Shown here: positions 1-64,000 of the stretch, in pieces
Numbering within the stretch: position 1 is the first letter of the stretch
How the letters are laid out: each line of letters opens with the position of its first letter
NCBI GenBank assembly: GCA_021234155.1
Contig: JAJEKV010000011.1
Span: forward strand, 14,361,255-14,425,254
From: Isoetes taiwanensis
Lineage: Eukaryota > Streptophyta > Lycopodiopsida > Isoetales > Isoetaceae
Length of the DNA stretch: 64,000 nt
Direction: 5' to 3'
Position numbers and translations under genes: made by a program
Notes under the pieces: generated by a model
Told to the model about the DNA's origin: nothing
Database searches by the model: none
The model's input: only the letters and a program-made list of their open reading frames with translations

Positions 1-220
1 GAGGCAAGTGTTTTTACGTGTTTGCTAGGGCCTCGCTCAAGAATTCACATCTCCTCAAGGCGACCATATTAAATATCATAAAATCTGGGTGGACAACTTT
101 CTGCTCCACTATCGAATCACGTGATGCCACATGGCATTTATTCTTTTCTCTGCAAAGGGCCCTTTGAATGACCCAATGGCCCACGGGACATTCCCCAATA
201 CGGAATTATAGATCTAGAAC

Positions 221-440
221 ACCTGCTTCATTATAACTCTCATACGGCCATAATAGTGAAGGGCGATGCCCTAACTGACGTGTCCATACATCTAATAAAA
301 AATCATTCAAAAAAATACTAGGCCGTAAATACCCGCTTCATTATAACTCTCATAAGGCCATAATAGTGAAGGGCGATGCCCTAACTGACGTGTCCATACA
401 TCTAATAAAAAATCATTCAAAAAAATACTAGGTCGTAAAT
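221..440. repeat. Tandem duplication, 2 x 110 bp
   Basis: Two head-to-tail copies (221-330 and 331-440) are nearly identical, including the phrase cattataactctcata and a shared aaatcattcaaaaaaatacta end. They differ at only a few bases (acctg/acccg, acggcc/aaggcc, ggccg/ggtcg), so the duplication looks recent. No coding potential was seen in it. Confidence 0.9.
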
Positions 441-3400
441 GCCACATTTCAATCTCTAAATATATCTGAATTGTTCTAGAGCACACATTATGATCTCACG
501 GTCTAAAATGGAAGTTGTGACTATTCCCTTTACTATTACACATAATACCAATTTCTCAATAGGATGATGGAGGTGGCAAACGACCTTATACTAAAAACAT
601 ATAAGCTATTTGCATTTAATTATAAATCTGCGATATGAAGCCTTCGAGCATCTTTTTTAATTGTTGGTAAGTAAATCTTGCCATGGTTCATATCATCTTA
701 ATTTGTCGAAGTCAAGCTATAGGATACTTGGGAAAGGAAAAAGAGAGTTTTAGATGGAATGTAGAAAAAATAAATAAAATTCTAGCTATTGCAATTACTA
801 ATCTGTAATTTGAAGCCTTGAAACATTCCTGAGGGGCTGATACAAGAAGCTCTATGTACTTGGAAGATTCACGTGTTTGCACCAACTTGCCAATTTTTCT
901 ATTGGCTTTTATGCATTTGTACAAAGAATCATGATGGTAAGAATCATTTACATGCATCTGTCAATATTGTCAAATGCCACTCTGGTTTCAACAAGTTCCT
1001 AAGAGGTAACTTGCAGAAAATTCACATAGTATGATACATTATAGCTGCTGTATATGCATGTTTGTCAATCATAACTTCCCAGGCCTTCATATCTCTCTTT
1101 TGAAAATGAGCCATAAATGAATTTTATCCACGCTCTATACCTTTGAGGTCTTTTTTCTTCCCAAATAAAGCTCACTTGCATGGCTTGCCTTTATCTTCTA
1201 ATCTTGGTCCTCCACGTTGTGACCAGAGACCATTAGTGTTCAGAACAAAAATGCTCATTTTGTACCTCTCAAATATTAAAAATCAACGTGTCCCTCTTGG
1301 AAAACAATCAATATGTGTAAAGTATTTTTGCTTATGGTAAAAGCTATTTGACAAAGATGTTGAAGTCAAAGAGTGTGTAATAAAGACAACATGGTATCCT
1401 TAAACATTTAAACATCATATAAACTCCAATGGGTCTTGAACATGTATGTATGAGATAACATCTAGAATAGAAGGCGTGCAATGTTCATCCCAATAAAATT
1501 GTACCCAAACCCGAATAAGTCCTATGCATGATAGAGCATTCCGAAGAAATAAATCCAAATGTTTAGACAAACACCATATTAGTTTAACCTATTCAAGGGT
1601 TTTCCTAGCCTAAGACCATGTATTGTCCATATAGCATCTTTAGATGTTTAGTGATATTTTGAGTTTCTTGTCTTGCTCTTTGGGATAATAGCCCTTCACA
1701 AATCAGAGGTTGTGAAGGTCTTTGGATTCAAATTTTTGGCATTTCATTCTTTGGTTTCTCTTATCTTTTTCTTTTTTTTCAAAGCCCACATGACATGGTG
1801 GGTTTTGCTTGATCCTCAAGGACTACTACCCGGACACCAATGTAACAATTCTCACCTCCTCTTAGCCTTTGAATTATGCTTCTCATCTACCTAATTCAAG
1901 CCACTTCCAACGCTTTACTTGAACAGATTAGAACAAATACGTGCCCTTAATGTTGACAACAGGTGCAAGCATTATAAGTAGTACATTCCATCTTAAACCT
2001 TCTCTACATGATTATCTATCATCAACAATTCCTTTTATTTGTCTTTGCTGAGGAGCCACATATTTTGCAGTGGCTTATAGTTACTTGATGAAATTTAGCA
2101 TGCGAATCCTCTATTGCTTTATTCTCTGTGCCTTCAACTTAAGAAAAAGCAAAAGCAAAGAAAATAAGAAATAAGCAGGCAAAGGCACAGGCATTACTAT
2201 AACTGGTAAAACAGCAAGGCCTGCATATTTCGAAGGATATAACCAACAGCAGAAATGAAATCTCGTTTATGAGAAATATGAAACTGCTTTGCACGAATAA
2301 CAGATCGAATCTAGAGTTGCTCGCCATCTCAGGGCAGTTATTTGGCCACAACTGGGAAAAAAAATGGGAGATTCACTAGAAAAAGCAGATCGATATTAAG
2401 CAGAGGACATTGTCAACTCTAAAAATAGCAAGACAGATCTAAATCTTACTTTGCTTGTTCCAAATATCTGAAGCTTGAGTGCATTGTTGAAACAGTTGCA
2501 CAGCCATATCAGTTCAAGCTCCCTACAAATACCACAACCAAAAGTTAGTGCAAAGCCATGGTTTCTCCCATCATTTTCAGAAATAAAGGTTTCTCCCTTC
2601 ATTTGCAGAAATAAATCTTTGGCCTTTCAGCAGATGCTCTGCTTGACTGCGATTTCCGATCATAGCATGCTCAAGTAACACGTAAAGAATATATCTATCC
2701 GCATTTTTCCTTACAAACAGAAAGAATTGCATGCGCACTGAACAGAGATATTGAATTCTAACCTAGTTTCAATTATAACCTCTTATCGTGCGAGCCAATA
2801 TTCCTTGATAACCTGACAATCCTGCAGATGAATGTTTCATAATAGCATCTAGAAACTGAATGATGGAATATAATATGTAGAATCGTTGTCATGTAGAAAG
2901 TAGCATCCAGCTTTTGCTTGGACTCTGGAACTTGTTAAATATTGTCAATTTTATGCAACGCACTTTTATGCAGCATGACACATCTATATGCGAGGTCCTG
3001 ATATCAACAAATCCCATAAAACTGTATATGTGGACGGCATTCGCTTTCATGACAATTGCATCCTTCTTAGGCATGTGCTAGAAAAGACAGCAACTTCCAG
3101 CTAAACGATTTAGCATATGCATACAACTGCAATGGCTGAGATACATCAGCATCAAATCCATGATGGGCAGCACATATGTGCATATGTTCATAAAGCTCTG
3201 CATTTCAGGAAAAACAATTGCAGATGATTTGCAAATGGGACGAAATGGAAAAGGTTTCCATCAAAAACTGTGTAAACTTTATCAAAATCTTGTCCGAAAG
3301 AAATGGTTCATTCTCGAGCTAGTAGTTGCAGACCTTGTGAACTTATTGTGTCCAGAAATGACAATAATCCACCTTGTAGTTACAATTATACAAAATCTCA

Positions 3401-4195
3401 TGAAAGGAATCTTATTGCTACAAGTAGAAACAAAGAACTCAGATGAGAGCTGAGGCAGTCTCAAAACTCTGCACTTCAGGGAACCGACTTTTAAGAATTT
3501 GGAAGCATCCAAACTTAATCGATGTTTCAGCACATTTATTTAGCATGCCAACAAACCAGTGACGAGAATGTCTTATATAAATGATGGGTAAAAGCATTTC
3601 AAGATATTTGCAGAGAAGAGGTATTCCACATCAAATAGAGAAAAAATTTTAAGTTTCAAAGCCAGACGAAGATGGCTGTCGATCATGGAGTTCGCCATAT
3701 CTTCCATGATAAATAGGAAAAGGTGCCAGCATGTTAGTTTTTTTTCCTATGCAATGAAATACAATGAGATTAGCAGATCCAATGCCATTATAAGATTATG
3801 CAAGCTTAGAGCAAGAGCAAAAACTATGCTCTTCAATGCTTTAACCTAGCTTCTCTAAGAAGGTAAAAGAAATGCAAAAGAGCCTTTATCGCAAAGCTAG
3901 CAAAAGAGTGACTGTTGATAGAGCATTTGCAGAAGGAATACCATTTTCAAAACTGGTCATAGTAGAAAACAAATACTCATTCAGCAATACCTACAGTTCG
4001 AGCTTGCTTTGAAAATGATACCTGGAGGTTTGATTCTTCAGATAACATACCCCTTTAGCAGGAATAGGAAGGCCGCAACCTGATAAAATCAAAATGTGTT
4101 AGAAAACAATATCCAAACTAGAGCAAATCACTGTAAAAAATGAAACTGAAACCTAGTCAAACCCCATTGAACTTGCAATCCAAATAAAGAAAAAC
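441..4195. other. AT-rich stretch with no recognised gene
   Basis: Only short, low-complexity frames are open here and none resembles a family I know. The composition (poly-T/A runs, scattered gcag and gtaagt-like sites) resembles plant intron or intergenic DNA. It could be intron or flank of the minus-strand exon cluster just to the right. Confidence 0.5.
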
Positions 4196-4908
4196 TTGGT
4201 TGAAGCATTGAAGCAACATACTGAGATGCAAACTCGTAATGCATATACAAACAAAGCCAACGTGTTGAAAGGATCGGAGAACTAAAAATCTTGCGAAACC
4301 CCCGTACTGCAAAACAAAGATGAATAAGAATCAGAAGCCCCAAATGCAGAATCGTGGAAACAGTCATTGAACCTATGAATAGCAAAAGAAGCTTACCATA
4401 CTGACAAAACATCATGAAAAAGCAGCACTTGATGGTATATGTACTGGAACACATTTGTCAATGAGCATATTTGATGATAACTAGTGTAAAACAGTTGCCT
4501 CCTTATCATTGTAATATTGATGCAGCAAGCCCGGACTAAAGATTGACTCAAAAAAGACATGAACAAGCTTATCAGGCATGATATATTATATCATATCGTA
4601 GGCATGGTGTGATTCCAGACCATCCATTTGCACCACTAATAGTTAAGCTCAAGTTTAGGAACTACAAGAACATGGGGCATTGGGTGAAAAAGCTTTCTAT
4701 TTCTCCTGCTCTGAGTGAGGATTTACATTTATATTAGCCTATAATGCTCATCGGTTAAAGGTATTGGGAATGGAGGATAGTTACTGCACAAGTAAACAAT
4801 AGGAAGGATACTTACTTGGAGAGATTGTTCCAAGAGGAGACACACAAGTAAAATCATGAAAAATGAAAACACAATATTTGTGAATAGCTCCAACCATCCA
4901 TTCCCTTG
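4196..4908 (-). other. Candidate exon cluster of an unidentified membrane protein gene
   Basis: Three minus-strand segments have splice-like borders. Segment 4816-4908 (93 bp) follows tttgcag, ends before gtaagt, and encodes 31 residues with a strongly hydrophobic middle (FSFFMILLVCLLLEQ). Segment 4402-4443 follows ttccag and ends before gtatgg. Segment 4196-4306 (111 bp, 37 codons) follows tttgcag and begins YGGFARFLVLRS. All three are open in phase 0 and together read as a multi-pass membrane protein. An alternative donor (gtaagc, 4397) would change the phase of the middle exon. I do not recognise the family. It does not match the missing C-terminal part of ALG10 encoded upstream on the same strand. 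Confidence 0.35.
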
Positions 4909-7072
4909 CTGCAAATGAGTGAAATAGTGGACGTGAAAGAAAATCAAGCAAGGACATACTTAATCTATGAAATGCTGCTCTTGGTCAAAACCTCTGATTG
5001 TCGTTTCTCCAGAAACATCTGACATGCATCAATACTAAATATTACAATAAAATTCAACGTAGGTTTTTTTGTAACTGCCTATAGACACAAGCAAGCTAGT
5101 AGGGTTTTTGTAACTGCTTATAGATACAGGCAAGCTACTGTGATAAACACGAATATAAGGAGACTGCTTGGGATATGATGCCAGCAGTCGCCAATAGTGA
5201 GACCAGGCTTACTGCTAACTCATCAAGGCACATTCACTACCTGTTACATGCGAGGGCGCTCCATCCATCCCAAAGAGAGCCATTCTACTGCCGTGATAAC
5301 CTCCATCTCCAGTGCCTATACCGGAAACAGAGCTGACCGAGAGTTTACTGGCAACAACCAGTTTGGAGCAGTCACCAGCATATTCTAAGCATATGTTGGC
5401 ATATGCTTGGATATGCCATAAACCCACATAAACGAGGGTTTGCCCCCTTAGGGGCAACCCAAAAAAGGATACACATATGAGAATATAGCAGAGGCCTCAG
5501 ACTTACTGCCTTTGCCTGGTTTTGAGGATATCAAAACTGCGCTGCTAGACTGTTGTAACTATAGTAATTGGCTTCTGCATATGCTGCAAATAATGTTATG
5601 CTTGAATGAGACCATTGTTATCATCCATGGCATTGCCATCTTCATTCCTCCTTTCTATGCTAAATCTTGGTGCATAAAAAAGGGATCAGACTATGGGACC
5701 CCTGTTGCTTTCATCCACTGCTGCTTTGTTTATATACACTAATAGCTCATTGCAGATCTCCAATTTCATGCCTATTTCCACACAATTGAATGATGGCATA
5801 CAACGATGTAACATATCCTTCAGTCTGTTCTATTTTCCATGAGACGGGAAATGCAACCTATATACCTTAGACTTAACATTAATCTGCAACCATAGAACAT
5901 GCCTAAAGGAGCATATATGGCAAACGAAAAGTTGAAGAAAAGAACAACTTTGCAAAGAACATGGGTGCCAGAACTGAAATAACAGTTAGAATAAACGGAC
6001 AAATATTATGAGTTATGGGGGCCTGAAGATGGAATGCAAGTAAAAACAAAATCGAGATATGGATATGAATTATGTTAATATTTTCTAATCTATCCAGTTT
6101 AGCATAGAAGTAATCGATCATGAGAGAAAGAAGTAATCGATTCAAGCACGACTCGATAGGAACATTACCTAGGTACTTTTTATTGTTTTGTTCGTTCTAC
6201 ACTGCCTGGGTCTAGAGCATCTCCTTCAGGTGTGCGTGCGCCATGGGATAGAGCACAAAGTTCTGCAAAGAGTACTTGTTAATCAGAGCCCTTGCAGGGT
6301 TTTACTCTTCAATGAATCAACTGATGCCTCTGTCTATTTTCCACAGAGCAATTCATGTCAAAATCACTTTAAACTGGAAACATGCTCATATCTGAAACCT
6401 GGGTCATTGCCTGGGGCAATAGCAGAATTTTATATAATATTTCTACTTTCTACTTTCTTTCTAAATGCTGCATCAATAGATATATCAGACGAACCTGGTT
6501 TTTACCTACCAAACACAATTTGCAGCTTTAAAAACAAAGATGGATGGCAACAATAAGGGCTCCTAGACATGAAGTATCAATTCCATCAAACCTTCCTGAC
6601 TATCATAGTCATATGGCCGATGCATAGGTTAAGGATTGGAGAAGGTATATAGAAAAATCTGGTTCACAAAATTGAAGAATGACTTATAAACATAATCATA
6701 CAACAATCACCTCAAACTTAACATTCTTCACTAACATATAATGAGATCTTTAAATGATTAAGAAGGCAACCTGGGAATTTTTTGCTATTCTTGATGGGGT
6801 CACAGATTTGGGCAAAATAATATAATTTTGCTGTAGATTCCATCTTATGAGAAGTTGGACAGATGTGTTAATTGTACTTTGTTGCACAAAAGGGATTAGA
6901 ACTAAAAGCTATTACCTCAGATGAATCGTGGAGTAAAGCGAGTCAGTAAAGAAACCGAGCAGGCATGCTAAAATTAAAGGGCAGTTAGGACCGAATTGCA
7001 ATGGTGTGGATGCAAAACCCAACCGGCATCCACGACTACTAGTTAAGGCGATGAAGCTCGAAAAATCAGATG
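4909..7072. other. No recognised gene
   Basis: This stretch is AT-rich. Several frames are open by chance on both strands, including a 122-codon plus-strand frame at 6188-6556 that has no domain or motif I recognise. Nothing here is supported beyond open length. Confidence 0.45.
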
Positions 7073-7308
7073 ATTTGTTTCATCAATAAACTCAAACTCA
7101 AAACCGACATATCAAAAATCAAACATGCTGCCGAAAACTTTCTTTCAACAGAAATGGGCAAAGACAAAACAACTAAAAACAGAATGGACCATTTGTTTCA
7201 TCAATAAACTCAAACTCCAAACCGACATATCAAAAATCAAACATGCTACCAAAAACTTTCTTTCAACAAAAATGGGCAAAGACAAAACAACTAAAAACAG
7301 AATGGACC
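7073..7308. repeat. Tandem duplication, 2 x 118 bp
   Basis: Copies at 7073-7190 and 7191-7308 both run from atttgtttcatcaataaac to aaaacagaatggacc. A few substitutions separate them (ctcaaaacc/ctccaaacc, ctgccg/ctacca, cagaaa/caaaaa). This explains the internally repeated 85-codon frame at 7125-7382, which is therefore unlikely to be a gene. Confidence 0.9.
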
Positions 7309-8301
7309 AGTTGCAGAGGCAGGCATGTTTCCTAACCACGACACTTGTTTGGCAGAAGATCACTTTTCAATTGCAAATGTAATTTTTTTTAAATTGTTTT
7401 TGCCTAAAAAAATTATGTTTGGATTTTTTTTTTGCCCGAGAACTTCATTTTTTTTCTCTAGTAATCATATATATGGGAAGATAATGACCTATATCATACT
7501 TTAGCAAAAAGCTCATAATGTACGACCATGATTCTTTATCGATTTACAAATAGTCTTAAATAGTCTTCTTTCTGGCAATTGACGAAGAGGCTAATAAGCA
7601 CATTAAGAGTGTAGTAACTCTACTATTAAGCACAATAATTACATTTAAATTGAGTCCATTCTTAAGCACAATCATTATTTTTTTTTTAAATAAAAGGTAA
7701 TTACGCCGAAAAAAAATTTGATAAATATAAGTAATCATCAAAAGTAATCAGTTGATAAGAGAAAACAAGGTAATTTTACGACCTCCTCGTGCCATTTGTG
7801 ATTTATACTAGCTAACCAAACTTTGCAGGCACACACTTAAAAACAAAAAGATTACTAAAACATATCTCAATTCAACAATTTCACAATAACATAATTACAT
7901 AGTACTACCATATAAATCTCTGAACTCCAGCTTCATGAGACGAAGTAAAAGGCCTAAATAAAAAGAGTTACATTATCATAATATTGATAATAATCAACTG
8001 TGCAGCAACAAGGATTAAAAAACTAAGTCTAGTATTTCCATTAGTATGCAAGGCAACGAGGAAAAATGGAACTGTAAAATAATGGATCAGAACTGCAGCT
8101 ATCCCAATACGAAAGGCAAGGATCCACCGATGAAGATTCCAATAAATGAAGGAACTTAATCATGACAGAACATTACTTTAGATGGGGAAGCGGCTTAGAT
8201 GGAATATTCTTTCAAACGTTTTCATCAATACAGGTTTCTTCATTTGCAACCATTGTCTTAATGGAAGGACATATAGCAAATTTTATTAGCCAATGTCTTA
8301 C
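7309..8301. other. No recognised gene; expected position of missing ALG10 3' exons
   Basis: This AT-rich stretch lies downstream (minus strand) of the last recognised ALG10 exon. I looked for the conserved ADNRHY...WR motif and the C-terminal membrane segments of ALG10 and did not find them here. Confidence 0.4.
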
Positions 8302-10790
8302 CTAGAGAAATGTATAGAACAAAATGCTGCTAGAGACCTCAATGTAAGAATGCAGAAAGGAATTAGCTTTCCTCTCCTCAAGAACCTGAAAAATCTACAG
8401 AACTGGTCAGCGTTAAAATGTAATAAAGCCAGTGCACCAGTGGTGATAAATCCAAAGTATGGTGGTTGCACTAGATGTGGTGATGCCTTATGTGCATCCT
8501 TTGCTGAGTCAGATGTTTATGGAATCAGAACAAGGTAAAATAGAATGGTATAAAGACCTACCAACAACAACACTGTCATTAAGGATGACAAACAAAATAA
8601 ACAGAACGATCACTATCATTTACGGGAAAAACTTCCAAAGTATTGTGCATCTTTTCGCCCACACTTTGTATGCCAGGTCAACAAAGTCTTGCAATGCCTG
8701 TAGAAGCAATTGAGTCCCGTTAGTAACTTTCTGTGGCCTTTCACCTAGCATTCATAGATCGGGGTGAAAGTAAAAGCAACATACAACAAGAAAATGACAT
8801 TCAAGAGCAAAAGTAACAATAATTCCAATATCAGCAGAATAGAAAGTGGAATAGAGGCATGCATAACCACTTTGAAAGAAAATTCCATGTGCACTGCAAT
8901 GGCCAACATAATAGAAAATAGCTGTGCATGAATTCCCACATAATCACTGTTGACTAATTTACATATTCCATGTTAATTCAAACTTACCAAACAACTATGA
9001 AATACAGGTTACCTTCCTTTTGAGAAACAATGACCTGCTCTATCCTAAGCAGAGGCACAATAAGTCTTGATCTCAGACTGCTACCATGACTCTTTCTCAG
9101 ATTAGACTGGTCCGTAATTAATTCTTTTTCCATATAGGGAGAGCTCTTTCCATCTTCATCTGTTCCATCCAACTCTGATTTTGTTTGTAGAAAATGAATT
9201 ATCCCTACGCACATTGTAAAGGCCGCCCAAACAACATTTGTTTGCCTAAACATTATCCCTGCTGCAGCAAACTACAAAACAAGAGTGAGAAGATTACTAG
9301 GTTGTTAGAAAAGATTATCACAATACACTGGTCATTCGACAGAGTAAGGAAAATACATCATAATTTCAAACCTTGACAATAGGCCATTTTATTGCATTAA
9401 TCAGACTTCTCAGTCAGGGCTCAATATATCCAAATATGCTAAGTAAATTGTGCACCAGAAAGGATGACCACTGAAGAGGGAACACCAGGGGAACACCAGT
9501 AATTTGGAGTATATTGATAATCACATCCGCAAAGAAAGCACCAGAGTGGAAACTCGTAAGAGAGCTAATTCAATATGAAAGCCAAATGCATAGCTCTTGA
9601 TCTCACATCCATCTAGAAGAAGCAGCGAAAAACCATTGCAGATTGACGGAATTGCAGCCTTATGCCGGCGTTGTTAGTTAGGGCTATGAGACTATGCTCA
9701 TGTAGCTGGTTACACAGGTGCTTATGTTAGTTCTCAACTTGCACAAAATTCAATATGCCCTTTTCAAGCAAGCCAAATACATGGCAGCTCTTGACCCCAC
9801 ATCATGTAGAAGAGGAAGCTGAATATTAGTTTCAAGCATTCGACAGAATGCAATCTTATTTCATCTTTGTTAGTTAGTCATGTAGTTCTCTACTTCCTGC
9901 CAATATGAACCATCCAGACATATGCAGCATCTAAGTGTCCCACATAGCACTGACCTGTTTTTGGACAACTTTGCTGCATGAATTATGCTGATTGTAGAAC
10001 AAATTTTCTGTGCAGATCTTATATTTGGATTATACTAATGATAATGTTCGCAAAAGGGTAAGGGTAAAGTGAAAAGGCTTTTAAGAGCAAATGCTCTTTT
10101 TAAGCAGGCCAAATACATGGCCATTACAGCAGCTGTTGACCCTATGTGTAGCAGCGGAAGCTGAAAAACCAGTGCATAGAGTAAAGTGAAAAGCCAAATG
10201 CTTAGCGTATCTAACACTGTTCTCCTTTTGGGGTCGAGTTCCTCGAGTATTTCCCAAAATAACAGGCTACAAATTAACGAGAACAGGATGTTGACAAATC
10301 GAAGCATGACGGGAGTGTATAGGCCCCTAAGGGAGGAACAAAAACCCATCTATTGTGTCCATAGAATGCATATCCTACTGAACAAAGATACCTGCATATT
10401 CATAACGTGGAGCCATGAATGGGAGACAAGATTTTCAAATAAAATCACTCTCAACAAGAAAAATGCAGGATAGGCATACTTACAACCCTGAAAACGTTGT
10501 GATCATTGAATCCCACGACAAAAAATCAAACTGGCAATACCTCTGTGCCTGAGGCACATGAAAAACCTCATCCTGGAAGAAAATGTAACCGAAATAAGAG
10601 CAACAAAACATCAATAAAACAGAGACAGTGATTATACCATATAGGGTTCTGGAACAATATGTGCTAGATAACCGCTTGTGTGGAGGGCTTTTCTGTGAGA
10701 AATTGCTACAGACTTCTCATTGAAAACCCGACATCCAGACGGCCAGCTGATGTAAGCCACTAGGGTTGTTGAAATTCTAGTGATTTGGCA
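8302..10790 (-). pseudogene. ALG10: Decayed intron-containing ALG10 (Dol-P-Glc alpha-1,2-glucosyltransferase) gene
   Basis: ALG10 adds the terminal glucose to the dolichol-linked N-glycan precursor in the ER membrane. Exons seen on the minus strand: exon 1 ending at 10638 (HIVPEPYM); exon 2 at 10484-10572 (DEVFHVPQAQRYC...WDSMITT); exon 3 at about 10080-10391 (MLRFVNILFS, then LYSMHWFFSF, then AAVMAMYLACLKR); 9013-9258 (MFRQTNVVW plus a hydrophilic loop); 8562-8697 (LWKFFP, stop, MIVIVLFILFVILN); and 8302-8503 (AKDAH...ILTLRSLAA). Order and motifs follow the ALG10 family, with GT-AG borders at most junctions. Exon 3 needs at least three frame changes, and 8620-8622 is an in-frame TAA in a conserved helix. 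The C-terminal third is not visible. It is probably an unprocessed pseudogene, although G-run indels could partly be assembly errors. Confidence 0.85.
9572..10177 (-). repeat. Three diverged copies of one ALG10 exon segment
   Basis: The ALG10 segment encoding the HWFFSF...MYLACLKR region occurs around 10085-10177. Degraded relatives lie around 9757-9822 and 9572-9640, all on the minus strand. All three share a purine-rich agaagcagc/gaggaagct core followed by the reverse of gccatgtatttggc or atgcatttggc. The two outer copies have lost frame. Flanking text (gttgttagttag) is also shared between the two lower copies, pointing to local tandem duplication. Confidence 0.6.
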
Positions 10791-10802
10791 GAGCTCTAAC
10801 CT

Positions 10803-12215
10803 GTGCCAGCAGAAATTTCAAGTCCAAGATTTATCCAAATGCATCTAAAGGAGCAGGATAGAACAAAAAAAATGAAAAATGGGCGCACATGTGATTCACA
10901 GGGTATATCAATTGAGCTTTTTAAATGGGGAGGAGATGAGCTCTATAGCCTTTTGGCAGAATTATGTAATGAGGCACTTTTGAGAGGGTATTTTCCTACA
11001 TAATGGTGTCTAAATAGAGTTGTGCCGGTGCACAAGGCTGGTGATAAAGACGATATAAGAAACTATAGAATCATTCTTGTGAGTAATACATTTGCTAAAC
11101 TTTTTGCCTCAATGCTTGAGCATAAGATTTCTTGCTGGGCAGACGAGCAGAATGTAAGATCACCAGGGCAAGCAGGGTTTCGTATGAATCACTCTACTTT
11201 GGACCATTTAGTCACATTGAGAGTGATCACGGAAGGAGCGAAGGGTGCAGGTAATAAGAGGTTTTTGGCATTTATAGATTTAACCAAAGCCTTTGATAGA
11301 GTGAATCGTACACATCTTGCTGAAAGACTTGAGTGGTTGCAAGTTCCTATAGAATTGAGAAAAGCAGTTGCATGTCTTTATAATAAAGTTTTGGTTGAGC
11401 TCTCTTTTCCTTTCTCAGGATCTGATCAAATAAAAAACACAATTGGAGTTAAACAGGGCTGCCCCTGCTCTCCTACTCTTTTTGGGCTACTCATTGATGG
11501 GTTAGGTGGTTTGGGAGCAAGGCTTGGCAAGTATGTACTGCAATTGCTAATGTTTGTAGATGATATAGTGTTGATATCTAGGGATGTGGGCGGGCTACAG
11601 AGACACCTAGACATGCTTGAATCCTTTTGCACATTGAAGCATATGCAGATTAATGTAAACAAGTCGAAAATCATGGTTTTTGGTGGCAAAGATTGCACTA
11701 CATTTACAGTGGGTGGTATCCCCTTACAAAAGGTAACAGAATATAAATATCTTGGAATTGATATGACATGTAATTACAGGTGGACAAGGGCTGCCCAAAA
11801 ACGTGCTTCAGGAGGATTGCGGGCCTTTTATAGTATGATACATCAATGCAGGCTCAATAATTTTGAACATTGGAAATTAAGAAGATTGCTTTTTGGAGTT
11901 CAAGTGAAACCAATCATCTTGTATGGTAGCCCAGTTTGGGGGCCTGGATTATCCCGAAAATGCTGGAATGCTATTGAAAATGTGCAGAAACGTTTTTTAT
12001 TGAGTGAGCTTGGTGCAAAGCCACAAACACCTTATTGCATAATGTTAGCGGAGACGGGTATGCTGCCCTTAGAGGTTGAAGCATTGTGCAGAACGATAGC
12101 GTACGTTAACAGGGTTACGGCAATGGATGAGGAAAGATTTCCTCGCCTAGCCCTTGAACAATCTAAAGAAAAAGGTTGGTATTGTGAAGTGAAAAAATGG
12201 TCTTGGACAAGATAA
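10803..12215 (+). pseudogene. LINE reverse transcriptase, fingers to thumb, with in-frame stop
   Basis: One frame runs from 10803 to 12215 but is cut by TAA at 11001-11003. The following residues (WCLNRVVPVHKAGDKDDIRNYR) continue the same RT block, so the stop is a point mutation. Visible RT motifs are VPVHKAGDKDDIRNYR, a QAGFR...STLDHL block, FIDLTKAFDRVNR (first catalytic Asp), GVKQGCPCSPTLF, and MFVDDIV in place of the usual YADD. The thumb includes MQINVNKSKIMVFG and EYKYLGI. No ATG start is convincing because the 5' part is missing. The product would be the ORF2 polyprotein of a LINE; this copy is inactive. Confidence 0.9.
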
Positions 12216-12249
12216 CTAGCCGACGTCACACAAATATAAGGAAGTTTAT

Positions 12250-12723
12250 ATGGAGGTTAAGGCATATGTGGTAAAGGAAATGTGGAGGCTCGAACTTGAC
12301 AAGGATGTTAAGAAAAGGTTCTATCTTGATGACATCAATAATTTGGACACATATGAAGAACAAGATTATCTGCTTTCTAATATCAGCAAAAAAAACCGCA
12401 TATTGATTTCTCAAATGCGGTTATCATCACACCACTTACACATTGAAACAGGTAGGTGGAATGGTACACCTCGTAATGAGAGATTTTGTTTAGGATGTCT
12501 AGACCTTGAAATTGAAACAGAGAAGCATGTTTTTTTGGAATGTTCAGCATACGAGAACATCAGAGATAGATATGGTATACAGGGACAGACTTTAAGAGAA
12601 CTATTAGATATGCCAGCCCATAGATTGAGTACATATCTTAGGGATGTTTGGATGGAGCGTACAGATATCATAAGCTTGTTTAACCTCATGGAAGATTTTG
12701 ATATTTCAAGCGCTTCGGATTGA
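12250..12723 (+). pseudogene. LINE ORF2 C-terminal zinc-knuckle region, frameshifted from RT
   Basis: This frame differs from the upstream RT frame, and a short gap with stops (12213-12249) separates them. It holds HLHIETGRW followed by a C-x2-C-x9-H-x4-C knuckle (CLGC...H....C), typical of the C-terminal nucleic-acid-binding part of LINE ORF2. The same HxLxIExxRW plus x9 knuckle recurs in the LINE copies at about 19.0 kb and 41.8 kb, so these are one family. Confidence 0.85.
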
Positions 12724-12823
12724 GTGCCTATATATATTCCACGATTGTATTATGCATGTATCTGTTTGCCATAGAGGCTCAGGGGCCTAAAATGGCTTGA
12801 TCAATTAAATTAAATTAAATTAA

Positions 12824-12853
12824 ACTAGTAACAGGTGCCCGGCGTTGCCGGGC
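12824..12853 (-). mobile_element. Helitron-like 3' terminus (hairpin plus CTAG)
   Basis: Read on the minus strand, an 8-bp-stem hairpin (TGCCCGGC, loop AAC, GCCGGGCA) is followed by CCTGTTA and then CTAG, with T next. A GC-rich hairpin a few bases before CTRR followed by T is the standard plant Helitron 3' end. The terminus sits directly in the AT-rich LINE tail, a plausible A/T target. A possible 5' end, A then TCTATATCTACATG on the minus strand, lies at about 13212, giving a small non-autonomous element; that end is weak. Confidence 0.5.
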
Positions 12854-13212
12854 ATAAATACAATCATATGTAGACATATGTACAATGCCTAGTTATATAT
12901 TTGAAGGGGATCCAAGAGAGGAATGGAAGGAACAATGCGCAAATATGCTCCACATTAGGCTAGCTGATTTCAACCCTTGCACGTAATTCTTTTTTGTTGT
13001 TAATAATCAACACATACATGTGTTGGCTGTCACGATGCCGTGGCTTCATACTGCAGGCTAACATAATGGAAAAAGCGAGATTCACAGATTGGAGACTATA
13101 AAATTGTAATGAACAAAAATGTACTTACAAAATTATTTGGATTCATGGTGTTGACATTGATTGATGGGCTTTAAAGATATTGTATTCTAATTGTATGTCA
13201 TGTAGATATAGA

Positions 13213-14108
13213 TGGGCGTTTAGTTGGTGTTTTTGATAAGAGATGAGTTAGAAGGAGTTTACATTTTGTGCTTCTAACCATTATGAAGGGCATAAATTGT
13301 GAGTAGAAGATGGAGTTTAATCGACGTTTTTGTTGATAAGAGGTGAGTACGGGGAGTTTACATTTTTGTGCTTCTAAACCATTATAAAGGGCATAAATTC
13401 TGAGTAGAAAATGGAGTTCTTTAGATTAAGGACAAATGATGGTTGTTTGAGAGTATTTGTTAGGAAATTCTATTGTTCATGAGAGAGCATAAGAAGTTTT
13501 CTATGTATATCATGGAAAATGGAGTGATGTGGCATCTACCTTGCTACTCTATGAATTTTCCTAAATGTTCTCAAGTGTATACTTATGAAATGTATACCTA
13601 TAAACTGGAATGCTCCAATCCAAGAACTGGAATCTAACCCTCGAGATAACTTGCAATACTTAGAAGGCATAATAAATCATGATTAATTGAATGTAGACTG
13701 TTAATATTAATTTGATCCCTGACAGGAGCTTTGATGTTGTCTAGATGGAAAAGGAAGAATTGCTTGTATTGCAACATGTTGTTTATGCCATAAGATGATG
13801 TTCTCTTTCAGGTTAGTTTTCTTGTGCTTTACCATAAACGTCCTTGTTTCTCCTTCACCTTAAGATGCTTAAGTTTTTCTAATTTTCCTTTAACAGTCAT
13901 TTCTAATGCCTAGAATTTGTTTCTTGTGCTTTGCTATAGTCCCAACTTGTAGATTCTACCTGCTTTAAATTATTTGCCATGAAGTACGCCAAATACAGAT
14001 ACAAATCATGTTTCTTTTGGCTTCTGGAGACAGTTACAGTTACATCTATTTCTAGGTGCTCTAGTTACCTTTACGCAAACATGCATGCAATAAGAGTGTT
14101 TGTACTAC
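13213..14108. other. No recognised gene
   Basis: AT-rich. It contains a short imperfect internal repeat (cataaattctgagtagaa-type phrase near 13290 and 13395) and no open frame with recognisable content. Confidence 0.5.
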
Positions 14109-16544
14109 TTGCAACGCAACAGAGCTGGCCATATTTCCAGCAGGAGGACCAAAAACATCCCTTCCAGGGATCACACAATACCTTTGCTGCAAATTACAAC
14201 CAAAAGGACACAGATTTTTGAAACAAATTAGCAATAACAATTGTAGTGAAAATTTTGGCTTTATAAACAACCTGTGCCCCTTGATTTCCACCCTCTAGCA
14301 TGATCAGCAACAAACATAAGAACAGAATATGCATTAAGGTTATAAATGCCAAATAATGCAAATTTTTGGAGCAGACTATCAAGCTTCTTGTGGTTGTTAA
14401 TGCAACAAAAGATGCGACAGTTAATGCAACAAACAGGAGAAGGACAAAATGTAAGATGTCATTGACATTGAATATGATCATGAATCCATCTGAACCCACT
14501 AAACACTATGCAAATAAAATCCGAAACTCTATATTGTAATATAATTTGTTGCCTATGCCAGGGATAGAAGCATTACGTATCCATGCCACAGATAAGATAA
14601 CTTCCCTGCTATTTCCCTGCCTATGGCACAAATGGAACCATTAAGCATTACGTACCTGTCATCATGCATGTCCATATCCCTGCTATTTTCCTGCCTATGG
14701 CACAAATGGAACCATTAAGCCTGTCCATAACTATACTATACATTAGACATCATGCCACAGATGTTTGACTGGAATCACATGTATTAGATCCAAATTTGCT
14801 TCAAAATATACTTCAAAAATAAAAAAACAGCAAAATGTTGTTTTGCAATGACTCCAAAGACAATGAAGCCAAGCACGAATAGGATTTTGAGGAAGGGGAA
14901 GCATGCAATAAGCATTTAAAGAGTTGTTAGCATGATTCAGATTTAAGGTCAGATATTCTTACAATTTTTACTGGTAAATAAATTTACATCTCATATCTCA
15001 TCGCAATTTACCTCAGGAATAATAAAGCCTGAATTTTGCTGCTTGTTTCACGAAACTCTCCATTTTGGATAGATGTCACATTTGTCTTTCAATATTTTAT
15101 TCGATCCTTTAGCACAGTGTTGTATGCATACCAGAAAATTTGTTACTACGTCAGCATACTCCTGGACTTCTAATTTGCCCAAACCCAGTAAATAGTTAGT
15201 TCTTCTAGAATAAGCACAACTAAATTGACATTGAATGCAACTGGAACATTGTGCATACCTCATAACTCTTCAGTATTTTCAACATAGAAGCAAGAAAGAT
15301 TATCCAGAATGTCTCTACCAATTTTGAATTATCACTGTCAAAGGGCGTAGGTCTTGATTGAGTTTTAGCATAGAAGTAAGAAAGACTATCTAGAATGCCG
15401 TTACCAATTTTGAATGATCACTGCCAATGGGCTTAGGTTTTAATTGAGTGTCTGAAATTGAGTGTCTGAACACTCTAGATACCAATAAGAGAGATACATG
15501 TTAGCAAATTCAGATGTAATGCTAGCGTGGTACTCAGCGACATAACCAAAAGAGATTATAGCAGGAGAGATTATATTCATTTGGAAGAAGGTTACCAGCT
15601 CTGATCTTGTAAGATAATGAGAGGCGACAGAAAATTTGACGTACCTTGCAAGTGCAAGTTGTATTTTGCCAACAGGAGCATCCATTGAAAAGCCATGCTC
15701 AAGGCTCAAATAATGATGCAAAAGCAAAATACCAAATATTATTCAAAATACAGAAAATGATATGGCAAGAACTAACTCGCACCCATGAATTGCTACCACT
15801 GGACTGGTCAATAAACAAAATTTCTCACTTCAATAGGCACCTCAGACATCAATCTCCAGCTCTATTACATTCGTCTGTCAGCTGCTTAAAACAACAACAT
15901 AAAAGAACGAAAGGTCTAAATTGGACGCAATCAGCTCAGTTTCATAGTGGTATATGAAGGGCAAGAATAGCAAATCGAATACTAACAGGCTTTTCAGTAT
16001 CTTTAATTTCAGCAGACCACATTCCTCTTTAAATTTCAAATTGAATATGTATTACAGTAGACAATGCATACAAAAGGAACCAGCAAACTCACCCTAAATG
16101 CATCTAACAATTGGACAAAGAACTAAAATTGGCAATTGAAGATATCCTGCAAAATACCATGTTACAATTCAGCCTTTGCAAGCAAATCCATCCTCTCATT
16201 GGTACCGTCTCTTACCAGATGGCAGAGCTAATCATAGTACAAAAATTAAGGAATGTTTGTTGCCTGTTGAAGATATCCTGCAAGCAATTAGCATAAGCTT
16301 CTGCACACCACAAATATGAAAAAGTAGGCTAATTCGCTTATCCAATCTACTTACCTGTTTTCCATCCTGCAGGGATTTCGAAAATGATCAGTCTAGCAAA
16401 GCTCTAGTTGTTGGGGTTTCTGGAATAGTGTGCAGCATAAGACTGATTGGCCGCCCTTACTAAAGGCCTCCCAAATTGAAAACATACAGTAGGAAACTGG
16501 AAGCTCTGGAGCCATGGCTTCCGGCAGCCATCTGCTTCCAACAC
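14109..16544 (-). other. Candidate exons of an unidentified spliced gene
   Basis: Minus-strand segments with splice-like borders: 16461-16544 (84 bp, after ttccag, before gtaagg), a 12-bp micro-exon 16355-16366 (after ctgcag, before gtaagt), 16216-16277 (62 bp, after ttgcag, before gtaaga), about 15655-15714 (ends AALAR-like before gtacgt), 15132-15240, and 14109-14186 (78 bp, after ttgcag). The first three and the last read in compatible phase 0: FQFPTVCFQFGRPL, DGKQ, DIFNRQQTFLNFC, and IPGRDVFGPPAGNMASS. A degraded relative of the 16216 exon (GATATCTTCAA after tttgcag) lies at about 16145. I cannot name the family; it may be a gene, or a pseudogene like ALG10 next door. Confidence 0.35.
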
Positions 16545-17111
16545 CTGGAATTGTGCACATATCCCGAATAGCACAAATCGTGGAGTGATTATGGCCGTGG
16601 AGTCAAATAACACAAAGGGAAGAAACATATACACCAAGCAAATGTCGGTTTTTATAAGCGAATCATTTTATGAACAACTCGGAACAAACACTACTCTGAT
16701 TTATCTAATACAATGTACTAAGCAAAGTTTCATAGCCCAGAATTTAGCATGCAAAACGAAGCACAATAAATCGTGGCATGCATCTTCTTGACACCTGCAA
16801 CCCGATAAGAAGAGCGAAAGAGGAAAGATCATCAAATTGGTCCTTGAATCATACGAAAGGAAAAAAAATTTATTTTTGGGTTATCGGAATATTTTTCCGG
16901 CTGCCAAACTCCCTATAACCTTATGCAACTGGCCTGAAAAAAAAATTCAAAAAGTTTCCCACTTGCCGGAAAAACCAAATTTAAACAATAGGATTAAATT
17001 AAATAACAATGCAGAAATAGGGTCGACTTTTTTAGTCGTCGTTGCATTTCTAGATTGACAGGTCACTGCAAACAACCCGAAAAGGCAAGTGGATGCCCTG
17101 ATTCCGCGATG
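16545..17111. other. No recognised gene
   Basis: AT-rich flank between the exon cluster and the transposon terminus. Poly-A and gaaaaaaaaatt runs occur, with no supported gene. Confidence 0.4.
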
Positions 17112-17560
17112 GTTTTAAGTACGCCGGATTTGGGTTGGCCTCCCATGGAAACCCTTCCGATTTTCTATGGAAACCCTTCCGGCTTTCAATAAAATCCGGA
17201 AGGGTTTCCACGGAAATTCGGAAGGGTTTCCATGGAAATAAGGAAGGGTTTCCATGGAAATAAGGAAGGGTTTCCATGGAATTATTTTTTTTTCAAAATA
17301 TTTACACACGTGAGCCTTTATGGCTCACGCTTTTCGACACGGACGCCCGACATTAAGGCTCACGTCCATCGAGTGCACGTCACCCCAAAATTCAAATTTT
17401 GAGTGGAAACCCTTCCCGATTTCCTTGCATAATGGAAATTAGGAAGGGTTTCCACAGGAGGAGGAAAATAGGAAGGGTTTTCGCACAAGGAGGAAAATAA
17501 GTATTGTTTCCACATGAGGAGGAAAATAGGTAAGGTTTCCACATGCAGTTAGAAATTCCA
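17112..17560 (+). mobile_element. DNA-transposon terminus with inverted GGAAACCCTTCC units
   Basis: From ggttttaagtacgcc inward, the sequence is an array of ggaaacccttcc and its reverse complement ggaagggtttcc, at least nine units in both orientations, wrapped around a spacer with gcctttatggctcacgc and gcacgtca. The same layout, reversed, lies at 46627-47094, including the shared phrase gggttggcctcccatgg. I read both as ends of one transposon family. This copy opens rightward but no transposase was found beside it. The peptides in this block are by-products of the repeats. Confidence 0.65.
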
Positions 17561-17751
17561 TGGGGTAAGATTAACTAAGAATTGAAACCCCAAAGGCACA
17601 ATGGAGGAACTGCAAAAAACTACCTCCAAGCTTGTGAAAAAATCCAAGAGATTGAGACAAGCATACCATAATATTAAACATGTGCAAACGACTTTAATAC
17701 ACAAAAAACAAAAAGCTAAGACAGACAGGGTTGACCAAAGGCAAACAGGCT

Positions 17752-17914
<163 letters not shown>

Positions 17915-18628
17915 TGGTCCACAGAGAGGTAAATATCGGACACTATTATGCTTGAACCAGCTTTAATCTCAAAAATTCTGGCACTTAACACCCAACTATA
18001 ACATGGAACTTCTTGCAAGGTACAAATTATGGGAAGTCTTGGTTTTAGATCATGGTTCTTTTGGTGAAATTATTTTGTTATCAAAGCTTAAAATTGAATT
18101 GAATTGAAGGCGTGCAAACATATTAAAGTTTTAGAATCTCGTGTATTAATCTGCCATGCATGTACAATGTTTGACCAGGATAGTGTGTATTACATTTCCC
18201 AACCTTGGAACAAACTAGGCTAGGGATATCATGTGGAAATGCCAAGGGGAACAAGCTTACGTGTGAAGTTGCACTCTATTATGTTGCATCATGGCACTAT
18301 GCTCTACATAATCTCTGTTGCATAACCTTTGTCTTTGTTAAATATTCTTCCGTCGTACATGCAAGAGACCAAAGAAAAAAAGAAACAACTAGGTAGTGCA
18401 TCGGGCAGCGAGGGGGTGTGTGAAAAGGAAGTGGGAGGAAGTGGAAGTACGTGGGAGGAAGTACGTGGGTGGTACGAGTGACAATGCACAGTGTTGCTTG
18501 GCAATTCTTAGAAACCTATAAGTTTGCCTTATGCTTCATCTTTTGTTTCATTCGGGTCCTTCCCTTTAAAAACCTATAACTTCGTGTTGTACTTCACATT
18601 TGCTTTCAATGGTAGCCCTACCTTTTAA
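17915..18628. other. No recognised gene
   Basis: AT-rich with a short direct repeat (gtacgtgggaggaagtacgtggg near 18447). No coding content is supported. Confidence 0.4.
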
Positions 18629-19340
18629 TAGAATAGAATAGAATAGATTTTTAGCGTCCACGGAGACTGACTGGCCTATGGGACCCAAACAAAAAAGAGA
18701 GCAACAAACGTGGATTAAAAAACCCCCGCCCCAAAGGGTTTTCGAGGGAAAAACCTTAGCAGTAATAAGTCTGCTGGCATGCTGTACAATTGTGTAGGAC
18801 AGTTCAATGCCGTCCCGGAAGACACAATTGAGTCCGTGCATCCATAACCTTCTGGAGGTATGACCCCAACAAACCCACTGATGCCGTATTCAACAACTCA
18901 TGCAATGGTTGGCCAGTCACTAGTAATCGAGCATACCGCTCTCTGATATAGGCAAACGCTGGGCAGATCTGGAGGGCATGACATTCATCCTCAATGGCGC
19001 CCTGGTGGCAACACTGGCAAAGCCTTTGCTCTCGTACTTCTCGAGCCCAACGTCCTGTCTCAATACGGAGGCGATGTGCACCCGTGCGAATGGAAGCTAT
19101 AAGTCTGCGCTTCTTCATGGGCAACTAGGTGTATAAGTACTGGTGTGGGCCTCTCGTGAGCCTGGGATTGACTTGCTGCTGATAGTGTGCCAGCTTAACG
19201 TGCGTCAGAGCATCTGCATCCCAGAGCTTGCGAAGGAAAGTAGCATCTATGTACAACTTAAGTGCCTTGTGATCTTTCTTTGTCCGCACATGTACACATC
19301 TGTTTGCCTGTACACCCCAGCGTGAGAACCACTGAGCTTG
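18629..19340 (-). mobile_element. LINE 3' end with (TATTC)n tail
   Basis: The minus strand encodes a LINE ORF2 C-terminus from about 19340 to 18804. It holds LWDADALTHVKLAHY, an in-frame TAG near 19125, then RTGAHRLRIETGRW and a C-x2-C-x9-H-x4-C knuckle (CQCC...H....C). After a short 3' UTR the element ends in ctattctattctatt (plus strand aatagaatagaatag at 18629-18650). Motif and tail link it to the copies at 10.8 kb and 40.9 kb. It is strongly 5'-truncated and inactive. Confidence 0.8.
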
Positions 19341-19395
19341 CTTGTCCTTAATGCATTAGCACAAAAGAGATTAAAAAAAGAGAACTACACAAGGC

Positions 19396-19408
19396 ATAAG
19401 TTTAAAAA
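19396..19408. repeat. Target-site duplication, left copy (13 bp)
   Basis: ATAAGTTTAAAAA, repeated exactly at 20005-20017, flanks the short L1 insertion. Confidence 0.85.
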
Positions 19409-20004
19409 CACTATGTGCGGGTAACACTGTTGTTCATCCATTTCGTCCAGAAGTCTCTGTGATCTGCCCTCTTTGCACGCAGAGGGATGAGACAATTGAG
19501 CACTGCTTTTTCTTGTGTCACCATGTTCGACCTGCTTGGCAGTGGCTTCTGAGTCTTTTCCATTGTGACCTGAATAGTCAGCAGGTCCTATTGTCAGTCT
19601 ATCCTAGTTCTTGGGACAAGTTGGCAAAGAGGGCTTTCCACTTAGCATCTGCTTGGATCATCTGGTCCATCTGGAAGAGACGAAATCTCCTCATCTTCAA
19701 GGGACAGCTCTTTTCAGATACGCAAGTGCTTAGCGATGCCCGTAGTCGCATTGTGAAGGCGTACAAATGTTCTTCCTTAAAGGATGACATCAAAAGTGTC
19801 ATTTGGGAGCAATATCTTCATATTCACACCTACTCATAGCAAACAGTTGTGCTCATGGTGATCTGTGTTCTCTGCTTTTCTATGTTATGTATGTGGTGGT
19901 AGTGTTGCTCTAGTGGATATCTTCTCCACTGGGTTTTGAGTCCCCCATGTACTCTTTGTATTCTTTTGAGTAATAAGGTCCACATTCATAAAAAAAAAAA
20001 AAAA
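19409..20004 (+). mobile_element. 5'-truncated L1-type LINE insertion with poly-A tail
   Basis: A 596-bp insertion holds only the 3' end of an L1-type element. It encodes a zinc-knuckle C-terminus (19459-19839) and a 3' UTR, and finishes in an uninterrupted A-run of about 15 bases (19990-20004). The perfect 13-bp flanking duplication is the signature of target-primed reverse transcription. The intact duplication indicates a relatively young insertion. Confidence 0.9.
19459..19839 (+). pseudogene. L1 ORF2 C-terminal zf-RVT domain
   Basis: The frame encodes the zf-RVT domain at the end of plant L1 ORF2. It shows CPLC, 8 residues, H, 4, C, followed by VRPAWQWL and a conserved WIIWSIWKRRN block, as in many plant L1 copies. 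The N-terminal RT is absent because the insertion is 5'-truncated. The first Met has no significance as a start. The eight-residue spacing separates this L1 family from the nine-residue LINEs in the window. Confidence 0.9.
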
Positions 20005-20017
20005 ATAAGTTTAAAAA
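20005..20017. repeat. Target-site duplication, right copy (13 bp)
   Basis: ATAAGTTTAAAAA follows the L1 A-tail directly and matches 19396-19408. Confidence 0.85.
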
Positions 20018-21016
20018 GGATTTAAAAAAAGAACAATTACCTTACCAAGAATAAAAATCACTGCACAAATGGCTTTTAAATTGCCCGGTTTAAATCTCTT
20101 ACATTCATATGTTGTCTTGCAACATGGGGGCCGTTAACACTAGACCTGTCCCTGGGACCATTCCTGATCCATGGACAAGAACTGGCCCACATGACCTCTG
20201 CCACTTAAACCCACGTAACTCACGAAAAAAATTTCAATTTTATAATATACCACCATCACTTGAGTCTTCACTTATTTCTTAATGACCTCTGAGAATTTCA
20301 AGACCAATGGGGTCACCTATACCTTGTGGTGATTGCTCAAACATTGGAGAATTTGACAGTTTCTGCACCAGTCCAGAACTGCCTTCTTTGATATTTCTAG
20401 CATAAAGTGACCTAAACCTTGCTAAAGTTGGAGGTATTTGCCTGTTTATCATAGAATACATTGAGTTTTATGTTCCCATATTTTCTTGCTATCATTTGAA
20501 ATCGGTGGAAGCCGCCAAACCCTATTTTGGTCAATAAAGCTGCTCGAGGTTTAAGAATTGTTACTTTCACATTATAACAAGTTTTGATTTAATTTTTGCG
20601 GCCATGAGTTGCTAACTATACGAGCTATAGTTTCATGATTTTTTGGAGTTTAAATAAGTCATGTTAACCTTAATATTTACTAAAAGGATCTACTATACAG
20701 AATTTTGGACAAAAGTGCCAATTTTGCTCCAATAACAACCATCCATAATGCCATGTGGGCAGTAAATGATGCGTTCTATTTTTATCTACATAGAACATAA
20801 TTTTTATCAACTTACATATAGTGTAACTAGTGTGTAACCATGCAATTTTTGGAATTCAAACATGATGTACAACAGCCGGAGTAACACATTAGAGCATAAA
20901 AAGTTGGGTCAACTCCATAATTATAGGTCCAAAACTTCACAATGATTAAGCTAGTGATGTTTATTGATGAATTCAAGTGGATGTTGTAAAGTTTAGCCTG
21001 ACAATATATAAATAGA
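20018..21016. other. No recognised gene
   Basis: AT-rich with no motif or family recognised on either strand. Confidence 0.45.
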
Positions 21017-21255
21017 TTTTTTTTTTTTTTTTTTTTTTAAGGACGAAAGCCAAAAAGTTTATTAATCAGATAAAAAGCACAAAATTTACATGTCTCATCT
21101 AACTGTGTAAGCACAAAAAGATGCCACAGGAGCACGAGCCTGGAGCACAATGTACTTACTCCAGAATAGGAGACTAATGATAAGAATCAATTCAAGATAT
21201 CAATCCGGATCGCTCCATCGCTTTACGAAGTCAAGGGAGGAACACTCGTAGGCTG

Positions 21256-21681
21256 TCAATATCTTTTTCTGGGCCACCATAATAACACCGTGTGCAGAAG
21301 AATGAATGCCCTGAAAGATGTGATGTCTTGACGCTCCCATATCGACCATAGGAGCCAACCGGAACCAAGATGGAATGCCCTTTGTTTAGTTGGAGGCCAT
21401 GCGTTGGGATAGGACGCCAAGAGGATGCTTCTGCAGTCCAATGTACTGTTAAACAAACCTTGTAGCCAGGACCATGCTGGTTGAACCTCAGGACAATCAA
21501 AGAGACAATGCTCACGAGTCTCAACGTTCGAAAGACAGAGTGGGCATACTGCAGATAGACGAAGATCATAGCGATGTCGGAAGGCATTAACCCGCAGACA
21601 CCTGTGGATAACCTGCCACCACAGTACAGAGACTTTAGGGTGGAGCAACCTATCCCAAAGCCATCGCCATGTACGACACAA
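21256..21681 (-). pseudogene. L1 zf-RVT C-terminal domain
   Basis: It encodes WDRLLHPKVSVLWWQVIHRC followed by CPLC, 8 residues, H, 4, C and LGSGWLLWSIWERQ, the standard plant L1 ORF2 C-terminus. It is separated from the upstream thumb region by a frame change near 21.7-22.0 kb. Confidence 0.9.
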
Positions 21682-22064
21682 AGTGGGCTGGGAACCCGTG
21701 AGGTGCCACCCATCCGCAACCGGAGGGGCCGTGGTGCTAAAAAAGGCGATATACTTGATCCGACAAAGTGCTTGCCTTTGTGAATATTTTCATGACAAAT
21801 CCGCGGCACCCTTTCAAAGAACACCAACCGGCACTATAAGAGGCAAATTTTCACGACCTTCTCCCAAAGAGATACATTCCAACGAGAGAAGAACTTTGCC
21901 CCAAATTCAAAGACAAGAGAGGGCTTACCCACCTCATACCATGCTTGAATAGAGACAACACCCGCAAGAACCCATCGCCTCTCGTGTAAGGGGATGAACC
22001 GATGCTTTGCCAATGGAGGTGCCGAAGGGTCCGGAGGCAAAGTGGTGCCCACCACCATGGCGCC

Positions 22065-22802
22065 TCAATAGGGAGTGGATAGAGGGGCAAGGCCAAAAGA
22101 TGTCCGATCGCCTCCCATGCGGTCAACAAGCCACGCAAAAAATGGAGAAGCACTTGGAAAAGGCCGCAGAGTCCGAAATAAAGCCCAAGGTAGGACTGGT
22201 TTGGATGTGACCTTCTTGCCTAGAGGGATACAAAGGACCAAGAGCTTGTCTAAGAAGGCATGAACCAGAGAGTCATCCTCACCATTCAGAGTCTCCAAAT
22301 GAACTTTGAAATAAGCACTTTGCTCTGCAAAGAAGAAGTCCATCATACCTGCACCACACTGCCACTTTGGGAGGATGCACTTCGACCAAGCCACCTTAAC
22401 CACAACACCTTCCTCAGTACCCGCCCAAATAAAGTTCCGAACTATTGCAATGAGCTCACGCACTTTGATCTGTGGGGCTAGCAGTAAGGATGCCATATAA
22501 ACATGGGTACTACTAAGGACTGACTTGGCCACTGTAATGCGACCCGCAAGAGACAACTTAGCAGTGGACCACCAGAACAAGTGCTTCTCCAAACCCCTAA
22601 TGATCTCCTCCCATGCAGCTCCCATAGTAACATGGATGCCAACTGGAATCCCCAACAACTTGATGGCTTGTCCATGCGCAAGTAATTTCCATGGATAATC
22701 GTGAACACATGCCGGAGCTGGATTATCCAATGTCCACAAAGCTGTACACTTCTGCCACCCCACAAGGATACCGGAAGCCAGTGAAAAAGTATCTAAGAGC
22801 AT
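22065..22802 (-). pseudogene. L1 RT thumb and connection region
   Basis: It starts just after the catalytic block and carries SLASGILVGWQKC, LLGIPVG, KLSLAGRITVAKSVLSS and NFIWAG, typical of plant L1 ORF2 downstream of YADD. It is frameshifted relative to the catalytic segment at 22835-23101. Confidence 0.9.
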
Positions 22803-22834
22803 TTTGGCAGTAGCAAGGTTCTCAGCATTGGCGA

Positions 22835-23797
22835 CTAGAAGATGAACGTGTCATCAGCATATTGATTGCAAACCTCTTGTGTGCCGTCCTCCATTGCAAG
22901 ACCATGGATAAGTCCCTCTGTGGTTGCAACGGTAAATAACTGCGACAAGGCCTTTGCAACAATTGTGAAAAGCAATGGTGCTAAAGGGCAACCCTGGCAA
23001 ATACCACGACCGAGTGCAAAGGCATCTGATGGCTCACCATGGAACATCGCTCGAGCAGAGATATGCAGCTTCATAATTATCTGATGTGAACTGATCCCCA
23101 AATCCCAGTCTTAGCAAACATCGGCGCATGAACTCCCAGCTGACACTGTCATACGCCTTTGTGAAATCAAGCTTAAGATACACCACTGGAAGGTTTTGCT
23201 TACGTGCCCAATAAATTCCCTCGTAAGCAGCAGCAACATTGTTCAAAATGCACCGTTTTGGAAGAAAATCTGACTGGGTTGTTGAGATGGATTCTCCTTT
23301 ACCCGCTCTGTGAAAGCCTTGGCGAATATCTTATATACGGATGACAATAAGGTGATGGGCCGCCAGTCTGAAATAGTCTGAGGATCCTTGACCTTGGGGA
23401 TGAGTGAGATGGCACCTGTGTTTAGAATTCTATCCAAAGCAGTGGACCGTCGAAAGTCGCAGAAAGCATCATACACATCTGGCTCCAGCCATTCCCAATA
23501 CTTCTGGAAGAACTCGATTGGCAAACCATCCAAACCTGGGCATTTGCCTCTTTTTAGTTCAAAGACTGTCGAACCTAAATCATCAGCTGTTATAGCCGCC
23601 TCTATTGACTCGCGCTGCTCACCAGAGATGATGGGGGAAATCCTAGACAAAACAGCATCTCGCATTTCTGATTGAAAAGGAAGATGTTTCTCAGCAAAAA
23701 ATGTCTGGAAGTGGTTATACAGATGTTGCTTGAGTTCAGTCGGCTCTGTTAGAACCGAACCATTCGGCAAAAGCAATGCGGACATGGTCGCCGTCAT
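22835..23797 (-). pseudogene. L1 reverse transcriptase catalytic core, frameshifted
   Basis: Three overlapping frames make up the core. 23243-23797 holds KRGKCPGLDGLPIEFFQKYW, GAISLIPK and DWRPITLLSSVYKIFAK. 23034-23246 holds LKLDFTKAYDSVSWEF with the first catalytic Asp. 22835-23101 holds GICQGCPLAPLLF and QYADDTFIF with the paired Asp. At least two frameshifts separate them. The RT signature residues themselves are retained, so decay is moderate. Confidence 0.9.
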
Positions 23798-23829
23798 GCG
23801 ACGCCTCTTAGCCGCACCGAAAAAAAAGC

Positions 23830-24582
23830 TCTACACGCACATCATCACGCGTTTTGGTTGTCCCACGGAACTTGTTAGTGATCGTGGTGTGCATTTTGTC
23901 AATCATACCATTAAGGAGCTGACGGACTATCTTCACATCCAACACCGGAAGAGTACACCTTATTATCCTCAAGGAAATGGATTGGCTGAAAGTACCAACA
24001 AAACTCTCATCACTATTCTCAAAAAAATTTGTGACGCTTCTCGCACAGATTGACAAGATAAGTTGCCTACTGTTCTTTGGGCTTACAACACCAGTTTTAA
24101 GATTGCTACTGACCACACTCCTTTCAAACTAGTTTATGGACAAGAAGCTCTCATGCCTTTTGAATATATTCTTCCGACTCTCTGCTTCCAACTTGCTACA
24201 GCACATAATCTACCTGCTGCACTCAAGGAACGGGTTTATCAATTGGAACGCTTGGATGAACTTCGGCGAGATGCTTACATTCGTGTTCTTCATGGACAAC
24301 AGTTGCAGAAATCATTGCATGACAAAAGACTTAAAACAAAAACATTCAAAGAAGGAGATTTGGTTTATTCACGTTACAAAAATTTTCCGGGCAAGTTAAA
24401 GTTTAGATGGCTTGGTCCTTATCAAATTGTTCAAGTGGTGCAACCCAGTGTTTTCAAGCTGGCTGAACTCGATTACCTACTCTTGTTAATGGTTTTCGCC
24501 TTAAACTATTTCATACAGAAGTTACAGACAGTTCTACTCCAGATGCACCACACAGTTCTGACACCACAGATAGTGACTAAAA
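23830..24582 (+). pseudogene. Ty3-type integrase, C-terminal two thirds
   Basis: It begins at ITRFGCPTELVSDRG, containing the second Asp of the D,D,E triad; the first Asp is missing by truncation. PYYPQGNGLAESTNKTL contributes the Glu. A TGA at 24051-24053 interrupts an otherwise continuous frame before LPTVLWAYNTS. Downstream are HTPFKLVYGQEALMP and KFRWLGPYQIVQV, the usual C-terminal DNA-binding part, then a further frame change near 24467. It is inactive. Confidence 0.9.
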
Positions 24583-25489
24583 GAGGCATATTTATATTAC
24601 TAGAGGCAATATTACAAAATGTGAGCCGCCGCTCACTATTTTCCGCTATGAGCCGAAGCTCTATTTACAAAATCCTACAGAGAAAAACCCTCTACTCTGG
24701 GTTTGGAGCAGAGGTGATGCACAGGATGTGGTAATAGTTCTGCTCCGGATCCCAGCGCAGGTGAATCACCACCTCCATCCCGTTGGTGTGGGGATCGGGG
24801 TGCTCAGCCATCCCACGGCACCACCCATCCATGGGAATGCCATGGTTGTGGCACCTCCACAGGTCCAAGCAGTCCATCTTGCATGTTATCCACTCGAGGC
24901 AGTTCGAAGGCATGGTGCACTTGTCGTGAAGTCCTGCAGCAGACATACTGAGCGCCATCGGCTGTCTCAGCTTCACCCACTGTTTCTCTTATATAGCCAA
25001 CCGAGGCCCTCCCTGTCGACGTGGACCAATCAGCAAATTTGCCAACGTGTTAGCAATGCAAGGCTCTTTCTAATTCCAGAATCTTTTCTCCCGCCGCATA
25101 TCTAGCCATGGTACCTTCTGACACTTTCGTTTTAATGATATCCCACTTCGAGTTGCCAGCATTAAATGACATTCCTTCTTTTCCCACCCGTCGAACATTA
25201 ATGTGTGTCCTTTCGCCAGCTGTCACATCAGATCATTCCCTTACGTCTCATCGCCACCGTTCAATGCTTCTCCATTTACCGTTTGGGGACTTAGCCAAAA
25301 TTTTGCCTCTCAATCGCCTCCTTCGCATCTGTCGCCACCTGGCATCATCAACGGTTGCATGTTCATCCTCATCATGCCCCTTCGCCAACACTTGTGTGCC
25401 CTAAAACCTTTTCGCCTATCTGCGTCTTCGTCTTCCGCTCTCCGCCTTCGCAACACAGTTCTTCCTGTTCCTTTCCGACGCTCTTCGCC
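24583..25489 (+). other. Decayed linker between integrase and extra ORF
   Basis: Fragmentary frames are open, for example a 125-codon run at 24728-25105 with no recognised motif. From about 25400 it turns into a pyrimidine-rich leader ending in tcgccATGG, which resembles a 5' UTR with a good start context for the ORF at 25490. Confidence 0.4.
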
Positions 25490-25813
25490 ATGGCTGCACC
25501 CAAATTTCCTACACTTCAAGCTTCTACTCCAAGAGATCCGGCTCTTTTTGAGTCTGTGACCTTCTCGACACCTACCTTTCGCGAAGCCCTAGTCGGCCCG
25601 AGTTGTGAAGTCGCCGAACGCCAGGAGCTCTACGAATTCTCACAAATGGAGCTCCCTGCACCCAATCCTGACCAATTGAAGCAGTTCGTTGCTCATATCG
25701 TCAACAGCCCGGAAGGATATGCTACTGTGGTCGATGGCACCACCATCTTGCTCACTCAGCACCTAATTTCTGAGGTATTCCATATTCCTTTAAAAAAACC
25801 TTCTTTATCTTAG
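25490..25813 (+). CDS. Extra ORF of LTR retrotransposon, unknown function
   Basis: A 107-codon frame starts at an ATG in a favourable gccATGGCT context after a pyrimidine-rich leader. It encodes an acidic, helix-prone protein with TTILLTQHLISEVFHIP near its end, reminiscent of the plant mobile-element proteins that sit between pol and the 3' LTR of some Ty3 elements. That assignment is by style, not a firm domain match. Further related peptide (AALQDIDVTEFGAVPYQANM) continues after the TAG, so the ORF is probably truncated by mutation. Confidence 0.45.
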   Translation: MAAPKFPTLQASTPRDPALFESVTFSTPTFREALVGPSCEVAERQELYEFSQMELPAPNPDQLKQFVAHIVNSPEGYATVVDGTTILLTQHLISEVFHIPLKKPSLS

Positions 25814-26172
25814 GCTGCCTTACAGGACATAGATGTCACGGAGTTTGGCGCAGTTCCTTATCAAGCCAACATGCATCGCCTTACAAATATTGCCACTTAA
25901 ATCGGCAGCGTCCCATCTTTTATTGCAACCCGAATGCCAGCGCCAGTGCCTTCGGTCTTCAGACCTGTCTTCTCATGGAATGCCAGTTCGTTCCTTCGGA
26001 AGCCCATGCTGCCCTGGAAGACATGGTTGATGCCGATCCTGCCCTTGGGCTCAACACTCCTGACGCTCTTCAAACACGCCCGGACCTCATTGGCAATTAC
26101 CATAATGGCGCCCGTCCTCATTCCCGTGAGGATCACTTCCAAACTGATGGATTCCCGCCATCGGAATCACTT

Positions 26173-26281
26173 CCTCCATTTCTTCACCCTGAGTGTCGTT
26201 TGGTGGGAGGGAGTGTTAGTCCTGTACTCCTCCATTTCTTCACCCTGAGTGTCGTTTGGTGGGAGGGAGTGTTAGTCCTGT
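26173..26281. repeat. 56-bp-period direct duplication across PPT and LTR start
   Basis: Copies at 26173-26225 and 26229-26281 each contain ctccatttcttcaccctgag, the polypurine tract and the first dozen LTR bases (tgttagtcctgt). The LTR edge is therefore present twice in tandem. Confidence 0.9.
26258..26269 (+). promoter_or_regulatory. Polypurine tract
   Basis: GGTGGGAGGGAG immediately precedes the TGTT of the 3' LTR, the expected site of plus-strand DNA priming. Confidence 0.75.
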
Positions 26282-26860
26282 GCCTCCTGGTACAGGACTA
26301 TTCATGCATACGACGGACCAAGTCAAGGCCAAGGATCCACGCCCCGTGCACGGGTCGGGCCGTCAAAGGCCCAACAAGACCAAGCGCACCACGCAGACAA
26401 AGACCACGCCGGGCGTCAAGAGGAGGCGCCGGACAAGTGACGGCCCGCCACACCGCCTCACCGGCGTCAGCGTGATTTCAGGCACTTCAAGAGGCACCGC
26501 CAGCATTCCTGCAAATTAGGCCTCCTTCCAGGAGTCGACACCAAGATCAGTCAGAGTGTCTATATTGGGCCAAAGGCCATTGTACTATATATATGAGTAG
26601 AGCTAGCACATGAGTTTTTAGATGAGTTTTGAGTCTTGTCTCACTTCAGTTTTCTCTCGATTGCGAGAGCTCATGTATCTTCATTGATATCAAGGAAGTT
26701 GTTCTCATTATTGTCTCATTTGTTCTCTGTTGTTTTCTTTTCTCTTTTCCTTTGTTCCTTTGCAAATCCCGCGTGACATAGTCCCCGGATTCTCCTGTTA
26801 GATCCAAGGGTCCTCACAGAGGGCTGTCTTGCAGGAGTTCCCGAACCCAGACCCCAAACA
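26270..26860 (+). mobile_element. 3' LTR (591 bp)
   Basis: It starts TGTTAG after the polypurine tract and ends CCAAACA, giving TGTT...AACA borders. A TATA-like run (actatatatatga, about 26584-26596) sits 320 bp in, followed by a T/C-rich leader, as in many plant LTR promoters. The 3' boundary is inferred from the terminal inverted bases because there is no second LTR to align. Confidence 0.65.
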
Positions 26861-27650
26861 GGTTTTAGTGATTGCGGTTTAAGTTTCAATCAGGTATGAA
26901 GAAGCCAATCTTCCCTTCAATTTCTGGAGTTCTTGAAGCATTGCCCCTGTGTTTTAGTTTTTTTTTTTTGCTTTTTGTAGGAAATTAGGAAGCAGACCCG
27001 GTAGGGACAGAGGCAGCCTCTATATTTGTTGTTGGTTTGCACCCAAATAGGTCCGCAGAAATCCTTATTTTCTTTCATTTTTTAGGCAATAAGAAACCTA
27101 TTAAAATCTTGATTGTTATCCGTGAATCCCAGCAAGCTTTTGACATCTACACGCTAAGAAAACATGGATACCAAGAGCAAGATTATTCTTCCATTCCTAG
27201 GCATCTGCCCTGCTATGTAAGGATATAGATACAAGCAATCAACAGGCGAAATTTCTGTAAGAGTGCATGAAGCCAAATCAAGACCGTCGAATTCCTTGGG
27301 CCTTTTTTGCAACTGATGGTAATTTCTTTTTTGCAAGGTTTCCACGGCAAGACAGTAAGCATATGCTCAGCAAATCAAGCGGCAAATCCACGATAAATTT
27401 TCTGTAAATTTGCATGCCATTTTCTCTGTAAATCTGTCGTTTCCTCAATAAATTTGCATGACGTTTCCTCTGCAAATTCGATTCTACTGTTATAAAGTTC
27501 GTCGCTTCCTCTGCAAATTCGATTCTACTATTATAAAAGTTTGGAACAAAACAACATGGAGCTTGGCGCCAAGAAGCAGCATGGAAAACAGAAGCGCCAA
27601 CGGTTGTCGCAATTGACAGTGGCAACAAAAGCCAGTTTTCTTTTTTTTTT
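26861..27650. other. No recognised gene
   Basis: AT-rich. Several related ctctgcaaattcg/tctgtaaatttgc phrases recur between 27395 and 27530, suggesting a short degenerate repeat. No coding content. Confidence 0.45.
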
Positions 27651-27654
27651 ATAC

Positions 27655-27827
27655 AAAAATTGCGATACAGGAGTCAAACAGGAGTGCCCTCTATCCTCGA
27701 CTTTATTCGGGATATACATAGATGCATTACAAGGTTTCATAGCAGAACAGCAAGGGGACACGGACGCCCCTACACTAGGAGACACCAAAGTACCCATTAT
27801 GCTATATGCTGATGACCTAAGCATGAT
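27655..27827 (+). pseudogene. LINE reverse transcriptase, left part (interrupted by LTR element)
   Basis: It encodes GVKQECPLSSTLFGIYIDAL and LYADDLSM, the RT palm with its paired catalytic Asp. The frame stops making sense at 27828, where an LTR begins. It resumes in the same phase at 40888 once the LTR element and one copy of ATGAT are discounted. The 5' part of RT is absent and the start at about 27650 abuts a T-rich run. Confidence 0.9.
27823..27827. repeat. Target-site duplication ATGAT, left copy
   Basis: ATGAT directly precedes TGTGACG of the 5' LTR and recurs at 40883-40887 directly after the 3' LTR. Confidence 0.9.
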
Positions 27828-27837
27828 TGTGACGTTC

Positions 27838-27874
27838 CAGGGAAATATACGCCATAAATACGTATATTTCCAGG
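27838..27874. promoter_or_regulatory. Hairpin at LTR 5' edge
   Basis: Inverted repeat ggaaatatacg ... cgtatatttcc, an 11-bp perfect stem with a short loop. It is conserved at the same place in the 3' LTR (39258-39292), as expected of a cis element of the U3 end. Confidence 0.7.
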
Positions 27875-27987
27875 CCCATCACTATACAAGTCTATCTTCA
27901 TAGCCTTGTATACCATAGATTGTGGCACTAGGGGGCATGACTAAGTTATTCATATAACTTAGCCAACCTTAGGTCAAGACCGTTTTC

Positions 27988-28098
27988 CACGTGGCCTTAA
28001 CCTATTGGGCACCCGCCACATGGACTTACCCTATTGGAGCCACGTGGCATAACATGTGAACCCTAACCTATAAAGGCCTAAACCCTAACCCTAGGCCT
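27988..28098 (+). promoter_or_regulatory. Putative LTR promoter: two G-boxes, TATA, telo-box
   Basis: CACGTG occurs at 27988-27993 and 28041-28046, each beside a ctattgg (inverted CCAAT-like) motif. A ctataaag TATA-like box is at 28068-28075, then aaaccctaaccctagg, a plant telo-box-like string. The order fits a pol II promoter with transcription starting near 28100. The same arrangement is present in the 3' LTR. Confidence 0.55.
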
Positions 28099-29478
28099 CT
28101 TTTTTCTCGCTCCAACAAATGGGGGAACCTTCTTGGCCGAAACTCCGCTTTGAGAACCGTCATTGCCGGGCACAAAGATAGCATGGCAGCCCCCAGAGCA
28201 TGAGTGCATCAGCAGGAGTGGGAGCTACCTCGAACACCTCGAAAACTATGGAGACGCCAGGATTGGGAGGGAGTGCTTCTGGAGCAGGTATGTAGAGTAG
28301 TGCTCTTAGTAGTTCATCTGGAAGCTAGCACTCCAAATGGGTTAGTATTTCGTATCTAGAGTAGAGCTATCCTAGAACCCTTGTCCAACATCTTGAACCC
28401 TAATCAAGGAACCCTAACTGTAAGTTAGATATGTATGATTAGGTTAAGATGTTCTTATGATGATTATCATGATATGATGTTATGTGATGTTGGTTGATCA
28501 TGTTTGCTCCTCTTGTATTGGGAAGGGGGGTAGAGACCTAGTAGCCATTACGTAGTATGCTCCTAGTCTAGATCCCTTAGTTCCTATTATTATGCGGCCT
28601 ATGCATAGGAACCCACCAGGCTATGGAGGCTATGATGTGACTCAGCACTACACAACGGGGCTAGAGGCAATGCGGAGGGAGGATCCCTGCTGAGCGTGGC
28701 TACTGGGGATCCCATAGTGGGCTAAGCTTATGGTCGGTCACTTCGTGTGGGCCAGGCATGGGTCCGACACCTCCTGGGGCAATGGTGTCGCCCTGCCTCT
28801 CAAGAGTTACAAGTGTTGGCTTGGCTCTTGTTTTGGGGGGTTAAGTCGGGTAAGAATCGTATGTCGCCACGATTCTCTAGCCGCCCGTGGAACCTCTAGA
28901 CCCCGGGAAAGGGAGATGCAACCCTTCCTGCCTCGACGGACCAGGGAGATGCAACCTGGAGTAGTCCCGATGGGTGATGCCATGGGATTGCATATCCGGA
29001 AGGCTAAAGTCATGCCAGAGCTTGATCTATCCCATCTGCAAAGTATGCACAGGAGGGGCGGATGGAGTGGTCAACCCTAGCCATTGTCTATAGCCAGCCC
29101 CGCCATTGTTATGACTCGGTCTGCTCTATCTTGAGGCCTAGCCGTCAGTCTACCTCCCCATGAGTCTGAGCCTTGGGTAGGAGCTCTCATGTTTTACGGT
29201 ATATGTTTGTCTCTGTTGTAGCTATGGATATGTGGATGTGCTACCCTTCGAGGTAGTATGATGTATTGTTATTGTTAGTTCTGATGTTGTTTATGCTTCC
29301 GCTGTGATAGGAGCCCATAAAGGGAAGGGCGCGCAAGACACCTTCGTGTCCCCTTCTCGCACTAGGGATACCCTGGAGTGGGGGATAGACGGAGGGCCCA
29401 TGCGGTCGAAGGACCGGATGGGGGATTTCCTACGGAGTGTACGGCCGGGCGCCGTATATTTTGTAGGGAGCATCACAA

Positions 29479-29490
29479 TGGTATCAGAGC
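29479..29490 (+). promoter_or_regulatory. Primer-binding site for initiator Met tRNA
   Basis: TGGTATCAGAGC lies one base after the LTR end. It is complementary to the 3' end of plant initiator methionine tRNA, the usual primer of plant LTR retrotransposons. Confidence 0.92.
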
Positions 29491-30116
29491 AATGTTTTTG
29501 GTTGACCAAGAGCTAGCCCTGACCATATCCCTAAATAGGTAGACTAACTGGCCTAGCTAATTAATGGAATGAGAATTCCAGTCTTGAACCGTGAAATGTG
29601 GGAGAAAATTTTTCCCCATTAGCAGGATCATAATTAGATTAAGTATAGTCTAAGTGAGAAATAATATAGTCAAACGAAACCTTCTAGTAAATTTGAGCTC
29701 AAGTTGTTCATGAACGCAGAAAATTGAACGAGAAATCGCTCAAAAGAAGCTTGAAAGAAAATGGCGTGAAATGACGACTACTTGGCCCAAAAGAAACTAG
29801 GAAATTTTGAGAAATAGTTAAGTAATTAGGGAAAGTACCTTAATTAATAACCCATAGTTATAATAAAATTACTCTTAAAGAAAAGTAGTTACTAAACCTA
29901 TGGAAGCACCTCTACCCCCTAGAAGTTTCCAAATGGTAGCTTGAACCTCTCCTTTACCCTTGTAAGGCGAATTATAAGCTAATCTCCGAAGCTGCCATAA
30001 GAGTGTCCACCGAACGAACAACCGACGAGATCGATCCAAAGGAGCCGCGAATAGACATAGTCGACCATTGATAGAGGCAAGATCGCTCGAAGAGGCCACC
30101 ATCAAGGAAGCTAAGT
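29491..30116. other. Retrotransposon leader, no gene seen
   Basis: The region between PBS and the H3-like sequence is AT-rich, with frequent stops in all plus frames. Confidence 0.5.
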
Positions 30117-31215
30117 GTCGGGAGGACCAAACAAGCAGCTAGGAAGGTTGGAAGGTCCAGCTTGCACCAGAACATTGAAGCACCCACGGTGGGCGGCGAT
30201 AAGCAAATTCTTGAGGCCCTGCGACCTAGGCCAGATGACAAACTTAGCCACTCAAGCTCTTCAGGCGAATCGTTGCACTCGTGGAGGAGCAATGACTTAG
30301 CATTTCAGGTCAATGATCGCAAGGCTCGTGGGAAATTGAGATTGTGGCGCCTACTTCTGGAGGTGAGGAGCAAGTAGCAAGAGCAACCTTGGCAATACGA
30401 GCAACCCCAGCCGCAGGAACAGCAGCAAGGGGAGCGAGCAATCAATGCGAAAGAAAAGGAAGGAAGAGACGTAGGCAAGGGAGAAGCGAACAAAGAGGCG
30501 TAAAGCTAGGCGTAGGGGCGAGGTTATCAGAGAACCACAGCCGGACGAATTGCAGGAGGATGAGTCCGAGGAGGAAGGACCACATCAACAGGAGGGGGGA
30601 GCAAGAGGCTAAAAAAGAAGAGGAGGAGGAGGCCGAAGAACAGATGGAGTCTACGCTCGGCAACCATATCCAATGCAGTCCAAGGAGAGCAACATCAGCG
30701 AGAAGCTACTTAAAGCTAAAGCAAGATATGGAGTAGGAGAAGAAGAAAGCAGCATGCAAGATTTATCTCCGCCAACGGATCTGACAAGGTAGCCGACCAG
30801 GGTCGAAAAGCCAGCCTCCACCACCTCGACTCGATTCTCCGAAGAAGGTCTGCCATGGGCCAAATCCCCAGCACATTAGAGCTGCTCAGCATATTTGGCA
30901 TTGCCAACAGCGTACCAGTCTGATGATCCAGAAAGTCTCTTTTCGAGTGCCTACATCAAAGGTCTATGCAGGAGTTCAAGATGGGCTACGACTACCGAGC
31001 CACATCAACGACGGTGAGGTCCCGCCAGGAAGCGGCCAAAGTCGAGGAGGCCAAGATCTGCACCCTTGATGGTCCGAGCCCTGTAGGAGGCAGCAGAGGC
31101 GGAGCTGGTACAACCTTTTGAAGAAGGCAACCTCTGCGCAATGCATGCCATGCGGGTGACAGTCATGCCCAAAGACCTCCATCTGGCGAGGAGGATTCAC
31201 AAGGAGAAGCCGTGA
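30117..31215 (+). pseudogene. Histone H3-like pseudogene inside the LTR retrotransposon
   Basis: Three frames read in H3 order. At 30117: VGRTKQAARKVGRSS, close to the ARTKQTARK tail. At 30836: SPKKVCHGPNP...CQQRTSLMIQKVSF, matching the KKPHRYRPG...QKSTELLIRKLPF block less strongly. At 31069-31215: MVRAL, stop, [20 protein letters not shown], then [14 protein letters not shown] and a TGA seven residues later, a strong match to the last half of the H3 fold. TAG at 31084 replaces the Gln of ALQEAAEA. At least two frame changes, a roughly 100-bp insertion before helix 2, and a long basic/acidic linker (30380-30760) are present. Tail length and divergence could suit a CENH3-type variant, but this is not proven. 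It occupies the usual gag position. Confidence 0.75.
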
Positions 31216-31341
31216 AGAGCTCTAGTTTAGTAAACTATATAAATATAAGTTTTCCTTGTACATTTTACTCGTTTTTCTTTGTGTGATGCTTAGAATGCTT
31301 ATAATAGGTTAAGTAGCATAAAGTATTAGCACACAAGAATC

Positions 31342-31900
31342 AACTTTGCTTCAAAAAATTGGCAAACTGCGTGAGACCGCGCCGATTGGCCCTGTGTTCG
31401 CAACGCAGAGTGATTTCGCGCGAACTCACCGGGGTACCGCGATTTCGAGAAAAATTGATCCAAAATTTGTGCTAAAAGTTAGTAGATTGCTTAGAATTTG
31501 CTTAGGAACCCGGTTTAGAACCAAATTTCAGCAAAAATCATTTAAGATTGGCAAAATTCAGCTAACCCGGATGAGAACGCGCCGATTGGCCCTGCGTTCG
31601 CAACGCAGAGCAATTTCGCGCGAACTCACCCCGTTGCCTTGAAATTCCACTTTTAGATGCTCATTTTGCTTGAAATAAGTTGCTAATTAGCTTAGAAGTA
31701 GCCTAAATAGGCATTTTAGAGTTTTATAGTTCTTAAATTGTTGACTTTTTGTAATAAATTAGGGTACCAGGGTGAGACCGCGCCAGAAGGGTGTGCGTTG
31801 AGAACGCAGATGCCATTGGCGCTATCTCACCCGGGTTTCATGGTTTTGGCGCTATCTCACCCGGGTCTCATGGTTCCAACCAAAAATTCAGCAAAATTGC
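31342..31900. repeat. Three ~200-bp tandem units with hairpin cores
   Basis: Units begin near 31342, 31542 and 31742; the landmark gagaccgcgcc or gagaacgcgcc falls at 31373, 31573 and 31773. Units 1 and 2 share gccgattggccctg, tgcgttcgcaacgcag and tttcgcgcgaactcacc. Within a unit, gtgag...cgcgc pairs with gcgcg...ctcac around an inner tgcgtt/aacgca stem. Unit 3 is more diverged and carries a doubled ggcgctatctcacccgggt. The frame across it (31346-31642) is a repeat by-product. Confidence 0.75.
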
Positions 31901-34416
31901 TTTGGAAAAGGTCGTAGTGCACATGCTAGTTCCCTGTCATGCATTCTAGGGTCTTGTAGTACCCCATTCTAGCTTTTCAATCCATTTGAACCTCATCTTA
32001 AAAGAATTCCCACCGTAGCGGGAATTGAACCTCCCACCGACAGGGTTGAACCCCCCCAAACCCCCTCGTTCCAACCACTGAGGGCGGGCATCGTTTATGT
32101 TTGAATTATAATTCTTAATTAGATTTAAGCTTTAAGAATGTTAGATAATATTAATGACCAAGCCTTAGACTTAGAACCAAGACCTTTAAGCTAGATAGAG
32201 ACAGCATCTGCATTCATCCCAGCTTAGTTGTCGCTCTTATCTTGCTAAGTGCCTTTTTGTCTACATACAGGTAGTATAATCAAGCCTTTTTCTTAGAAAC
32301 CAAGCTAGTTGCCAAGGCCTTAGAAATTGTTGTCACACGTTGGTATGATACACCAACACACGCGATAGGTGCACTACCATCAAGAGTCTTCGCCATGCCT
32401 TTTGTAGCATAGAAAATTATCCAGGAATTCATTCTATCTAGGTAATTTAGTGTAACACACCAAGTACACACAGTGAATAAGTCTCCTTCTACCATCCCAT
32501 GATAGTAAATAAGTACCTTTCTCAGTGTCTAGTAAAGTGCCAAATGCCAAGTGAACGTAAATAATTGTTGTTGTGATAGTATTAGTTGCCTTGTGCTTAG
32601 GGCAGTAATATAGGGCAGAAGAACCTTCGTTGCAGATCCTCGAGCCTCGACAGTGGAGCCACTCGACAACATCAACGAGTTGAAAACAGAAGGAAACCAT
32701 ATGAAGGAAACTTCAGCAAATCAAAAGCCAAAACGGTGTACAGGGAAGTCCGAACACGAAAAATAAAGGAGAGCCTATAGGAAGGATGATTGCGACATCA
32801 AGATTAGACACAAGAATTGCCAAGAGGGCTATGCAACAGCCAGTGGGCATCATGGCACTTACAAAATTGATCACATTAGGGGAGGAACATCTCCTAGTCA
32901 AGGATATTATCCAAGTGCCATATTGTCTTGAGGAAGGGCCCGACATCGATGACTAATGTTTAGAGATATGCCACCAACAAGTAGACGACTTCATCGACTC
33001 ATGACATCAAGAGTTCTGAAGGATGAGACTGAGCATACCTCCTAGGAAGGGCAACTATAGCAGATATAGAGGCCATAATAGTATCAGATTCAGACTTCAA
33101 GCAAAGATGCTTTGGCTAAGGAGGTATTACAAGCCAGCAAGGGTGGGCTGCTCAGAAATAGGAATATGGCGAGACTGCAACAAATTTCTTCCTCATCAGT
33201 CCCAATACTTCAGAGCGGCTACATCAACCTCGGCAGCACCATCGCAAGCTCATGATGATCTTCGATCTTCCACCTTAGGGATTGGAGGTCTAACGCCATC
33301 AACAAGAAGCACCATGGGGGACCTAATACCAGCATTACTAATTGATCAGTCAAAATTACAATCCGTGCACATGGATGCAAATAAACTTCTCTCAAGAAGA
33401 GAAGTTGCACAGTTAGAGGTGGTAAAGCACTCGACATTGTCATCAGCCTTATAACAGCAGCATGTGGCCGCCAAGATGAAGAATCAAATCAACAACGTCA
33501 ACACAACAACATCAATTCAGGAGTTAGAAGAATCATCCTCAAATCTCGCAACCTTCAAGGCAGATGAGTCAAACACGAAAGATTCTACACGGTGGTGAAC
33601 ATTACCTTCAAGCTCTTGGGATGCGACACCGAGCGTTACGTTATCTACTACATCATCAAGTCCACTAAGATGGATAATTTTAATGAAGGTAGTCAACATC
33701 AACATTAAGGACTAGAAGAGCTAGAATATGTTCGACAAAAGGAACAGGGCACATGAATGATTATACAACAACTCCAAGGAGACCAGATTTTTCAACAAAG
33801 TATGGATCATCGCCTTGCTACCCCAACGACTAACGACTACACCAGCTTTAAGCAAGCTAGAGGACCTATCAGATAGTTGAATATCTTAGAATTATGGGTG
33901 ATAACATCCATGATGGGATGGGGACGAAATTTCGAGTAGATTTTTGTCATTTCTTTTAAAAGGGATGGACCCAAGAATGGAGCAAAGCTTCAAGGATTGG
34001 GAAGAAAAACGTATGGAGTACAATACTTGTATACATTGATGACAGATATCCAACATATTGGAACCTCTTCGTGAGCTTGATCACCTCGCTAAGAAGGATT
34101 CAATAATAGGATAATCATCGACCATGTATATGACGAGTACTTCCACAGCATAAGGAATAATCCGATCAAATGAAGGGAAGCAATCTAATAAGTCCGGCCA
34201 ACTTCTTAGATGGCATCAACTCAAAGGTGGGACTATTTCAAGAGGGCAATAATTAAGAAAGGGGAGATCCTAGAGTATAGATTAGATCTAAAACAAGAAT
34301 AATTATCTAATCATATAGTTTTCTATGTGTGCCCAAAAGTAAGGTCATGCTTACTAAACTTGTGGCCATAGGATTTATGTAAGTAGTTCCTTAACTTGTA
34401 ATTTTGCACCTTCTAG
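31901..34416 (+). other. Degenerate gag/pol-leading region
   Basis: Short plus-strand pieces look coding but are broken. Examples are ARIAKRAMQQPVGIMALTKL (about 32750-32940) and fragments near 33590-33900 whose style resembles gag core. A 143-codon frame at 33023-33454 has no clear motif. No CCHC zinc knuckle was identified. I treat this as a worn gag and leader region of the LTR element. Confidence 0.4.
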
Positions 34417-35099
34417 ATGGCGGACATCTTTAAGAGCAAGACTCTTAAGTCTAAATCTAGGTCAGTATTATGGCAAGGCCGAGCAGTTAGCAGCACCAAC
34501 GGAACAAAAGTCAAGTTCGACATCAACCTTAAGCGAAGCAAAGTAGAGCATCGGCACCAACTTATGTACATTGGCAACTATGACCTCATAATAGGCATGC
34601 AATATTAAAGCTGGCTAAGGCAATAATTGATTATCATAAGCAAGAGATACTTATCCCAGCACCAAAGGGCAAGTACCCTATAATTTAAGTTAAAGAAGTA
34701 ATTCCAATCGTGCAACGCATGCCAATAAAGCAATTACTTAAGTACATCATGAGGAATGAGGTCGTATATAAGCTACAAGTTGTCGACCCCGACCATAAGA
34801 GTAAGAAGGAAGATGCTACGTCGGAACAGTTGCCTCGACCAATTTCTAAGTTAATCAAGAAGTCCCATGATATACCTCCAGATGAAATTTGAGAGCTTTT
34901 GCTCTATAGATACATAGAGTCTGAAATCACTCTTGCACCAGATGCAGAGCCTACCAGCAAAGCTCTTTATAGAATGAGCACTTTCGAGCTAGTAGAACTC
35001 AAGAAGCAGTTGTAGGAGTTGATCGACTTGGGATCCTTTCAGCTAGGATGGAAGTCTAAAGATGTATATCAACCATGGGCAGCTCAACAAGCAAACGAC
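34417..35099 (+). pseudogene. Ty3-type protease end and RT start, copy 1
   Basis: Broken by stops but readable in order: NYDLIIGMQY (end of the aspartic protease, usually DLIIGMDWL), a linker with EQLPRPISKLIKKSHDIP, then APDAEPTSKALYRMS and ELVELKKQL, stop, ELIDLGSFQL, the conserved entry to Ty3 reverse transcriptase. Normal RT would continue to its catalytic FVDD-type motif, but here the sequence jumps into TGACG-rich DNA at 35099. It is inactive. Confidence 0.85.
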
Positions 35100-35373
35100 G
35101 TTTTCCCTGACGTTTCTTCTGACGCCTCATCTGACGTTTTTTCTAACGAAAATTCTGACGTTACACCTGACGCAAGATTCTGACGATTCTTCTGACGATA
35201 CTTCTGACGATACTTCTGACGTTTAATTTTTGACGATTTGTCTGACGTTTTGACCTGACGATATATCGTCAGGAATTTAATCGTCATGATAATCGTCAGG
35301 ATATTCGTCAGGACATAACCATTCAATTTACCTGACGATTTTTCTGACGCCAAACCCTCATCCTCTTGTAGTG
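35100..35373 (-). mobile_element. Truncated CACTA element end with TGACG subterminal repeats
   Basis: The right edge reads ctcttgtagtg, the reverse of CACTACAAGAG, a plant CACTA terminus. Internally there are about 18 TGACG/CGTCA pentamers (mostly tctgacg), with the orientation switching at a perfect 20-bp palindrome, cctgacgatatatcgtcagg (35254-35273). Subterminal short repeats in both orientations are typical of CACTA ends. No opposite terminus or transposase is present. Confidence 0.7.
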
Positions 35374-36010
35374 GTAATTATGGCAAGGCCGAGCAGTTAG
35401 CAGCACCAACGGAACAAAAGTCAAGTTCGACATCAACCTTAAGCGAAGCAAAGTAGAGCATCGACACCAACTTATGTACATTGGCAACTATGACCTCATA
35501 ATAGGCATGCAATATTAAAGCTGGCTAAGGCAATAATTGATTATCATAAGCAAGAGATACTTATCCCAGCACCAAAGGGCAAAGAAGTAATTCCAATCGT
35601 GCAACGCATGCCAATAAAGCAATTACTTAAGTACATCATGAGGAATGAGGTCGTATATAAGCTACAAGTTGTCGACCCCGACCATAAGAGTAAGAAGGAA
35701 GATGCTACGTCGGAACAGTTGCCTCGACCAATTTCTAAGTTAATCAAGAAGTCCCATGATATACCTCTAGATGAAATTTGAGAGCTTTTGCTCTATAGAT
35801 ACATAGAGTCTGAAATCACTCTTGCACCAGATGCAGAGCCTACCAGCAAAGCTCTTTATAGAATGAGCACTTCCGAGCTAGTAGAACTCAAGAAGCAGTT
35901 GTAGGAGTTGATCGACTTGGGATCCTTTCAGCTAGGATGGAAGTCTAAAGATGTATATCAACCATGGGCAGCTCAACAAGCAAACGACAAAATGGATCAG
36001 CCCCAAGAAG
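35374..36010 (+). pseudogene. Ty3-type protease/RT-start fragment, copy 2
   Basis: This near-identical repeat of 34466-35098 resumes at tatggcaaggccgagcag right after the CACTA end and runs past the copy-1 breakpoint (gcaaacgac) into aaaatggatcag. One short segment present in copy 1 (about 34672-34691, taccctataatttaagttaa) is missing. The same internal stops occur in both copies, so the fragment was already dead when duplicated. Confidence 0.9.
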
Positions 36011-36647
36011 CAAGATTCTTCTACAAGATACTAAAAATATCTCCTTTTTTTTTGCAGCTGGGATTTGCCCAGAGTTTTATTCATTGGAACCCTGTTATTG
36101 TGTTAAGCACTTATGTAGATTGCATAGTTACTGTCGTCCAGCCAATGATATGCAAGTACTGAGAAGAAATTACCTTTATGATCAAGAATTTAATTTAAGT
36201 TTGACAATCTACAATTCTATATCTTGAAAGCCCCGTTTGTAGCTCGTAGAACATCACTCAATGAATCAAGGAAATTTAGTTTCCTTAAAGGAAAGGTGAT
36301 CTTAAATTTTAGCCACAGGTGATGAAATCCATCAATGGATGGTCTAGCAATGTGACGTTTGATTGAACAAACTAAAAGCATAGGACAAAGTTAAAGAACA
36401 ATTGAACGCAACCATATTATCTTCCTAACAACTCATGACAGAGGAACGAAAGGCATCGAAATTTGGCACACGAAACCAAAAAGCTCGAAAGCATAGAGAT
36501 TTGATTCGTTTGGCATCGTGGCTTATATGCAATGATTTTGTGCGCACTTAGGTTCTTTTGTATCCAAATGAACACATAATCAAAACATACTTAATTGTTA
36601 TTCACATAGATAGTATATTAAGCAATTTCACCAGTAAAGGTAGTTAT

Positions 36648-36910
36648 TTGAAACATTCTACCAAATTGCTTGCTTTAAATTAATCAAGAATCATTCATTA
36701 CGGTTTACTTGAAACATTCTACCAAATTGCTTGCTTTAAATTAATCAAGAATCATTCATTACGGAACTGCACATATTGTAGAGTGCACTGGGGTAAAGAT
36801 CATTGTAGTTATTTGAAACATTCTACCAAATTGCTTGCTTTAAATTAATCAAGAATCATTCATTACGGAACTGCACATATTGTAGAGTGCACTGGGGTAA
36901 AGATCATTGT
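36648..36910. repeat. Three copies of a 56-bp repeat
   Basis: ttgaaacattctaccaaatt through cattcattacgg occurs at 36648-36703, 36709-36764 and 36813-36868. Copies 2 and 3 also share the following gaactgcacatattgtagag through aaagatcattgt, giving a 104-bp period. Confidence 0.92.
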
Positions 36911-38110
36911 TACAGAACTGCACATTTTGTATGGGCTTGACCTTATCCTAACATGTTGAAGCTCACAAGGCCTAATATTTAGAAGAGGTTAAAGAGCATC
37001 TTGCAACACCGCATTGTAAACAAATCATAAATCTAGGTGCATGTTCCACTCTATCATGACAAATCAAGCTTAGACTTGACAAATCAAGCTTAGACTTAAC
37101 ATGCCTTTAAAACGAACAGCATATTAAACAAAGAAAAAGGGGTAATATGTCGTCGTCTACAGGAAAACGGGATGATTTTGTATTCTATAGAGGAAGGGTG
37201 CTTCGTGTGTGGATATTAGTTTTTCTTTTGCCCATTGGGGTTAGTGGGTACAATTGGCCCGAGGACCTAGACAACTACCAAGAATAGATTAAAACAAAAA
37301 TTATGCCAACAATATAGACTAAGGGGAATCCATAAACGTTAAATAAAACAATTGGGCAAATTGGCTTGATGAACCTCCTTTAAATTAAACCTAACTCGCC
37401 ATCTCAACACCCATCATGTAGGCAACGCATCTACCTCAGCATGCCATGTGCAGGCAACGCATCTACCTCACCTTCGGATTTCTGTGACAACTATATGCCT
37501 ACATGGATGCGCAGAGGATTGTCCTAAATAGCAGTTAAAAATAAATTCTAATAGACCAGATAGACCTTCATGCATGCAAGCATTTTACAGTTGTGGATGC
37601 ACTCATATGGTGACACAACATAATGATAGTTGGTTGAGAGAAAATACCTCGTTAGAATTATTGTAATCAAGCACATCAGTTTCAACTAAAAGCGAAGACA
37701 GGTTCTGGTACTCATCCTGTAACCTCCCCAGAATTACTGACATTCTTGAGAATCATTAAACTTTGCAAGATCTACAAACTTCAAAGGTTGCCAAGCGAAT
37801 CTTGCAATTTTCTGTTGAAACCAGCTTTTCCCTGAATATGCAAAAATGACACTTAGTTGCAGAGAAAACTATCAGATTAATGAAGGCGAGTACCTTGCTT
37901 GCATGACGTTGAGTAAGGCATGAATAGAAGGGATAAGTGTAAGAAACATATGTAAACGTTTTTAACGACTATCAATGTCACTAAGGCCTACTGAACTTGA
38001 AGAATAGAGATATATAGGGTGCACCTGAACTGTTGCATCTTCCCAGGCTGGCTGGCCTGCGTGCTCTTAAATCTGCCAAGCGCAGATCTGTCTGCAAATT
38101 ATAGCTCATT

Positions 38111-38217
38111 TAAATTATATAACGGTTGAGATTGTTATGCCTCCATTGAAGAGGCTAGAAAGCAGCATTTCAGGAGTATCAGCCGTAGCTGCTCTACTAT
38201 CAAACCAGGGCAAAAGC
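38111..38217 (-). other. Exon-like segment, unidentified
   Basis: Following tatttgcag on the minus strand, one frame reads LLPWFDSRAATADTPEMLL and then SSLFNGGITIST, protein-like in composition. No good donor site marks its end. It lies inside the LTR element and may be captured host sequence. Confidence 0.3.
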
Positions 38218-39233
38218 TGCTGCAAATATTGGATCGAATGGTTTCATTTTTTGTGTCTACGAAAAAGGATGAGGCCTGAAAAGCCATGGAAGTGAAAAAG
38301 ATGTGCTCTTGATACTGTGGTGGTCTGCATAGCCATATGGGCGAAAATAATTGAGCGGATAAAACTGCACTTGGGTTCAGCCATATATAGGCGACATACA
38401 TTCACTTGAGCCTTTTACCTGTTGATTTCCTTCTTCCTCCAGTTTAATAGTGCCGGAGTAGAGCTCAAATTGCAAGCAATCCTGCTTTAGACTTGGAGTA
38501 AAAAATAGAGCTCCTGTTAGTATGTATATATTCTATGTATTTGCTGGCATTAGAAGCCATTCGCATGCCTTGGTGTAACCAGCAATTTCTCAGCCCCAAT
38601 CTCCTGTTTCCCCATTGAAATGCTCTGTTTTTTGCGAAATGCTCTGTTTTTCCCTAAAAAAACCTCTCCTTCTTACATCCCAGAAAATTCAAAGAAAAGA
38701 ATGGACATAATTGAACCTTTGCTTCCGGTTAGCCAGAGAAATTGCTTTAGGAGTTCAGAAAAATCTGGCTATGTCTTCCTCCAACACAAGATTTCTTCAA
38801 TCTCCAGTTTCATGCCAAGAATTACTGGCTTCTTAGATCTAGAGCTTGGGGAAAGGGCAAATTGACTCCCTGTTCTTGATGGTTCAACAAAGCCAGGGTA
38901 ATCTCCAAACCTGACTTAATGAAGTGCGTAATCTCCAAGCCTGAATGAAACTCAGCCGTTATCTCCGCCGCCCTCCTATCGCTCCGCCAAAAGACTCTCC
39001 CTCCCTCTCACCCGACGCGAACACCCGGAAATGCCTATTCCGGCGCCAAAAATAGATATAGATAATTCGAAATGGCCCTTTTTGTAACCGGCTTTTTTTC
39101 TAATAATTTTATATAGTAATTAACGAAAAGTTGATCTTTTCAATAGAGTTAAGTTCATATATTCTTGTTGGGAGTTTTGCAGGGCTGTTGCAGGTTCGTC
39201 ACCTTAGCGTAATGCTGAGGACAGCATTATCCT

Positions 39234-39246
39234 AAGGGGGGGAGAA
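39234..39246 (+). promoter_or_regulatory. Polypurine tract of the LTR element
   Basis: AAGGGGGGGAGAA abuts TGTGACG of the 3' LTR, the typical layout of plant Ty3 elements. Confidence 0.92.
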
Positions 39247-40882
39247 TGTGACGTTCCAGGGAAATATACGCCATAAATACGTATATTTCCAGGTCCGTCA
39301 CTATACAAGTCTATCTTCATAGCCTTGTATACCATAGATTGTGGCACTAGAGGGCATGACTAAGTTATTCATATAACTTAGCCAACCTTAGGTCAAGACC
39401 ATTTTCCACGTGGCCTTAACCTATTGGGCACCCGCCACACGGACTTACCCTATTGGAGCCACGTGGCATAACATGTGAACCCTAACCTATAAAGGCCTAA
39501 ACCCTAACCCTAGGTCTCTTTTCTGGCTCCAACAGTCTGGGAACCTTCTTCGCGCTCGAAACTCCGTTTCGAGAACCGTCTGCTGTGGCACAGCATAGCA
39601 TGGCAGCCCCCAGAGCATGAGTGCATCAGCAGGAGTGGGAGCTACCTCGAACACCTCGAAGACTATGGAGACGCCAGGATTGGGAGGGAGTGCTTCTGGA
39701 GCAGGTATGTAGAGTAGTGCTCTTAGTAGTTCATCTGGAAGCTAGCACTCCAGATGGGTTAGTATTTCGTATCTAGAGTAGAGCCATCCTAGAACCCTTG
39801 TCCAACATCTTGAACCCTAATCAAGGAACCCTAACCGTAAGTTAGATATGTATGATTAGGTTAAAATGTTCTTATGATGATTATCATGATATGATGTTAT
39901 GTGATGTTGGTTGATCATGTTTGCTCCTCTTGTATTGGGAAGGGGGTAGAGACCTAGTAGCCATTACGTAGTATGCTCCTAGTCTAGATCCCTTAGTTCC
40001 TATTATTATGCGGCCTGTGCATAGGAACCCACCGAGCTATGGAGGCTATGATGTGACTCAGCACTACACAACGGGACTAGAGGCAATGCGGAGGGAGGAT
40101 CCCTGTTGAACGTGGCTACTGGGGATCCCATAGTGGGCTAGGCTTATGGTCGGTCACTTCGTGTGGACCGGGCATGGGTCCGACACCTCCTGGGGCAATG
40201 GTGTCGCCCTGCCTCTCAAGAGTTGCAAGTGTTGGCTTGGCTCTTGTTTTGGGAGGTTAAGTCGGGTACGAATCGTGTGTCGCCACGATTCTCTAGCCGC
40301 CCGTGGAACCTCTAGACCCCGGGAAGGGGAGATGCAACCCTTCCTCCTCGACGGACCAGGGAGATGCACCTTGGAGTAGTCCCGATGGGTGATGCCATGG
40401 GATTGCATATCCGGAAGGCTAGAGTCATGCCAGAGCTTGATCTAGCCTATCTGTAAAGTATGCATAGGAGGGGCGGATGGAGTGGTCAACCCTAGCCATT
40501 GCCTATAGCCAGCCCCGCCATTGTTATGACTCGGTCTGCTCTATCTTGAGGCCTAGCCGTCAGTCTACCTCCCCATGAGTCTGAGCCTTGGGTAGGAGCT
40601 GTCATGTTTTACGGTATATGTTTGTCTCTGTTGTAGCTGTGGATGTGCTACCCTTCGAGGTAGTATGATGTATTGTTATTGCTAGTTCTGATGTTGTTTA
40701 TGCTTCTGCTGTGATAGGAGCCCATAGGGGAAGGGCGCGCAAGACGCCTTCGTGTCCCCTTCCCGCATAGGGATACCCTAAAGTGCGGGATAGACGGAGG
40801 GCCCATGCGGTCGAAGGACTGGATGGGGGATTTCCTACGGAGTGTACGGCTGGGCGCCGTATATTTTGTAGGGAGCGTCACA
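39247..40882 (+). mobile_element. 3' LTR (1636 bp)
   Basis: TGTGACG...CGTCACA with perfect 7-bp inverted ends. It is collinear with the 5' LTR, with scattered substitutions and short indels. It carries the same edge hairpin, paired G-boxes, TATA and telo-box-like strings. Confidence 0.93.
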
Positions 40883-40887
40883 ATGAT
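40883..40887. repeat. Target-site duplication ATGAT, right copy
   Basis: ATGAT follows CGTCACA and matches 27823-27827. Confidence 0.9.
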
Positions 40888-42024
40888 GGCCACAAAGAAT
40901 AAGGGGATGCACAGATTGCTAAAGCTACTAGAGATCTTCTGCGAAAGAACAGGGTTAACAGTAAACCTTGCGAAAACTAAAATAGTCATTTTTGGTCATA
41001 GGAACAGTCACAGACCTTTCAGATATATGGGGACAGAATTAGAGGAATCAACAGAGTATAGATATCTGGGATATGATGCACACGGCACGGGGAAATGGGC
41101 TAAAGGTGCGGATGCAAGATTTCAATCAGCTATTGGGAGCTACTTTAGTATGAAACTGGGAGATCAAGTGTTACTTGTTCAGTGTAGTGGTCGTGACGAC
41201 GCAGTCATATGGGTCTTAGGCACGGGGACCGGGCCTAACAGATAAGAAATGGGACAAACAGGAAGGGATCCTTAGACATTGGCATAAACCGAAATTTAAG
41301 GTGCGGGCAAACACACCTCTAACAGGAGACAGGTCAGAAACCAATGGAGGTGAGAGCATGGGAAAGGACTATCAGATACCTAATAAAAGACAATGCGGGG
41401 GGCCACCCAGGGAAGCTGTCAAGTATTGCAATCAACGAGTCAGCAAAATCACACATCATCATGAGCAGTGGATGGTTCAAGGATGTAGCGATGTGGACCA
41501 GAGAAATGGGGATGAACCTGAGTGATATAGTAAACGAGGAAAAATGGAATGAAGACTGGGCAAACAAGACTGCACGAACATGGTTGCAAAAACACACCGC
41601 ACCCAAGACACTTTGGCTCATGATAGTCTTCAACCCAGAACAGCAGATAGGGCAACAGATGTACCGAGACAATCTGCTAGGGAAGGCCAGGAGAGATGTC
41701 CTGGCAAGATTTAGGATGGGGAGCCATGATCTAAGAATTGAAAAGGACAGATGGAGGAAAATAGAAAAGGACAACCGGATATGTAGAATCTGTGACACTG
41801 GAAAAGTAGAGGATGAGAACCACCTGCTCAATGAATGCCCAATGTACGGAGACGTCAAAAACAAGTACAGAGACATAAGATGGGGACAGCCAGTACACAC
41901 CCTGATGATAAAGGCAGACACAATGAAAGACCTGGCAGATGCAATCCAGGAGATGATGACCAAGCAGAGAGGCACACAAAGAAAGAGGGCTTATAATATG
42001 AATCGCCCAAGAGGCGAGACATAG
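40888..42024 (+). pseudogene. LINE ORF2, RT thumb to zinc knuckle (right part)
   Basis: This continues the RT interrupted at 27827 in the same phase. It shows LLKLLEIFCERTGLTVN then LAKTKIVIFG, EYRYLGYD, frame changes near 41.2 and 41.34 kb, then MGSHDLRIEKDRW and a C-x2-C-x9-H-x4-C knuckle (CRIC...H....C). It ends at TAG 42022-42024. Family features match the copies at 11 kb and 19 kb. Confidence 0.9.
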
Positions 42025-42268
42025 ACGCCCACGAAACGCTCAGCTAAAAGCTGATTGATAACGACGCACCACCGCACGGCCATGATGTCGATTAAAAGCA
42101 GGGTGCCGGTACTAATAGAAACTAAGGAAGTCTTCAGAAAAGGCTATAATATAACAGCGTGATATGCTACTAGCGCCCTTTAGGGAGCTCGCCCATGCTA
42201 CATCAGTCCAGGGGCCTTAAGGCACAAGGGACAATAATTCTATTCTATTCTATTCTATTCCATTCTAT
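42025..42268 (+). mobile_element. LINE 3' UTR and (TATTC)n tail
   Basis: A non-coding 3' end finishes in attctattctattctattctattc (42240-42264), matching the tail type of the 18.6-kb LINE. No poly-A is present before the tail; a short T-run follows outside it. Confidence 0.75.
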
Positions 42269-42499
42269 ATTTTTTTTAGAAGTCTGAAGGTAAGATTTTA
42301 GAGGAAAACCTAGACCGATTCATATCACTTCACTTTAGAAATATCTGTGGAAGAAACAAGGGAAAGCTTGATTTCCACTATTCAGATTTCCTCTACTTTG
42401 GTAATGCACGGTATTGCTTTCAAAATTGGTAGTATTTCATTTAGGGATGATGGTACTACATTTGATATGGCATATAGATTCTTTCTTTTGTAATTAAAG

Positions 42500-42676
42500 G
42501 CTGAGCCACAAACATTTGAGAAAGTTCAAAAAATAACTGAGAATCAGATGTTTGTGGATGTTTCTACTGTTACTCCAGATGCTAAAGTTGCTGAGCTTGG
42601 AGCAGAATATCTAAGGCGGGGTTTTAACTTCTTGAGAGGCCGTGTTTCTGGGCTGCAGCTTGGAGCACAATATAAG
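42500..42676 (+). other. Candidate exon, 59 codons, unidentified
   Basis: It follows taattaaag and ends at tataag before gttag. It is open in phase 0 throughout with protein-like content (VSTVTPDAKVAELGAEYL, then FNFLRGRVSGLQLGAQYK). It is too short and without ATG to look like an independent gene, so it would be an internal exon. The LINE just upstream would then lie in an intron. The family is not recognised. Confidence 0.4.
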
Positions 42677-42970
42677 GTTAGAAAAACTTCTCCAACTTGT
42701 TCATTATAACATATAAATAATTAGCACATGCAATTAGCATGTAAATAATTGCATCTATTTCCTTGAAGAATAGCTTAATTCTAGTGAAATTTTTTTGAAT
42801 CATTTTCATCTTGAATGCTTGAAGGTGGAGCGCATTTACCAATTGGGCAAATCATGAATCCTCTTCGACATTCCTATTTCCTTTGATAAATGTTAGAAAC
42901 GACGAGCTCCATGGGCATTGGAGAATGCATCGATTATTGATCACCATCCCTGGGGCTCTTACGAGGTCCC

Positions 42971-43990
42971 ATGATAGATGGTTTTGTGAGTGCAGGGTTG
43001 CACATATACGCTTCCAGGAGACCAGGGTGGCTGGGGTTTAGGTATGGATGCTACGAAGAAGCACCACGAGAGCCAGCATGGGGAGGTACCGTGGGTGCCT
43101 CGGCCTCGCGGTGCACGCAGAGGAGGACGAGGAGGCACGCGAGAGAGAGAGAGAGGGAGAGGAGCCGCCTTCGTGGCCAGGACAGATGTGCCGGGGCAGA
43201 GTTTCTAGTGTCCCAGCAAGAGACACACCTTAGGGCCAGACTCCACAGACAGGTAGTGGCAGACTGGGAGGCCATTGAGAGGACATTCTCGCAGGAGGAG
43301 TTAGCTACGAGATACTCACAGGGAGGACCATGTTGGATGGCAGACAAAGTGCAGGCGCTCACTAGGATGCGCGATGAGAGCCTAAAGGTTTGACTCCGAC
43401 AGATACAGATTAGGTTGGGTGGAGGCAGAGGTGGTGTTGATGAGGAGAGAGACCTCCCTATTGAGGACGAGACAGCCGACCCAGGGCTAGTAGGGGAGGA
43501 GGATGTCGCGGAGGTAGCCTAGATGCGTAGATTAGGGGTTACTGCAGACTTGACTGCCCAGTTAGGACTATCTGGTGCGCATAGTAGCTCTTTCGCCTTT
43601 GCTACAGAGAGCACGTCACTCATGCCATCCACATCTTGCGATGTGGACCTCAGCCTTGGGAGGGTACCCATCCATGATGCAGGATATGCACTAGCATCAA
43701 CCACTCAGCCCGCTACGCCCCTTTCCCCCACCACCCGTTCTCTTTTCCATACTCCTAGTTCTCTTCCCATGCGACCACCCCTTGTCACATCGCTCCCATA
43801 TGTACCACCATCATTCCCATCCCCGAAGTCTCGTCCATTCTTTCCTCGTTTATCTTCCAACCCCTACTCTTCTAGGATGGAATTGGTTTTCCCCTTCCAC
43901 ACAGATCCGAGGAGAGCGACAAGTTCTCTCCTCTGCTATTGCATTATTATATGCACTATGGCTGTCTCGTAACAAGCCAAGGGGTTGATG
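42971..43990 (+). other. Unidentified ORF pair, possibly one broken gene
   Basis: Frames 42971-43393 (140 codons) and 43523-43972 (149 codons) are separated by stops, but sequence between them also reads plausibly (EERDLPIEDETADPGLVGEE). The first has an Arg/Glu repeat from a GAGA stretch and then ADWEAIERTFSQEELATRYS; the second is Ser/Pro-rich. The layout resembles the N-terminal part of plant transposon proteins with a trihelix-like region, but no domain is certain. Confidence 0.25.
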
Positions 43991-44461
43991 ACTTATATGT
44001 ATCAAGACATTTGCTTACATTTATCAAATACTTAAGTTTGTTCTTTCTTGTTTACATTTATCATTTACTTGAGTTCGTTTCTTTTTTTTTTTCTTTTGGT
44101 CCGCAATAATATTTAACAAAGACAAGGGTTACGCAACAGAAATTAGTAGAGCATTGTGTCATGATGCAACATAATAGAGTACAACATAACATCGTTTCTT
44201 TATTTCTTCATCCAAGGGAAACTTCAAACATATGCTTGTTCCTCCCCTTCACCTACCTCCAGAGGTGATGGTTGTCGAAGTGGGCCGGGCTCTCTAGATG
44301 GATAGAAGTGTGTCCGTGCAGCAGTCTGCGACTGTGCATAAGACCCTTTGAACTTCATAGGCGCAGGCCTGTTTGTGGAACCGAACAAATCTAACATCTT
44401 GTCGTACGTCTTGGATAATTTGCTCTAGCTCGTCTTTCTCTGCCACCTGTATTCTGTCAAA
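43981..44461. other. No recognised gene
   Basis: AT-rich flank at the far end of the transposase-like pseudogene, where the opposite transposon terminus would be expected. No GGAAACCCTTCC array was found here. Confidence 0.4.
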
Positions 44462-46559
44462 TTACGTTGTCGTTACATCGACCCACTTTTGAAGAGTCAC
44501 TTGCTTCTTATTTACAAGCATGAGGGCGACTTCTTGCAGTGTCTCCATTGTGCCCTTTGGGGGTTCACTTCCATGGTAAAGTCCAACAACCTCATTTACA
44601 CTCACAGCCAGATGGAGGATCTTATACAAGCTAGGATGATGCTTAGCAAGGTAGAACTCTGCAGCCAAAAGGTGTTTGCACCTAGAAAATACGCTTGGGC
44701 AACTGCAGTATGCTGCATACATTTCCATTCCGGGGCTGACTCGGAAATGACATGAAGCACAATGGACTCTTTATCCATGAAGACAATCACACCTTCTTGC
44801 TCTTCTTCCAACTTGCATAAGCGCTCAGCTGCTGCTAACCACTTGCTACAGTCGCGCCTTCCAAATCTCCCACTAGCATCTATAAAGTAGTTGGAGAAAA
44901 CACTAGTAAGTTGAATTGAAGCGATATTAAAAAAAATAGTGCATATCAAGCTCTTGGCGCTGCTTTGACAACTCAAACATGGAGCCTCCAATGGGAACCC
45001 CTCCCTCTGGATAGTCAATCAAGGTGGATAACATGTGGTACATGCAAACATTCATGTTGCGTTGCAAAACCTGCACCTTCAAAATTCGCCATTGCACCTC
45101 TGTCAAGTTTGTGGTGTCACAATGCGAGTGGGAGAACATCCTCGCATTGCCATCTTAATGTCCTCCAAGGACCTAGTTGTGGCATAAATAACTACATGCA
45201 ATCACTTTTCTATGAGTTGTGTTTTTAATAACTGTGGTCTACTATACATGTCATACCTCATAACACTCTGATTGTCTTTGTAATTCTCCACAAGCTCGTG
45301 TAGATGGCCGAGATATTCCCACTTGCTGGTGCAAGTCATCAAGAGAGAGAGACGAGAATAGATATCTTTCTTTCTTGCTTGACCTGGTACCTGCAAGGGG
45401 ATAGTGATTGAAGACTTTGAGGTGCGATACAACTTCCGTTCCACTCTCTAACATATTACTCCACACAACTTGAAAATCTCTCGTATCCAGCAGCATGTTA
45501 GCAGTCACCTCTGCCACAGAGGGGATGCAAGGGCCGGGACCATTCATCATCTTCAGACCAGGGGTTGTGTCCATCATGTCCAACACAAATGTGTATTGTG
45601 GCAGAACTATCTGTACTCGGATTGCTCGGCATCACTGTGCAAAGACGAAACCCGCATCTTATTTTGAAACTCCTTCTTGTCTGTCTTTCCTGATAAAGAC
45701 CATGCCTCTGAGCACTTCCTGCTCGATGACAGATGTAATCAACACATATCATATCATTCATCCAATCCCTAGTATGGCATCGAAGCAACCTGACCTTGTG
45801 ATCTCTTTATAACTGCTCCACTCGACTTTCCAAGGAGTGGTATGGCACTATCTCCTTATAATTGAATAACTCTTGTTTTCTCGTAGGCTTTGTCAGACGA
45901 GAACTGCACCCACATACTTCTATGCATTGCCTCACATAATCTTCTGGAATGCCATGAAACTTGGCTCCAATTTTCCATACCTTCTTGATGTTATCTAGGG
46001 TAGGACATATAGGCAAGTGGCCTAGACCACCTTCGACATGAGCTCTGAAAATGATTTGCTTCCACATCCACGATCGTGGGATGTAGAGCCATTTGCCAAA
46101 TGTCAAGCGCATGAGAAGACGAGATTCTATATGGACTTGCAACATCTCCTGGAAGCTCGACCACCTCGTTATGATTTGTGTATCTCGTGGATTTTGTGTT
46201 TGGCGAACATACCCTGCAGGAAAATTAGGATCTGCTTGAAGGACATCTTGAACAGAGGGATGGATAGAACTTTGGACACAATGCACCATCAAATAGTATG
46301 AAGCTTCGTTACAAATGTAGCCCTCGGCTAAGGCGATCACATGAATAGGAGGAAATAGTTGAATGTAACGTTCCTCTTCCAAGGGATCATAATCCACATT
46401 TGGTCTTGCATTGTCTTCATCGTGTAGATCCTCAAAACTTGCAACATTGTCAATATTTTCAAAAGCAAAATCACTTACATTTTCATCCGAATCATATAGT
46501 GATGAATCTGTGGAAGCATCCTCCTCGCATCGTTCAAATACGTCAATCTCCAGATCCAT
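44462..46559 (-). pseudogene. Broken transposase-like gene with SWIM-type zinc motif
   Basis: Reading right to left from ATG 46559: an acidic N-terminus (SLYDSDENVSDF), then HVEGGLGHLPICPT...CIEVCGC, an H-x6-H...C-x3-C pattern like a zinc-binding integrase N-domain, up to a stop at 45807. Broken frames follow (MLDMMDTTPGLKMMNGPGP and EVTANMLLDTRDFQVVWSN at 45251-45586; FGRRDCSKWLAAAERLCKLE at 44602-45018). After a frameshift comes YCSCPSVFSRCKHLLAAE, a C-x-C-x6-C-x-H SWIM motif, ending at 44462. A C-terminal SWIM motif and flanking terminal repeats favour a MULE-like or related DNA transposase. I see no complete DDE triad. Confidence 0.6.
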
Positions 46560-46626
46560 AAGGAGAATGCAATGGCGGAAAGCAAGCGCAAGAAGAGCAT
46601 ACACCCTTAGAAATTTTTTGATCAGA

Positions 46627-47094
46627 CGTGGAAACCCTTCCTATTTTCCCATGGCATTGGAAAATAGGAAGGGTTTCCATTTGAATTAAATTTTGAATTC
46701 TCGGGTGGCGACGTGCATATTTATGAGCGTGCCCCATTAATAGGCGGCGTCCGTCTTGAAAGGCGTGGTCCATAAAGGTCACCACGTGTCAATATTAAAA
46801 ATACTAAAAAAAAGGGGTGGGAAACCTTCCCATTTTCCATGGAAATCCTTCCGGTTTTCAAAATTGGAAACCCTTGTAAATTTCCCTGGAAATCCTTCCT
46901 ATTTTCTAACTTAGAAATTCAAAATGGTTTCCATGGAAATTAGGAAGGGTTTCCATAGAAACCCTTCCTGGTTTTAATGAAAGCTGGAAGGGTTTTCATG
47001 GAAAATAGGAAGGATTCCATAGAAATTTAGAAGGGTTTCCAGGGAAATTTGGAACGGTTTCCATGGGAGGCCAACCCAAATCGGGCGTACTTAA
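46627..47094 (-). mobile_element. DNA-transposon terminus with inverted GGAAACCCTTCC units
   Basis: This is the mirror of 17112-17560: the ggaagggtttcc array in both orientations, a spacer with ccataaaggtcaccacgtg, then gggaggccaacccaaat and ggcgtacttaaaacc at the outer edge (47094). The transposase-like pseudogene starts about 70 bp inside, reading away from this end, as expected for a gene within the element. Confidence 0.65.
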
Positions 47095-47321
47095 AACCAT
47101 CAGGTTGAACCGGTCACTCCATGTTTTTTCACTTTTTTTATAATACAACTCAAAGTTTTTCAGTTGTAAAGACCAACTCAAAGTGAGTTTTTCAGTTTCA
47201 CTTTTTCAATAATACTTAGGTTTTCAGTACTCAGAGTTACCACAATGCACATTCTAAATTTAATACATCAAAGTTATCACTCTATCAAAGTTACATCAGT
47301 ACTCAAAGTTACCACAGTAAA

Positions 47322-47362
47322 CATTACAAGAAATTTATCGCGACGGCCAAGGCCGCTGCGAA
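47322..47362 (+). mobile_element. CACTA-like terminus
   Basis: cattacaagaaa followed by gcgacggccaaggccgctgc resembles the common plant CACTA start (CACTACAAGAAA plus a GCGACGGC hairpin) with one change in the first five bases. No partner end was found downstream. Confidence 0.4.
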
Positions 47363-47841
47363 CATTTCTTTGGTTCAAAACCTATAATGTTAGACCCATT
47401 ATCAATGTATAGTCTGATTTGAAAAACATCACACCAACTTGAGAATGGTGTGAATGTCGGATTTGGTGTTAGTTTGAAACCTAAGAAATTTAATCCAAAA
47501 TAGTAGCGAATAAACTGGACTCAAGCTAGCATTTCTTTCTAACACTTCCCACGTTATCTAAATCTTGCAATTTAACACTTCTTGCCCCACATATAATAAC
47601 CCAACCACACACTATGATGCATTAAGAAAAGCTAATCATAAAGAGCAACTTGATTGAAAGGCATGCAAAATTTCTAGAGCAATAAAAACATAGCCTAGGA
47701 GTAGAAATCTCAATTTCAAGTATAAGGTTCTACCATAGAGGTGCTTGAATCCCAATAGAATTTGTGATACTTGAAAACAATCTGAGTCACGATTTATATT
47801 TCAAATGCAACATGTAAGGGCATGCATGTATTCAATAGGTC

Positions 47842-48192
47842 TTAAATTGAATCGTAAAAATTCTTTTTTCAAGAATTAACACTTGGAACACAATCTCATC
47901 CATTTTGTTCAATGTATTCTAATTGTTGCAAAGACCAATGCATTTAAATTCTTTATTTCTGAAACGGTTGGTCCATTAGGTAATAAAATGGGATACATTA
48001 TGTTGAAGAGAAGCAAGGCTAGAGACATTCTTCAATGAATTAGACTAAAATTGAATCGTAAAAAATTCTTTTTTTAAGAATTAATACTTGGAACACAAAC
48101 TCATCCATTTTGTTCAATGTATTCTAAATTGTTGCAAAGATCAATGCATTTAAATTCTTTATTTTTGAAACTGTTGGTCCATTAGGTAATAA
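47842..48192. repeat. Two direct ~145-bp copies, about 204-bp period
   Basis: Copies at about 47842-47986 and 48045-48192 share aattgaatcgtaaaaa, acttggaacacaa, catccattttgttcaatgta and ttggtccattaggtaataa with a few differences. Confidence 0.88.
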
Positions 48193-49285
48193 TCAGCCCC
48201 AGATGTCTGGCTTTTAGCACCAGGCCAATAAGAAGAGATGATTTCAAACTTTTGGTTGGCGGAGGTAGTTCGGTCTGGGGACATGATATGGAGTATTACG
48301 GAGAGGCTAGGGAAGCGATTAATTGCTGGATAAATTTTCTCCACGATTTCATTCAAGCAAGAGCGCATCATCATAGTCGAGTCAAGCAGCAACATCTCCG
48401 TTTTCCTGAACGCAAGCAGTTGCGGCAAAACAGATAATAGCCACACTGCTGCAGTGGAATCTCGCCCTCAATATAAAATACACGAGCATCTGATTAGTAC
48501 CCAAGCCACTTAAGTTGCTTAAATGGCACCACAGTTCTTATCTTTTATGTGCCAAACATAATTCTTTACATCATGGTAGCTTACATGGCAAAGTAATGTC
48601 ACCCTGTATGAAAAAGCCAATACAGTTAGATCCTGCCATTGTATAAACTGGAGGATACTAATAGTACATTTGTTTCCCTACTGTAGATTTACTTGCAGCA
48701 TATAACTGCACCCAAAATGGTTGTTGTCTCACTTTTTAAAGATAATTTAAACAGTAAACCCATTTATTTTCATAATCTTATCTCAGATAAACCATTTTCA
48801 TAGCAGCAAATATAGCATCAAAAACATGGAGGGAATTAAACCCTGAAAACCATCAATTTTTGTGCAAGCAATGCATTGACTGGGGATTCCAATCCTCACA
48901 GATACATCTTTGTTTAAATACCACATTTTTTAATCCGTGATAAGCTGCAAGCGAAAAAACTACAATACACCATACTAGAAATCAACATATTGTTGAAGAA
49001 ATCAAGCTATAAGGAATGGATGCAATCAATGAAGCTAGAAAAACAAATAGATCTCTTAATAGACTCCACTATCCTCGTTCCAGAATCCTAGGTTAACTTC
49101 TTATAGAAAGCATGCAATTAACATGATAAAAAAAATTAACTATGTTAACAAAGATCATAAAGATGCAGCCATTACTTACCAATATAGACTCAAACATCAG
49201 ATGCTGCACAATCTATACGGAAGCAACAACTTTGCACATTTAAAAGAGAGCATTTATTTATAATAAGCTAAAAAACTCAGCTTAC
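48193..49285. other. Mostly intron-like; one weak exon candidate
   Basis: On the minus strand, after gcgttcag (48406), a frame of about 70 codons is open (MMRSCLNEIVEKIYPAINR...), ending near 48186. It is protein-like but unassigned. The rest is AT-rich. Confidence 0.3.
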
Positions 49286-49392
49286 CTTCAGCACCAAAAG
49301 AATCAGAAGAAGGCCTTTGTGATTCAAGGACTTATAGCAATAAGTGTCTTAATAGATGTCTTTTCAAGGGGGCTCCATAAATATTTCTCGTC
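49286..49392 (-). other. Candidate exon with frame break
   Basis: Clear borders: ttgttgcag before GACGAG and GCTGAAG before gtaagc. It reads DEKYLWSPLEKTSIKTLIAI then a stop; the neighbouring frame continues SQRPSSDSFGAEG. It is either a decayed exon or chance. Unidentified. Confidence 0.35.
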
Positions 49393-50217
49393 CTGCAACA
49401 AAGATAAAAGGTTGAAGATTAAAGATGCCAAACATGACATCTTACCTTGCATGTTGATGCTTAAAAGATGTAAAAAATGAAACATTACCTTCTTCAGATT
49501 CCCAAGCTTGTTAAAGAAGATGACATAAAGAAATCAAACATTTTTTCTAACCCAACTGGGATCCATATGTGCACACCATAACAGGGCAAAAATGAGGAGA
49601 AAAGTAATATGAATTGCATATTTGCTTCAAGTAATTGCAGATAATAATAAAGCTGAAGAGATTATCAGCATATAAGTCTAGGGATTTGAAGGCCAACCTA
49701 TCACTAGTTGAGCAAGTGTGCAAAGCTTTAAATAATGTTCATGAATATTAGAGGTTGTTCAAGTTCATGTACATGAAGACCTTGGTTGCTCAAATATTAG
49801 AGTTTGAAAGAAATAATATTATAAAGGTTGCAATGGTTCGACGAACCGAATATGGCTTAATGCATGTGGGATAAATGAGATATGAAGCTAGCTCGATATG
49901 GAAAGCTTATCTCTCTCTAAACCGCCGGCTATTCTGAAGATATGAGGAGACGAACTTGTATATAGAACTGGGTGGGCATTTTTTTTTTTTTTTTTTGAAG
50001 GCAAGGTGAAGCTTAGTATTCATATATCAAAGGTACATCATATAGTACACCACCGAGGTATACTTAATGCAGATAATATAAATCAGCATCATACTTCTTA
50101 TATAATGAAGTATGTAAGTAGAAAATTCAGGGAACTATAACCCTGGATATTTAATATTGTCAAAGTGCATCAGAAACTAGTAATAACAGTTTTGGAGAAG
50201 GTAATGAGATCATTAAT

Positions 50218-50595
50218 TTACTGAGCATCGACCAGATCTTGCATTGTGAGATCTGTAGCACTTCTTCTTTCAAGTATGTTCAGCAGCAAATCAAGCTTAT
50301 CTGCTGAGTAATTGGTGAAGTCCAGCAGAACTAGTACACGGGCTTCTCGTTTCTGCTCCCACTTATGGTATAAATTCAGAAAGTATTGTCTCAAGTTATT
50401 ATGTCTCCATGCCTCTGGCCTTTTGAGTACCTTTTTGATGGCAGACGCATGGACCATTTCCTATTTCAGCTGAATGAACATGTCTTCTTGCTCACTCCTA
50501 GAGAGAGTGGAGAACTCATCATCTGAGTCATATGCCACTTCCATCTCTCTCTCTGCTGCCCCAACTTTGTTAAGCCTTCTGACTGCACCTGTGCA
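50218..50595 (-). other. Exon-like segment inside L1 3' region
   Basis: After ttttgcacag on the minus strand one frame reads GAVRRLNKVGAAERE, VAYDSDDEFSTLSRSEQEDM, a TAG, then EMVHASAIKKVLKRPEAWRH and a helical stretch to TGA at 50218. It is charged, non-RT, and has an acceptor-like border. It could be a host 3' exon carried by the L1, or an unfamiliar L1 C-terminus. Confidence 0.35.
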
Positions 50596-50619
50596 AAACA
50601 ACATCATTAACAGTTAGAT

Positions 50620-50994
50620 TTAGCACAAAGAAATCACGTGATCCTTGGAATTTGCCAATGGCATGCCATTCTTTGTCATAACCCTGTCCTCTTGTTGCTT
50701 TGTGTGCAATGGGACCTGCTTTAACCATGTCAAGTTTGGAATCTTCTTTTCTATAGCAGTCCTATTTCTATGTTTCCATATGGCCCAGCAACACAAGGAT
50801 CTAACAGTATTTAGTAATCTGTTGCCAGAATTCAGGAATACTAGCATATTTGATTCTCCAGGGACTCCTTTGTTTACCTGAGCAGTCCAACTCCAAAATT
50901 CCTGAATCTTAGGACAATCAATTTGTCCATACCCTAGGTGGCATGTTTCAGAAATGGCCTTGTCAAATTTTGCTCTTCTATGATTTGTGGTCAA
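50620..50994 (-). pseudogene. L1 zf-RVT region, degenerate
   Basis: It contains ETCHLGYGQIDCPKIQEFWSW and LCCWAIWKHRNR, the usual end of plant L1 ORF2. The leading CxxC pair is not intact. Confidence 0.75.
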
Positions 50995-51008
50995 ACTCTG
51001 ATGCAGGA

Positions 51009-51932
51009 TCAGCCAGCCAAAAGTCTTAACTTTGTTTGCTGTATAATTCTTCCACCCTGTAGCACATATGGCAGCCAGTCTTTTTTCTCTGCAGTTCCAG
51101 AGTGTGTAGCTTTGGATGGTTTATGTTTGACCAAACATTTATATATATCCCTTACAGAGTATATTTCCTTACCCTTTAGGTGCCACTGATTTGAACTTTC
51201 ACACAATTCTTCATATCCTCCCACTTTATCCATGATGAGCTCATAAATTTCCTTATCTAATTGTGAGCCTTTCGTGAGTAAGGATATTTCCTCCCAATCC
51301 TTCCAGGCAGAATCTCCTTTTCTCAAGTCTTCAATTTTCCTGGTCCCTGCTTTATACCATTGCATGTACTTTTGTGGATGTTTAAGAGCCAGGCAGTCAT
51401 TATTACTGTGTATTACCTCTGGATGCCAAAAGAAGTGGATATCCTTGCATCTTGTATCAATGATTGGGGGCCTGTAACACAGTGCAGCTGTATTCCATGC
51501 TTCAAACATTCTCCTTAGCACAATGGAAGTATTTGGGCATGGAGTGAATTGAAAAAAAGCTGAATCTGGAAGTTCATGTCTTAGAGTGTGACTGCCAACA
51601 GGGTAAGACTCCTGTACCCAATATCTTATCAGTTTCATGGCTGGGGATGGTGAGGAGTTGTGGATGGCCCTCCATAGCATTTTGGCAGCAAGTGCTTGAG
51701 CTTGAGTAAATAGGTCTTTGCAACCAAGCCCTCCTTCTTTCCTAGGTTTGATGAGGTCTCCCCAGGCAACCTTGTGAATTCCTTGCCAAATAAACTGCCT
51801 AATTGCTGCCTCAATCTTGTTGTAGGAAGCTTTATCTCCAACAATAGCAGATGAGAAATATACATGTGTGCTCCCAATGACAGCATTGGCAATCTGTACT
51901 CTACCAGCCAAAGATAGAGAAGAGGAGTACAT
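51009..51932 (-). pseudogene. L1 RT thumb and downstream region
   Basis: A 307-codon frame starts SLSLAGRVQIANAVIGS and holds FIWQGIHKVAWGDLIKPRKE then GGLGCKDL and a long connection region, standard for plant L1 ORF2 after the catalytic core. It is frameshifted relative to 51992-52210. Confidence 0.9.
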
Positions 51933-51991
51933 CCCTAGCTTCTTTTTAATTCTAGTAATTATTGGCTCCCATAAACCTCAGAGGGAGGAAT

Positions 51992-52716
51992 TCAGGGTAG
52001 GGGAATCCCAAGGATTGATGTACCAGCACCTCTGTTTAAGATTTTTATCCCCTGTAGTACAGTTTCCCTTGTGTCTAGAATTATTGCACATTTATTTTTG
52101 TTTAACATGACCCCAGATATGTATCCAAACCTTTCCATCATCTTGAGAAAGTTTGGAAGGCTATTGTCTTCCTGTTTAAGAAAAACAAAGGTGTCATCAG
52201 CATATTGCATCAGGGAGAAAGCACCTTGATCACCTGGTAGTTGTAGACAATTTATGTCCCCTTTGCTCTGCTACAATTAGAAAAAGATATGGAGCTAGGG
52301 GACATCCCTATCTCACACCTCTTTTACATGGGAATTGTTCAGTAGGATTGTCATTTATAATAAGTGCAGATGAGGCCATGACATTAAAACCACACTTTCT
52401 GGTATACATTTGCAGATAAATCCAAATGATCCATTGCCTTTTCCAGGAATTGCCAACTGATTGTGTCATATGCTCTCTTGAAGTCTAGCTTGAGAAGCAT
52501 GCAATTCTGACCTGACAGCTTATTCCAGTGAAGTCCTTCAGATGCACCAATATAGTTATCAAGAATATTTCTCTGAGGCAAGAAAGCAGACTGGCAGGGA
52601 TTGATGACTCTCATTAGGCTAATCTTTAACCTATTAGCCAATATTTTTGCCAACAACTTGTATGATATGATGTTGTGGTGAATAAGGGAAGATTCATTGC
52701 CGGAAGAATTGGTCAA
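51992..52716 (-). pseudogene. L1 RT catalytic core
   Basis: 52384-52716 holds YKLLAKILANRLK, INPCQSAFLPQRNILDN and LKLDFKRAYDTISWQF (first catalytic Asp). 51992-52210 holds MQYADDTFVFLKQE (paired Asp). The block between them (about 52220-52380) has broken frames. RT begins at the YK..AKILANRLK block because of 5' truncation. Confidence 0.9.
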
Positions 52717-53448
52717 AGATAGCTACAGTGTTCGGGTCAATACGCGAGCTACAGTAACCTTGCTACAGTAAATTATATAGAGTTTAAAGGTTATTTTACC
52801 TTCAAAAACTCTTATTGTCATAAGGACATGATATGATTGAACTATAGGAAATTAGTGATCAAATTGTGGCTTTCCTATTAGATCATGTTTTTGAAGTTTG
52901 AGATAATATATTGACTCTATATGCAAGGTTGATCCAAAGCTAAAAATCTTACTAGGCATTACACAAACCACAAGATTCATGCAAAATTGCTATGCATATC
53001 CCGCAGAAATGCCAGATTGGACCCTCTTAGCTTGCAAATCCGATGATGTTAACTTGTAAGTCAGTGCTATCCTGACCCAGTGACGCTAAAGAAGCTTGAA
53101 ACCTGCACAGAAAAGGCCGATCTTCACTCTCCTTTCTGGCTTGCCTCTAGGGCATGAGTTCATTGCTGCCACTGTCATAGCGGTGCTTCACATGCCAGCA
53201 GATCCATTAATGCGGTGTCTGGCTTGCATCGAGATGCCTCAGTTGCACGACTCGGTGCATTGGGACCTTCACTTGGTGGTTGTGAACAATACCATACTGT
53301 CTAAGAGTCTATGAAGGGCTATTGATGAGGCATCGGAGGCAAAGAAGAAGCATTTTGAAGAACTAGAATCTGCTAATTTAAAGAGAAAATACAATATAGG
53401 TAAGAGCACGCAAAGAACCAAATGTGCTAGGAAGACAAATGTTGTTCC
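52717..53448. other. Unassigned; short ORF with no known match
   Basis: A 72-codon plus-strand frame (53096-53314) contains EFIAATVIAVLHMPADPLMR, then MRCLACIEM-like text, and protein-like sequence continues after its stop (EAKKKHFEELESANLKRKY). I do not recognise it. Possibly a worn transposon gene. Confidence 0.3.
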
Positions 53449-53700
53449 ATGTTTTCAGCTAAAAAGATCGCTAGCCTTAGAAGGTTCTACTGGAACATGA
53501 AGTCGTCGGATTGGATTACCTTTGTCTACAACATGTTTGACCTATATGCTGCGGATGGTCAGGTTGGCACAGTGATGCTTAATAATAAGGAGGTCTGCCA
53601 GCAAGGATGGCAGATTGCGTATGGCATAGCTTTGTCGAGCTTTTACAGATGGAGGAAGAAATTAGGGAAAAATTTAAGCATACTATATATTTTTTTATAA
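53449..53700 (+). pseudogene. Possible transposase N-region fragment
   Basis: An 83-codon frame with NNKEVCQQGWQIAYGIALSS then FYRWRKK, a pattern (VC...GI..S.FYR) seen at the start of several eukaryotic transposon-encoded proteins. The assignment is tentative; nothing catalytic is visible. Confidence 0.3.
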
Positions 53701-55023
53701 AAAATGGTTTGGCTATTTTTCAAAATCTTAGAGTATTTGATGATATATATTTGGCTAAAGTTATTATTATCAATATGTATTTGGACTTGGCGAAACTTTT
53801 GAATTAAGTATTTTTTTAAGCTTTCACTTGACTATTTTTTCTAACTAGAAAAAGCAAAAAACGTAAATTCTATAGTTTTAGACATATTTTATTACAATTA
53901 CAAATAATAGTCAACAATCAAAGAACATACAATAATATTAAAAAGCTTTTAACAGAAGCTCACAACATGCCTTATAACATCCATAGTCTGAACGATATTC
54001 AATTCAACGACATCCTTCTAGATATGGTGATCAAATTGCACTTATCTCTAACCCTTGGAGGATTAGTTATGCAACCAACTCGGGCATCTAGATGGATATT
54101 GGCCATCTCTTACAACTCTTTTTTTAAGATGCATAAGTGGTATATATAACAAAAATTCATAGTTTGAAAAACTACTATTACTGGTGATGGTAGGTAGCGA
54201 TCTGTAAAAAACTTTAATAAGATTTTATTTTTGTTTAGCTATTAATGGTCTAATATATAAATATTGTGAAATAAAGAAAGGCTAATCCATTTTTCTTTAA
54301 GGAAAAGGGGAAAAATAGTTTGGCTAATCCTAAAAAAATAATGGAGACTTGTTTTAACTGTGGCTATTTTTTATTTTTTTAAAAGAAATCTCTCTTCATA
54401 AAATTCGCCGCAAAAATTGCCTAGACCCCCCAAAAAATCGCATTTGGCTAATAATAGCCGCTAATTTTTTCCATGCAAGAAATTTATGGAGGGCCACAGG
54501 GAAGCTGAGCATGGAAACTCAGGTTCAATGAAGCCGAGGTCTCATACTCTTGCAGCAGATAGCGTATTCACATTGTATATCAATGAGAATGCTGAGACTG
54601 TGCTACATAGATCAAAGAAGACCACAAAGGGACAAAAGAGATATTGAAGGTACATGCAGAATTATTGAGCAGTACAGGCAAAAATAAGGTAAGAGGATAT
54701 TGAAGCTGTCGTCCGTTTTGACCAAGAAAGATATACATTAAGAAGCTCGTATTGTTGCGGAAGAGCTGACTAATAAGCATGTGTCGTACTCTTCTTTCTT
54801 GCATATTTGGAAGGATAATTATTCAGAGGTTGCCATATCCAAATGCATCGCTTTCTTCAAAGAGAAGCTAGCTGAAACACAGGATCTATTGAAAAGATGA
54901 GAGTTGACATGGGAAAGGAAGGCTCATATATTTTCACAATTATCTTGCAGCAGCATGTACGGATCCTGGAGAGCACTGTCGCATCATGCACTGTACTAAG
55001 CTCTTACGATCATTCATGATAAG
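53701..55023. other. No recognised gene
   Basis: Very AT-rich to 54470, then unassigned sequence with short broken frames. Confidence 0.4.
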
Positions 55024-56301
55024 ATGGACCAGAATAAGACTATGGTGCCTAGGCTTGAAAATCTAGCCAAGTTGGTGTGGAGAGGGAAGCATCTGAACGT
55101 CAGTGTCACTGGAGCTCTGATGCATGGTCATGGTATAGGAGCACTAGGCCATTTCTCGATTGAGCTCTGGCATGATGATTCTAACTTTCTCGTTGGGTTT
55201 CTCAATCATGAAGATTTGGCTGAAGATAACTGGGACCACCTATGTGACACAGCTAAACCCACATGCGCATGGGCTTCTTCAATTCTAAAGTCTTCGGCTT
55301 TGAAGACCAAGGTGACCAATAGATCGGGCAAACTGGATGATGTGCCTCCAAAGGAAGTCTCAAGACTGAAAACGCCCCAAGGACGCTATATCTTCAGCCT
55401 GTCAATTGCTCCAGCCAAAACAAGGACAGATATGTGTTTTCATACTTTTCTTATCTTGTATGGCAAGGTATGTTTGACGAGGTGCAGTTGGGATTCGTGC
55501 ATGGCTGACCGGAGAAGGGGATCAAAAATGTGGAAGATGACAAAAAATGTGGAAGGCAGATGTAGCTAGTGCACCCATGATTCCTCAAGGAGTGCCAAAG
55601 ACTGTACCTCCAGTTCAAGCTCTCAAGGACATTGATGCTTTGAGAAGCTCCATAACAAAATACATCGTGCATTGAGTGGCCATCTCGAAAGGAGGGGAGC
55701 ACTCGTGGTCTAATGCATACATGAATGAGGTCGTCGACTAATGTTTGGGTCTACTACATGTCCTTGAAGAGGTGGGTGCCAGTCCATCCGACACGCATGA
55801 TTTCTTCCCTCGAATGCGGCAGGATGCGTTGGTTGAACCTGAAATGGTAATCCAGTAAGAATCTAACCTTCGACTATTATATGTAGGCCCGGCCAATTAG
55901 AGATCCATAAATCCAGTTCAGATCTTTAATACATATCAAGATATTAAGAAGGGTATATACTTGCTTGTGAGGCCACCTGATAACTACCCTACTTGGTTAT
56001 CTTATGCAGAAGAAAACCTATAGACCCAAACGAGCCTGACTACGAAGATGTGTATATTTCTTTGTGGGAGCCTCTCAGTAGGAAAATTATACCTTATCCC
56101 AAGAACTATGTCAATTGTTGGGAGAAGAGGCGGAGGCCCAACCCTAATGACCCGCCTCGATACACGCATGTGAAAACCATCGATTATGCATGGGAAGTTG
56201 AAGGGATGCCTTCAACCATGTTGATCCCAAGCGACATAGCCTCTGAATTAAGAGACATGGTTGTTAATGAGGATAAAGATGATGATAATGATGAAGTATA
56301 A
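55024..56301 (+). other. Two unidentified ORFs
   Basis: 55024-55569 (181 codons) includes GALMHGHGIGALGHFSIELW, then HEDLAEDNWDHLCDTAKPTC. 55993-56301 (102 codons) includes DEPDYEDVYISLWEPLSRK-type text (PNEPDYEDVYISLWEP), PNPNDPPRYTHV and an acidic tail ending at TAA. Their composition is protein-like and they could be parts of one broken gene with the 53.1-53.7-kb pieces. No family is recognised. Confidence 0.3.
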
Positions 56302-56371
56302 ACTTGTGGTTTTGACCTGAGTAAAATGTGTTCTGTTTGGTTGTTTAGAAGCTATAGAAATGGTCTTGTTA

Positions 56372-56452
56372 GCTAGCTTAAAATGAGCAAAATGTGTCAT
56401 GCTTGCTAGCTTAAAATGAGCAAAATGTGTCATGCTTGCTAGCTTAAAATCC
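56372..56452. repeat. 33-bp tandem repeat, about 2.5 copies
   Basis: gctagcttaaaatgagcaaa followed by atgtgtcatgctt repeats with a period of 33 (starts 56372, 56405, 56438). The last copy diverges after gcttaaaat. Confidence 0.9.
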
Positions 56453-57971
56453 TCAAATTAGCTGTTTATTCTCAAATTGAAGAATTGGTGCTTATTGGAC
56501 TTATGCTCTTAATGTCCAGAACAATATGAAGGATATCGGTACAGGAGTGCACACAACCTGCCCTCTGCTATCAGTTAGCTCCACTTCACAATGGAAGTAT
56601 TCAGTATCCTCTCTCCCAAAGATCTTATTTCCTCTCTCCCAAAGATCTTATTTCTTATCAACCTCGCCAAGGTCGGCGGTATATTACCGTGTACTCCTTC
56701 CTTGATCATACCTTTTGAAATCCATTTGTTATGCAGGGTTCCTATGCCAACCAAACTATCATCGTCAAATCATAGCATAGCAGTCCTAAAATCTATGAAG
56801 GATATCTTTCTGGGGAAATTCTCCTTCACGTAATCAAAGATCTCCTTCTTCAAGAACACAATTGTCTTTAATGTCTTTGCTCTCATCTTGAAGAAGTGTT
56901 CACCTGTATAATCACAACCTTCACACATGTCTTATCATCCAGTACCTCCTAGAATAGAACCCTGCAATCTTCATAGTCGAGGCCCTTCATCCACCTTAGA
57001 TAGGTTTGAATAAAGTAGTCGCTATCTTTTGCCCAGTTGCAAACTTTGGGTTGGCCTCTGTTGTCTTTGAGCTTACCACCCTTCCACAACTTCCACGAGG
57101 ACAGAAACTGCTAAAAAGTGTCTTCGAGCATGAAGACCCACTGATTGAGGTCTTTTAGTTGCTTACCATGCATGGTAACTTTAGCTAGAGTCAGGTAATG
57201 CTGAAAACCAGAGGAAACTTTGATTTTTGAAAGCAAATGGTGCTATGGCACTATTTCTAAGCTCAAACATCGAAAAAGAAAGCTAAAAGCAAAGCAAACT
57301 AATTTTGAAATGGCACCACGGTGCCATTTCAAATCAAAAAAGCTAATGCAAAGCAACCCCAACTTCAAATAGCTCCATGGCACCACTTGAAGTACACTAC
57401 ATATTGTATAGGGTTCCGATTGTGCTTGGCCACGTCCAGAGGGAGCAGGCTTGTCATAGAGCATATACTAGTGTCGCAGGTGGGTTATCTTGTTAAAATA
57501 AGGCTCCCTGAAGATAGTGTTGATAGCGATGTCATTGAATTCACAACCGAGTTGCAGGCATTCTTGCTCATTGACTGTGCGAGATACAACACGACAAGTT
57601 CAAAACTCATACTTCTGCAAACCAGCTGAGCAGCAAGTACTGAGTGATTACCATTCACTATGTAGTAGTGCATCCCTATAAGATCATCGTCGGCCCCTTG
57701 TAGCAAAATATCATTCTGAAGTCCAAACTTCCTTTTATAGATCGTAGTGCCACAACAAAGAATACATATCTGCGCCAGCATATCTAGTGTGTATTGGCTC
57801 AAAATTAGTGTGTATCAGCATCTATAAGCATGCCACATATACATCCAATATCCAAATTGCAAGTGATGAACATTACATAAAATATTTGATTTATAGATGC
57901 AAACGCCTAAAGCCTTATTGACAAATATTGCATCTTTAGTGTTATCTAATTGGTAAAACTCATTTAGACCT
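56453..57971. other. No recognised gene
   Basis: One short duplication (cctctctcccaaagatctta at about 56611 and 56633) and several chance frames. No supported content. Confidence 0.4.
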
Positions 57972-59270
57972 ATGCAATCTCATGAACTTCTGCTTGTTGG
58001 AGAATTTAATGCCAGCACAGATACTGAGCAGCTAGCAAAGTTCAACCCATTCGCAATGACATATTGCAACTTCAGACACCGGAGGACTTTGGCCATGCAC
58101 GCTGCCGATGGGAGCCATCCTGTCACGAGATTTGGGAGAAAGTTGCTTCAAATGTGCAATATCTTTGACTTGCTCATTTGCAATGGTCTCACACAATGGC
58201 CATCCTCCTCCTACTACACTTGTCAACAGGACAACAAGGGGGGATCCTTGTCATGGATTATGTGCTTGTGGCCGAGTAAATGGACTTTAGCAGGTATCTG
58301 CATGTGGAAACAGAGAACATAGATGAGGAGGTGGGCTTAGATCACGAACCTCTCATTTTGGAGGTAGATTGGCAACCTGTGCAGGTCCACTACCAAGCTA
58401 ACTTCCACAACTCGCAGCTTCGCTTGAATTACGACCAGGAAGAGACTTAGGCCAAGTTGCTAGCAGAACAATTAGGGAAAATTCTCTAACTTTCCACATT
58501 AGGTCACAATCCTTCTTAGTGCCACAGAACGATGCCTTTGGAGAAGACAAGCAAGAAGACCATCTTCAGCAGGCTTCCATTGAAATGGGTGGTTCAATGA
58601 TCAGTTCAAGGAGCTAAAATGTCAGCTCAGGTTGGTGATTGACCCCACTCTCAAATTACAGGCAATCAAACAATACAAAGCTTTCCTCAAAGGCAAGAAG
58701 GTATAATATATGCAAGACACCAACGGGGGATTCTATCTTCTTGATCGACACTCCAAGACATTTGGGAGCAAAGTGTTGTAGAACTCTCCACAACCTACTT
58801 GAAACATTTCTCACGACCACCAGAAGCAATACCTCATCTAGCATTATGATCCAAACGGGGTCCGTAGTGAAGTGACAACACAAGTAAACCCATCACTGGT
58901 TATAATAGAGGCGGATGTCACTAAAGGATTGTTCGCAAATGGCAAGGTTGCAGATTTAGATGGTATGCAGGCAAAACTGTTATAGTGGGTTGGACCAAAG
59001 ATTGTTCCCGTGCTTACTAGTTTGTCCAATAGGACCCTCCTAGAAGGCTTTTCCTCACAATGGACCATGTAAAGTGGTCATAATAATCCTATCCTACTGC
59101 ACAATTATGGTCAGCTCGTTATTAACAAAACTGGTAGTCAATAACTTTGGATTAGCAATTGATGGTCTGGACAAAGGAAACAGAGGTGCGTGGACTGGGC
59201 ACAAGTAGGTTTTAAGTGTGAACACTCCACCATTAAGCACAATTTCATTATGATGGAAAAATTTTTATAA
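57972..59270 (+). pseudogene. LINE ORF2, endonuclease to RT fingers, broken
   Basis: The C-terminal half of an apurinic-type endonuclease: LLLVGEFNA (GDFNA with the catalytic Asp changed to Glu), FDLLICNGLTQWPSSSYYTC, then in another frame MDYVLVAE and DHEPLILEVDW (the usual SDHxP/L His). Further on, VTKGLFANGKVADLDGMQAK and LEGFSSQWT are RT finger blocks, and a FKCEHSTIKHNF stretch lies near 59230. Many stops and frame changes occur. The RT palm is absent. It complements the 3' halves of LINEs elsewhere in the window. Confidence 0.75.
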
Positions 59271-60040
59271 AATTGGATTTTTTTTTGTAAACCTTATGCA
59301 AGGGTTGTATACACTTGTACAGTACTCATACACATATGTTGTGTACACCATGAAATATTTAGAAAACATATTTACACGGTATCATACACCTTCTGCAGGT
59401 GTTAAGGTACACGGGTATGACACCCATGTATCATGCATATATTTTTAAGATACATGAATAGATTTGTAAACCTTCTATAGGTGTATGATACGCGTGAGTA
59501 GTACACATGTATCATACATATGTTTCTATCATACAAGCCTCAACTAGTCTTACATCCTTCTTTGGCAACTGAATAAATGCACCTACTGCTTCACCAATGT
59601 TATCTGCACCCCAACATATGATTGGAAGTTCAATAGATGGCACCACAGATTTCATGACCTCTGTTGCTATATTCAATGGGTCAATGTCCCCCGGGGGGTG
59701 CACAAAATGTGAAGTCTATATGGCATGTGCGTGCATAGGGTCAAGAGAAATTATCCCTTATATGGGATTTTCTTACAAAAAAATCCCTTATATTTCATAT
59801 ACCCCTACCATATTTCCTTCACATATATATGGAATTCAAGCAAAATAAAAATCCCCTCCCATACTTATACGGTACGGTACGGTACGATTTTGGCCCAAAA
59901 AAACCCCCTACCATACACTCACATGTTTTGTACGGTTTTTTCTGAGTGCACCCCCAGGCAACGTCCTTGCCATGAAGGGTGGCTCTCCTTGCCGTTGTGT
60001 TGGGGGAGGGGGAGGGGGGGGAGGGGGGCAGGTATACCCC
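59271..60040. other. AT-rich region with gtgtatgatacac-like phrases
   Basis: Between 59290 and 59530 many short tgtatcatac/gtgtatgatac strings occur in both orientations, then a small (tacgg)n run at 59870-59884 and a G-rich run at 60001-60028. No gene. Confidence 0.5.
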
Positions 60041-60091
60041 AACCCCAAATGACGCCATTTGCATCCTCAAGTTTCCCGCACCACCCAAAAA

Positions 60092-60093
<2 letters not shown>

Positions 60094-60151
<58 letters not shown>
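60094..60151. repeat. (TC)n microsatellite, 29 units
   Basis: Uninterrupted tc dinucleotides. SLSLSL and RERERE frames across it are artefacts. Confidence 0.97.
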
Positions 60152-60153
<2 letters not shown>

Positions 60154-61675
60154 GCCACATGCTCGATCAATTTTTGTCTCTCGTCATACGGCGAGAGACA
60201 ATTTTTATACGTGATGTGCACGAGAGATGAGGAGAGACAATTATCTCTCACACACTAACCGGCCCGGTTTGGCCTAGTTTGGCCTGAAATTCCCATACCG
60301 GCGGAAGATTTTTTATTTGTTTTGGATCCCCCGTTCTTGTTCTTAGCTCTGAAGCTTAACAAATCTAAGCAAGATCCCGTGATTCTCGTTGTTCAAGCAA
60401 AAGCCGAGCAAATCGGCCTTGGGTTTGTCATTTTCCACTCGCAGTACAATTAATTAGAGCAAAATAGTGGAGAAGGGGCAATCCGGCAAAAGATACCGGG
60501 ATCTGCAGAGTTTAGAACATTCGAGTTTAGAGATCTGCGAGTTTTAATCTATGAATGGTTAGACATTCCAAAGTCTTTGAACGTACTACTACAAATTTCT
60601 TGTTTGAGCATTACAATCGCAATGGCATAAAATTGGAATCAAACAATTTATCAAAACTCTGTGGTCGTTCGGACCGTTTTCTCATATCTCAAAACCCAAG
60701 CCCCAAATTCACAACCCAACTCAAAATCGATCACCTTATTTTTCACTTTCTGAGGATGAATTTGGGCGCAGATTCAAGCAGCCGTAACCCGGATGAATTT
60801 GGGCGTAGATTCAAGCGACCCGAACCCGAATTTTTATGTGTTTTTCCTTTGGATTGAAGCTTACGGTTCACGAGACACATTTTTTATGCTCGTTTTTTTT
60901 GCCTATTGTTTGCTCTATTTACAATCAAATCCATGATTTTCCTTAAAAATAGAGCAATCATATTTCTAATGTAACGAGCATGACTCTTTGACCCAAATCA
61001 TGCGAGAAGGACTACTGCTACCCAAAAGAAAAACGGAGTTCATAAACAACTTGAAGCTTGAGAACAAGCTTTAGCAAAAGCTTCAAATCGGTTCTAGCAC
61101 AAAGCTTCAATCGGACCTAGAGCCGGAGCAAAGCAAGAACAAAAAACATAGGCAAACCTCGGTGAATATGGCAATTTGCGATACGGTGGGTCGGATTTTA
61201 CAAACCTAGTCGGACTATGGCAAACCCGGTCGGATTTTACAAATTCATGGCGCCAGAGAAACTACAAATGGTATGTAGTGCTCCTCTTTACTAGATGCTC
61301 CCAAATCGATGAAGGATTTGGTAGATGCCGCATGAAGAAAAAAGGTCCCAAAGATCTTCTCTCAGTAATTCCACGGGCCCCAAAATTCATGGGCCCAAGA
61401 TCTTCTCTCTAATTCATGGGCGTGAGAGCAGTTATGCCGTTTGGCGCCATAGCTACGCTTTTGCGATAGTTCTGTTGCAACACAACCCATACATTTCACG
61501 AGGCCCCAAACTTTTACGGCCCCAAAATTAAAACCAAAACTAATATGCCATCTATAATGGAAATGCCCCTAACAGCAGTTAGGGGCAAAATGTCTCTCCC
61601 CTTCTCCCATCTCTCCCCTTCTCCCATCTCTCGTATTGTCTCTCGTAACCTCTAAGTCCGCATGTGGCCAAGGCA

Positions 61676-61740
61676 TCTCTCTCTCTCTCTCCCTCCCTCC
61701 CTCCCTCCCTCCCTCCCTCCCCTCTTTCTCTCTCTCTCTT
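61676..61740. repeat. (TC)n and (CCCT)n compound microsatellite
   Basis: tctc then ccctccct then tctc runs. Peptides of SLPPSLPP or REGGREGG type are by-products. Confidence 0.95.
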
Positions 61741-61780
61741 TTTGGGTGTTGCAAATGGTGCCATTTGCATTCACCAGCAT

Positions 61781-64000
61781 GCAAAAAGTTTTTTTTTTCT
61801 TTTTTTCTTTTTTTAGCACACCAGCCCTACCGGGCCTACAGCCTTTCCTCAAATTCTAGCCTATCCACGTGTAATTTCCATGTCATCAAAATCTGATGTG
61901 TCTTATTTTGCACCATCGGATCTCTAGAATTGCAAATCTAAGGCCAAGGAAATTAGAAATTCTGTAAAAAATGACGGAGATAGGAAGAGAAGCGGTCCCT
62001 TGCTTATCAATCCCGTGTATTTTTCCTCTTCCAAACACGATCAATCCTTCATCTTATTTCTTCTCTGATCCTTCGCATGTTTCTAGCCCTATTTCTCTCC
62101 TCTTCCAAACACGATCAATCCTTCATCTTTATTTCTTCTCTGATCCTTCGCATTTTTCTTGCCCTGTTTCTCCTGCACAACTGCTCTACGATATGATATG
62201 ATAGGAGTTACTCTTCCTCGCGACCTTGAACATGTTTGTGTCTTTGTATACTGGCGTGATGGCTAAACTTTGCTTGCTGCATTCTGGTTCTAATCCTTTT
62301 ATGTCTCGTGTTGTTTGGCAAATACATATCAGCTTCGCACCATAATTAGAAGCTAAATGCGTAGAGCTAAATCCGACATGTAGATCCGCATCCTGTGTTC
62401 AAAACCCAAGGCCAAATTTTCTTATCTGACAAACCTGTTGATTCACCCTAGCAACTGACAAAGCGACCGACCTGTTGATTTCTTCTCTGCATGTTTCTGA
62501 ATTCGCGTTATTAACGTCTCTAGAAACAAACAAAGGAGAAACATCTGTCGTGTTTCTTGCCCGGTGCTTGGTATTCTCTGTCTTCCTCCATAGGAAGCTT
62601 TCTTTTCTTCTTTGATCCAAGGTAAAGTATTTTGTAGTTGCCGTTATTGGGTTTTCCGGTCTGCCAGGTTTGTTAACCAGAGAAAGACGATTTCAACGCC
62701 AGGCTCTTCCGTCTATTACTTCTAGCAAGGTATTGATTCTTTTCTTTTCTTGATTCTTTGTTCTCTGTTTTTGTCTAGAATTAGATCGGTCCATTTAAAT
62801 GTTGAAGCAGGAGAAGCTCCTTTATAATTTATTGGATAGTCAGAGAAGGGGAGCACCATGGTATTTTATTGACATATTCATAGCGACTTCACCCTATACT
62901 CTGCCAAAAACAGGGGAAAATGACTGTTAGCAGATAAGTTCTGTTGCTCAGTGCAATGTCTTTAGATGTCTCACCGTAGACAAAGCTCAAATCCTAGTTG
63001 TCGGAACTGCCATCGGCTGTTCACTTCAGTGTCTATTCATGGAACGGATAGCTGTTATAGGAGTAAAAAGTAAGAAAATCAAATAGAACTCATGAGAGCT
63101 CATCTGCCATCACATTGTGAAACATAGTTCATGATTAATAATCTGCCATCGCCAGTACAGCATTGAAACCTGCAAAAATCAATCTCAGTTCATTCTTCAG
63201 CGTAAAATATAAAGATGAGAAAAGTTTGAGAAGCTACGGGCATTTCCAGTGTTGCTTGGTGGACCAGCTCAGATCAGCTCATAGCTGAGAAAATGCATTA
63301 GCATTGTGCACCAAACCATCGATCTCCAAAACCTTATGGCATTTATTAGTCTGATGTTGGTTTAGATTAGGTGTGAAATCAGCCAGATATGGACAACAAT
63401 TTATGTTCTTAGTGTTCTATGAGGCATAAAGAACATTTCTGCTCTCAAATCTAGATCACACCTTCCACCTTTATTGGCAGAGGAATAGCAAGGACTGACA
63501 CTTTCTCAAACAGGCAATAATTGAATATCCACAGGGAAACCGTTTTCACATCTCTGAAACACCCATGGATGGGGCAACTTCAAAATTTCTACTAAATGCT
63601 TGTTGTCCAACTAGGTCAGAATGTTCTTTAGACCTTCCCAGTTTGAAGAGCCATGAGAGCTACTTTCATACACATTTTCATGGGAAGAAAAGAATTCTGA
63701 GACCTCCGTAACATGTGTTCTCAGTCCTCTTTATTATAAAAGTTTTTGGTAGCATATAGGGTCTGCCAAAGTAGATGTATGAAAACAAAAATTTGCACTT
63801 GCTAGTGTTAGAAGCTAGTTACATGAAGGCATATCCAGGTCTCACAAAGGACTGGAACTGAAACTTGAGTCTTCCGCGTGAATCCGTACTTTTTGCACCC
63901 TGATGCGCATTAAAACCATGCCCTTTGCGTGTAAACACAAGAATTGTTGTAGCAACATAGCCTAATGGTGGTACTGTCTCCGTTATCTCTTCGATATCTT
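61781..64000. other. No recognised gene
   Basis: Starts with T-rich sequence and the duplication at 62025-62171; the remainder is AT-rich without a supported frame. A pyrimidine-rich 62.0-62.2 kb stretch followed by gtaaag-like donors could be the 5' UTR and first intron of a gene beyond the window, but this is weak. Confidence 0.4.
62025..62171. repeat. Tandem duplication, 74-bp period
   Basis: cctcttccaaacacgatcaa through tctgatccttcgcat occurs at 62025-62098 and 62099-62171 with single-base differences. Confidence 0.9.

Follow-up and report, generated by a model that had tools for sequence, protein, structure and literature searches.

A degraded histone H3-derived sequence inside a complete LTR retrotransposon of Isoetes taiwanensis

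Introduction

Extra coding blocks in plant LTR retrotransposons have been described in at least two settings. Retrosat2 has an additional ORF upstream of gag-pol, and RIRE3 and RIRE8 have an ORF0 (PMC3485330, excerpted text). In Phalaenopsis, Gypsy elements carry a captured ORF for an AlkB-type m6A demethylase (PMC9289625, excerpted text). The same excerpt, which reports a survey of 121 angiosperm genomes, has no histone among the domains that it names, these being part of a total of 15. None of the main texts of PMC7264820, PMC5408684, PMC11963269, PMC3726574 and PMC6431247 contains the word 'histone', and no H3-bearing retrotransposon was evident in the titles and abstract openings of the papers listed in our literature searches.

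Here we describe a 64,000-nucleotide stretch of the Isoetes taiwanensis genome (contig JAJEKV010000011.1; hereafter the window), in which a broken histone H3-like sequence lies within an LTR retrotransposon. This element resembles Retrosat2, RIRE3 and RIRE8 in having an extra coding block between the 5' LTR and gag-pol, and Retrosat2 is likewise longer than 12 kb, with LTR ends (TGTCACACCC-GGGCGTGACA) of a similar kind. As far as the excerpted description of the Retrosat2 group goes, it differs in that its LTRs are ∼3 kb or longer, compared to 1.65 kb in the window element, and in that its ORF0 has no function assignable by similarity (PMC3485330). The Phalaenopsis elements are alike in being plant LTR elements with a host-derived domain as an extra block; however, according to the same excerpt as above, many consensus sequences retain their AlkB ORF, which is reported to be functional (PMC9289625).

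Results

The LTR retrotransposon

The region 27828–40882 is one structurally complete LTR retrotransposon, having paired LTRs with inverted TG..CA ends (termini TGTGACG and CGTCACA/CATCACA), a target-site duplication (TSD), a primer-binding site (PBS) and a polypurine tract. Its features are as follows.

27823..27827, no strand: TSD ATGAT, 5' copy, read from the sequence, within a LINE reverse-transcriptase frame (5' part by eye)
27828..29477, plus strand: 5' LTR (TGTGACG...CATCACA), by BLASTN against the 3' LTR
29479..29490, plus strand: PBS TGGTATCAGAGC, 1 nt past the LTR end
34417..36159, plus strand: decayed protease/reverse-transcriptase-like (PR/RT-like) stretch, internally duplicated, by period-3 signal and by-eye resemblance
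39234..39246, plus strand: polypurine tract AAGGGGGGGAGAA, adjoining the 3' LTR
39247..40882, plus strand: 3' LTR, by BLASTN and its boundaries, with the TSD ATGAT (40883–40887) next to it

The two LTRs are 95.3% identical over 1660 columns (BLASTN) and differ by substitution at 60 of 1633 aligned sites (K2P 0.038). The PBS is presumably of the plant initiator tRNA-Met type. The element splits a LINE reverse transcriptase, the 3' part of which resumes at 40883; the piece 40718–41245 matches PF00078 with E=1.6e-5 and 25.2 bits, under the cut-off of 29.6, and three of the 10 pieces searched match the LINE zf-RVT domain, one of them above the curated cut-off. These LINE pieces and the type of PBS both indicate a plant.

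The internal region is badly decayed, with 186 stops in one frame. Within it, the PR/RT-like stretch is duplicated (34467–35099 and 35377–35988, 96.2% identical) and is positive for period-3 (P<0.002 and P=0.004). The resemblance of this stretch is, we assume, to a Ty3/Gypsy-like reverse transcriptase. No Pfam match was obtained in the pieces of it that were tried, and a PDB search of two pieces returned no reverse transcriptase. As the protease and reverse transcriptase were recognised by eye and neither Pfam nor PDB yielded a reverse transcriptase, the Ty3/Gypsy assignment is tentative. The 277-nt spacer between the duplicates is rich in CTGACG motifs and is perhaps a MITE-like insert.

Pfam searches covered part of the element's open pieces. 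One set of ten pieces gave nothing, and in a further ten only 31087–31212 reached a cut-off. Five of six single-frame readings were empty and the sixth returned a short H3 piece (E=0.043); 30720–30920 gave MukF_C at chance level (E=0.12).

Other repeats are present in the window. A Gypsy-type integrase remnant lies at 23676–24734 (rve, E=1.2e-4, under the curated cut-off), followed by ORFs to 26.5 kb. Two inverted segments of a repeat family, 17108–17455 and 46628–47101, are 72–86% similar and 30 kb apart.

A histone H3-derived block in the element

A degraded histone H3-derived sequence is present in the window. Its parts, together with the spacer that follows, are listed below.

30117..30146, plus strand: H3 N-terminal motif VGRTKQAARK (MARTKQTARK-like, without ATG), ungapped match of 7/10
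30147..30880, plus strand: purine-rich, T-poor linker between the H3 motif and the histone fold, by composition
30881..31086, plus strand: remnant of H3 alphaN-alpha1-L1, carrying two frame changes, extra codons and a TAG, by frameshift-tolerant alignment
31087..31215, plus strand: H3 alpha2-L2-alpha3 through to the C-terminus (42 aa), closed by TGA, by PF00125, PDB and period-3 signal
31216..34416, plus strand: spacer or possible gag region, without a Pfam match in any piece or reading tried

The 42-aa open piece 31087–31212 matches PF00125 (Histone) with E=1e-9 and 39.2 bits, against a curated cut-off of 26.4. Among solved H3 chains in the PDB search, its top match is H3.Y (E=1.5e-12), and H3.2 follows with 3.4e-12. 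We also performed a frameshift-tolerant local alignment of 30501–31400 with the plant H3.1 fold as reference. This gave a score of 147 over 30881–31209, with 46 of 87 aligned residues identical, while 200 first-order Markov randomisations had a mean of 30.3 (s.d. 4.0) and a maximum of 48. A chance match is therefore out for the histone fold. In the ungapped comparison, the decapeptide VGRTKQAARK, with seven of ten residues identical to MARTKQTARK, tops all matches in the six frames of the 64 kb window; the runners-up have 5/10, and by this count chance is out here also. On the other side, the best gapped alignment of 29951–30450 with the H3 tail placed the motif out of register, and 47 of 1000 randomisations did as well.

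The initial annotation had described three plus-strand H3 segments in order, with a C-terminal match too long to be chance, and had named a translated search as the check. All three segments are found where it placed them, and Pfam and PDB both recover the C-terminal one as H3. Of its middle segment, KK...TSLMIQKVSF, the fold part is aligned, but the 'KK' ahead of the fold lies outside the alignment. The alphaN-alpha1 block reads AAQHIWHCQQRTSLMIQKVSF from 30881, and the frame then changes to ...MQEFK. The H3 frame closes at the usual H3 C-terminus with TGA at 31213–31215.

The copy is broken, as described earlier: within 30881–31212 there are one stop (TAG at 31084–31086), two frame changes and 21 extra codons, which are divided over two sites in the interval from alpha1 to alpha2. 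In addition, the N-terminal motif has no ATG. The block in this copy is no longer able to make protein.

The linker and the coding signal

Where the tail of a normal H3 would be, the block has a linker of ∼730 nt. Its T content is 3–22% per 100 nt across 30.1–30.9 kb, and the T-poor, GC-rich composition spans from ∼30.0 kb to the H3 stop codon, where it ends. As plant introns are U-rich and this stretch is T-poor, the linker is disfavoured as a plant intron.

We tested twelve stretches of the element for period-3 signal. Those positive in the block were alphaN-alpha1 (P=0.014) and the H3 C-terminal piece (P=0.024). The signal was absent in the tail and linker pieces (P=0.67, 0.73 and 0.50), in the whole H3 block (P=0.79), in the 5' leader (P=0.35) and in the possible integrase region (P=0.95). 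The 3' spacer 31216–32316 was also weakly positive (P=0.030), and P values near 0.02 in this test are therefore not to be relied on. Open-frame lengths in the block show no excess over the expectation from composition (P=0.16). The suggestion that 30117–31215 forms a single reading frame is thus weaker than originally stated: the linker is without coding signal, so that the data do not establish one continuous ORF with a long tail.

Position of the block relative to gag

The LTRs at 27828–29477 and 39247–40882 flank the H3 block, which begins ∼630 nt past the PBS and ends ∼3.2 kb ahead of the PR/RT-like coding (∼34.4 kb). The earlier proposal that H3 occupies the gag position of an LTR element is thus borne out as to its place inside a complete element; the gag position itself, with ∼3.2 kb in between, is no more than a possibility. 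The block would fit equally well as an additional ORF ahead of gag-pol, of the kind described in Retrosat2. The 3 kb between the block and the PR/RT-like coding may hold a lost gag. No Pfam gag match was obtained in the pieces and single-frame readings of 31216–34416 that were searched, and a possible gag piece at 33020–33451 has no period-3 signal (P=0.25); a possible zinc-knuckle remnant was seen by eye at ∼34324–34363.

The same spacer has two further features. Just 3' of the H3 block, at 31372–31831, are three 59-nt repeats spaced 200 nt apart. On the minus strand at 31996–32080, a segment resembling part of a tRNA-derived SINE, with a box-B-like GGTTCAATTCC, was recognised by eye; this segment has no Rfam match at the gathering threshold.

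Long-tailed H3 proteins elsewhere

Our protein searches revealed multi-cluster families of long-tailed H3 proteins, designated A, A' and B (P0014, P0149, P0009 and others). Their members (P0014, P0021, P0062; P0149, P0151; P0009–P0012) combine a long linker, which is conserved, with an H3 fold close to the C-terminal end. The clusters hold up to 201 member sequences, and an H3-like N-terminal motif is present in most of those read. In a profile search, 4832 proteins, not necessarily all long-tailed, matched at E<=1e-10 among 7931 scored. Among the best 120 of these 4832 are P0028, a Nymphaea tandem H3 model, and thirteen others that were read (P0003, P0004 and P0006 included); these thirteen have a MARTKQ/MARMKQ tail, conserved linker blocks and an H3 fold in common. 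A search for longer proteins gave 136 matches at E<=1e-5 among 7981 scored; the best 120 of these include a branch of 650–750 aa (P0148–P0167), in which two of six members read start with MARTKQ.

Some members have additional parts. In P0131, the family A part comes after an env-like segment (by eye), Pfam giving Histone only. P0214 (1293 aa, 20 member sequences) has many C-x2-C...H...C motifs, by eye, and then an H3 fold. P0246 joins a Ulp1-type protease (PF02902) to an H3 fold. Six proteins with H3 and pol-like parts (P0186, P0191, P0193, P0200, P0235 and P0247) were rejected as captures: read by eye, the H3 in them is canonical or close to it, which makes them look like fused gene models or H3 genes with an insertion.

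The long-tailed families are likely to be genes of mobile elements or viruses, and the many distinct 90% clusters suggest mobile elements. No related locus in viral contigs was confirmed for three alignments. The AlphaFold model of family A has a pLDDT of 47.9, too poor for a structure search.

Families A, A' and B are like the window block in having a MARTKQ/MAKTKQ motif in most members read and, after a long linker, an H3 fold that lies at the C-terminus or close to it. They differ in being intact and known from proteins alone, and their H3 fold is not specially close to that of the window. The window forms no tree grouping with families A or B, its placement being unsure, and alignments of its linker with those of four family A members stay in the null range (the comparison was confined to family A linkers). 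On these sequence comparisons, we treat the three families as parallels and not as kin of the block.

Origin of the H3-derived block

We favour, with a probability of roughly 0.6, the interpretation that an LTR retrotransposon lineage captured an ordinary H3 sequence and carried it through transposition, the captured block being dead in the present copy. Weighing against it are the single copy known, a linker without coding signal, replacements that look neutral and a protein search that gave no close relative of the block.

The strongest competitor, which we consider unlikely all the same, is that of a later passenger: an H3 pseudogene that had decayed beforehand, alone or within a larger fragment, would have come into this single copy through nested insertion or gene conversion, without ever moving along with the element. 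Such a late arrival would agree with the element being known from one copy, with a block composition sharply unlike that of its flanks and with a linker that looks non-coding. A fresh retrocopy, however, would be expected to lie within a few percent of H3, whereas 14 of 42 residues differ in the best stretch, which disfavours a fresh processed H3 pseudogene. In a neutral simulation, 14/42 replacements from H3.1 need ∼25 nt changes per 126 nt. The divergence of the block is well above that of the LTRs, and set against their K2P of 0.038, it indicates that the block is older than the insertion or arrived decayed; it is too high for an H3 pseudogene newly added to the element once this had integrated. 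Moreover, no exact repeat over 9 nt is shared between 29700–30130 and 31205–32700, and no A-run over 6 nt occurs in 31213–31800, so that the zones searched bear no mark of the block having come in separately by a LINE-type insertion.

Less probable still is that the block is a remnant of an accessory ORF conserved across the family of elements, lying upstream of gag or replacing it, whose histone fold would serve packaging, nuclear targeting or histone-tail mimicry. The order of tail motif, linker and fold, which echoes the unrelated long-tailed families, points in this direction, as does the additional ORF that Retrosat2 and related elements have ahead of gag-pol (PMC3485330, excerpted text). 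On the other hand, the protein search yielded no close relative of the block, intact or otherwise (13 matches among 4626 scored candidates, the best with 47 bits); the linker has no coding signal; the block shows no sequence link to families A or B; and the C-terminal piece gives no sign of purifying selection (mean BLOSUM P=0.33, no-stop P=0.57). The replacements look neutral and hence leave no trace of selection.

As to the source of the captured sequence, the initial annotation had raised a CENH3-type variant and a link to centromere-targeted retroelements. In the fold alignments, canonical H3 sequences scored 145–149, families A and B 139–148, and the HTR12 and CENP-A reference sequences 101–105. 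The top score of 151, which runs counter to a canonical source, was that of P0002, named as a Coemansia Cse4. P0008 and P0013, which appear CENH3-like to us, scored 132 and 134; given these three proteins, the gap to the CENH3-like class is smaller than HTR12 and CENP-A imply. Over the C-terminal 41 residues, identity is 28/41 to H3.1 and 22/41 to HTR12, and at the 13 sites in this part where the two references differ, the window has the H3 residue at six, that of HTR12 at none and neither at seven. We also built a tree of 19 rows, in which the block sits on a very long branch (1.77) outside any supported group. Measured by path, it is nearest to plant H3.3 (53% identity over 87 columns), followed by H3.1; it meets CENH3_At as another long branch, and the program flags this placement as unsure. 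The block shares the C-terminal length of canonical plant H3.1/H3.3, from which it differs by its broken frames, extra codons and long linker. From these comparisons, its source looks canonical (H3.1/H3.3) and not CENH3. Capture of a CENH3-type gene tied to centromere-targeted elements, despite the P0002 score, an H at the plant CENH3 'RHFQ' position (IWHCQ in the window, read by eye, and also present in families A and B) and extra codons near loop 1, is very improbable in view of the low HTR12 and CENP-A scores and the 13 sites.

Discussion

Capture of an ordinary H3 by an LTR lineage would have proceeded as follows. A coding sequence of the H3.1/H3.3 kind would have entered the 5' part of the internal region; the simplest route is a switch of template to H3 mRNA while the element was being reverse-transcribed. 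It would then have been carried through transposition, diverging as part of the element. In the present copy, the H3 block and pol are both dead, and the copy was therefore probably mobilised by other elements. If ancestral copies expressed the block, its likeliest role would be that of an accessory histone-fold protein with an H3-like tail, which would pair with H4 or occupy histone readers and writers; K4 and K9 are kept in the GRTKQAARK tail motif.

A broader scenario, which we regard as doubtful, is that mobile elements took up H3 repeatedly and independently, each time keeping tail, fold and a long linker. The plant element described here would then be a decayed example, whereas families A, A' and B would be living, multi-copy ones, with H3 acting as a coat or mimic in dealing with chromatin and silencing.

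Uptake of host domains by plant LTR elements is already known; here, the domain is histone H3, in one dead copy. If other copies share the block, capture of H3 would have given a retroelement a handle on nucleosomes, or on the readers and writers of H3K4 and H3K9 that silence it.
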